Assembly (NCBI GenBank): GCA_002715725.1
Contig: PAZU01000020.1
Location: 1-32,433, forward strand
Direction: 5' to 3'
From: Methanobacteriota archaeon
GTDB taxonomy: Archaea > Thermoplasmatota > Poseidoniia > Poseidoniales > Poseidoniaceae
DNA: 32,433 nucleotides
Shown: in pieces, positions 1 through 32,433 of the stretch
Layout of the letters: every line of letters starts with the position of its first letter
Position numbering within the stretch: the stretch's first letter is position 1
Position numbers and translations under genes: made by a program
Notes under the pieces: model-generated
What the model saw: only the letters and a program-made list of their open reading frames with translations
Databases searched by the model: none
What the model was told of the DNA's origin: nothing

Positions 1-710
1 TCTGGGTTAACTCGATGATCGACAAATCACCTTCAACTGTGAAGGCTAGATTAGCCGCTGCTAACCATCTAATCAATTGGTTAGGACAGAAATGGCCTGA
101 GCATTTAGTAAGGCCAAAGAGCGGTAAGAAGTTGCCACGAACTCTAACCAGTCGTGAATTAACTATGGTAAAGCATGCAGCATCATGCAGTGAAGACCCG
201 CTAGCCAATCTCGTGGTAACAATGATTCTAGATACGGGGCTGCGTGTCAGTGAAATCTGTGATTTGGAAATTTCACAAATCGACTTGCATGATAATTCTG
301 CAATGGTCATCGATGGTAAGGGTGGCAAGGATAGGCTCGTACTATTCACCGATTCAACCGTAGCCAGCATCGAAAGTTGGCTTCCACTTAGAGAGGCAAG
401 AAATCCAGAAGGAGACCATCTCCTTGTTACCAAGAGAGGTGATGCTCTACAATCAAGAAGTGTTCAGCGCCTAATGGATAAGTTAGCAGATGAGGCAGGA
501 ATGCCTAGAGGAAGATTGACCCCTCACGTCTTGCGCCACAACTTCGCAACAGGTCTACTCGAGAGAGGTGCTGATTTAGTCAGTATTCAAAGGCTGCTTG
601 GTCATGCTAGCATCGCTACTACCAGAGTGTACCTAGAAATTAGTGACCAAACTCTGAGAGAGATCTACAAGCGTGCAACTTCTATTGAAGTTGAAGAAGA
701 CGAATCATGA
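1..710 (+). CDS. xerA: XerA-like tyrosine recombinase, 5' end cut by window edge
   Basis: Tyrosine recombinase of the XerC/D/archaeal XerA type, expected to resolve chromosome dimers or act in site-specific integration. Counting from the Met at position 15, the catalytic set is complete: Arg77 (TGLRVSE), Lys105 in a GKGGKDR turn, His171 and Arg174 (HVLRHNFATG), His197 (LLGHAS) and nucleophile Tyr206 (TTRVYLEI). The reading frame stays open upstream of position 15 to the window edge, and XerA proteins are usually about 280 residues with an N-terminal SAM-like core-binding domain. About 60 residues are therefore probably missing, and position 15 is an internal Met. The acidic C-terminus (EVEEDES) follows the Tyr helix. 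The stop overlaps the convergent small gene by 6 bp. Nothing here suggests a mobile element, so a housekeeping Xer role is more likely than a phage integrase. Confidence 0.88.
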   Translation, partial: WVNSMIDKSPSTVKARLAAANHLINWLGQKWPEHLVRPKSGKKLPRTLTSRELTMVKHAASCSEDPLANLVVTMILDTGLRVSEICDLEISQIDLHDNSAMVIDGKGGKDRLVLFTDSTVASIESWLPLREARNPEGDHLLVTKRGDALQSRSVQRLMDKLADEAGMPRGRLTPHVLRHNFATGLLERGADLVSIQRLLGHASIATTRVYLEISDQTLREIYKRATSIEVEEDES

Positions 711-887
711 GCGCGCTTTCTTGCGCTTCTCGGTTTTTGGAGGCCCGCTCCATTCTCTGTGACTGGCAACCTTGTTGCCTTCATGTCCTTCGATTGGACA
801 ATATTTACCACTACGGCAACGTGAACAATTACCCTTAGGAGGTAGTTCGACTACCTTGCGCAATTTTCCATACTTGCGCCTTGGCAT
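705..887 (-). CDS. Small basic Cys/His protein, possible zinc-binding (60 aa)
   Basis: Unrecognised 60-residue protein. It has Cys21, Cys24, Cys30, His35 and His43, a spacing that could bind one zinc ion (CSRC...C...H...H). It is flanked by strongly basic ends (MPRRKYGKLRK and EKRKKARS), as in small nucleic-acid or ribosome-associated proteins. That role is inference only. A GAAGGG stretch lies about 8 bases upstream of the ATG on the minus strand. The gene runs convergently into the recombinase with a 6-bp overlap and lies downstream of the H1-like gene on the same strand. Its length is near chance, but the composition and Cys/His pattern argue for a real gene. Confidence 0.55.
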   Translation of the reverse strand: MPRRKYGKLRKVVELPPKGNCSRCRSGKYCPIEGHEGNKVASHREWSGPPKTEKRKKARS

Positions 888-934
888 GCAAACCCTTCAC
901 AAATGAGGGTCTTACAATATATCGCCGTAAGTTC

Positions 935-1450
935 TCACTTTTTGTTGAACCAAGGCATATCTTTGACTGAGCGAGGAACTTTGAGAGTGCTTCCCTTTCT
1001 TCCGTCTTTGGATTTCTCAGCCTTGACTCTGTGTTCTCCAGCTTTACTGACTGTCTTTTCAGCGACTTTTTGTCCAGCAGCGGCTGCTTTGGACGCTGCT
1101 GCCTTGCTCTTTGATGCTGCTTTCTTAGCAGTAGACTTGGCTTTTGTAGCGGCCTTCTTTGCAGAGGATTTTGCCTTTGTTGTGGCTTTCTTAGCGGATG
1201 ATTTGGTTTTTGCAGCGGCTGTTTTGGCCTTTGATGCTGCTTTCTTTGCACCTTTCTTTGCTACTGATGCGAGTAATTTCTTGGAAATCGCTGCGCTCAC
1301 ACCTGCTTTCGCTAGCCCTTTTGAGCCTGCTTTGTTGATTCCTGCAGCGGATTTGATTCCTGCGTCACTGAGTTTCTGTGCTGTTGCTTTACCTACTCCT
1401 GGCAATGCCATTAGAGCAGCGAGAGGGTCCTTCTTCGGTTTAGCGGCCAT
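935..1450 (-). CDS. Helix-hairpin-helix protein with histone H1-like Lys/Ala tail (171 aa)
   Basis: Probable chromatin protein. Residues 8-31 contain a clear helix-hairpin-helix signature (LPGVGKATAQKLSDAG), a non-specific DNA-backbone-binding motif. A second, weaker helix pair follows at about 41-62 (GLAKAGVSAAISKKLL). Residues 63-126 are almost entirely Lys, Ala, Ser and Thr in roughly 11-residue tandem units (T/S-K-A-K-S-S/T-A-K-K-A-A), very like the C-terminal tail of eukaryotic histone H1 or bacterial Hc1-like proteins. A mixed basic end (to PWFNKK) closes it. I chose the ATG at 1450 because AGGTGAAGAT sits immediately before it. A frame 7 codons longer is open but lacks such a site. Encoded 92 bp from, and divergently to, the next gene. 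The DNA-compaction role is inferred. Confidence 0.82.
   Translation of the reverse strand: MAAKPKKDPLAALMALPGVGKATAQKLSDAGIKSAAGINKAGSKGLAKAGVSAAISKKLLASVAKKGAKKAASKAKTAAAKTKSSAKKATTKAKSSAKKAATKAKSTAKKAASKSKAAASKAAAAGQKVAEKTVSKAGEHRVKAEKSKDGRKGSTLKVPRSVKDMPWFNKK
1067..1262 (-). repeat. About 33-bp tandem repeats encoding the Lys/Ala tail
   Basis: In-frame degenerate tandem repeat of about 33 bp within the H1-like gene, giving 11-residue Lys/Ala/Ser/Thr units. The repeated codons make the opposite strand appear as a long Ala/Phe-rich reading frame, which is not a gene. Such repeats can change copy number by slippage. Confidence 0.6.
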
Positions 1451-1542
1451 ATCTTCACCTAGTGTGGGCATAACACACCCATATGATGAACCCTTCTCTT
1501 TTGAGGGGGAGAATTAAGTCCAAGTGCTGGCGTGAGTAAATT

Positions 1543-2265
1543 ATGCAAGAGAGGTTGGAGGCGCTATCTTCTACTCTTTATGCACAGGTTAGGGATGCTG
1601 GGCCAACGCATGGTTTTGATCTCGAAGGTAATCTTCGCCCCAAAGCACATCCGGCAAACATAGCCACCGTGTACCTAGGCGACGTAGCGCAAACCTTGCT
1701 CAAAGTAATGCAAGGCTCAAGCACTCCAATAATGGATAAAAAGCCCGGTTTTGATGAACAGACCTGGACAATATCTTGCCGTGCTGGAGATGTGTTGCTG
1801 ACTATTGACAGCTACTCGTATTGGGGATTTGGATTACTTACTCGATGCTATGCAAATACGATTACTATGGAAGGGCCTTTGGGCGAGAGAGCAAGAGTTG
1901 TCTTTGACTTAGTGGCATCATTATCACACAAACCATGGGAATTTTCCAGAAGAGGAAAATTCAATTCCAAGATTAGTAATATTACAGAAAACCAAGAATG
2001 TTGGCAGGCTCATATTGAGAGGGCAAGAGAAGATTTAGGCGAATTGATTGAAGCGACCCTTCTCGAGAAAGGAGATTGTGAAGATATCGAGATCGCCAGG
2101 AACGCCCTCGCTGATGATAATGCACCCGCAGTACTACGAGCATTGTCCCGAATAGAAGCCGATTCGATAGATGTAGAAGTGGAAGATGTCAGTCCTGATG
2201 GAATGGTTTTGCAAATTGATGAAGATACGGTTCCGTTCGTCGATTTATCGTCTGAAGAGGAATAA
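1543..2265 (+). CDS. Conserved-looking hypothetical cytosolic protein (240 aa)
   Basis: I do not recognise this family. There is no signal peptide or membrane segment. The first 150 residues look like a compact mixed alpha/beta domain, with a central stretch rich in aromatic and small residues (IDSYSYWGFGLLTRCYANT). Residues 155-240 are acidic and helical, ending in a Glu-rich tail (DLSSEEE). The ATG at 1543 follows GTGAG about 7 bases upstream. The gene is divergent from the H1-like protein and is followed after about 45 bp by Sec61-beta on the same strand, so the two may be co-transcribed. No function is proposed. Confidence 0.75.
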   Translation: MQERLEALSSTLYAQVRDAGPTHGFDLEGNLRPKAHPANIATVYLGDVAQTLLKVMQGSSTPIMDKKPGFDEQTWTISCRAGDVLLTIDSYSYWGFGLLTRCYANTITMEGPLGERARVVFDLVASLSHKPWEFSRRGKFNSKISNITENQECWQAHIERAREDLGELIEATLLEKGDCEDIEIARNALADDNAPAVLRALSRIEADSIDVEVEDVSPDGMVLQIDEDTVPFVDLSSEEE

Positions 2266-2310
2266 TCAGCGCGCGTCGCGTTGATAAAGGGGATAATTGT
2301 CGGCGGTGAC

Positions 2311-2493
2311 ATGGCAAAGAAAGACGGCGGCGGCATTCAGCAGGCTGCAGGTCTAATTCGATACTTCGATGAAGAATCGGAAGACGCTTGGAAAATCACT
2401 CCAAGACAGATTTACCTTGCATGTATTGGTCTGTCTGGATTCATCTACCTCGTAAACGAGGGCGTTGTCGGATGGATCATGGATATGTTTTGA
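2311..2493 (+). CDS. secG: Preprotein translocase Sec61-beta (SecG) subunit
   Basis: Small tail-anchored subunit of the archaeal SecYEG translocon in the cytoplasmic membrane. The 60-residue product has the family layout. A basic, Gly-rich start (MAKKDGGG) is followed by the amphipathic signature QAAGLIRYFDEE, which corresponds to the family's SAGLxRYF motif. A short charged linker (WKITPRQ) and one C-terminal membrane helix (IYLACIGLSGFIYLVN) follow, then a short extension. Length fits the usual 55-60 residues. A longer TTG-started frame opens at 2281, but the ATG at 2311 is preceded by GGCGGTGAC, a good ribosome-binding site, and matches the family's start. The stop abuts the stop of the convergent next gene with no gap. 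Confidence 0.88.
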   Translation: MAKKDGGGIQQAAGLIRYFDEESEDAWKITPRQIYLACIGLSGFIYLVNEGVVGWIMDMF

Positions 2494-2865
2494 TTACCTT
2501 AGAGGTTCAATCAATACAACAGAACCTTCGGTTCTAGCCATTCCTTGTGCAACTTGCATTGCTGTTTCCAAGTCTAATGTTGCACCCAGTGTTCTAGGCC
2601 CTTCAGCCTCATGAACGATTAATCTGTGAGTAAGATGAGTTAGTGTCTCTTGGCTAATTCGCTCAAAAATCCACTTTTCGTCTTCGATTCTAACCATAGC
2701 TGGAACATCGACCAGTGGCCCCATTTCATTGCCGATTGATCTAGTTCTACCGCTAAGTCCTTGTAAATCTGCTAAAGGCCTCCATGAACGCTTCTTAACT
2801 CTCATTCTGACCTTGTTCTCTTGGCTTACGCCGTCTCTAAATGCTCTTCCCATCAGGATCCCCAT
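2494..2865 (-). CDS. Hypothetical protein (119-123 aa)
   Basis: Not recognised. It is a soluble protein with a basic N-terminal half (RMRVKKRSWRPLADLQG) and a C-terminal half that reads like an alternating beta/alpha domain (KWIFERISQETLTHLTHRLIV, then DLETAMQVAQGMA and a final VVLIEPLR strand). Two ATG starts are possible, at 2865 and 2853; neither has a decisive ribosome-binding site. It lies on the same strand downstream of the polytopic membrane protein gene, separated by 73 bp, and its stop directly adjoins that of Sec61-beta. Confidence 0.65.
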   Translation of the reverse strand: MGILMGRAFRDGVSQENKVRMRVKKRSWRPLADLQGLSGRTRSIGNEMGPLVDVPAMVRIEDEKWIFERISQETLTHLTHRLIVHEAEGPRTLGATLDLETAMQVAQGMARTEGSVVLIEPLR

Positions 2866-2869
2866 CCTT

Positions 2870-2885
2870 GGAGAAATACTTCTCC
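2870..2885. repeat. Short inverted repeat upstream of the 2865 gene
   Basis: GGAGAA at 2870-2875 and TTCTCC at 2880-2885 form a 6-bp palindrome with a 4-base spacer, just upstream of the start of the minus-strand hypothetical gene. It could be an operator or a leader hairpin. The match is short enough to be chance. Confidence 0.25.
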
Positions 2886-2938
2886 GAACCGCAATCGAAT
2901 TTTATCCATTCATAAGAGTTGGGGGGACTTCCCATTCT

Positions 2939-3877
2939 CTACTGCACTTTTGGACGGCCTTTTTCTAGTACCAAAGGTGAACTAATTGAGATCAGCAAAG
3001 CTAGTATTATACCTAGCAAAATATTGCTGGTCAAATCTGTCTGTAAACAGATTATCATCGGACTGATTGAGATTCCAAATCTCCAGCCCCAAGCCTCTGG
3101 CCGTGGGTGTGAATCAAAGCCTAGAAGCGGCAATAGCATTCCAACCAATCCAAGTCCTGTTACCGCCACTGTTAGCCATAATGCTACAGCGATTGCTCCA
3201 TCGCCATCTCCAATTCTGTTTACATTCGAAACCAAAGCAAAGGTTGTTGCAAAAATTAAGACGATGCCGATTAGAATGGATATTGCAAGTGCGTTTGCTC
3301 TTCCGGTTCCATTACCAATCTTTGGACTAATTTTGTCTTCGAAAAATGGCAAGAAGCCAATGAAACACATGGAGGATATAATTACCAATAATTCTTCATT
3401 ATCTAGTAACTTAAACACAATTGCAAGTATTGCTATTGCCACAATTATTCCAATGCTATTCTTTTCATCAAAGGCGTTTGAATTAGACAATAATTGGGCA
3501 AGAATTACTCCGAGGATTATTGATTCAGTACCAGCGAGTAAATATTCTGTGAATGTAAATTCGTGAATTGTCTCATTTATCCCGCCTTCTGGATACATCG
3601 TCAGTAACAAAACAAAGGTTATGCCTCCGCCAAACCCATTGAAGTATTTCTTGTGACGTCCCTGATTGATATGGTACTGAATCAATGCACACATCACTGT
3701 AACGATGACTAAAGCCGAGCCTCCAGATTGATGAATTGATTCGCTAGGAGACAGAATAAATGCGATTAAAGATAGTGTTGCAGTGAGACTAGGTAACCAC
3801 TTGCCTTTCTCAAAAAGAGGAGAGATAAACATCGCCAGTGCAGAAAGTAAGGCTAGGGTCGCCAGCGTTTCTGCCAT
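2939..3877 (-). CDS. Polytopic membrane protein of unknown function (312 aa)
   Basis: Integral membrane protein with about nine to ten hydrophobic helices. Examples are LATLALLSALAMFISPLF near the start, then SALVIVTVMCALI, FVLLLTMYP, LLAGTESIILGVILAQLL, IGIIVAIAILAIVF, LAISILIGIVLIFATTFALV, AVALWLTVAVTGLGLVGMLLPLL and a final LLGIILALLISISSPLVL. I see no transporter or enzyme signature. The frame is open for 24 codons farther upstream, but that part (SHSCCLCKSNGS) does not look like a membrane-protein start. The ATG at 3877 is preceded by GGGGGG at about 4 bases. It is divergent from the RNA methyltransferase gene; the 70-bp gap between them should hold both promoters. Confidence 0.72.
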   Translation of the reverse strand: MAETLATLALLSALAMFISPLFEKGKWLPSLTATLSLIAFILSPSESIHQSGGSALVIVTVMCALIQYHINQGRHKKYFNGFGGGITFVLLLTMYPEGGINETIHEFTFTEYLLAGTESIILGVILAQLLSNSNAFDEKNSIGIIVAIAILAIVFKLLDNEELLVIISSMCFIGFLPFFEDKISPKIGNGTGRANALAISILIGIVLIFATTFALVSNVNRIGDGDGAIAVALWLTVAVTGLGLVGMLLPLLGFDSHPRPEAWGWRFGISISPMIICLQTDLTSNILLGIILALLISISSPLVLEKGRPKVQ

Positions 3878-3947
3878 GACCCCCCCACATACAACTGACC
3901 CATTAGACTTGCACAAGCAACAAGAGTGAGAGACCTGACCCCGCGCC

Positions 3948-5639
3948 ATGGTGCGACCAGCCGACGAGGAGTTACTCGAAGAGTTGGCTAAAGCGCCTCT
4001 TGCTGGATTATCTCGCAGTTTGGGAATCGATATTGACCAATGGCTTCCTATTGCATCATCGCCATTACCCGTAACGATGCGCTTGACTCCAAGAAGACAC
4101 GATATGGATTGGACAAGGGAAATGTTGGAGTCCCTCGGTGGAAAGAAAATTCCTTGGATTACTGCGAGTGAATCTTGGGTAATGCCATTCTCAAAGAGTG
4201 ATTACCCTAGCGATGAAGCAAAGAAAATGATGGCTTTACTTCATGAAACTGGAAGAATAACTCGACAAGAAGCCGTCTCGATGTTGCCCCCTATTGTTCT
4301 TGAACCTAAGGACGGGGACCTTGTGATGGACACATGCGCAGCGCCTGGTTCCAAAGCGACACAATTGGCAGAAGCTATCCCAAATGGAGTTGTATTAGCG
4401 AATGAACCATCTTCTGGTAGGCTAAACTTGCTGGTTACGAATCGTGGTAGATTAGGAATCAGTAACATGCTCATCATGCAACATGATGGCAGACACATCG
4501 GTAGAATGCCAAAGCCTGGTGTCGATGGCGTAGTAGTCGATGCACCTTGCAGCGGAACTGCGACCACTCGAAAGAACCGAGAATTATGGCGCTCATGGAC
4601 TCCTAAAGTAGGTCGCAGTCTATTCCAATTGCAATCAGATATCGCGTTCAGGGCCGCCCAATTATTGCGGCCAGGTGGTAGAATGGTCTATTCTACTTGC
4701 TCGCTAGATCCAATTGAAAATGAGGCTGTGGTTTGCGATATTTTGCAAAGATGCCCTTGGTTAGAACTAGTAAAAATAGATGCTGAAAAGTTATTCCCAT
4801 CACTGATTTCTCACAGAGGAATTGATGACTGGTCAATCCTTGATGAGAATGCAGAAGTCGTTGACTTCGAAGGAGAGATACCTAAACTTCCAGGTCTTGC
4901 AGAAAAAATGCTCAATCCACATCAGAGAGGAGTGGATGCACCCGATTTATCTCATACTATCAGAGTCCATCAACACGATAACGACACAGGTGGATTCTAT
5001 GTTGCATTATTCGAACATGTGGCAGAAAGAACTCCTGAAGGAATTGCTAGGTCGATGATATTGAAACGCCAATTGAATCGAGAACCTGAAGAATTACCTC
5101 GGCAAAGAAAGAACAAACACACCACAATACCAGCATCGGAGGAAACGGTGGAGAAAATCTGTTCCAAGTGGGGAATTAACAAGGATGATTTTGCTTGGTG
5201 GCAAAGAGGCAGGAGGGTGAATTTGTCAACAAGAATGGTTTATGACAGAATTTTCGAGCCAATCGTTTTCAACAACAAAGGAGATTATTGGCCGGGGAAT
5301 GATTTCCATCCTTTGAGAATCATTCATGTCGGCCAACCAACATTTACCGATAACAAAGGAATTTGGAGAACTAGACAAGAATCTCTAGAACTGCTGAGAC
5401 CACAACTTAATGCAGGTGTTATCGAAATTGATGAAGAAACCATGATTTCATTACTGAAAGGTTCGGTTCCAATGAAAGAAGATTTCTCGGTTCCAATAGA
5501 GCCGGGTTCTTTCATTCTGAAGTGTGGAGAACATTTGTTGCCCGCTTGGGTTGCAGCCAGAGTTTCATTGATGATCGATGAAAAAGAGCGAGAGGTTCTT
5601 CGACTAAAACTTGGAATAGAGTTTGAGGAGGAGGAGTAA
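3948..5639 (+). CDS. NSUN2/Trm4-like RNA (cytosine-C5) methyltransferase, 563 aa
   Basis: SAM-dependent methyltransferase making 5-methylcytosine in tRNA or rRNA. The Rossmann core shows motif I DTCAAPGSKATQLAE (129-142), motif IV DAPCSGTATTRKN with Cys201, and motif VI YSTCSLDPIENEA with catalytic Cys251. The double-Cys layout is the RsmB/NSUN type. The wording of the motifs (CAAPGSKATQL, PCSGxxxxRKN, YSTCSLxPIENEAVV) resembles eukaryotic Trm4/NSUN2 more than bacterial RsmB or RsmF. At 563 residues it is much longer than a typical archaeal NSUN protein (about 300). The C-terminal part from about residue 390 has its own fold, possibly PUA-like (ILKCGEHLLPAWVAARVSL), as in NSUN2. GTG at 3951 is an alternative start. 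The stop overlaps the next ATG by one base (TAATG), so the two genes are probably translationally coupled. Confidence 0.88.
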   Translation: MVRPADEELLEELAKAPLAGLSRSLGIDIDQWLPIASSPLPVTMRLTPRRHDMDWTREMLESLGGKKIPWITASESWVMPFSKSDYPSDEAKKMMALLHETGRITRQEAVSMLPPIVLEPKDGDLVMDTCAAPGSKATQLAEAIPNGVVLANEPSSGRLNLLVTNRGRLGISNMLIMQHDGRHIGRMPKPGVDGVVVDAPCSGTATTRKNRELWRSWTPKVGRSLFQLQSDIAFRAAQLLRPGGRMVYSTCSLDPIENEAVVCDILQRCPWLELVKIDAEKLFPSLISHRGIDDWSILDENAEVVDFEGEIPKLPGLAEKMLNPHQRGVDAPDLSHTIRVHQHDNDTGGFYVALFEHVAERTPEGIARSMILKRQLNREPEELPRQRKNKHTTIPASEETVEKICSKWGINKDDFAWWQRGRRVNLSTRMVYDRIFEPIVFNNKGDYWPGNDFHPLRIIHVGQPTFTDNKGIWRTRQESLELLRPQLNAGVIEIDEETMISLLKGSVPMKEDFSVPIEPGSFILKCGEHLLPAWVAARVSLMIDEKEREVLRLKLGIEFEEEE

Positions 5640-6775
5640 TGAGGGTTTTTGCAATACTAGTTGCGCTACTTCTTTCTCCTTTAGCGGCAGCAATTTCTGA
5701 CCTATCGATATATTCTGAAGCAAAATATTCCAGCCAAAGCGAAGCCCCTATTCTGGTAGAATGGTTCCACGGACCCGATGATGAAAGCAAGTCGCAAGAT
5801 CTTGCTGAAATGGATAGAAATGGAGAAATTACTCTTCTTCATTGGCGAACTGGTGCTGAAGAAGAGGGCGGTGGTTTGCCTGATGATGATGCTAATTCTA
5901 GGATGATGTATCACGGGTTTAACCAAACACCATCTGTTGCAATAGATGGATATCCGGAAAACATCTCAGACATCAAATCTGAGATTCGACAAAACGAAGT
6001 TGATATCGATTGGACGATACAATTGATCGGTTCTTCAGAAGTTGAATTGCTGAATATTACCGCTACTTGGACCAATCCAAAAACGCTCAATGGAGCTACA
6101 CAATTACATGTTTTCATAATCGAAACTAATGCGGTTGATTCGAAAGGAAGAGAGGTCCCTAATTTGGTTAGAGATTGGGCGCCATCATCTTCATTCTTTT
6201 TCACAAATAATACTACGAATCAGTGGAACGAAACTATTACGCGCGACTATTTGGATGGTGCAGGAATCGATTTAGGAGATGCTAGTTTTGCGGATAATTA
6301 CGAAGTTATACTCGTGATGATTGGCGGCTTTGAGAACGATACATCGAACCGCGTACTATCTATTCAAAGGGCTGAGATGCCAACATATTGGCAATCTGTA
6401 GACCAATCTTCAATTCTTACTCCTGCTGTGCTCTTGCTACTGCTGATGGCGTGTATTGGATTCATTGTTGTTGCAGAAAGAAAGAGAGAGAAGGGTTTGC
6501 CGCGCCTAGAAGGTTCTTGGTCAAGCGAAGAAAGCACGATTGAGTACCGATTGGTCACCGGTTATTCTCTAGAAGTAGGGGAATTAACTATGGGTAAAGG
6601 TTGGAGAGCTAATGGTAGAATCAAGAAGCAAACTCTCTCTGCTAATACTACACTTGAAGGTAAATTGAGAGTGACTGGCAGTGGAGATTTCTCTATGGGT
6701 ATAGCGGTAAATGTAGACCAATTAGGTGATTGGATTCTCGATTTGAACCTTCCAGAAAAACGGTCGAATGATTGA
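5639..6775 (+). CDS. Signal-peptide, single-pass membrane protein with possible thioredoxin-like ectodomain
   Basis: Secreted, membrane-anchored protein of 378 residues, not assigned to a family. It has a Sec signal peptide (MRVFAILVALLLSPLAAA). The ectodomain opening reads like a thioredoxin-fold first strand and helix (APILVEWFHGPDD, then a TPSVAIDGYPEN stretch resembling the cis-Pro region). It has no CxxC, so any thioredoxin-like domain would be redox-inactive. Several NxS/T sequons occur (FFFTNNTT, NQWNETIT). One membrane helix follows at about 261-279 (LTPAVLLLLLMACIGFIVVAE), then a cytoplasmic domain of about 95 residues with beta-rich character. The ATG overlaps the upstream methyltransferase stop by one base. 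The thioredoxin reading is tentative. Confidence 0.75.
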   Translation: MRVFAILVALLLSPLAAAISDLSIYSEAKYSSQSEAPILVEWFHGPDDESKSQDLAEMDRNGEITLLHWRTGAEEEGGGLPDDDANSRMMYHGFNQTPSVAIDGYPENISDIKSEIRQNEVDIDWTIQLIGSSEVELLNITATWTNPKTLNGATQLHVFIIETNAVDSKGREVPNLVRDWAPSSSFFFTNNTTNQWNETITRDYLDGAGIDLGDASFADNYEVILVMIGGFENDTSNRVLSIQRAEMPTYWQSVDQSSILTPAVLLLLLMACIGFIVVAERKREKGLPRLEGSWSSEESTIEYRLVTGYSLEVGELTMGKGWRANGRIKKQTLSANTTLEGKLRVTGSGDFSMGIAVNVDQLGDWILDLNLPEKRSND

Positions 6776-6801
6776 ATACCGAGGGCCTTTCGTTTAGGAA
6801 T

Positions 6802-7254
6802 ATGGCTTTGGATTCTGTTGACCGGGCGATTATTGATGCTCTTTGTGAAGATGCTCGTTTCTCACATAGACAACTCGCAAAAAAAGTGGGTGTAGCCCAG
6901 GGCACAATCACTAACAGGCTGCGAAAAATGGAAGCTGATGGAGTTATTCAAGGATACACTCCACTACTGAATGCCGACTCTGTCGGCTGGAGCATGACCG
7001 TTATGGCGGGACTTTGCATTGAGAAAGGGAAAATCATGGATGTGCAAAAACACATTTCTGCTGACCAAAGAGTGTTTGCAGTGTATGATGTGACAGGGGA
7101 TTGGGATTCTATGGTTCTAGCACGCGTCAAAAATCGAGAAGACTTAGATGACCTAACCAAGACCGTTTTCACTCTCGAAGGAATTTCTAGATCTTACACA
7201 CACGTTGTACTGAACACTGTAAAAGAGTCAGGCGTCTGCCTGCCCGAGGAATGA
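6802..7254 (+). CDS. Lrp/AsnC family transcriptional regulator (150 aa)
   Basis: DNA-binding regulator of the feast/famine (Lrp/AsnC) family. Residues 3-50 hold the winged helix-turn-helix with the family opening LDSVDRAIIDALCEDAR and recognition region LAKKVGVAQGTITNRLRKME. Residues 65-145 form the C-terminal RAM/ligand-binding ferredoxin-like domain (AVYDVTGDWDSMVLARVKN). A TTG-started frame opens at 6772 inside the end of the previous gene. The ATG at 6802 puts the HTH at the expected distance from the N-terminus and has AGGA just upstream, so I prefer it. The ligand and targets cannot be read from sequence. The 3' end overlaps the convergent TOPRIM gene by 27 bp. Confidence 0.87.
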   Translation: MALDSVDRAIIDALCEDARFSHRQLAKKVGVAQGTITNRLRKMEADGVIQGYTPLLNADSVGWSMTVMAGLCIEKGKIMDVQKHISADQRVFAVYDVTGDWDSMVLARVKNREDLDDLTKTVFTLEGISRSYTHVVLNTVKESGVCLPEE

Positions 7255-7617
7255 AGGTAAGTCCTCAACGCACATTGTATCGGGCTTCATTGCTTTTGAC
7301 AACGCCCTTCGCAACTCATCACAGGGCTTGATGTCTAGGCTGGTCATCGAATCCATCAATCTTCTTTGTAGCCTGCCTCCTGTTCTATCCCAATCCATTA
7401 ACACGATACAACTTCCATAATTTTCGACGATGTAAACCACTACTCTGTCAACAGTCCAGCCTCTATTCAATTTCTCTATCGGGCCACTAAACCCAAGACT
7501 GCGTAACGCGATTTCATCGCGCCTACCCTCGACCAAAATGACCTTGCCATCTGCATTTTCCTCGATACATGTTTCAAGGGCTCTATGCGCTAATGCATAC
7601 CTTTGTTCACGATTCAA
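7228..7617 (-). CDS. Small stand-alone TOPRIM-domain protein (129 aa), TTG start
   Basis: TOPRIM fold protein. It shows the first-strand Glu motif ILVEGRRDE, followed by a LGFSGPIEKLNRG segment, and the acidic DxD motif in LMDWDRTGG. These are the metal-binding residues shared by primases, topoisomerases, RNase M5 and OLD nucleases. Its small size matches archaeal stand-alone TOPRIM proteins (UPF0292-like); a nuclease or RNA-processing role is inference. The frame is open to an ATG at 7665, which would overlap the upstream gene by 59 bp. A TTG at 7617 is preceded by GGAGGG six bases upstream, and the protein then starts neatly at xNREQRYALAHRALE, so I use that start (11-bp overlap). It probably forms an operon with the UPF0235 gene. 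Confidence 0.8.
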   Translation of the reverse strand: MNREQRYALAHRALETCIEENADGKVILVEGRRDEIALRSLGFSGPIEKLNRGWTVDRVVVYIVENYGSCIVLMDWDRTGGRLQRRLMDSMTSLDIKPCDELRRALSKAMKPDTMCVEDLPSFLGQADA

Positions 7618-7942
7618 TGTATCCCTCCAAAATTGTGATGATTTGCTGAGAAGATAGCGCTTCAACTCTGATTTTTTTGTTACGAGTTGTGTGACCCGAT
7701 ACTACTGAGACGGTACTCGAGAAAATTTTCGAAAGTACATTGCATACTGCATGGTTAGCCTGTCCTTTCTTGGCTTCGGCCTTAACTGCGACCTGAATCC
7801 TATTCCTCCATTCGTTAAATCCAACGATGCCTTGTCGGGATGAAGCGGGTTGTACTTCTATCTCCAATAACACATCACCCTCAAGAGTGGTTTGGACACA
7901 AGATGCAAGCCCCACAAATACTCCGAGAAAGTGGCGGCTCAT
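7607..7942 (-). CDS. UPF0235/DUF167 (YggU-like) protein (111 aa)
   Basis: Member of the DUF167/YggU family, small alpha/beta proteins found in all domains whose biochemical role is not established. The family pattern is visible: a first strand with VxPxS (LLEIEVQPASSRQGIVGF), then AVKAEAKKGQANHAVCNVLSK, equivalent to the conserved pattern of small residues, Gly-x-Ala-Asn and helix, then a Val-rich strand and SGHTTRNKKIRV. The frame is open to TTG codons at 7948 and 7945, but the ATG at 7942 has a perfect GGAGG seven bases upstream. The last 11 bp overlap the TOPRIM gene, whose ribosome-binding site lies inside this gene's final codons. Confidence 0.85.
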   Translation of the reverse strand: MSRHFLGVFVGLASCVQTTLEGDVLLEIEVQPASSRQGIVGFNEWRNRIQVAVKAEAKKGQANHAVCNVLSKIFSSTVSVVSGHTTRNKKIRVEALSSQQIITILEGYIES

Positions 7943-7949
7943 CAACAAA

Positions 7950-7964
7950 CCTCCCTACGGGAGG
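7950..7964. promoter_or_regulatory. Perfect 6-bp palindrome carrying the UPF0235 ribosome-binding site
   Basis: CCTCCC (7950-7955), a 3-base spacer, then GGGAGG (7959-7964). On the minus strand the downstream arm provides the GGGAGG ribosome-binding site for the gene starting at 7942, so a leader transcript could hide the site in a hairpin. It lies between divergent genes and could equally be a regulator-binding site. Confidence 0.4.
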
Positions 7965-7982
7965 AGGTCTTCTATACGCAAT

Positions 7983-7993
7983 CAATTAATACG
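7983..7993 (+). promoter_or_regulatory. Possible TATA box of the cytochrome oxidase operon
   Basis: An A/T-rich stretch (AATTAATACGG) lies about 25 bp upstream of the subunit II ATG at 8014. That is the spacing expected for an archaeal TATA box driving a nearly leaderless transcript. No ribosome-binding site precedes that ATG, which agrees with leaderless initiation. Confidence 0.35.
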
Positions 7994-8013
7994 GCCATCT
8001 AACCGCTGAAAGC

Positions 8014-9036
8014 ATGGGCGCTTCGCGTGAGCTATGGCCTAATGAATACACAGTGTTCAATATTCTTTACGATAAATTTCTTTTTTGGTCTATCGTAGTG
8101 GGGCTATTCACTTTCGCCTGGCTCCTAATCGCCATACTGCGATATCGTGAAGGCGTTGACCCTAAGTTAGACAAATCGATTGAGGAACAACCTCAATTGA
8201 AAGTCGGAACCTTCCCTAAAGAGCGCCACAATTTCGATTTAGAATTGGCGTGGTTCGTTGGACCAACAATTCTTGTCATCTGGGTAACGATTCTTGCATT
8301 TGGTTCAATGAACATTGTCTGGGGTGAAGTACAGAACCTACAGGAAGAAGACACCTTCACTGTTGAAGTCAATGGACTACAGTGGTATTGGGACTTCTAC
8401 TATCATGATGAATTTACATGGGAAGACATGGATACTGGCCATGATGTCACTTGGAACTCTAGCGGTCTGACTATCGATGCTGGAGATGGTGCTGCCTCTG
8501 CTTTAGTCAAGTGGGGAAAGCCGGTTTTGGGACTATCTGAAACACTCGACCTAAGCAATACAACAACTATGGATCTGCCATTTGATATTGAAAATCCACA
8601 GAGTGTTGACATTCAAGATGCAGAAGGAAATGTCATTCACCGATGGCAGCACATCCCTGAAGCTACTGAATTTTACACTTACAAGATGAGTGGCAATTTG
8701 ATCATACCCTGTGACGAAAATGTTCTTTTCAATATCTTCAGCATGAACCCTGAAAGAGAGGCTAACTTTGACGCTACCAACACCTACCAAGGTGTACAGC
8801 ACGCATTCTGGCTACAAGAATGGGGAATGAAGGAAGATGCTGTTCCTGGACTTGATTCTGGAACTTGGATGTATGTGCAACCTAACGAGGCTGGCGTATT
8901 CCCAATCAAGTGTGCTGAATACTGTGGTAAAGAGCACTCGCTAATGTACGGTGAAGTCGAAGTTGTTGCTAGAGAAGGCATGACTTGTGATGCTGACTTT
9001 GGAGTTTACTTTGAGCACGAGGAGCTGAGAGGGTGA
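8014..9036 (+). CDS. coxB: Cytochrome c oxidase subunit II with CuA site (340 aa)
   Basis: Electron-entry subunit of the heme-copper oxidase. Two membrane helices come first (about 22-43 LFWSIVVGLFTFAWLLIAIL and 79-99 AWFVGPTILVIWVTILAFG). The extracytoplasmic cupredoxin domain begins at the aromatic strand LQWYWDFYY (122-130). All CuA ligands are present: His263 (VQHAFW), Cys300, Glu302 (backbone), Cys304, His308 and Met311 (CAEYCGKEHSLM). The KEDAVPG motif at 273-279 is also typical. Between the aromatic strand and the core strand MSGNLIIPC there is an extra segment of about 90 residues (132-222), acidic and Thr/Ser-rich, not usual in the family. There is no cleavable signal peptide. First gene of the operon; its stop overlaps the GTG start of subunit I by 4 bp. 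Confidence 0.95.
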   Translation: MGASRELWPNEYTVFNILYDKFLFWSIVVGLFTFAWLLIAILRYREGVDPKLDKSIEEQPQLKVGTFPKERHNFDLELAWFVGPTILVIWVTILAFGSMNIVWGEVQNLQEEDTFTVEVNGLQWYWDFYYHDEFTWEDMDTGHDVTWNSSGLTIDAGDGAASALVKWGKPVLGLSETLDLSNTTTMDLPFDIENPQSVDIQDAEGNVIHRWQHIPEATEFYTYKMSGNLIIPCDENVLFNIFSMNPEREANFDATNTYQGVQHAFWLQEWGMKEDAVPGLDSGTWMYVQPNEAGVFPIKCAEYCGKEHSLMYGEVEVVAREGMTCDADFGVYFEHEELRG

Positions 9037-11333
9037 AGGGAAGGAGTATTGCTGTATTAGCGATTCTTCTAATCGCACTCGCTTCAACCACATCGTTTGA
9101 AGCACGCCAAACCGGAATCGTAACAGAAGGTGGCTGTGGTTGTCACGGCGGTATGAATTCTAACACAGTAATCACAGTAGACGGTCTTCCTGATGTATTC
9201 AACGCATCTGAAGAATATCTGTTCACACTTACTATCACAAACGACGATGTCCCTGTTGAAAACCCTGACCAGAATGGTGGATTCAGTATGATCCTAACCG
9301 GCGGCGGTGTTCTAGAGTCACTACCAGATCTCGACGGTAATACTGCAACTGAGATGGAAGGAGGATTAACTCACAACCTTGACCTCAACGACCGCAGAAC
9401 TTGGGAATTCAAGTGGACTGCACCCGCAGATGATACTGCAATTGCTAGTTTCCTAATCTTTGGAAACGCGGTTAACGGAAATGGAGCAGCAGATGCATCT
9501 GGAGAGGACCAGTGGAACAAACTGGAACTCGATGTCCCTGGAATAAACGCCAACCCTAGCGCACCTAGCGCTGAAGCACTGACTATCCTAATGACCGTCA
9601 TCGGATTAGCGCTTGGCCTAATCCTAATCGGTAGCATGTGGGTATTCTACACACGCAACCCTGAAAACTTCTCAATCGGAAACTTCTGGGCTTACCTCAA
9701 GCCATGGTTGACTACAACTGACCACAAGCAAGTCGGTATCCTGTATTTCCTATACGGTTTCTTCTTCTTCCTAGTGGGTGGATTACTGGCACTTCTATTC
9801 CGTATCCAATTGGCTTTCCCTGAGAATGATTTCTTGACCCAAGCAGAATACAACTCATTCTTCACTCTGCACGGAACAACCATGATTTTCCTTGCAGCAA
9901 TGCCAATGATTGCAGGATTCATGAACTACATCTTGCCTCTACAGATTGGTGCTAAAGATTTAGCATTCCCAAGAATTAACGCACTTGGGTTCTGGATTAT
10001 TGTAGCAGCAGCTCCGCTAATCTTCACAGGCGTATGGAGTGGTGAAGCAGCGGACATCACCTGGGTTATGTATCCACCTTACTCTAGCCTAAGTGGCCAT
10101 GCAGGAGGTCCTAACCCTGGAACGATTGCATTCATTTCTGGTATTGCATTACTGGGTGCATCTTCGACTCTATCCGGTGTTAACTTCGTAACTACCACCT
10201 TCACAATGCGTGCAAAGGGTGTAGGCTGGATGAAGATGCCTCTGTTCACTTGGTCGGTTCTAATCAGCGTATTCATGCTGTATGTTAGCCTACCAGCATT
10301 CATCATTGGTATCTTCTTCTTACTATTTGATTCGACGATAGGTACCACCTTCTTCACAGCAGGTGGCGACCCGTTACTGTTCCAGCACCTGTTCTGGTTC
10401 TTCGGCCATCCTGAAGTATACGTGGTGGTTGTTCCAGCGTTCGGAATTGTTTCTGAAGTCTTAGCTACAAGCGCTAGAAGGTCTATCTTCGGTTACAGGT
10501 CAATGGTTTATGCAATGGTCGGAATCGGAGTTGTAGGTTTCATCGTTTGGGGGCACCACATGCTAACCAGTGGTATGAGCCCTGCATGGCGTTCTGCGTT
10601 CATGATCACTACAATGGCAGTAGCAATTCCTACCGGTGTTAAAATCTTCAACTGGCTTGCAACACTATGGGGAGGCAGTCTCGTGTTCAAGACCCATACT
10701 CTGTGGTCTCTAGGATTCCTAATCACATTCACACTTGGTGGATTATCTGGAATGTTCTTCCCAGTTGCTGGCCTAGATACACAATTCCATGACGGATACT
10801 TCGTAGTTGCTCACTTCCACTATGTGTTCATCGGTGGAATCATCTTCGCTCTATTCTCAGGAATATACTACTGGTTCCCTAAGGCTACAGGTCGCAAGAT
10901 GAACGAAACCCTTGGATTGTGGCACTTTATCATTGGATTCAGTTCCTACAATGCTGCATTCTGGCCAATGCACGCAGTTGGAATCATGGGTATGCCAAGA
11001 AGAACTCACACCTATGCAGCAGATTCTGGATTTGCAGAATTGAATTTGGCAATTTCCACCTTCGCAATTATCTTTGGACTATCACAATTAATCCTAGTTT
11101 GGAATATCGTGCGTTCAGTCAAGAAGGGCGAGAAGGTAGGAAAGGACCCATGGGGCGGATGGTCGCTTGAATGGGCAGTAACTTCCCCTCCACCAACTCC
11201 ATCCTTCGCAGTCGAGCCAATTCAGCATGATGCTAATGACCCTCAAGACTACCATGAGACCACACTAGAAAGATGGCTCAAGGCGCCGTTTAGAACGATG
11301 AGTACTCTTTGGAATAAGGAGGCGAAATCATGA
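9033..11333 (+). CDS. coxA: Cytochrome c oxidase subunit I fused to an N-terminal Reeler/choice-of-anchor-V-like domain (766 aa)
   Basis: Catalytic subunit of an A1-type proton-pumping oxidase. The core (about 215-700) has heme a ligands His280 and His596, heme a3 ligand His594 (VVAHFHYV), CuB ligands His459, His508 and His509, the cross-linking Tyr463 and channel Glu461 in HPEVY, K-channel Lys537 (PTGVKIFNW) and Asp309 in KDLAFPR. Ahead of it lies an extra region of about 205 residues: a signal peptide (AVLAILLIALASTTSFEA), GGCGCHGG (33-40), and a beta domain with GGFSMILTGGG, RRTWEFKWTAP and SFLIFGNAVNGNG. That pattern is typical of Reeler/choice-of-anchor-V domains. A membrane helix (182-203) links it to the oxidase. 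CxCH replaces the usual CxxCH, so heme binding is uncertain. The GTG start overlaps the subunit II stop (GTGA). Confidence 0.95.
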   Translation: MKGRSIAVLAILLIALASTTSFEARQTGIVTEGGCGCHGGMNSNTVITVDGLPDVFNASEEYLFTLTITNDDVPVENPDQNGGFSMILTGGGVLESLPDLDGNTATEMEGGLTHNLDLNDRRTWEFKWTAPADDTAIASFLIFGNAVNGNGAADASGEDQWNKLELDVPGINANPSAPSAEALTILMTVIGLALGLILIGSMWVFYTRNPENFSIGNFWAYLKPWLTTTDHKQVGILYFLYGFFFFLVGGLLALLFRIQLAFPENDFLTQAEYNSFFTLHGTTMIFLAAMPMIAGFMNYILPLQIGAKDLAFPRINALGFWIIVAAAPLIFTGVWSGEAADITWVMYPPYSSLSGHAGGPNPGTIAFISGIALLGASSTLSGVNFVTTTFTMRAKGVGWMKMPLFTWSVLISVFMLYVSLPAFIIGIFFLLFDSTIGTTFFTAGGDPLLFQHLFWFFGHPEVYVVVVPAFGIVSEVLATSARRSIFGYRSMVYAMVGIGVVGFIVWGHHMLTSGMSPAWRSAFMITTMAVAIPTGVKIFNWLATLWGGSLVFKTHTLWSLGFLITFTLGGLSGMFFPVAGLDTQFHDGYFVVAHFHYVFIGGIIFALFSGIYYWFPKATGRKMNETLGLWHFIIGFSSYNAAFWPMHAVGIMGMPRRTHTYAADSGFAELNLAISTFAIIFGLSQLILVWNIVRSVKKGEKVGKDPWGGWSLEWAVTSPPPTPSFAVEPIQHDANDPQDYHETTLERWLKAPFRTMSTLWNKEAKS

Positions 11334-12637
11334 GCGGAAGTCTGCACGATGTCAAGAACGAAGTCTGGATGAGAACAGTACTTATCTCGGTCGTCTTCTT
11401 AGCAGTTGGCGGAGCAGCTTACGGTGCGTTTGCTGTAGGAATAGGCTCTGTTAAGCACAGTGAGTGGGATGATGCACACCATGACTTAGAAGATGCAGAA
11501 GTCCAATGGAATGAAGCAAATGAAACAGGAACTTTAGCAGAAAAAGAATCTGCTGGTGTTGCTTGGGAGGATGCGCATCATGCAGATGTTGATGCCCATT
11601 TATCTTACTTGACGTGGGCCACAGCTGGGAAAACAATTCTAGTGATGATGATAATCTATGCTGCATTTTACGGCATATCTGGATTCTACAATAGTATTCA
11701 ACCAGAAGAAGAGCATGATGACCATCACCATGACGATGACCATGAAGAACACCATGGTTCGGCCTCTCCAATCTTAATGGCAACCGGTATTCTACTATTC
11801 ATGATGGGCTTCCCTGGATTCGTTACAACCTGTAAGTCATTATTGGGATTGGATTACCAAGCCGAAATGGGTGATTTCACACTATCAATAATAGGTAGCG
11901 CCATTCTGATCATAGGTATTGGAAACTGGTGGAACGAGGACCTAAAGGGCCACCATGAACAAATTGCAACATCGCACCCATTCCAAGGCCAAGATATTCG
12001 TAAGGCTGGAATGTGGATCTTCCTAATATCTGAAATGATGGTTTTCGCATCCTTCTTCTCTTCCTACCTAAGAATGAGAACTGGATGGTGTACAGAATGG
12101 GCAGTTGACGCTGGCAAGTGTGATGTCGTCGATACGACTACTGCTTCTGACCTTCTTCGTCACGAAGTTGGAACATTGCTACCTGGTGCTATCAACACCT
12201 TCGCATTGATTATCTCATCATACACAATCGTACTAGCGCTAAAGACCGCTAAGAATGTCGATTGGCAGCCTTCTAAGAATGCACTTATGGCTAAATTATT
12301 CCCGACTCGCAAGAAGACTGTTAGGAACTACCTAATCATCACTCTAGCACTTGGTTCTCTGTTCATTGTATTGAAGTTAGTAGAGTGGAGCCATCTAATC
12401 GCTGAAGGATTCACAATCGATACTCAAGCAGGTTCAATCTTCTATGTGGCAACTGGTGCTCACGGACTGCACGTATTTGTTGGATTATTAGTGATGCTAT
12501 TCATGATATTCAAGGCTGATGTCCTTGAAGACGGATATGACGAACATAACGGCCAAGGAATCGAATACTTCGGTTTGTATTGGCACTTCGTGGATTTGGC
12601 GTGGGTTGCCATCTTCCCGGCATTCTATCTTTACTGA
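11330..12637 (+). CDS. coxC: Cytochrome c oxidase subunit III with two extra N-terminal helices and His-rich linker (435 aa)
   Basis: Structural subunit of the oxidase. The COX3 core shows GMWIFLISEMMVFASFFSSYL, FYVATGAHGLHVFVGLL and the C-terminal YFGLYWHFVDLAWVAIFPAFYLY. I count nine membrane helices: seven in the core plus two before it (about 16-38 and 99-120). Between those two is an acidic, His-bearing loop (HSEWDDAHHDLEDAE...DAHHADVDAH). The linker to the core, residues 129-142, is a His/Asp/Glu cluster (HDDHHHDDDHEEHHG) that could bind metal. At 435 residues it is well above the usual 200-300. The ATG overlaps the subunit I stop by 4 bp (ATGA) and follows GGAGGCGAAATC, a good ribosome-binding site. 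Confidence 0.93.
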   Translation: MSGSLHDVKNEVWMRTVLISVVFLAVGGAAYGAFAVGIGSVKHSEWDDAHHDLEDAEVQWNEANETGTLAEKESAGVAWEDAHHADVDAHLSYLTWATAGKTILVMMIIYAAFYGISGFYNSIQPEEEHDDHHHDDDHEEHHGSASPILMATGILLFMMGFPGFVTTCKSLLGLDYQAEMGDFTLSIIGSAILIIGIGNWWNEDLKGHHEQIATSHPFQGQDIRKAGMWIFLISEMMVFASFFSSYLRMRTGWCTEWAVDAGKCDVVDTTTASDLLRHEVGTLLPGAINTFALIISSYTIVLALKTAKNVDWQPSKNALMAKLFPTRKKTVRNYLIITLALGSLFIVLKLVEWSHLIAEGFTIDTQAGSIFYVATGAHGLHVFVGLLVMLFMIFKADVLEDGYDEHNGQGIEYFGLYWHFVDLAWVAIFPAFYLY

Positions 12638-12646
12638 GGCGATAAT

Positions 12647-13051
12647 ATGGGTGAACACAAGTATACAGGACCAATAGCAGGAATATTCCAGAAGATGGCA
12701 GATTGGATTGGAAAGGATGTTTATTACGTAAATTTCCTAATTCTGATGTTCTTCACATTATTCGAAGTTGCAGCTGTTTTCTTCGAAGTAATCCCAGGAA
12801 CTGACATCGTGATAACCCGTGGCGCCGTATGGGGTGTTTTGATTGTTGTTGGAATTATCAAAGGATATGGAATCGCTGCATTCTTTATGCACTTGAAAGG
12901 AGACCCTTTCATCTACACTAGAACAGCATTATTCCCTGTTCTTTTCGTTGCATTGATGCTTTGGGGAATCGGATTATCCAACCCTGCAGGTATCGACCAA
13001 CTTCCAGCATGGTGCACTCCTAACTGGGATTACTCTTACGTAACAGAATAA
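12647..13051 (+). CDS. Cytochrome oxidase subunit IV (prokaryotic type, 134 aa)
   Basis: Small accessory subunit of prokaryotic heme-copper oxidases (COX4/CtaF/CyoD-like). Three membrane helices can be seen: NFLILMFFTLFEVAAVFFEVI (29-49), AVWGVLIVVGIIKGYGIAAF and ALFPVLFVALMLWGIGL. The second ends in the family signature IKGYGIAAFFMHLK. The C-terminus is short and extracytoplasmic or periplasm-facing (WCTPNWDYSYVTE). It starts 9 bp after the subunit III stop, with GAGGCGATAAT just upstream, and closes the four-gene oxidase operon before a 47-bp gap with a likely new promoter. Confidence 0.88.
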   Translation: MGEHKYTGPIAGIFQKMADWIGKDVYYVNFLILMFFTLFEVAAVFFEVIPGTDIVITRGAVWGVLIVVGIIKGYGIAAFFMHLKGDPFIYTRTALFPVLFVALMLWGIGLSNPAGIDQLPAWCTPNWDYSYVTE

Positions 13052-13055
13052 TAAC

Positions 13056-13065
13056 AAATATACTA
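13056..13065 (+). promoter_or_regulatory. Likely TATA box of the SCO gene
   Basis: AAATATACTA in the only gap between the oxidase operon and the SCO gene, about 35 bp upstream of the ATG at 13099. The surrounding 30 bases are strongly A/T-rich compared with the coding sequence. This suggests SCO can be transcribed separately from the oxidase subunits. Confidence 0.5.
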
Positions 13066-13098
13066 AAAATTTGATTAGATGGACACACTGCGGAACAT

Positions 13099-14493
13099 AT
13101 GCGCTGGCTTTCTATCGCTATTGTAATACTATTGTGTGCATCTACTATACCTGCTAGCAGTGCAGGAGACGGTCATGGAAATGACGCTCATTGGAACGGT
13201 TATGTTTTGGATAGAGGGTCGATTCCAAATCACGTTCTAATCGACCAAAATTTTGACTATTATTCACTACATACAGGTAATTCTGATGTTATTGTGGTTG
13301 CATTCATTTTCACCACCTGCCCAGATGTATGCCCAGTGATTACGAACAACCTAATCCAAGCCGAAGATAAACTCGAAGATGTTGATTACCAATTCATCTC
13401 TATCACTGTAGACCCTGGTAATGACAAGCCAAATGTGCTCAGAGAATATATGGAAGACTATGGAGCAACATGGCCTCACCTTACTGGTGAATTAGAAGAT
13501 TTAGAAACCGTTTGGGATTCTTTCTTGATCAATGTTTCAACAGAAGAAATAGAAAACCACGACCATGATCACGGCCATGACCATGATGGTTCAATGGATA
13601 GCGAAGACCATTCTACAGTAACCGTGGTAATGCCCAATGGAACAGGTACTGAGCACGATGTAGAACCAAAAGGATGGGAGCAACTCACCGCATCTGCTTA
13701 CCAAGAGGGATGGAATATCAATTCTAGCTCTAGCCAATGGGGTAATTTTGTTTCTGGGATAAACAATGATGATGCACCATCTGATTATTCTTGGTGGTGG
13801 GAGTTACACTCATGGAATGAAACCACCAATGCTTGGCAATCATCTGCTACAGGTATTGATGATGTAGAGGCTGGCCCTCTTGCATTCGCACCTAATTCCA
13901 CAGATGATTCTGTAATCCCTCTTCCTGAAGATGCTCATGATTCTGTTTTCTTCGTCGTTCAATCTAATGGAACAAACAGTTCTGCAGAGTTGAATGATGT
14001 CAATGCCTGGCACATGTCACTTGGTGCTCTAGATTCTTTTGAAGCCCCTGATTCGGAGTGGGGCCATTATATGAATTCTATCGACGGTGTTGAAGCCCCC
14101 GCTGACTATTCATGGTGGTGGCAATTACACTACTGGAATGAGACTTCTAATGCATGGAGTGAAAGTATGGTTGGTATGGATTCACTAATCGACAAAGAAC
14201 ACATTGCTTGGGCACCAAACTCAACCTTGGATGAATTTATTCCTACCCCTGGAGATGTGGAAACCAGTACTTCACATTCTACTCAAACGTTCATACTTGA
14301 TGCTGACTGGAAGCCAAAGGCTGTGTTCGTTGGATATGATTGGGATGTTGACAAATTCGTCGACGATGTCAAGAGAGCTGCAAACTTAGCTTCAGACCCT
14401 GACGACCATGATCATGGTCTTCCTGGCTTCGTATTTGCAACTGTTGCAGCGAGCCTTGGTCTAGCGATTATCGCTAGCAGTCGCGAAGAATAG
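13099..14493 (+). CDS. sco1: SCO1/SenC-type copper chaperone with duplicated domain inserted in its fold (464 aa)
   Basis: Extracytoplasmic copper-delivery protein for the CuA or CuB site, placed directly after the oxidase genes. A signal peptide (SIAIVILLCASTIPASSA) precedes a thioredoxin-like SCO domain with the copper Cys pair Cys74/Cys78 (TTCPDVCPV) and SITVDPGNDKPNVLREY. The domain is interrupted after VWDSFLINVS (about 147) and resumes near 391, where His393 (TSHSTQTFILD) fits the third copper ligand. The insert carries a His/Asp cluster (154-162) and two similar units (about 205-276 and 304-384). Each has SYSWWWxLHxWNETxNAW-type cores, close to DUF4430-like domains. A second His tract (DDHDHG) and a C-terminal membrane helix (GFVFATVAASLGLAIIA) end the protein. 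Normal SCO proteins are about 200 residues. Confidence 0.88.
   Translation: MRWLSIAIVILLCASTIPASSAGDGHGNDAHWNGYVLDRGSIPNHVLIDQNFDYYSLHTGNSDVIVVAFIFTTCPDVCPVITNNLIQAEDKLEDVDYQFISITVDPGNDKPNVLREYMEDYGATWPHLTGELEDLETVWDSFLINVSTEEIENHDHDHGHDHDGSMDSEDHSTVTVVMPNGTGTEHDVEPKGWEQLTASAYQEGWNINSSSSQWGNFVSGINNDDAPSDYSWWWELHSWNETTNAWQSSATGIDDVEAGPLAFAPNSTDDSVIPLPEDAHDSVFFVVQSNGTNSSAELNDVNAWHMSLGALDSFEAPDSEWGHYMNSIDGVEAPADYSWWWQLHYWNETSNAWSESMVGMDSLIDKEHIAWAPNSTLDEFIPTPGDVETSTSHSTQTFILDADWKPKAVFVGYDWDVDKFVDDVKRAANLASDPDDHDHGLPGFVFATVAASLGLAIIASSREE
13711..14250 (+). repeat. Internal protein-coding duplication inside SCO
   Basis: Two in-frame units of about 72 and 81 codons (13711-13926 and 14008-14250) share the order W...S-x-W-G, a short I-N/D-G turn, APxDYSWWW, LHxWNET, NAW, then AWAPNST/AFAPNST and IPxP. 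They are divergent at the nucleotide level, so the duplication is old rather than a recent copy. Confidence 0.75.
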
Positions 14494-14536
14494 TCAAGGA
14501 TAGATTCTTGAAAGAATTGCACTCCCGTCATCATAG

Positions 14537-14619
14537 GCGGAGATCGCATAGCCTGGTATTGCGGTGGACTTGAAATCCACTGTCCCTCGGACACGGGAGT
14601 TCGAATCTCTCTCTCCGCG
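14537..14619 (+). tRNA. tRNA-Ser (UGA anticodon)
   Basis: Class II tRNA folded by eye. The 7-bp acceptor GCGGAGA pairs with TCTCCGC (14612-14618). The D arm starts at GCATAGCC. The anticodon stem GTGGA/TCCAC encloses loop CTTGAAA with anticodon TGA. The long variable arm is TGTCC/GGACA with a CTC loop. The T arm is GGGAG/CTCTC around TTCGAAT with one G-U pair. The discriminator is G; the next bases are CCT, so CCA is not encoded and must be added enzymatically. Long variable arm and UGA both indicate serine. No intron. Confidence 0.95.
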
Positions 14620-14674
14620 CCTCTCTAATTTGAATGTAATTTTGCTTGAAATATGGGAAGGCTTCAACAACTCA

Positions 14675-16069
14675 ATGCCTCATAGGCACTGCATGGCCCG
14701 ACCACACATGCGCTTGGGAATGCTGCTGGTTTTGCTAATGTTCATGGCAGGATGCATATATTCCTCTACACCTGAATGGGGTACTGGGGACGGGCAAGTC
14801 CATGTTGACATAGACGGCGATTCTGCTGAAGTAAAATCCAAGATGGGGGGAGGATATGACGAGACAATCTCCATTGTAGGATGTGGAGATTCTCAAATGA
14901 AAGTTTCAGGGATGTTGATTTCCTCCGAGATTTATTCAGAACACCCTGATTTGGATAACATAGAATCGGCGATGGGCGCTGCAGTAATTATTCACACCAT
15001 GACTTGGAGTTCTGCAGAATCTGTAGAAGAAGGCAAAGCGGGTAGAATCAGTTTGAAAGATTGGTCCTCTCCGCTGAATCCTAGTGAAGCAGTCGGATCC
15101 AAACTATCTGACAATGAGAATGATTGGGAAGTTATCGGTATCATCCCAGGTTCTGAAAATATTGCTGATGGTTTAAATGTCCTACAGCATTGGCACCAGC
15201 CGATTGAATTAACAGGATATATTGTTGATGCAGATGGTGCTCCTTCGAGCGTTTCAGAAGAAAATTGTAAGTTAGAAGACCAAAAACATGGGATGATTGT
15301 AACCAAAATCAAAACCGAAGAGGGAGTTGTAAGTCTTGATGGAGAAGATGATGATGAATATTCACTTGGAGATACTGACATATTTGGCGGGTGGACTTTC
15401 ATCCTGTTCTTCCTAATCTTTGGAGTTGGGGGCGGAGTGGGCCTATTCATCGTGTCTACGATGGTTATTCGTCAAGGAGCAAGAGCAACGGCAGAAGCCT
15501 TACTCGGCAGGGAAGGGTTCGCAAAAGCCCTACAGATGAAGAAGGATTTGAAACAATCAAAGAAAGAAGGTCTAGAAAGTGCAGCTGACCGTGCGGCAAA
15601 ACAAAAGAAATCGTCTGGACCTCCACCGAAGAAGAAGTCTAAGGACGAAGATGTTGCAATATCTGGATTTAGCCTAGACAGCGTTTTGTCTTCAGATGAT
15701 GACGATGAAGGCCCGCAAACCTTTGGCGGAGGCAACTCAGTAGTGGTAACAAGTGAGGCTAAAGAAATACAATCTTCACAACCCGCAGTCACCTCAATCC
15801 CTGAAATTTCTAACTCCCCTATGCCATCTTCAGGTGTGGTTTCAAGCCAACCTGAACCTGCAAAGAGAGGGCACTTCTCTGCATCGATGTCGCGCTCATC
15901 GACACAACCTACGCAGGCCGGTAGTCCGTCTAAAGCAAACAAACCAGTTAAGCGAAGAGCTGTGAAAAAGCGTGCATCAAAGCCTGCTGAGCCTGAACCT
16001 GAACCCGTTACAGAAGAAAGGCGTGCTTCAATTGCTGATGATGAAGAATTTAGTGACTTCTCATTCTAA
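14675..16069 (+). CDS. Predicted lipoprotein with one membrane helix and long cytoplasmic low-complexity tail (464 aa)
   Basis: Not recognised. The N-terminus has a lipoprotein-like signal (MRLGMLLVLLMFMAGC) whose lipobox Cys would carry the lipid anchor. About 210 residues of acidic ectodomain follow, then a strong membrane helix (WTFILFFLIFGVGGGVGLFIVSTMVI). The cytoplasmic tail of about 210 residues is Lys/Ser/Pro-rich, first basic (KKDLKQSKKEGLESAADRAAKQ), then acidic and Ser-rich, then basic (KPVKRRAVKKRASKPAEPEPEP). ATGs at 14675, 14693 and 14708 are all possible and none has a clear ribosome-binding site; an open frame farther upstream runs back into the tRNA and is ignored. The stop overlaps the convergent next gene by 4 bp. 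Confidence 0.72.
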   Translation: MPHRHCMARPHMRLGMLLVLLMFMAGCIYSSTPEWGTGDGQVHVDIDGDSAEVKSKMGGGYDETISIVGCGDSQMKVSGMLISSEIYSEHPDLDNIESAMGAAVIIHTMTWSSAESVEEGKAGRISLKDWSSPLNPSEAVGSKLSDNENDWEVIGIIPGSENIADGLNVLQHWHQPIELTGYIVDADGAPSSVSEENCKLEDQKHGMIVTKIKTEEGVVSLDGEDDDEYSLGDTDIFGGWTFILFFLIFGVGGGVGLFIVSTMVIRQGARATAEALLGREGFAKALQMKKDLKQSKKEGLESAADRAAKQKKSSGPPPKKKSKDEDVAISGFSLDSVLSSDDDDEGPQTFGGGNSVVVTSEAKEIQSSQPAVTSIPEISNSPMPSSGVVSSQPEPAKRGHFSASMSRSSTQPTQAGSPSKANKPVKRRAVKKRASKPAEPEPEPVTEERRASIADDEEFSDFSF

Positions 16070-17088
16070 GCCCAAGGAACATTGGATGCTCCACGAACAA
16101 GTAATTGTTCAGTATGCCATTCTAATGTGGCAGGGCTAACAATAATCGGTTCGCCGTCTGCTTGAACCCATGTCGATAATGGCAATGGCTTCTCACAAAT
16201 ATTACCCGCACTATCAACAGGTTTGATCTCAATTCTGTTCGCTTTTTGCTGAGTTATTCCCCATTTGCCGATGTGCTTTCCTTTCTTCATTGGACCCATC
16301 AATGAAAGCATAGCTAACCTTGAGAGTCTTGGAGCATAAACGATTGAGCCTTCTTTGTCGATTGGAGAAACTCCTGGACAGACCTGATAGCCACCTCCGA
16401 AGGTTTCTCCTGTAGTAGCAGCAAACATCGAAAAATCAAGTATCTCTCCTTCCGAGTCATCTAGTTTAAGCCACACTTTCCTTCTCTTCCAGAATGGTAT
16501 GGTAGTAACACCAAGATACGTGTATTTCTTGTTGCCTTTAATCCACTTTGCTCTGGATAATTTAGCTCTTGATATAGAACTAGTAATACCTGCATCAGAT
16601 TCTAAAAATACCCAACGAACCACTCTGCCTTCATTCTCAGCAGGGCCATCCCAATGATTGACCTTTGGTGAGGGATAATCTCCGACAGTTGATGCAGGGA
16701 ATCCTTCTAGGCGCCATGCAGCACAACGTCTGTCAACTCCATTGACCAATACATCAATCGCTTCATCGATATTTTTCCTAGAAATTCCTTGAGTAATAGC
16801 GTAATCATTACCTGAGCCAAACGGAAGTATCCCTAGAGGTATGTCACTACCTCGTAATGCGCTGGCGACTTCGTGAACGGTGCCATCTCCTCCAACTGCT
16901 ACCACAGGGCCCTCGACGTTTTTGCTACGCAAATCCCATGCAATCTCGCTAGCATGTCCAACCCGTTCGGTCTTGTGAGTGAACACCTCGAATCCTCTGG
17001 ATTCTAATTTTGCAACGACTGAAGGCCATCTTTTGCCGCAAGTATGGTCTCTGCTGGCAGGATTGACTATGCAATGTATGGCCCCCAT
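16066..17088 (-). CDS. Diacylglycerol/sphingosine kinase-like (DAGK catalytic family) protein, 340 aa
   Basis: Lipid kinase family protein (DAGKc/YegS/LCB5 type), expected to phosphorylate a lipid hydroxyl with ATP. The N-terminal catalytic domain starts IHCIVNPASRDHTCGKRW, with the nucleotide-binding motif VVAVGGDGTVHEVASAL (GGDGT at 66-70) and LPFGSGNDYAI (GSGND at 91-95). The C-terminal beta-rich domain contains the usual GGGYQVCPG segment before its last strands. The frame is open to a GTG at 17145, but the family begins a few residues before the IVNP strand, so I use the ATG at 17088. The substrate is unknown; archaea make ether lipids, so a diacylglycerol substrate should not be assumed. 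Divergent from ribD, convergent with the lipoprotein. Confidence 0.82.
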   Translation of the reverse strand: MGAIHCIVNPASRDHTCGKRWPSVVAKLESRGFEVFTHKTERVGHASEIAWDLRSKNVEGPVVAVGGDGTVHEVASALRGSDIPLGILPFGSGNDYAITQGISRKNIDEAIDVLVNGVDRRCAAWRLEGFPASTVGDYPSPKVNHWDGPAENEGRVVRWVFLESDAGITSSISRAKLSRAKWIKGNKKYTYLGVTTIPFWKRRKVWLKLDDSEGEILDFSMFAATTGETFGGGYQVCPGVSPIDKEGSIVYAPRLSRLAMLSLMGPMKKGKHIGKWGITQQKANRIEIKPVDSAGNICEKPLPLSTWVQADGEPIIVSPATLEWHTEQLLVRGASNVPWA

Positions 17089-17174
17089 ATCCGATGCAGA
17101 ACAGGTTGAAGCCATCAATGCTGTTGTCACTAGTAAGCGATGCACTCATGTCTGATGCCTAATCAGCGGTCATC

Positions 17175-18173
17175 ATGACTTGGAGCGCGGCCCAGCGTGA
17201 ATACATGAGCCGCGCCCTTGAGGTAGCGGAAAAAGGACGGGGTCAAGTGAGGCCCAATCCACTGGTTGGGTGCGTTCTAGTGAAGGATGGATTTGTGATA
17301 GCAGAAGGGTGGCATGACCACTTGGGCGGGTTACATGCTGAGCAAATGGCTATACATGATGCTGAAGAAAAAGGTCACAATACAAATGGTTCCACTGCAT
17401 ACATAACTCTAGAGCCATGCAATCACTTTGGAAGAACTCCCCCCTGTACTGAAGCTCTACTATGGGCAGGAATTGGCGAGGTCATTATTGCGCACGGAGA
17501 CCCAAATCCATTGGTTCGTGGTGATGGGATTTCTGTATTAGAAGAAGCAGGAATAAAGGTACAAAGCGGCCTGCTAGAGAACGAAGCAGCGGAACAAATG
17601 CGTGAATTCTTGCATTGGTGTGAAAATCGCAGACCATATGTAACCGTGAAGGTCGCAATAGATGCAAACGGTTCTGTAGATGATTTATCCAAAGATGCCG
17701 CTCGATTTACCAGTGATGAATGTCTAAAGCATGTACACAATCTTCGTAAGGATTGTTGCGCCATCTTAGTAGGGGCTAATACTGTCATTCGAGATGACCC
17801 TTCGCTAACAGTTAGATTGGTCGAAAGTGAAAGACAACCAATTCGAGTGGTGATTGACCCAAATAACAGAATTGATCCTAACTCAAAAGTTCTCAATGAT
17901 GGATTCGCCACCAGACACTTGACTAGTGGTTTCAGAGGTTTACCTGCTCTGCTAGACATGCTTGGCGACCTAGAGATTCAGAGATTGTTGGTCGAAGGGG
18001 GCCCAACTACAATCAATTATTTCTTAGAAGAAGGATTGGTTGATGAGTTCATTCTAGTTCAATCAAATGCAGTCCATACCACTCCTGTAAATTCAAATTT
18101 TGACCTGACCTCATTCTCAAGTGTTGAAGAGAAGACTTGGGGAGAAGAGTCCGTCAAAATATACACGAGGTGA
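17175..18173 (+). CDS. ribD: RibD: bifunctional pyrimidine deaminase/reductase of riboflavin synthesis
   Basis: Catalyses two successive steps of riboflavin formation: deamination of the diaminopyrimidine ribosyl phosphate and reduction of its ribosyl group. The N-terminal zinc deaminase domain has His54 and catalytic Glu56 (LHAEQMAI) with Cys82 and Cys91 (TLEPCNHFGRTPPC). The C-terminal reductase domain (about 148-332) shows RPYVTVKVAIDANG, a VGANTVIRDDPSLTVR segment and LLVEGGPTTINYFLEEGLVDE. The 332-residue length is close to bacterial RibD (about 360). Many archaea use only a stand-alone reductase at this step, so the fused form suggests acquisition from bacteria. Its last codon and stop contain the ribosome-binding site for the next gene. 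Confidence 0.93.
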   Translation: MTWSAAQREYMSRALEVAEKGRGQVRPNPLVGCVLVKDGFVIAEGWHDHLGGLHAEQMAIHDAEEKGHNTNGSTAYITLEPCNHFGRTPPCTEALLWAGIGEVIIAHGDPNPLVRGDGISVLEEAGIKVQSGLLENEAAEQMREFLHWCENRRPYVTVKVAIDANGSVDDLSKDAARFTSDECLKHVHNLRKDCCAILVGANTVIRDDPSLTVRLVESERQPIRVVIDPNNRIDPNSKVLNDGFATRHLTSGFRGLPALLDMLGDLEIQRLLVEGGPTTINYFLEEGLVDEFILVQSNAVHTTPVNSNFDLTSFSSVEEKTWGEESVKIYTR

Positions 18174-18177
18174 TCTG

Positions 18178-19206
18178 GTGCAATCAGATGCTACCACAAT
18201 CATAGCCTTACGCGGTTGGCATCCTGCAATCGCAAGAGCAGAAGCAAAAGCAATGTTCGCTGATTCGGATATTGCTCGAACCGATTCTAGGCGCCTGTTA
18301 ACTGCTACAGGAGAAAGCGATTGGGAAAACGCAAAACTCATGTCTGGGTGTGAATGTGTACTCGTGAATGGTGGGATTTCAAAATGGACCTCGCTTGAAA
18401 ACTTGCTACAGCAAATCAAGAGCGAAAAGGTCGAAGACATGGCTGTCGAATGTTGGCGGCATGAAGGTAAAATTCCAGTAGCGACTAAAGATATCGAAAG
18501 ACAGGTTGGCGGATTGTTTCACGACAAAGGTTCCACATTCAACTTAGAAAATCCAAAGCGCAGATTTGGAATTGTTCTAGATAATTCTGCAGGTTATGTT
18601 GCTTGGGGATGGATGATAGGCCAAGGCCCAGGCAAACATGGTTGGTCTGCTATGCGTGCAAATAAGCGCCCATTCTTCCGACCTGTCAGTCTTGAGCCGA
18701 GGCTAGCAAGAGCCGCAGTAAACATTGCAGCAGGAGTCAGTGAGGGCTATGTGGTGGATCCAATGTGCGGAACAGGAGGTATTCTGATTGAATCAGCACT
18801 AACTGGTAGACCCACATTGGGCATTGACTTTGACCCAGTAATGGTTGAAGGATGCCAACAAAATATCGATTGGGCTGAAGTTAATGCTGAAGTGAAAAGA
18901 GGGGATGCAACGCGATTTGAATTACCAAAAAATCTGGCAGCCGTGGTTGTAGACCCTCCTTACGGTAGAAACTCGCCAAGTGATGAAAGGTTGATAGAAG
19001 ACATGCTTACGAATATTCTTGCTCAAGATGTCGATTCTAAGTTGGTGGCAATTCTTCCTGTAGAATCCGGAGGCGAAAATTTGGATGAAGAGATTTCAAC
19101 CAATATCAAATTACCAGGATACCGAATCGATGCAGCGTTTGGAATACCCGTTCATAAATCACTGGGTAGAGTGATGATTATTGCCTCAGCTTCGACTCAA
19201 GATTAA
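18178..19206 (+). CDS. Trm-G10/Trm11-like tRNA guanine-N2 methyltransferase (342 aa)
   Basis: SAM-dependent RNA methyltransferase resembling the archaeal enzyme that modifies guanosine 10 of tRNA. The N-terminal 150 residues are the likely THUMP-containing RNA-binding part (PKRRFGIVLDNSAGYVAWGW). The catalytic domain shows RPFFRPVSLEPRLARAAVNIA, motif I VVDPMCGTGGILIESAL (194-201) and the amino-methyltransferase motif IV VVVDPPYGRNS (DPPYG at 259-263). A frame open to 18121 would overlap ribD by 53 bp. The GTG at 18178 is preceded by GAGGTGATC, almost the full anti-16S match, lying across the ribD stop, so I place the start there. Exact target G10 versus another guanosine is inferred. Confidence 0.86.
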   Translation: MQSDATTIIALRGWHPAIARAEAKAMFADSDIARTDSRRLLTATGESDWENAKLMSGCECVLVNGGISKWTSLENLLQQIKSEKVEDMAVECWRHEGKIPVATKDIERQVGGLFHDKGSTFNLENPKRRFGIVLDNSAGYVAWGWMIGQGPGKHGWSAMRANKRPFFRPVSLEPRLARAAVNIAAGVSEGYVVDPMCGTGGILIESALTGRPTLGIDFDPVMVEGCQQNIDWAEVNAEVKRGDATRFELPKNLAAVVVDPPYGRNSPSDERLIEDMLTNILAQDVDSKLVAILPVESGGENLDEEISTNIKLPGYRIDAAFGIPVHKSLGRVMIIASASTQD

Positions 19207-19360
19207 GCAATCTGTGAGCATCATACTCGCTAGGCTTCTCGAATTCACTGATGTTAGCATAAATCATCCAATATGGCCAAATCGCTCTCATCCAAAATCA
19301 TGAAAGCGCTTCAAGAGCGCGAGGGTGTGATTCAAGAAGGGGCGGCTTTTCGGCGGTTCA

Positions 19361-19434
19361 GGGCAATTAGGGTAGTCTGGATATCCTTCCGGCCTTCGGA
19401 GCCGGAGACGTGGGTTCGAATCCTGCATTGCCCG
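19361..19434 (+). tRNA. tRNA-Arg (UCG anticodon)
   Basis: Folded by eye. Acceptor GGGCAAT pairs with ATTGCCC (19427-19433). The D arm is GGGT...TCCT with a U-U mismatch at 13-22. The anticodon stem CCGGC/GCCGG encloses loop CTTCGGA, anticodon TCG. The variable loop is short. The T arm is GTGGG/CCTGC around TTCGAAT. The discriminator is G, followed directly by CCA at 19435-19437, so the 3' CCA is genome-encoded, unlike the tRNA-Ser in this window. T-rich sequence follows and may end transcription. The preceding 150 bp (19207-19360) hold no convincing gene. Confidence 0.93.
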
Positions 19435-19490
19435 CCATTTTTTCTTGATTGAGCCGTGAGACTCAAGTGCCTGCGCCTATTGCGTAAATC

Positions 19491-20519
19491 ATGGGCTGCA
19501 ACCTGCGTGACTTGGCTAGTGCTGAAGACACTACTATGGATGCAATGAGAGGCAAGAAAGTTGGGATTGATAGTTTCCTGCTTGCATTCCAGTTCCTAAC
19601 CACAATCCGTGACCGTTCTCCTACAGGCGATGGAGGGTCACTGAAAGCCGATAATGGGAAAGTTGTCGCACATCTGATGGGGTTCCTCTCAAGAGCATCA
19701 TTACTTCTATCCAAGGGAGTTAAGCCCGTTTTCATCTTTGATGGGAAGCATCCAGAACTGAAGAAGGATGAGATGGATGCGAGAAGAGCACGACGAGAAC
19801 AAGCAGAAGCAGATTGGAAGGCTGCGCTAGAAGTTGGAGATTTTGCAACTGCGCAAAAACTTGCACAGCGTTGTGTCAAGTACACGCCGGAAATGGTCGA
19901 AGAATCAATCGAAATGCTATCTTTGATGGGCATTCCTGCATTCAGAGCTGAAGCCGAAGGTGAGGCACAAGCAGCAGTAATGGCTGCTAAAGGACAACTC
20001 GATGCTGTGGCTACTCAAGATTGGGACGCATTGCTATACGGCGCACCGATTGTAATTCGTAACTTCACTTCCGATGGTAGTAAGAGAATGGGAAGGATTG
20101 TTCGAGCACAGAAAATCGAATTAGACCAGATTCTTGCAGATAATGAATTGAGTAGAGATCAATTGATAGATTTAGCAATAATGATTGGAACTGATTTCCA
20201 TCCTGGAATCAAAGGAATCGGCCCGAAGACAGGACTCAAACTAATCAAAGAACACGATACTATCGAAGCAGTATGTGCGGCTAAAGACAAGGAAGTCCCT
20301 GAAAGATTGGATGAAATTCGTGAGATTTTCAGAAATCACCCAGTGGTAGAAGTGGATGATGAAGCCCTTAACCAAGGCGCTGTAGATGTTGAGGGGTTGA
20401 AGAAATTCTTAGTTGAAGACAGACAATTCTCACAGAAGAGATTTGACAATGCAATGGATTTACTCGAAGATGCTGGGCTGGTACGAACTGGTGGTCAGAC
20501 CTCTCTATTCTCTTTCTGA
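19491..20519 (+). CDS. fen: Flap endonuclease 1 (FEN1) with C-terminal PCNA-binding box
   Basis: Structure-specific 5' nuclease that removes flaps during Okazaki fragment maturation and repair. The N-terminal and internal nuclease regions carry the acidic metal ligands: Asp27 (VGIDSFL), Asp84 (FIFDGKHPELK), Glu156 and Glu158 (AEGEAQAAVMAAKG), Asp177 and Asp179 (TQDWDALLYG) and Asp235 (MIGTDFHPGIKGIGPKTG, which also contains the helix-hairpin-helix). The last seven residues, QTSLFSF, are a textbook PIP box for the sliding clamp. At 342 residues the length matches archaeal FEN1. It begins 54 bp after the tRNA's CCA. Its 3' end overlaps the convergent CoA-transferase gene by 15 bp, so the PIP-box codons are shared by both genes on opposite strands. 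Confidence 0.95.
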   Translation: MGCNLRDLASAEDTTMDAMRGKKVGIDSFLLAFQFLTTIRDRSPTGDGGSLKADNGKVVAHLMGFLSRASLLLSKGVKPVFIFDGKHPELKKDEMDARRARREQAEADWKAALEVGDFATAQKLAQRCVKYTPEMVEESIEMLSLMGIPAFRAEAEGEAQAAVMAAKGQLDAVATQDWDALLYGAPIVIRNFTSDGSKRMGRIVRAQKIELDQILADNELSRDQLIDLAIMIGTDFHPGIKGIGPKTGLKLIKEHDTIEAVCAAKDKEVPERLDEIREIFRNHPVVEVDDEALNQGAVDVEGLKKFLVEDRQFSQKRFDNAMDLLEDAGLVRTGGQTSLFSF

Positions 20520-21524
20520 AATGAAACGCAATGGACTAGCGAGTACCGATTGGCCATCCCAATCTCTAACCACTCCTCTAGCAACACTCTGTACATCAGC
20601 CAAAGCCTCACTGATTTTGTTTATTGGTGAAGTCGGAATACCCTCTAGTAATTCACATACCTGAACTTTAGTCATTCCAACAACTTTCGATTGCACTATA
20701 TCCACAACTTCTTTTCGCGAATTAACCCTCGATTCGTTGGTGGGCCAAGTATTTTCAAAATCCAGAAGTTGTGACAACTTTTCAAATTGGGAATCAGAAC
20801 CCACTGCGATGACAACCCATCCATCACTGGTTTGAAACGCCTGATATGGTACAAGATTTGGATGACCTGAGCCAAGGAGACCTGGGTCTTGTCCACTGGT
20901 GATTTGGTTCTGCCCTTGATTGGCAAGCGAAGCTATTGCACAATCCCATAATGAGATATCTAAATGCGAGTTGATCCCGGTTCTTTCACGCTTGAACAAT
21001 GCCGCCATAATGGCATTTCCAGCATATAATCCAGTGATAATATCAATCCAAGCCACACCGACTTTCACAGGCCCTGCACCTTCTTCGCCAGTAATGCTCA
21101 TGATGCCACTCATCGCCTGTAAAGCCAAGTCGTAACCCGGCTCTTGGGCCCGGGGGCCATTCTGGCCAAAGCCGGTAATTGAGCACAAAATTACATCTTT
21201 CGAAATCGGGCCAATCAATCTCTCTAATTGTCCGGGACGGAAATTCTCAATCACGATATCAGATTGTGAAATCAACTCTTGAATCGCTTGTTTATCCTCC
21301 TTGAGATTATGAAAAATTATCTCCTTACCTCGATTACAAGACAGGTGATATGCTGCTGTTCCATCTTCTAGAAATGGCGGGCCCCATCCTCTTGTATCAT
21401 CGCCCCAAGGGGCCTCAACCTTGGTGACTTGGGCCCCCAAATCCGCGAGCATTTGCGCGCAGTATGGGCCGGCCAGTATACGTGAAAGATCTAGCACTTT
21501 TACTCCTTCAAGGACATCGCTCAT
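20505..21524 (-). CDS. CaiB/BaiF (family III) CoA-transferase or acyl-CoA racemase (339 aa)
   Basis: Member of the family that includes formyl-CoA transferase, carnitine CoA-transferase and alpha-methylacyl-CoA racemase. It opens with LEGVKVLDLSRILAGPYCAQMLADLGAQVTKVEAP, followed by SDIVIENFRPGQLERLG-like sequence and ITGFGQNGPRAQEPGYDLALQAMSG. Asp132 in that last motif matches the catalytic Asp that forms the acyl-aspartyl intermediate. The frame is open to 21587, but the ATG at 21524 has GGTGGAG upstream and fits the family start. It overlaps the upstream membrane glycosyltransferase gene by 17 bp, so it is probably the last gene of that minus-strand operon. The substrate cannot be told from sequence; no partner acyl-CoA genes lie nearby. 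Confidence 0.88.
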   Translation of the reverse strand: MSDVLEGVKVLDLSRILAGPYCAQMLADLGAQVTKVEAPWGDDTRGWGPPFLEDGTAAYHLSCNRGKEIIFHNLKEDKQAIQELISQSDIVIENFRPGQLERLIGPISKDVILCSITGFGQNGPRAQEPGYDLALQAMSGIMSITGEEGAGPVKVGVAWIDIITGLYAGNAIMAALFKRERTGINSHLDISLWDCAIASLANQGQNQITSGQDPGLLGSGHPNLVPYQAFQTSDGWVVIAVGSDSQFEKLSQLLDFENTWPTNESRVNSRKEVVDIVQSKVVGMTKVQVCELLEGIPTSPINKISEALADVQSVARGVVRDWDGQSVLASPLRFISERE

Positions 21525-23004
21525 TTTCTCCACCCCATGTATACAAACGGTAATTCTCACTAACTCTATCCGCTCCTTCAAACTCAACTTCTACCCAACC
21601 TGGCGGACCAGTAGCGTTATTGTATGGATAATTGATAATCCAATTTACATTCTGAAGAGAGTCACATTCAGTTAATTCAATTCGCCAATCAGATGTATTT
21701 GTTCTCCAAAAGCCCATGCTATCTTTGTCGCTATCTGGGTCCATTGAAAATTTTATTGAATACAATCTATGCATCGATAATGGTGAATTGGCGATGAATA
21801 AAACATCTTCATCATCTGAAATTTCATCCTCGAGATATTCGCCTATGACGTCGGTGCCTCTTTCTTCGGCTAATACAATCAATGATGCATTGACCGCCAT
21901 CAATAGACCAACTAAGACTAGAACCAATCCTTTTTTGTCATCATCAAAGTTTAGTCCTCTGTTTTCTTTTCTGACCAACACCCCATACCACATAGGAACT
22001 AGTAGTAACGATAAGTATCTACCATTGTGTCGGAATGAGCGAATAATATCGAAGAAATCGGTTCCAAATGTTACCGCTTCAGTTATCCATAACGCTGCAA
22101 TCCAGCCTACAAGAGATGCCGAAATCATTCTACTTCCTTTAGTCAGATATTCAGACTCTACAGTACCTTCACTATCTGATACACACGAGAGTAGCATTCC
22201 GCATTTTATGTACAAAAAGTATGCAATGAACGCCGTTAGTAGAGCAGGAATAATATCTACATTACTAATCGAAATTTCATTCCGAGTAATTACTAACAAT
22301 TGTACAATAATTGCAACTAATGCGATTTGAATTTGGTTCATCTCTATCTTGGTTGAAATGAATAGCGCTGCAGCTGCAGGAATTACGTACCACATCGGCA
22401 TACCCTTGAACGATAAAATTACCAAAGCCAAGGAAAATGGTATGAGCCACCAAGTACTGATTTTCTTATCATCTCTGAGAGCTTTGATAATCGCAAAAGT
22501 CGAAATTGCGACTAACATCAGAACAAATCCTTCTTGGTACACTCTTCCTGTAGCACGAATTAATGGTGGATATATCGAGGCTAATGCAGTTAATCGTAAT
22601 GCTTGGTCCTCAGAAAACAACTCACGTGTTAGCAAATATATTGTTGCCAAACAACCTAATCCACCAACCAATCCAAGTATATGCAAAGTGGTTGCGGATA
22701 TTGAAAATACAGTAAACCATAATTCAAAAATCAAGTGCCATGCAAACCATTTGTCATCAGCAGGCACCTCTTTTGGCGTTGAGCCTTCTGCTGAATCCGT
22801 TCTTAGTTCACCCCACTCTAGGTGGGCTTCACCATCATCCATTCCATCACTGACATATGATGCATGCACATGAGCATCCAAACCGAGTGGCATCAGCAAT
22901 GCGGCAAGGAAATGCAATGCAATTCCGATGAAGAGAAGCCTCTGCCAGAACTTCTTCTCCATGGCGCTCCTAAGTCGAGCAAGATTTGAGCCCTTTGGGC
23001 TCAT
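21508..23004 (-). CDS. Multi-pass membrane glycosyltransferase-like protein (GT39/PMT-like), 498 aa
   Basis: Polytopic protein with roughly ten membrane helices and a C-terminal soluble domain of about 110 residues. The layout resembles GT-C glycosyltransferases of the ArnT/PMT type. A first helix (LLFIGIALHFLAALLMPLGL) is followed by a luminal loop with acidic and His residues (DAHVHASYVSDGMDDGEAH), then helices including IYLLTRELFSEDQALRLTALASIYPPLIRATGRVYQEGF, where the loop pattern is typical of these enzymes. GT-C enzymes transfer sugars from polyprenyl phosphates to proteins or lipids outside the cell. No diagnostic catalytic motif is certain, so this is a fold-level call. The ATG overlaps the stop of the upstream deacetylase gene by 4 bp. 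Confidence 0.7.
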   Translation of the reverse strand: MSPKGSNLARLRSAMEKKFWQRLLFIGIALHFLAALLMPLGLDAHVHASYVSDGMDDGEAHLEWGELRTDSAEGSTPKEVPADDKWFAWHLIFELWFTVFSISATTLHILGLVGGLGCLATIYLLTRELFSEDQALRLTALASIYPPLIRATGRVYQEGFVLMLVAISTFAIIKALRDDKKISTWWLIPFSLALVILSFKGMPMWYVIPAAAALFISTKIEMNQIQIALVAIIVQLLVITRNEISISNVDIIPALLTAFIAYFLYIKCGMLLSCVSDSEGTVESEYLTKGSRMISASLVGWIAALWITEAVTFGTDFFDIIRSFRHNGRYLSLLLVPMWYGVLVRKENRGLNFDDDKKGLVLVLVGLLMAVNASLIVLAEERGTDVIGEYLEDEISDDEDVLFIANSPLSMHRLYSIKFSMDPDSDKDSMGFWRTNTSDWRIELTECDSLQNVNWIINYPYNNATGPPGWVEVEFEGADRVSENYRLYTWGGENERCP

Positions 23005-23756
23005 TCAATCATTAATGGCGGTTTCCAGAGTCCATTTTTCCTACGGTGATCAAGAATATGCCAGTAAACTGTGTATTCTGCCTCTTCTGCTAGAACGAAT
23101 GGCCCTAGTTTAGACCAAGCCTTACGTGCATTCCATGCTAGGAACGGAATCGAAAGTGCTGGGCCACAAGTCGGTAGAGAAAATCTGCACAGCCAGGGAC
23201 GACTGATTAATCCTGAATCCTTCAATGCTTTCTCAACCGCATTCCAATCTTTCCACGGGCCTGCCTTTCTTCTTACTAACCAAGATGGGTTCACACTACT
23301 ATCCAATTCGAATCCAGCCTTTGCAATAACTGGAGCCATCCATGGCGCTATGTATCCTGCTGGTGCTCTAAACCAAGGCCGCCACGCATCTTTGGCAAAG
23401 TTATGCAACTTTACATCGGCCTCAACCAAGGCCTTGAGTAATCCTTCAGAATCCTCAGGAAATGCTGACCAGCATCGGTGGGTCAGGCCATGGCAACCAA
23501 CTGTAACCTGAGGATGACTATTCAATAAATCGCGCAACCAATCTGCGAACACTGTGTCGTCGAGTTGGTCTGCAATAACAAAAATTGTCAGAGAGACTTG
23601 GGTTTTATCCAACCATTCCCGGAAGTAAGCCATCGACTCCAGCATCTCTTGCGAGCTACCATCATGCGGCTTCCCTTTAGAGCGAGTTGGGTGTCCTTGT
23701 GAAGATGGAATATGACGAATGTCGTCAGTATCAACGGTCAACCAGACCGGTTTCAT
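23001..23756 (-). CDS. NodB-type polysaccharide deacetylase (251 aa)
   Basis: Carbohydrate esterase family 4-like deacetylase that would remove N-acetyl groups from a glycan or sugar-lipid. Motif 1 is TVDTDD (7-12) with the paired acidic residues. Motif 2 is GCHGLTH with metal-binding His89 and His93. Motif 3 is WFRAPAGYIAPW. A later AEYTVYWHILDH contains the usual last His. There is no signal peptide, so it probably works in the cytoplasm on an activated or lipid-linked sugar rather than on an exported polymer. Its stop overlaps the glycosyltransferase start (ATGA) and its ATG directly follows the GNAT stop, so the three genes look like one operon. Confidence 0.85.
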   Translation of the reverse strand: MKPVWLTVDTDDIRHIPSSQGHPTRSKGKPHDGSSQEMLESMAYFREWLDKTQVSLTIFVIADQLDDTVFADWLRDLLNSHPQVTVGCHGLTHRCWSAFPEDSEGLLKALVEADVKLHNFAKDAWRPWFRAPAGYIAPWMAPVIAKAGFELDSSVNPSWLVRRKAGPWKDWNAVEKALKDSGLISRPWLCRFSLPTCGPALSIPFLAWNARKAWSKLGPFVLAEEAEYTVYWHILDHRRKNGLWKPPLMIE

Positions 23757-24323
23757 CTAATCACCACGATTTAACTGAATCAGATGTAACACATGTGGAA
23801 TTGTACGATCATCGATTTCAATTGGTACGAATCCCTCTATGGCTAGCCCGTTCCATCCTTGACAAATTGATTTACAAGTTGCTAGACCTGCTTCATTATG
23901 AGGATGAACAGTGATTTCGATTAGTGATTGTTCAGTCCTATGAGATTGCCATTTGAAAATCGCATCCACGCATGCTCGTGCAATTCCTTTCTTTCTCCAA
24001 TTCTTGCGAACCCAGTATCCTAGATTGTAAGCCGAAGCTGCCAGTTGCAGTTCGTCTCCAAATCCAATCATACCAACAAATGAATTATCTTCCATAGAGT
24101 GAATCGCCCAGAAGTGTATCGAATCTCCATTCCTATGCATCTCTAAGTCAATCATCAAATCAGCGATTTGTCTGCGCGCCTCTTCGCCTTCTTTCAACCA
24201 AGGTAAAGCAGCTTTAGCAGCCTCAGGGTCTTCCAGATACGCTATCATGACCTCTGGTAAAATTCGCCTAGCAATAGGACGTAAGATGACTTGGTCATTT
24301 ACTGCTAATTCTGGCGTTTGCAA
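23757..24323 (-). CDS. GNAT N-acetyltransferase, RimJ/RimL-like (188 aa)
   Basis: Acetyl-CoA-dependent N-acetyltransferase. It shows the RimJ/L layout: VILRPIARRILPEVMIAYLEDPE at the start, a central strand FWAIHSMEDNSFVGMIGFGDE, then LGYWVRKNWRKKGIARACVDAIFKW, where RKKGIA is the acetyl-CoA pyrophosphate-binding motif A, and a final ITVHPHNEAGLATCKSICQGWNG, a variant of motif B (NxxSxxxxEKxGF in most relatives). The substrate could be a protein N-terminus, an antibiotic-like amine or an amino-sugar; the neighbouring deacetylase and glycosyltransferase hint at a sugar. It begins 12 bp after the stop of the zinc-ribbon protein gene. Confidence 0.83.
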   Translation of the reverse strand: MQTPELAVNDQVILRPIARRILPEVMIAYLEDPEAAKAALPWLKEGEEARRQIADLMIDLEMHRNGDSIHFWAIHSMEDNSFVGMIGFGDELQLAASAYNLGYWVRKNWRKKGIARACVDAIFKWQSHRTEQSLIEITVHPHNEAGLATCKSICQGWNGLAIEGFVPIEIDDRTIPHVLHLIQLNRGD

Positions 24324-24335
24324 AAAAGGCCCCCT

Positions 24336-25490
24336 TCAAACTCCGAGATGGGCCACTGCTGATGAAACATGCTCATTACCCGGCATTGCCGAATTCGCTC
24401 TTTCAAGCATTGTTTTCACCTCTTCAACTCGCCCCAATTGCTTTAGAACCATACCTATGTGATAAATCAGATCAATGTTTTCATCTGTCAAATGAGGGCC
24501 TAATGTGTCGATTATAGAAGATGCATCTTCATTTTTACCGCTCTTTACCAACTCAAGTGCAGAGACAACTTCACGGTGAACTTGGCGAGCATCCCATGCT
24601 TCAGCCTCTGCCCAAGGCCAAATTCTGGATGATACTGCAGGTATTGGAATCGCTACTGGTTGAGATTCGACTTCCTGTTCTACAGGCTCTTGATTTTCTG
24701 GTTCTGTTGTAACTACAGGTTCTTGATGGGTTTCCACAGGTGCCTCTACAGGTGTTGTTATCTGTTCGAGATTGACTTGTTGAGTAATTGGCTCAGCTAC
24801 CGGCTTTGGCAATTCTACGGATGGTGCAGGAGTAGATTCAATCTTTGACATGTTTGGCAGCACAACGGCTGGAGTAGGAGCAGGTGCCTTCTTTACGGTG
24901 AAATCAATCTTGTTTTCATACAAATCATCGGGTGGCAAGGATGGCAATTCAGTACCGCCAACATGGCCTAGCAAATCGTCGTCCACCTTACTTGGAGTAC
25001 TCGGAGAGAATACTGTTCCTTTGCCCTGGTGCACTGGTTCGGGAACTTCATCGAAAGGGTCTTTCTTAGAGAACTCTAATTTTGGCACATCTTTGATTTC
25101 CTTTCCAACATCATCAGCATTAATTTCAATAGGCTCGTGGCTTACTGTTTCGTGGAGTTCTGGAGATGATGACTCCATGAAATCAATAGTCTCCGGTTCC
25201 TCTGTATTGAAATCGGTTACTTCGTATTGTTCTACTTCAAGTGGATCTTGGTCCAGAGTTAATACTACTTCCAGTGCTTCTCCATCTTCCCAAGAATCAT
25301 CATCATCCGCCATCAATTCATCAAAAATCGAATTACTAACTTCAGCAGAAAGGGGTTCTCCTTGGTCTCTTGGGGCCTTGTTCAAATCGTAATAACATTG
25401 AGTGCAAGTAACGGATTCAGCCTCGTTTACGAACTCGCAGTATGGGCATATAATGCCCTCCTCTTCTGCGGTCGATTTGCGCCTGAACAT
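24336..25490 (-). CDS. Zinc-ribbon protein with long disordered middle and TPR-like C-terminus (384 aa)
   Basis: Not assigned to a family. A four-Cys zinc ribbon lies at 15-32 (CPYC...CTQC, followed by YYDLNK). Residues 40-290 are Pro/Glu/Val/Thr-rich and acidic, clearly low complexity (for example TPVEAPVETHQEPVVTTEPE). The last 90 residues are helical and look like one or two tetratricopeptide-type repeats (VVSALELVKSGKNEDASSIIDTLGP and GMVLKQLGRVEEVKTMLERANSAMPG). An ATG at 25502 is open, but the one at 25490 has GGTGAGT directly before it. It overlaps nothing on the + strand if the helicase starts at 25588 or later. Its order upstream of the GNAT gene suggests one transcription unit. Confidence 0.75.
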   Translation of the reverse strand: MFRRKSTAEEEGIICPYCEFVNEAESVTCTQCYYDLNKAPRDQGEPLSAEVSNSIFDELMADDDDSWEDGEALEVVLTLDQDPLEVEQYEVTDFNTEEPETIDFMESSSPELHETVSHEPIEINADDVGKEIKDVPKLEFSKKDPFDEVPEPVHQGKGTVFSPSTPSKVDDDLLGHVGGTELPSLPPDDLYENKIDFTVKKAPAPTPAVVLPNMSKIESTPAPSVELPKPVAEPITQQVNLEQITTPVEAPVETHQEPVVTTEPENQEPVEQEVESQPVAIPIPAVSSRIWPWAEAEAWDARQVHREVVSALELVKSGKNEDASSIIDTLGPHLTDENIDLIYHIGMVLKQLGRVEEVKTMLERANSAMPGNEHVSSAVAHLGV

Positions 25491-25614
25491 ACTCACCAGC
25501 ATTTATTCGGTTACTCATTTCCTTGTTAAGCATCACCTATTCTCGACCATCGACAAGATGCTATACCAGCGACACTACGGTTTTACTATGTCCGAGAGGG
25601 GAGGAGTGCGTAGA

Positions 25615-27567
25615 ATGAACACTCGGCCCAGCGGCAGCAAAACTTCGAATGTGGCTCATGAAGCCAAATGGCGGAAATCCCAGGACCATTTTGAGTGCTT
25701 CACAAATCTCATCGGTATAGAGTTAGAAGATGAGTTGAGCCAGGTCCAAGAAAGATGGAAGAATTGGTCTAAACAAAAAATGTTGAGCGCTGGTCTTGCC
25801 TTATTCGATCTAGTGGGTAGAACATCTGGAAGATTCTTTGGCGACCCGATTCTAGTTTTCGAAGTCAGAGGAGGGGGCCCTCTGCCTTTTCACAGATTTG
25901 GACATGGTGATATGGTCATAATTTCCAGAGCAAGACCGTGGGGCGAGAAAGTCATCGAAGGGGTTGTTTTGGATAGAAATAATTCCAGAATAAGAATTGT
26001 TGCTAAAGACAAACCTAGCGATTTGCGCAAAGGAGGCTGGCGCCTAGACAAGGGGGCAAATCGAGTTGCGCATGATCGAATGCATGACGCTTTGATTTCC
26101 TTCCATTCAACCGAAGGAGATGGAGGAACTACCCTTCGTGACCTATTGTTATGTCAGCCTCATGACCTAGTAAGTTCTGCCCAAAGACCACCTGAAATTC
26201 ATGGACAAAAAATTCGACCTTTGAACCTTTCAGGGATGACTTTAGATGATAGCCAAAAAAAGGCGATTGAATCGGCCGTGAAGCAACGCCTAACTATGAT
26301 TCAAGGCCCGCCAGGAACGGGAAAAACACACACTGCGGTACATTTACTCAGAGCATTAATAGATATGGGTAGAGGCCCAATTCTTGCGTGTGCGGAATCA
26401 AATGTAGCAGTAGACAACCTTCTGGAAGGATTACTTGAATTGGGAGTTAAGGCGATTAGATTTGGACGCCCTGTAAAGGTCAGAGAGAGCCTTCGTGAAG
26501 CAACCCTAGATGCTAAAGTTTCAAGGCATCCAAAACAGGATGAGATTGATTTTATTCGAGAAGAAACTGAAGGCATCCGTTCAAAATTACATGATTTGAA
26601 AGGCAAGGATAGAGGCATGGCTCACAAGGACATCAGCAAGAATTATCGGGAAATTCGTGAACTTGAACAACGGATTACCGATGATGTTCTTTCGAGTGCT
26701 GAAGTTCTATGTTCGACAAATATTGGTGCTGGCCACTTCACTATTGCCAAAAGAAAATTCTCAATTGTGTTAATCGATGAGGCTACTCAAGCAACCGAGC
26801 CTTCTGCACTAGTACCGATAGTCAAAGGTGCTAGACAACTAATCCTAGTAGGAGACCACAGGCAATTACCGCCAACTGTTACATCACGTAGAGCTGAAGA
26901 AAATGGGCTTAACATCCCACTATTCGAAAGGTTGCTATCTAACGGGATACCGGCGCATATGCTGACTACTCAATACAGAATGCACCCCACAATACGAGAA
27001 TTCCCTTCAGCGCGATTTTATGAAAACAGATTAGAAGATGGGTGCTCATCCAGAGAGAGACCTCCTGTAGCAGGATTCTTGTGGCCAGATTGGGATAAAC
27101 CAGTCACATTCGTTCCAGTTCATGGTTCAGAAATTGAAGAAGAATCTGGTTCATCTCGCTCAAATATGGATGAGGCTGCAATTGTAATTAAAATCGTGAA
27201 TGACCTATTGGTTCCTGGAGATATACAACCTGAAGATATAGGGGTGATCTCACCTTATGCAGGCCAAGTTAGACTGATTCGAAGTATGACTAATGATGAA
27301 ATCGATGGCTTAGAAATCAAATCAGTGGACGGATATCAAGGCCGTGAAAAGGAAGTAATAGTGTTATCAACAGTAAGAGCAAATGAAAACGGAACTGTTG
27401 GTTTCCTCTCTGATTTTAGAAGGTTAAACGTGGCTTTAACCAGGGCCAAGCGGGGGTTAATTGTGGTAGGCGATGACAGGACTTTGAGAAACGATCCGAC
27501 ATGGGCAAGTTGGCTTGATTGGGTTTCTGAATCTAATTTAATGGCGTGGCATGTTGTGAACTCTTGA
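25615..27567 (+). CDS. Superfamily 1B helicase, Upf1/Sen1/IGHMBP2-like (650 aa)
   Basis: ATP-dependent 5'-3' RNA/DNA helicase. From the chosen Met the motifs are: Walker A GPPGTGKTHT (231-240), motif Ia CAESNVAVDNLL, motif II IDEATQATEP (387-396), motif III GDHRQLPPTV, motif IV-like TTQYRMHPTI, motif V DGYQGREKEVIVLSTVRAN and motif VI RRLNVALTRAKRG. The N-terminal 200 residues contain the beta-barrel-like region characteristic of IGHMBP2/Upf1 relatives (GDPILVFEVRGGGPLPFHRFGHGDMVIIS). An ATG at 25588 is an alternative start, possibly leaderless; I chose 25615 because GGGGAGGAG lies 8-10 bases upstream. The start should be treated as uncertain by about 9 residues. Divergent from the zinc-ribbon gene. 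Confidence 0.93.
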   Translation: MNTRPSGSKTSNVAHEAKWRKSQDHFECFTNLIGIELEDELSQVQERWKNWSKQKMLSAGLALFDLVGRTSGRFFGDPILVFEVRGGGPLPFHRFGHGDMVIISRARPWGEKVIEGVVLDRNNSRIRIVAKDKPSDLRKGGWRLDKGANRVAHDRMHDALISFHSTEGDGGTTLRDLLLCQPHDLVSSAQRPPEIHGQKIRPLNLSGMTLDDSQKKAIESAVKQRLTMIQGPPGTGKTHTAVHLLRALIDMGRGPILACAESNVAVDNLLEGLLELGVKAIRFGRPVKVRESLREATLDAKVSRHPKQDEIDFIREETEGIRSKLHDLKGKDRGMAHKDISKNYREIRELEQRITDDVLSSAEVLCSTNIGAGHFTIAKRKFSIVLIDEATQATEPSALVPIVKGARQLILVGDHRQLPPTVTSRRAEENGLNIPLFERLLSNGIPAHMLTTQYRMHPTIREFPSARFYENRLEDGCSSRERPPVAGFLWPDWDKPVTFVPVHGSEIEEESGSSRSNMDEAAIVIKIVNDLLVPGDIQPEDIGVISPYAGQVRLIRSMTNDEIDGLEIKSVDGYQGREKEVIVLSTVRANENGTVGFLSDFRRLNVALTRAKRGLIVVGDDRTLRNDPTWASWLDWVSESNLMAWHVVNS

Positions 27568-27604
27568 GGGCCAGACTTTCAAAGTAAAGGCCCGAGCCCC
27601 ACAC

Positions 27605-28159
27605 ATGGCCGACTCGGCAGTTAGCGTTCACAAACCTGGAACAATGGCTCAGGCTGCCGTTGCAGCTACAGCCCCTGAAGGAATGCTAATTGCTCCGATT
27701 TGGAAACGCGTTGTGGCGCTTGCTCTTGATGCATTTTTAATCACATTAATTGTTGCTGCTATTTCGCAATTGACATTCTACAACTATTTGATGGGCATAG
27801 ACTTGTTACTATCTGCCCAAGCACCTTACGTGATTGGTGCATGGATTATTCATCTTACATTTTACTGGCTTTATTTCAAGTACACTGGACGGAGTTATGG
27901 TCGCAGTTTGGGCCAAAGGGCTATGCGAATAGCAATTGTGCACGATGATGGAAGTTTGCTAGGCATCGAACATTGGGGTAGAAGGGCTGGATACAAAATC
28001 AAGTATGTCATTCCTTTCTTGGGGGTTTTTTGGGGCCTTTGGGATGTATTCATGACTTGGCGTCACGAAACTAAACGCAGCCCAATAGATCTAGCTAATC
28101 ATACAGTAGCAGCAGTAGATTGGTCGCTTCCGGCAAATACGCGTGGTGGGCTAAGATAG
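27605..28159 (+). CDS. RDD family membrane protein (184 aa)
   Basis: Integral membrane protein of the RDD family, whose members are thought to be transporters or channel-like proteins; the function is not settled. The first helix carries the Arg/Asp signature (WKRVVALALDAFLITLIVAA). A second lies at about 77-92 (YVIGAWIIHLTFYWLYF), followed by the characteristic YGRSLGQRAMRIAIVHDDG. The last hydrophobic segment (IPFLGVFWGLWDVFM) leads to the closing SPIDLANHTVAAV, close to the family's D(R/L)xxxTxVV ending. The start at 27605 lacks a clear ribosome-binding site, suggesting leaderless translation. The first 30 residues are Ala/Pro-rich and probably disordered. Confidence 0.85.
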   Translation: MADSAVSVHKPGTMAQAAVAATAPEGMLIAPIWKRVVALALDAFLITLIVAAISQLTFYNYLMGIDLLLSAQAPYVIGAWIIHLTFYWLYFKYTGRSYGRSLGQRAMRIAIVHDDGSLLGIEHWGRRAGYKIKYVIPFLGVFWGLWDVFMTWRHETKRSPIDLANHTVAAVDWSLPANTRGGLR

Positions 28160-28219
28160 ACTGGCTGTTCATGGTTGTATTCAAGTATGGTTGCGATAGT
28201 GGGTTGATTGGTGAGCGGG

Positions 28220-29293
28220 ATGAGTGTCTCAACATCTGGTAGTAGTGGCTCTTTGCAAGCCGAAGTTATCGATATCAAAATGGACATCAATGACGATGAC
28301 GAAGATGTCATCATTGCAACCATTTCCATAACAAATGAAGCGCCTGTACCCATGGGTGGCTTGGATGTCTCAGTGATTACTAACACTGGTGCAAAGCACC
28401 TATCTCAAGAAGGAGTAACCAGTCTAGGCCCTGGGATTCAGAGAGATTGGACTTTCGAATTTCCTTTGGATTCTGGCGAATGGACTTTCGTTCTGAAAGG
28501 CTCCTCCGATGAAATCAAAATGGGACCATATGCTTACGATTACGAATACAGTGTTACACAAGGGCGCAAACTATCAAGCAACATTGGTTCATCACTATTT
28601 TCAGGGGCGTTTGATCAAAACTTGAGTGATTTCGGAAATGTGAAAGAACGTGAAATGATTGACCCCTCAAAGGTAGTCATGACATCTTATTCTGCAGAGA
28701 ATTCTGAAGGTGGAGATACTCTAATCAAGACTGATTTAGACAAGCAATCAACTGGTTTAACCTCAACTTCAGATAGTGGAGCGAGGGAGGCACCTATCCT
28801 TAATGCAAATCCAGTTCGAGAAGCACCTCTTTCTCAGCCATCTAGAACAGAGGACCCTTTGTTGGCCCATACTGCAAGTTCAGATTCAGTTAGAGAGGCG
28901 CCCCCTACTCCGCCTGCTCGTCCACCAAAACCTCCTACTCCTCCATCCGGTCCACCAACTCCTCCGTCAGGCCCACCAACGCCTCCGTCAGGCCCACCAA
29001 CGCCTCCGTCTGGTCCACCTACTCCACCTGCTGGTCCTCCAACGGGCCCACCATCAGGGCCACCTACTCCACCTGCAGGCCCACCAACGCCTCCAGCTGG
29101 TCCACCTACTCCACCTGAAGGCCCTCCTACTCCTCCTGCTGGTCCTCCAACGGGTCCACCATCAGGGCCACCAACTCCACCTGAAGGCCCGCCAAGTGGG
29201 CCGCCAAGTGGGCCGCCAACAGGGCCACCGTCAGGGCCACCTGCTAGCAGTTCGCAATCGGTAATCGAAATGCCAGAAAAGCCAGATTTGTGA
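28220..29293 (+). CDS. CARDB-like domain protein with long Pro/Gly-repeat tail (357 aa)
   Basis: Not recognised beyond domain level. Residues 15-110 look like an immunoglobulin-fold CARDB-type domain (AEVIDIKMDINDDDEDVIIATISITNEAPVPMGGLDVSV and LGPGIQRDWTFEFPLDSGEWTF). There is no signal peptide, so the domain would be cytoplasmic, which is unusual. A Ser/Thr-rich linker contains REAP motifs (AREAP, VREAP twice). From about 227 the sequence is a run of GPPTPP(S/A/E)GPP units ending GPPASSSQS. Its composition resembles Pro-rich tails that bind SH3-like or scaffold partners. TTG and GTG starts at 28208 and 28211 are open, but the ATG at 28220 has GGTGAGCGGG upstream. The following small gene starts 9 bp after the stop. 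Confidence 0.75.
   Translation: MSVSTSGSSGSLQAEVIDIKMDINDDDEDVIIATISITNEAPVPMGGLDVSVITNTGAKHLSQEGVTSLGPGIQRDWTFEFPLDSGEWTFVLKGSSDEIKMGPYAYDYEYSVTQGRKLSSNIGSSLFSGAFDQNLSDFGNVKEREMIDPSKVVMTSYSAENSEGGDTLIKTDLDKQSTGLTSTSDSGAREAPILNANPVREAPLSQPSRTEDPLLAHTASSDSVREAPPTPPARPPKPPTPPSGPPTPPSGPPTPPSGPPTPPSGPPTPPAGPPTGPPSGPPTPPAGPPTPPAGPPTPPEGPPTPPAGPPTGPPSGPPTPPEGPPSGPPSGPPTGPPSGPPASSSQSVIEMPEKPDL
28898..29245 (+). repeat. Pro/Gly-coding degenerate tandem repeat (units of 9-18 bp)
   Basis: About 350 bp of direct repeats encoding PPTPPxGPPxGPP units. Identical short copies occur (for example CCTCCGTCAGGCCCACCAAC around 28964-29000), so recent slippage is likely. It is read in one frame without a stop; the opposite strand gives a Gly-rich false frame. 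Confidence 0.85.
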
Positions 29294-29302
29294 GGGATTC
29301 TC

Positions 29303-29578
29303 ATGTCGGATGATTCATTTGTCATGGAAATGTGTGGTAACAAATCTGCTTGGCAGATTGAAGTTGACGGTATAGACAAGGTCGATTTAGAAGCAGTCGG
29401 CGCAAAAATTGAGGCTGCTGGATATACTATAGGGATCAGAACTCGTCTGGCTTGGACCTTTTCGGGCCCAGCGGAATTAACCCTGTATCCGAGTGGCAAA
29501 TTGCTAGTGAAAACTGAAGACAAGGATTTAGCTGCATCTATTGCCAAGCATCATGTTCGGGATTGGGTTAGGGCGTGA
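29303..29578 (+). CDS. Small hypothetical protein (91 aa)
   Basis: Not recognised. It is a compact alpha/beta sequence with helix EAVGAKIEAAGYT, then strands RLAWTFSGPAELTLYPSGKLLVKTED and a final helix LAASIAKHHVRDWV. The alternating pattern and the YPSGKLLVK strand resemble a TBP/ferredoxin-like half domain, but that is only a resemblance. The ATG has GAGGGATTCTC upstream. Nine bp separate it from the Pro-rich protein and only 4 bp from the TsaC gene, so it is part of a tight plus-strand cluster. Confidence 0.7.
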   Translation: MSDDSFVMEMCGNKSAWQIEVDGIDKVDLEAVGAKIEAAGYTIGIRTRLAWTFSGPAELTLYPSGKLLVKTEDKDLAASIAKHHVRDWVRA

Positions 29579-29582
29579 TTGA

Positions 29583-30164
29583 ATGAAAGAACACCTTGAG
29601 TCCGGTGGACTTATTGTTTATCCAACTAGTACACTGCCTGGCCTAGGATGTCTTCCAATAGCAATCGGCCTAGATAATTTGTATTCCACAAAAAATCGGT
29701 CTGAAACAATGCCGGTTAGTTTAGGCGTGTCTAGTATGAGCCAGGCAAAATCAATAGTTGAAATCCCTGATTTTCTTGAAGAATTTTTATCTTCATTCGT
29801 TAAAGGAGGGATAACTACAATTTTGCCAGCACTTGAAACTGTGGATTCAAGACTGGGTGGTGACAATGTCGCTATTCGTGTTTTTTCGCATCCCGCTGCA
29901 ATTTCACTTGCTGAAGAATTCGGGCCTATAACCGCTACTTCCGCCAACGAATCTGGAAGCGAGCCTGAATGTAATACAGAATTAGCCGCGCAGATATTGA
30001 ACATAGAACATTTTGTGCCAGGAATCTGTCCAAATGGCCTTGGTAGCACATTCGTAAGCCTAGGAAAAAGCGATGCTGAGAAACGTGGTTGGAGGCTAAC
30101 CGTTATGAGAGAGGGCGTTGTACCTCGCGCAGACGTGATGAGATGGTGGACGAATCCAACCTGA
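29583..30164 (+). CDS. TsaC/Sua5/YrdC family threonylcarbamoyl-AMP synthase-like protein (193 aa)
   Basis: YrdC-fold protein that would make threonylcarbamoyl-AMP for the t6A37 modification of ANN-reading tRNAs. The signature elements are GGLIVYPTSTLPGLG (family: PTETVYGLG), STKNRSETMPVSLGVSS with the Lys/Arg and Pro of the KRxxxP region, DNVAIRVFSHPAAISLAEEFGPITATSANESG, and the C-terminal TFVSLG...GWRLTVMREGVVP. At 193 residues it is a stand-alone catalytic domain without the Sua5 C-terminal domain. The variant PTSTLPGLG opening is a notable deviation. YciO-like paralogues share this fold, so the t6A role is likely rather than certain. Its end overlaps the methionine aminopeptidase start by 22 bp. 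Confidence 0.85.
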   Translation: MKEHLESGGLIVYPTSTLPGLGCLPIAIGLDNLYSTKNRSETMPVSLGVSSMSQAKSIVEIPDFLEEFLSSFVKGGITTILPALETVDSRLGGDNVAIRVFSHPAAISLAEEFGPITATSANESGSEPECNTELAAQILNIEHFVPGICPNGLGSTFVSLGKSDAEKRGWRLTVMREGVVPRADVMRWWTNPT

Positions 30165-31156
30165 AATATTGGCACGATGCAGGCCATGTTGCACGCCGGA
30201 CTTTAGAGGCGATGCGCGAAGAAATCACCGTCGGCAAATCCTGGGATGAAGTAATCCAAAGTGCGGAGAGATTCATTCGCAGAAATGGAGGTAATCCCGC
30301 ATTTCCTGTAACAATTGCAGTAGATGATTTGGCTGCACATTACACTACTGATCATGCATCTATTGCGCCAGAGGGGTGGGATAGAGAAATGGTATTCGAG
30401 AATGGCGACTTGGTAAAGCTGGACGTTGGAGTACATATCAACGGTCATATCGGTGATAATGCCCTAACCATAGAAGTTGGTAACAAAGGAAATCATACTG
30501 ACCAAATCAAAGCAGCAAAAGAAGCTAGAGATTCTGCAATCGAAATGCTGCATCCAGGTACACCATGGCATAAGGTAGGGGCTGCTGCTGCTCAACCATC
30601 TATTGACGCTGGTTTCCAGCCCATTAGGAATCTATGTGGTCATCAATTGAAACCGTGGCAGTTGCATTCAGGTGTTAGCGTTCCATCCTATGCTTGTGGT
30701 GCTGATAATCCAGGATTCAAAGGCGTCGTTGAAGAAGGATCAGTGTATGCAATTGAACCGTTCAATACTTCCGGAGAGAGTGGAATGATTCACAATATTG
30801 GAGCCAGAAATTCCTCTAACATATACAGAGTAACCAGTAAAGGACTCTGGAGAAAGGCGCTATCTAGGAAACAAATCAAGCCACTGGGTGCTCAGTTAGC
30901 AAGGAACTTGGAAGAAAGATACTCAACACTTCCATTTGCGGAAAGATGGGCTTTTCCAATGCTGGAAAAACCATTCCCAGAAGCGGATGAAGCTAGTAGA
31001 CAAAGTAAGTGGAACGCTCTGGTGAAAAAACTCATCAGTATAAGATTCCTAGAAACATATCATGCACTAGGATGCAAGGATGGTGGGATGATTGGTCAAT
31101 TTGAACATACTGTAATGGTAAATTCTGGTGGGCCGGAAATCTTGACTGTCGAATAG
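30143..31156 (+). CDS. map: Methionine aminopeptidase, type II (337 aa)
   Basis: Removes the initiator Met from nascent proteins. The pita-bread fold metal ligands are Asp94 (KLDVGVHINGHIGDNALT), Asp105, His167 (NLCGHQLKPWQLHSG), Glu205 (YAIEPFNT) and Glu321 (QFEHTVMV). His66 (AAHYT) is the conserved active-site His. The insertion of about 60 residues between the last two ligands (SSNIYRVTSKGLWRK to FAERWAFPMLEKP) is the type II hallmark shared with eukaryotic and other archaeal enzymes. A frame open to 30089 would overlap the previous gene by 76 bp; the ATG at 30143 (GTG at 30146 also possible) gives the expected length. It closes the plus-strand cluster. Confidence 0.93.
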   Translation: MVDESNLKYWHDAGHVARRTLEAMREEITVGKSWDEVIQSAERFIRRNGGNPAFPVTIAVDDLAAHYTTDHASIAPEGWDREMVFENGDLVKLDVGVHINGHIGDNALTIEVGNKGNHTDQIKAAKEARDSAIEMLHPGTPWHKVGAAAAQPSIDAGFQPIRNLCGHQLKPWQLHSGVSVPSYACGADNPGFKGVVEEGSVYAIEPFNTSGESGMIHNIGARNSSNIYRVTSKGLWRKALSRKQIKPLGAQLARNLEERYSTLPFAERWAFPMLEKPFPEADEASRQSKWNALVKKLISIRFLETYHALGCKDGGMIGQFEHTVMVNSGGPEILTVE

Positions 31157-31212
31157 TTCAACATTGGTTTCTAGTTTTGTTGTAAAGACAATAATAACAA
31201 AAAAAATGTCAA
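31157..31212. other. A/T-rich gap with no gene seen
   Basis: After the aminopeptidase stop comes an A-rich stretch (AATAATAACAAAAAAAATG). It may contain a terminator for the upstream gene or a promoter for the RNA candidate that follows. Together with the next 360 bp it forms the longest gene-free part of the window (31157-31569). Confidence 0.5.
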
Positions 31213-31375
31213 AACGGTTATTTGCCGTAACACCTTGGCTCAACACGAACAGGGCTGTTGAGGTTCTCGTTGAGTGCATCCCATCCCCTCTCCGTTGGCT
31301 CTCACCCTGTTCACCTCAACATGAACTAGCCGCAAGGCTGGATCGATTTGAGAGATTTTTGTAATTTTTTCCAAA
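31213..31375 (+). ncRNA. Candidate structured RNA with possible pseudoknot
   Basis: Intergenic segment without a credible coding frame. GAACAGGG (31247-31254) is exactly complementary to CCCTGTTC (31305-31312), and GTTGAGGT (31257-31264) to ACCTCAAC (31313-31320). The pairs cross, which would give an H-type pseudoknot with adjacent stems. Competing GTTGAG/CTCAAC pairs (31239-31244, 31257-31262, 31269-31274) allow alternative folds. A 6-bp hairpin with a GCAA (GNRA) tetraloop, CTAGCC/GGCTGG at 31326-31341, follows, then T-rich sequence (ATTTTTGTAATTTTTT) that could end transcription. I find no RNase P, SRP or box C/D signature. Strand is inferred from the 3' T-tract. Confidence 0.45.
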
Positions 31376-31510
31376 AAATAGGCTCTTTTCGATGTCTACA
31401 AACTGTATGTACCACTTACTCGGTGTTATTTTTTGAGTTGGAGTTCAATTGGAATAGCCGCGCAGTACACCGGTTTTATCGGCATAAACGGACTTTGTTC
31501 GGCGGAGATA

Positions 31511-31517
31511 TTATATA
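31511..31517 (+). promoter_or_regulatory. TATA box of the pilin gene
   Basis: TTATATA, with GGCGGAGATA just upstream as a possible BRE. The expected start of transcription, about 25 bp downstream, would be near 31540, placing a GC hairpin at the extreme 5' end of the mRNA. Confidence 0.65.
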
Positions 31518-31541
31518 CGGCGCCTGTTGTGGCAAAGTTAT

Positions 31542-31555
31542 CCCCCGCTTGGGGG
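31542..31555 (+). promoter_or_regulatory. 5'-leader hairpin next to the pilin ribosome-binding site
   Basis: CCCCC (31542-31546), loop GCTT, GGGGG (31551-31555). The 3' arm runs into GGAGGAGGA (31554-31562), the pilin ribosome-binding site, whose first two G's are in the stem. The hairpin may protect the 5' end or tune translation. Confidence 0.55.
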
Positions 31556-31569
31556 AGGAGGACAAGAAT

Positions 31570-32097
31570 ATGAACAACGAAAACCGAAACGAAGAGGCAG
31601 TCAGCCCAGTTATCGCTACCATCCTAATGGTTGCAATTACTGTAGTTCTGGCTGGTGTATTGTATGTATGGGCATCTAGCCTAGCCGACGACTCAACCGG
31701 CGGCGGTCTAGACACATACCAGTTTAGCGACAGGGATGCAGCAGGCTCAATGTCTGAGGCAGGCGGCGATGGATTAGTCCACGTTGCAATGACCCAAGGC
31801 GACGATCTAAGCTGGGCTGTACTGAAAGTTTCCATCGTAGTAGACGGTGGAGCATCAATGACCTGTGATGAAGCAGGAAGCGCTGATGCAACTTCAGATT
31901 GCACCTTTGCAAAAGATGACGACAACTACTGGCAAACATCCGAAGAGATCACAATCTCTGAAGGTAGTGACACAGACCTATGTGACGGCACTGACGGAGG
32001 CTGCTCTGTAGTAGTAACTCTAACAAAGATCGGTGTCGGTAACGAAGATGACAAAGTCATCCGCTCCGTTAACGCATACGCTGACGCTTCTAACTGA
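31570..32097 (+). CDS. Archaeal type IV pilin-like protein (175 aa)
   Basis: Surface filament subunit or pilin-like protein. The N-terminus MNNENRNEEAVSPVIATI is a class III (FlaK/PibD-type) signal, with cleavage expected before AVSPVIATILMV. The hydrophobic assembly helix AVSPVIATILMVAITVVLAG leads into VLYVWASSLADD, the classic archaeal pilin/DUF1628 opening. The ectodomain is acidic, Gly/Ser/Thr-rich and beta-like, with two Cys pairs (TCDEAGSADATSDC and DLCDGTDGGC) that could form disulfides. The ATG is 7 bases after GGAGGAGGA; an open frame to 31348 is ignored. Own TATA box and a strong terminator mark it as a single-gene, probably highly expressed unit. Confidence 0.9.
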   Translation: MNNENRNEEAVSPVIATILMVAITVVLAGVLYVWASSLADDSTGGGLDTYQFSDRDAAGSMSEAGGDGLVHVAMTQGDDLSWAVLKVSIVVDGGASMTCDEAGSADATSDCTFAKDDDNYWQTSEEITISEGSDTDLCDGTDGGCSVVVTLTKIGVGNEDDKVIRSVNAYADASN

Positions 32098-32126
32098 AGC
32101 CAGTAACTGATTGAAAGTTAAGCATA

Positions 32127-32140
32127 CGAGAATAATCTCG
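32127..32140 (+). repeat. Small hairpin ahead of the pilin terminator
   Basis: CGAGA (32127-32131), loop ATAA, TCTCG (32136-32140). A 5-bp stem between the pilin stop and the main terminator; it may add to 3'-end stability. Confidence 0.35.
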
Positions 32141-32145
32141 AATTT

Positions 32146-32184
32146 GCCCCTCTGGGAACTTCGGTTCCCAGGGGGGCTTTTTTT
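32146..32184 (+). terminator. Intrinsic-type terminator after the pilin gene
   Basis: A 14-bp GC-rich stem (32146-32159 with 32164-32177; one T-G pair) closes on a TTCG tetraloop and is followed by seven T's (32178-32184). It looks like a bacterial intrinsic terminator. Archaeal polymerase stops mainly on the T-tract, so the very stable hairpin may chiefly protect the mRNA 3' end. It also separates the pilin from the convergent gene. Confidence 0.85.
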
Positions 32185-32200
32185 ATTTCAAAATCTGGGA

Positions 32201-32433
32201 CTAGCGATTTGCTAAAGTCTCTCTAACGTCTACATGCTGCTCCCACATGTGCAGACTTTTCCCTCTACCAGAGTGAACCAATGCTACTAGTAAATTCTCA
32301 AGACCGCACATGATTACTCCTGCAGTCCTTATTCCGAAAAATGACTTGTTTGAACGTGTCAAAATCCATGACGCTAGACAGTATACCTCGATAGCAGACA
32401 ATGCCATTGTTAGTGGCGTTTCAGGCAGGTAGG
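32201..32433 (-). CDS. C-terminal end of an unknown protein, cut by window edge
   Basis: A minus-strand frame without a stop from the window edge to 32201, giving at least 76 residues (ending VDVRETLANR). An internal Met lies at 32407, but the frame continues upstream, so the gene probably starts outside. It has mixed hydrophobic segments (ALSAIEVYCLASWILT, AGVIMCGLENLLVALVHSG) and no motif I recognise. Its position, convergent to the pilin with a terminator between, is what a real gene end would look like, but the short length leaves chance possible. Confidence 0.5.
   Translation of the reverse strand, partial: YLPETPLTMALSAIEVYCLASWILTRSNKSFFGIRTAGVIMCGLENLLVALVHSGRGKSLHMWEQHVDVRETLANR

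Follow-up and report, generated by a model that had tools for sequence, protein, structure and literature searches.

The closest described relatives of the protein reported here are the SCO copper chaperones, in which the CxxxC motif and the copper-ligand histidine lie roughly 86-90 residues apart by the numbering of the Bacillus protein (BsSco) and of human SCO1. PCuAC is the usual second chaperone of the CuA site. To our knowledge, the assembly of CuA sites in archaea is poorly known, and this includes the Poseidoniales, archaea that are abundant in surface ocean waters but have not been cultured. Previous work assigned H135 of B. subtilis Sco and H176 of S. lividans Sco as copper ligands (PMC3603459). 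A second group that bears on our findings is the transcobalamin clade of SLBB domains, described as beta-grasp domains with a ligand-contacting hairpin that are less frequent in euryarchaea, and argued to bind soluble ligands including B12 (PMC1796856). In a Poseidoniales (Marine Group II) archaeon we find a SCO gene whose product combines features of both groups, the SCO domain being split by an insert that holds two related units. The architecture is real and well conserved, and it is apparently undescribed: in the open-access literature we found no paper that reports a SCO protein with such an insert.

The oxidase operon and its split SCO protein

The window, by which we mean the whole stretch of 32,433 nucleotides that was analysed, carries a COX2-COX1-COX3-COX4-SCO operon, all on the forward strand, of which the SCO gene is the last member. 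COX2 (8014-9036; PF00116, E 5.5e-9) contains the CuA-type ligand motif CAEYCGKEHSLM, as read from the sequence, and is the likely client of the chaperone. It is followed by COX1 (9033-11333; PF00115, E 1.3e-141), COX3 (11330-12637; PF00510, E 1.3e-19), a COX4-like subunit gene (12647-13051; PF03626, E 1.6e-9) and finally the SCO open reading frame (13099-14493; 464 amino acids). At least one cox gene lies directly upstream of SCO in all 76 SCO loci compared (L054-L129), in the order COX2-COX1-COX3-COX4; loci L130-L133 are partial or unit-only matches and stand outside this count. The first-pass annotation had remarked that the chaperone adjoins oxidase genes, and this holds. From the operon setting, specialised copper delivery by the insert-bearing SCO is plausible. 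The neighbouring genes showed two further features: COX1 has at its N-terminus an additional domain of ~200 residues on the extracytoplasmic side, which matches choice-of-anchor V (NF041895, E 4e-18) and contains a GGCGCHGG motif, and a tRNA-Ser (tga) at 14537-14621 directly follows the SCO gene. Because this tRNA overlaps the listed start of the open reading frame given from 14564, that frame probably begins further downstream.

Judged by its sequence, the 464-residue protein is a member of the SCO family. It matches the SCO1/SenC profile PF02630 at residues 47-160 (E 1.3e-21; 77.4 bits, above the curated cut-off of 22.8), and its closest solved structures in a PDB sequence search are SCO proteins. 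The N-terminal part of the thioredoxin-like domain comprises residues 31-150 (13189-13548), with PDB matches to 1xzo, 4hde and 6n5u and with AF2-predicted strands at 64-70 and 97-103 and a helix at 77-91; it includes the copper-binding motif CPDVC (13318-13332) with Cys74 and Cys78. The C-terminal part, residues 387-432 (14257-14394), aligns (E 2e-6) with the C-terminal end of an ordinary SCO from this genome and contains His393 (14275-14277). All 50 relatives compared retain both cysteines and His393. As first claimed, 315 residues separate the cysteine pair from this histidine, the SCO domain being interrupted by an insert of ~236 residues. A hydrophobic helix at residues 444-462 (14428-14484), recognised in the sequence and in the AF2 secondary structure, is a probable membrane anchor. 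The SCO proteins of the archaeon's own family share this helix. It is missing from several one-unit SCOs of the second Poseidoniales family, which carry a lipobox-like motif at the N-terminus.

To see whether the SCO fold closes over the insert, we removed the latter in silico by joining residues 39-150 to 387-436. The PF02630 match then rose from 77.4 bits (profile positions 6-121) to 85.2 bits (6-131), and the phmmer match to Bacillus Sco from a partial 43.8 bits to a full-length 57.6 bits. Since the SCO matches lengthen to the full domain once the insert is taken out, the thioredoxin-like fold probably closes around it. In the same alignment His393 falls on the ligand histidine of Bacillus Sco (1on4/1xzo), in the segment VIHQSSFYLV. 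Together with its invariance, this agrees with the earlier proposal that His393 is the third copper ligand, here assigned by homology. The AF2 model of the full protein, built from 50 sequences (mean pLDDT 82), likewise puts two strands (396-400 and 406-411) and a helix (417-432) after the insert, in the positions that a thioredoxin fold requires. Against closure stand the pTM of this model, 0.50, and the Foldseek comparison, in which SCO structures aligned to it mostly over about 110-120 columns. By homology the two halves are expected to fold together around the insert, with Cys74, Cys78 and His393 close to one another.

It could be argued that the protein is mainly a cell-surface thiol-disulfide reductase or redox sensor and no copper donor. 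SCO proteins do have a thioredoxin fold, redox roles have been proposed (PMC3603459; PMC6307045), and copper might be delivered by the two further SCO paralogues of the ordinary type that the genome encodes. However, a pure thiol reductase would have no need of the third copper ligand, which is invariant, and the insert-bearing gene is locked to the CuA-oxidase operon whereas the paralogues lie elsewhere. We regard this explanation as highly improbable.

The nested units and the histidine-rich linker

Unit 1 (residues 169-281; 13603-13941) and unit 2 (residues 282-386; 13942-14256) are 39% identical over 104 columns, and their Smith-Waterman score of 227 stands far above those of 1000 shuffles (mean 40, sd 7.5, maximum 73). 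Two related units had been recognised at first pass, and they are confirmed with slightly wider bounds than the 205-276 and 304-384 then given. The suggested likeness to DUF4430 (PF14478) is a divergent one. Neither the window protein nor its separated units give a Pfam match to this family; in searches of Pfam, NCBIfam and the PDB with the window protein, the units found no significant match, 3u7z reaching just E 0.07, and a unit profile run against PDB sequences returned nothing beyond 3u7z at E 0.35. On the other hand, 16 of 74 homologous units do match DUF4430, if divergently (best E 2.8e-6, with the displayed scores below the 23.8-bit cut-off), as do 21 of 50 full-length relatives (best E 9e-5), and the predicted fold agrees. 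Since the sequence searches with the window protein and the profile were weak, our family assignment rests on the relatives' Pfam matches and on the fold.

The AF2 model of unit 1 (pLDDT 91, pTM 0.76) was compared with all solved structures by Foldseek. The top 19 matches were 3u7z, which ranked best, and the beta domains of transcobalamin, intrinsic factor and haptocorrin (E 9e-4 to 0.28), and the next match was noise (E 1.1). The model thus points to a beta-grasp fold like that of the transcobalamin beta domain, that is, of the transcobalamin-clade SLBB type; as the TM-scores were modest (0.42-0.55), we call the units transcobalamin-beta-like. Among the 74 units three tryptophans are invariant and Gly, Pro, Asp, Ser and Leu residues nearly so. 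Both units have evolved under purifying selection (dN/dS ~0.1-0.15), and across genera unit 2 is as well conserved as the N-terminal half of the SCO domain (42-53% against 43-45% identity). We take the conserved position and the purifying selection as an argument that the units have a real function.

It had also been proposed that the insert binds metal. Its entrance is a His/Asp-rich linker (residues 151-168; 13549-13602), predicted with a pLDDT below 50 for residues 149-168. The reported clustering of histidines is present: NHDHDHGHDHDG (residues 153-164) has five histidines within 10 residues, a density matched in only 17 of 5000 protein shuffles. The tract is His-rich in the archaeon's own genus only, with two to six histidines in 12 of 13 sequences against one or two in almost all others. 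We therefore rejected the cluster as a conserved copper trap in general. Single histidines are better kept among the 50 relatives, namely His154 at the insert entrance (13558-13560; 48 of 50, 96%), His305 (82%) and His323 (86%), and among the 74 units there is no conserved Cys/His/Met cluster or set of metal ligands, the invariant residues being Trp, Gly, Asp and Pro. The proposal of a metal-binding module consequently finds weak support at best. A separate candidate, His171, lies in a stretch (DHSTVTVVMPNG) that resembles the SCO ligand strand; it was rejected as an alternative ligand in this clade, where it is 2% conserved. A histidine does occupy this position in several one-unit relatives (L037, L044, L046 and L161).

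The unit is not confined to SCO proteins. In Poseidoniales it occurs inside ZnuA-type substrate-binding proteins of 892-1154 residues, which also contain EF hands and His/Asp tracts. Examples are the zinc/manganese-binding proteins L034, L035, L036, L167 and L168, each split by such tracts and EF hands along with a single transcobalamin-like unit; genes for an ABC ATPase and an ABC-3 permease come after one unit-bearing protein of this type (neighbours of L182). In genome G027, where the operon SCO has no units, a plastocyanin-like cupredoxin carries a transcobalamin-like unit behind it (L172:1006-2496, +). In other Thermoplasmatota the unit precedes beta-propellers, in proteins that have no link to copper. 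The connection between unit and metal in Poseidoniales is therefore suggestive and not exclusive. Stand-alone DUF4430-like lipoproteins also exist in relatives; reading the sequences of the genes beside two of them, we recognised no cobalamin genes.

These observations bear on the possibility that the units act in cis as a ligand-capture module, gripping a soluble small molecule in the way that the beta domain of transcobalamin grips cobalamin. The molecule could be a metal chelate, for instance an organic complex of copper, whose metal would be handed to the SCO site. Such capture would fit the restriction of the fold matches to the transcobalamin, intrinsic factor and haptocorrin beta domains and to 3u7z, itself annotated as a putative metal-binding protein, the case made for soluble ligands in the transcobalamin SLBB clade (PMC1796856), and the presence of the unit in ZnuA-type proteins and on a cupredoxin. 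PCuAC was moreover not found in any of 60 Poseidoniales genomes examined, nor was Cox11 in the same number, a result that allows the insert a part in copper handling without demonstrating one; many organisms, of course, lack PCuAC anyway. A capture module of this kind would nevertheless have to work without conserved Cys/His/Met clusters, the structural likeness is modest, and the unit also sits on proteins with no metal link at all. We consider it unlikely.

Distribution of the units and the insertion loop

The protein was matched in 184 of 194 genomes of the order, in some of them through ordinary SCO paralogues alone. The 80 loci in named genomes are assigned to Poseidoniales (Marine Group II) from the record title or the neighbouring genes, and one nearest relative is labelled MGIIa-K1. 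Locus L085 (CALDQY010000018.1) is titled as an uncultured Rhodobiaceae bacterium and carries a Poseidoniales cox operon with an insert-bearing SCO; as its gene order is that of Poseidoniales, it is probably mis-binned.

The insert is present in both Poseidoniales families and in the sister order. Unit number is 1, 2, 3 or 5 while both SCO halves remain constant, which suggests that the units are accessory in character. SCO proteins of the archaeon's own genus have two or three units. In other genera of its family there are two units and, in addition, an EGF-like HCMC module, and in the second Poseidoniales family a single unit; one unit plus the HCMC module occurs in a sister-order genome of the same class (G196, probably Marine Group III). 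The largest copy number found is five (L123:7917-10214, +). The SCO proteins of G027 and G034 have no units, and since the SCO of G027 is encoded in the same operon, the units are not required for SCO activity as such. In a tree of the SCO core, most insert-bearing SCOs stand apart from the ordinary paralogues, long branches leaving the deepest joins unsure, and a division into unit-free proteins, those with one unit and those with at least two requires six changes against a shuffled mean of 37.8. This is most simply read as a single ancient insertion, after which the unit was duplicated in one family and lost in a few cases, L185 and L206 being likely ones.

The loop that holds the insert immediately precedes the copper-ligand histidine and by homology lies beside the copper site; in relatives it contains other material. 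Paralogues of the second family have a TSP3-like Asp-rich repeat there, G027 and G030 have His/Asp strings, and in sister-order genomes the loop of SCOs encoded beside COX3 and COX4 contains a Cys-rich module and a complete thioredoxin-like domain, which in L218 matches AhpC-TSA (E 3.9e-18, residues 260-356). With EGF-like, Asp-rich and complete thioredoxin-like domains in the same place, the loop is an insertion hotspot. The nested thioredoxin-like domains of the sister-order SCOs L218 (1434-2888, -) and L214 carry CGHC or CSVC motifs. On contig C16 of G030, the SCO L216, encoded beside a COX4 relative, is near-identical to L214 of the sister-order genome G401; assembly contamination or a recent transfer is the probable cause.

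Such unrelated cargo raises the alternative that the insert is a spacer or an adhesive surface module with no part in copper transfer, placed in a loop that tolerates secreted-type domains gained by recombination. The varying number of units and their absence from G027 and G034 would be in keeping with this. Yet purifying selection and the high degree to which unit 2 is conserved between genera are less readily explained in this way, and at least one unit persists in the operon SCO in most of the order while the ordinary paralogues have none. A mere spacer is possible, though on balance we think it rather improbable.

Proposed role and comparison with known systems

Most likely, we infer, the insert serves a CuA chaperone as an accessory module for docking or for gripping a ligand. 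In the mechanism that we favor, with moderate confidence, the split thioredoxin-like halves would fold together around the insert beside the copper site, and the intact core would supply copper to COX2, encoded in the same operon, at its CuA site. The nested units, outside the membrane, would dock a partner, either COX2 or another envelope protein; alternatively, they could keep a small ligand near the place where copper binds. In the archaeon's own genus the His-rich linker may add a weak metal-collecting stretch.

A partner-type cargo is suggested by the sister order, where the SCO loop holds a thioredoxin-like domain. The thioredoxin-like protein TlpA forms a mixed-disulfide complex with ScoI (PDB 4txo), and by analogy the nested thioredoxin would make sense as a fused partner. 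Extending this, one could speculate that in Poseidoniia the chaperone loop became a docking port to which different lineages added different partners in cis, with one to five transcobalamin-like gripping domains in Marine Group II and a TlpA-type thioredoxin-like domain in the sister lineage, which would replace PCuAC and TlpA, and that the gripping unit, found also in ZnuA-type zinc/manganese-binding proteins and a cupredoxin, is a general module for metal handling at the cell surface. So broad a scheme is doubtful as a whole. The insert-bearing SCO offers an entry to CuA assembly in a group where neither PCuAC nor Cox11 was found among 60 genomes, and it suggests what the uncharacterised DUF4430/SLBB domain might do.

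In the two-protein assembly of CuA by PCuAC and SCO, PCuAC would supply the copper-collecting and docking functions that are suggested here for the insert, although the two have no sequence relation. The beta domains of transcobalamin, intrinsic factor and haptocorrin (5no0, 2bb6, 2pmv) share with the units a predicted fold and an extracytoplasmic setting, whereas the units stand in tandem inside a SCO domain, lack the transcobalamin alpha domain and have a Trp-rich SWWWxL motif. DUF4430 and its structure RUMGNA_00854 (3u7z) are linked to the units by the weak Pfam matches of relatives and by the best fold match; the units of the window differ in giving no Pfam match themselves and in being nested in a metallochaperone. 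Finally, like SCO1/SenC/PrrC proteins (Bacillus YpmQ/BsSco, 1xzo; human SCO1; S. lividans Sco), the Poseidoniales protein is thioredoxin-like, with a CxxxC motif and a distal ligand histidine, and is encoded beside CuA oxidase genes, but it adds to this plan a nested insert of ~236 residues before the ligand histidine and a probable C-terminal membrane helix.

Follow-up and report, generated by a model that had tools for sequence, protein, structure and literature searches.

Trans-acting small RNAs (sRNAs) usually undergo quick evolutionary turnover, and their targets are hard to name. In E. coli, the prophage-derived bacterial small RNA DicF represses ftsZ by base pairing. Among archaea, the loops of sRNA154 were proposed to act on mRNAs, some of which are stabilised and others blocked (available part of PMC5867862). 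In the CdrS-FtsZ2 system of haloarchaea, the gene of a ribbon-helix-helix (RHH) regulator adjoins ftsZ, is conserved in archaea and controls cell division (PMC7439475, in its accessible sections). An abundant, uncharacterised ncRNA of 229 nt, Tan1, was described in marine Thalassoarchaea (PMC5069720, partial text).

We analysed a DNA stretch of 32,433 nt from a Poseidoniaceae genome (contig PAZU01000020.1, hereafter the window), in which the segment from 31247 to about 31370 probably encodes a stand-alone trans-acting antisense sRNA. It would act on RHH(-ftsZ) mRNA by means of a loop seed and one hairpin arm.

The intergenic locus and its hairpin

The interval is flanked by a peptidase M24 gene, which ends at 31156, and a pilin-like ORF. 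The parts of the candidate gene are as follows.

31208..31223, + strand: probable archaeal promoter element GTCAAAACGGTTATTT, a block conserved in the genus
31247..31370, + strand: candidate small RNA gene, conserved in genus, family and phylum; 3' end uncertain
31247-31312, + strand: hairpin core of the sRNA, followed by a lineage-specific tail reaching the T-tracts
31247..31254, + strand: terminal helix P1, 5' arm (pairing and covariation in Poseidoniales)
31272..31290, + strand: loop element GAGTGCATCCCATCCCCTC, nearly invariant, the proposed pairing seed (exact 19-mer in at least 118 stretches)
31297..31311, + strand: second pairing segment GGCTCTCACCCTGTT in the 3' arm, complementary to the 3' region of the RHH mRNA (swap test)
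31305..31312, + strand: terminal helix P1, 3' arm (pairing in the genus and in Poseidoniales)
31326..31341, + strand: GCAA-capped hairpin of the 3' tail, lineage-specific, as 14 of 18 aligned genus sequences have it (count by eye)
31356..31370, + strand: T-tracts, candidate terminator (from the sequence)

The first-pass annotation had described an intergenic RNA candidate with two crossing helices, taken as a pseudoknot or a switch. Its sequence facts were correct: GAACAGGG (31247-31254) pairs with CCCTGTTC (31305-31312) and GTTGAGGT (31257-31264) with ACCTCAAC (31313-31320), in the order 1-2-1'-2', and the GCAA-capped hairpin at 31326-31341 is followed by T-tracts at 31356-31360 and 31365-31370. 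For a structured RNA it had looked to conservation and compensatory changes in relatives, and both were found. The second helix and the pseudoknot geometry, however, are not conserved. In the genus alignment (17 of 18 rows, L010 being excluded as it contains N), helix 1 was paired at 100% and helix 2 at 77%, one helix 2 column being paired in 2/17 sequences. Crossing perfect 8-bp helices within 80 nt occur at a single place on the + strand of the window, and at least one such crossing was present in 34 of 200 dinucleotide-shuffled windows, so that the pattern by itself is unremarkable. A pseudoknot or switch, to which the two perfect crossing helices of the window sequence had pointed, thus retains next to no probability. 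The additional GTTGAG/CTCAAC copies on which the switch rested are absent from relatives, and no support was found for a block-swap rearrangement. The conserved centre, namely the loop between the helices (31272-31290), had been overlooked, as had the complementarity of this loop and the 3' arm to a second genomic locus.

It is the terminal helix that relatives have kept. Across 27 Poseidoniales sequences, P1 was 98.6% paired, 4 of its 8 pairs had changed on both sides, and its covariation score was reached by none of 500 shuffles (the structure alignments comprised 36 and 27 rows, hand-picked from 52). Arm sequences vary by lineage, with GAACAGGG/CCCTGTTC in Poseidoniaceae, GTACAGG/CCTGTAC in Thalassarchaeaceae and GGAAGGA/TCCTTCC in Thermoplasmatales-like MAGs, and the loop that they enclose is the same. 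Inside the loop element 31272-31290, a 3-bp GAG/CUC stem encloses a 13-nt open loop; the hairpin core presents an open, nearly invariant C-rich loop, GAGUGCAUCCCAUCCCCUC. When eight RNAs were folded as single sequences, the terminal stem formed in all eight and the loop was mostly open in most of them, the inner pairing of two (L217 and L178) being predicted differently. The single-strand fold is modest in stability (z -2.1; 8 of 200 shuffles equally stable). We read the interval as what looks like a small-RNA gene with a hairpin core and no pseudoknot.

Candidate signals of such a gene are also visible. In the window, the AT-rich 8-mer of the promoter element has its start at -31 relative to the 5' arm; an AT-rich 8-mer starting between -29 and -31 was counted by eye in 48 of 71 non-redundant relatives. 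These 71 derive from 212 loop loci, reduced to 73 non-redundant ones, two of which had no recognised arm and were dropped; ATATAAA is clear in many of them. This spacing is the one expected if transcription begins at the 5' arm, and the AT-rich element is probably the archaeal promoter of the sRNA. T-rich stretches follow the hairpin on its 3' side in many relatives.

Conservation extends far beyond the genus. A DNA search gave a strong match (E <= 1e-28) in 19 of 27 genus genomes; the remaining 8, all incomplete assemblies, gave a weak match or none. In the alignment of 18 distinct genus sequences, the block from GAACAGGG to CCCTGTTCACC is nearly invariant. At the family level, the 70-nt core was matched at E <= 0.1 in 136/170 genomes and 11/11 genera, a count that takes in weak second-locus matches and some chance matches. 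In the named genome collection, at least 118 stretches contain the exact loop 19-mer, the titles among the matches listed being Poseidoniales, Poseidoniaceae, Thalassarchaeaceae, Thermoplasmatales, Thermoplasmata, Thermoplasmatota, Euryarchaeota and Marine Group II; the viral contig collection gave 0 exact matches. Across the phylum, a loop 17-mer with at most one mismatch was found in 258/389 genomes, target sites and sRNAs being counted alike, and a reversed control pattern appeared once among the matches listed. Some families of the phylum lack the 17-mer in all or nearly all members. One genome, G343, holds several copies of the sRNA gene (on L427, L429, L430, and on the reverse strand of L431 at 1500 and 1734, these last two being 234 nt apart).

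No known RNA class accounted for the locus. Rfam 15 gave no match there at the gathering threshold and solely chance-level matches at E up to 10, as the first-pass annotation had anticipated in recognising no class, and gave no match in 4 distant relatives. SRP RNA and RNase P RNA were found by family models elsewhere in the same genome, and the sRNA locus matched neither. C/D box guide RNAs carry a C box, RUGAUGA, and a D box, CUGA; neither motif was seen by eye in 31247-31326. An rRNA-directed guide RNA would be expected to have extended complementarity to rRNA; the 23S genes of 3 genus loci contained no 9-nt complement. No report of this RNA was found in the open-licence literature.

Two further observations concern the neighbourhood. 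Between the sRNA and the pilin-like ORF (window 31380-31575) lie more conserved blocks, e.g. CTACAAACTGTATGTACCACT, together with a TATATA element ahead of the pilin-like start and a CCCCCGCTTGGGGG hairpin adjoining a probable ribosome-binding site. Further upstream, window 28208-29293 contains an ORF with long proline-glycine-rich repeats of the GPPTPP type; disordered, collagen-like proteins are reported to be very highly expressed in Marine Group II (PMC5069720, in the part available).

The complementary site behind RHH genes

Besides the sRNA locus, the genus search returned one extra short match per genome. In the window's own genome, this second locus is on contig C21, where the other strand reads GGGUGAGAGCC...GGAGGGGAUGGG, and the site starts a few nt 3' of the stop codon of an RHH gene. 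In most genomes of the genus, the second locus contains the 15-nt complement of segment 31297-31311. When 39 genomes were searched for the 14-mer, many proved to have another exact site; three such sites, in Thermoplasmatales-like MAGs, lie between a 79-aa RHH gene and ftsZ.

We then have 44 genomes in which both the RNA and the RHH 3' region could be read, the latter being located by RHH and FtsZ protein searches and by reading of the flanks (the RHH stop codon of G161 was read by hand). In all 44 pairs, a complementary G-rich site is found on the mRNA-sense strand just 3' of the RHH stop, and the complementarity covers the sRNA loop and one arm. One genome outside these 44, G175, has the loop RNA, and its best FtsZ match shows no visible site or RHH gene alongside.

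The surroundings of the site differ by lineage. The layout RHH-site-ftsZ holds for 11 of 12 Thermoplasmata genomes. The Poseidoniales loci read showed no ftsZ next to the site, and the leaders of Poseidoniales ftsZ genes (6 loci) showed no site, save stray partial motifs in L367. In other families of the phylum, the site follows an RHH-like ORF alone (L423, L405, L407) or precedes ftsZ-like genes (L417, L424, L406, L418, L410, and L428 with the known layout), and G379 has sites of both kinds; part of the upstream ORFs in these further families were found by similarity and the rest called RHH-like from reading. We regard the RHH genes as CdrS-like; the short Thermoplasmata RHH protein has a marginal Pfam score. 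Since the Poseidoniales site stays with the RHH gene with no ftsZ alongside, the regulator mRNA appears as the constant partner.

This distribution bears on the direction of the regulation. The 3' end of the RHH mRNA could itself be the regulator, sponging an sRNA or a ribonucleoprotein whose real job is elsewhere, which would suit both the lack of an ftsZ beside the Poseidoniales sites and a loop whose near-invariance exceeds what the target demands. The ftsZ leader, however, is where the site sits in most of the Thermoplasmata genomes read, and ftsZ is plausible as a target; we hold the sponge to be unlikely. Within our preferred reading of an sRNA acting on the RHH mRNA, the constancy of the loop goes beyond the needs of several targets, so the loop may have another partner.

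A few loci remain apart from this picture. Near-exact complementary sites away from RHH genes were seen in L326, L317, L327 and L397 (in the last, at 1501, genome G336), and may be extra targets or chance matches; one non-RHH site is 6 nt 3' of the stop of an ORF that by eye resembles an SprT-type metalloprotease. Between the RHH gene and a helicase gene, an intergenic region of about 290 nt (L061, 1225-1517) is conserved within the genus; its many hairpins seem to carry compensatory changes, and it may contain another RNA element. As to the second locus itself, 23S rRNA, SRP RNA and RNase P RNA were considered and rejected, and a Na+ riboswitch match near the target locus (19.9 bits, threshold 40.5), which overlaps coding sequence, was judged to be chance.

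Strength and co-variation of the predicted pairing

In the window's genome, the duplex between the sRNA and its own target was predicted at -66.1 kcal/mol, compared with -35.3 at best for the ends of 51 other ORFs and -46.9 at best for 2575 window tiles. For 41 of the 44 pairs, the duplex was better than with all 200 mononucleotide shuffles of the target, and for 3 it was not. Cofolding gained 13.4-46.2 kcal/mol in every one of the 44.

Co-variation was measured on the arm. As a shared loop cannot reveal co-variation, the loop was omitted from a swap test in which cognate arm-target pairs were set against permuted ones. With the 3' arm of Poseidoniales (17 pairs, hand-picked among 33), the cognate mean was -21.27 kcal/mol vs -17.17 for permuted pairs (sd 0.69), and none of 20,000 permutations was equally good; the genomes are related, hence not independent. 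The signal was strong in most Thalassarchaeaceae and in G000, G030, G120 and G163; it was absent from 4 of the 17 (G032, G066, G169, G193), where the cognate arm did no better than the average stranger. The same test on the 5' arm of Thermoplasmata (9 of 11 pairs) was not significant (p 0.095); the two genomes with the most divergent arms, G171 and G172, have matches of about 19 and 17 bp to their own leaders. Complementarity to the mRNA is thus kept by co-variation for the Poseidoniales 3' arm, the Thermoplasmata 5' arm not reaching significance. Lineage-matched changes of arm and target can be followed in several groups (g1, GGCUCUCACC/GGUGAGAGCC; g9, UUCUCUCACC/GGUGAGAGAA; g2, GGCUUCCUCC/GGAGGAAGCC; g8, GGCUCUCGCU/AGUGAGAGCC). 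From genome comparison, we consider the pairing and the target of the sRNA to be well supported.

These data also weigh on three other explanations. On the strand opposite the RHH 3' end, the second locus might hold a paralogue of the window RNA, as an RNA or a motif, and the two would have a protein- or RNA-binding motif in common. The shared stretches do have a common order along one strand at the two loci, which makes same-strand identity and opposite-strand complementarity inseparable from one genome, and gene conversion could keep the two loci alike. Yet the second locus has neither the other arm nor the GAG/CUC-closed loop; what it shares is the 3' arm in Poseidoniales and the 5' arm in Thermoplasmatales; it lies at the RHH stop codon in all pairs examined; and the arms at the two unlinked loci change together by lineage. 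Paralogy is in our view quite improbable.

Alternatively, the loop might mimic an anti-Shine-Dalgarno sequence; its targets would then include many G-rich ribosome-binding sites, and the RHH site would simply be the best target of all. The string GCAUCCCAUCCCCUC(CU) resembles the 3' end of archaeal 16S rRNA, there are some additional near-exact sites, and the loop varies less than the RHH target would demand. The sites are nevertheless placed just behind RHH stops rather than generally at ribosome-binding sites, and in Poseidoniales the arm too pairs and co-varies with the RHH site, which leaves this mimicry about as doubtful as the sponge.

Finally, RHH proteins belong to a family that binds DNA, and the motif repeated at two loci could mark places where the RHH protein binds, one at its own gene and the other in the sRNA locus, with no RNA pairing involved. 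A protein site would be expected to show neither hairpin covariation and constant promoter spacing, nor a complementarity that is gapped, extended into an arm and co-varying, and this explanation appears very improbable.

Proposed action and comparison with known systems

We infer that the RNA is transcribed and that it pairs with its target in the cell. The hairpin would offer its open C-rich loop, which would seed pairing with the G-rich site directly 3' of the RHH stop; one arm would then open and the duplex extend into it, in this presumed order. The arm used would be the 3' one in Poseidoniales and the 5' one in Thermoplasmatales-type lineages. In g1, a stretch of the target repeats part of the 5' arm of the RNA itself (AACAGGG), so that the target could displace that arm.

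The consequences would depend on the layout. In RHH-ftsZ operons, the duplex would form in the intercistronic leader, where it is expected to lower FtsZ translation or to uncouple FtsZ from the regulator. In the leaders of G171 and G178, it is predicted to end 6-7 nt before the ftsZ Shine-Dalgarno, which makes blocking or uncoupling of ftsZ translation the simplest expectation, with sRNA162 as a precedent (PMC3510493, in the text available). In Poseidoniales, the sRNA would act on the 3' end of the RHH mRNA, through its stability or processing. In folds of the unpaired leader, the predicted accessibility of the ftsZ Shine-Dalgarno is inconsistent between genomes, so that folding cannot separate repression from activation. 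The sRNA probably restrains or uncouples expression of the regulator and FtsZ; effects on stability and a part for helper proteins are conceivable.

On balance, we favour the broader view that this is an ancient sRNA, inherited since early in the phylum, which would control cell division by pairing with RHH(-ftsZ) mRNA, its site travelling with the RHH gene even in genomes that have ftsZ at another place. Genomes alone are enough to discern the RNA-mRNA pair throughout the phylum, together with matched changes in both partners: fold, complementary target and Poseidoniales co-variation are all apparent in the sequences. If the proposal is true, the pair would be, to our knowledge, among the most deeply conserved trans-acting sRNA-target pairs in prokaryotes, and would give archaeal cell division a post-transcriptional layer open to direct testing, uncultured ocean Poseidoniales included.

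In kind, the candidate is an antisense sRNA, distinguished by a loop that is constant phylum-wide, a target fixed behind the RHH stop and a lineage-specific pairing arm. With DicF, to which it has no known relation in sequence or host, it would share the control of ftsZ by base pairing. Tan1 comes from the same organism group; at 229 nt, vs about 70-125 nt for the candidate, and compared by description only, it may coincide or overlap with it (PMC5069720, partial text). Like the candidate, sRNA154 is a structured archaeal intergenic sRNA, but according to the available part of PMC5867862 it is nitrogen-regulated and conserved within Methanosarcina, whereas the present RNA is phylum-wide and has putative RHH(-ftsZ) targets. 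Likewise archaeal and trans-acting is sRNA162 of Methanosarcina mazei, whose pairing site lies within a bicistronic mRNA for a transcription factor; it pairs by an unstructured linker, whereas the candidate would use a constant hairpin loop and an arm, and organism group, target and layout all differ, the likeness being one of description alone (PMC3510493, as far as accessible). The target side points to a division locus of the CdrS-FtsZ type, for which the accessible sections of PMC7439475 describe transcriptional control only and mention no sRNA; what the present candidate would add to that system is an sRNA layer.
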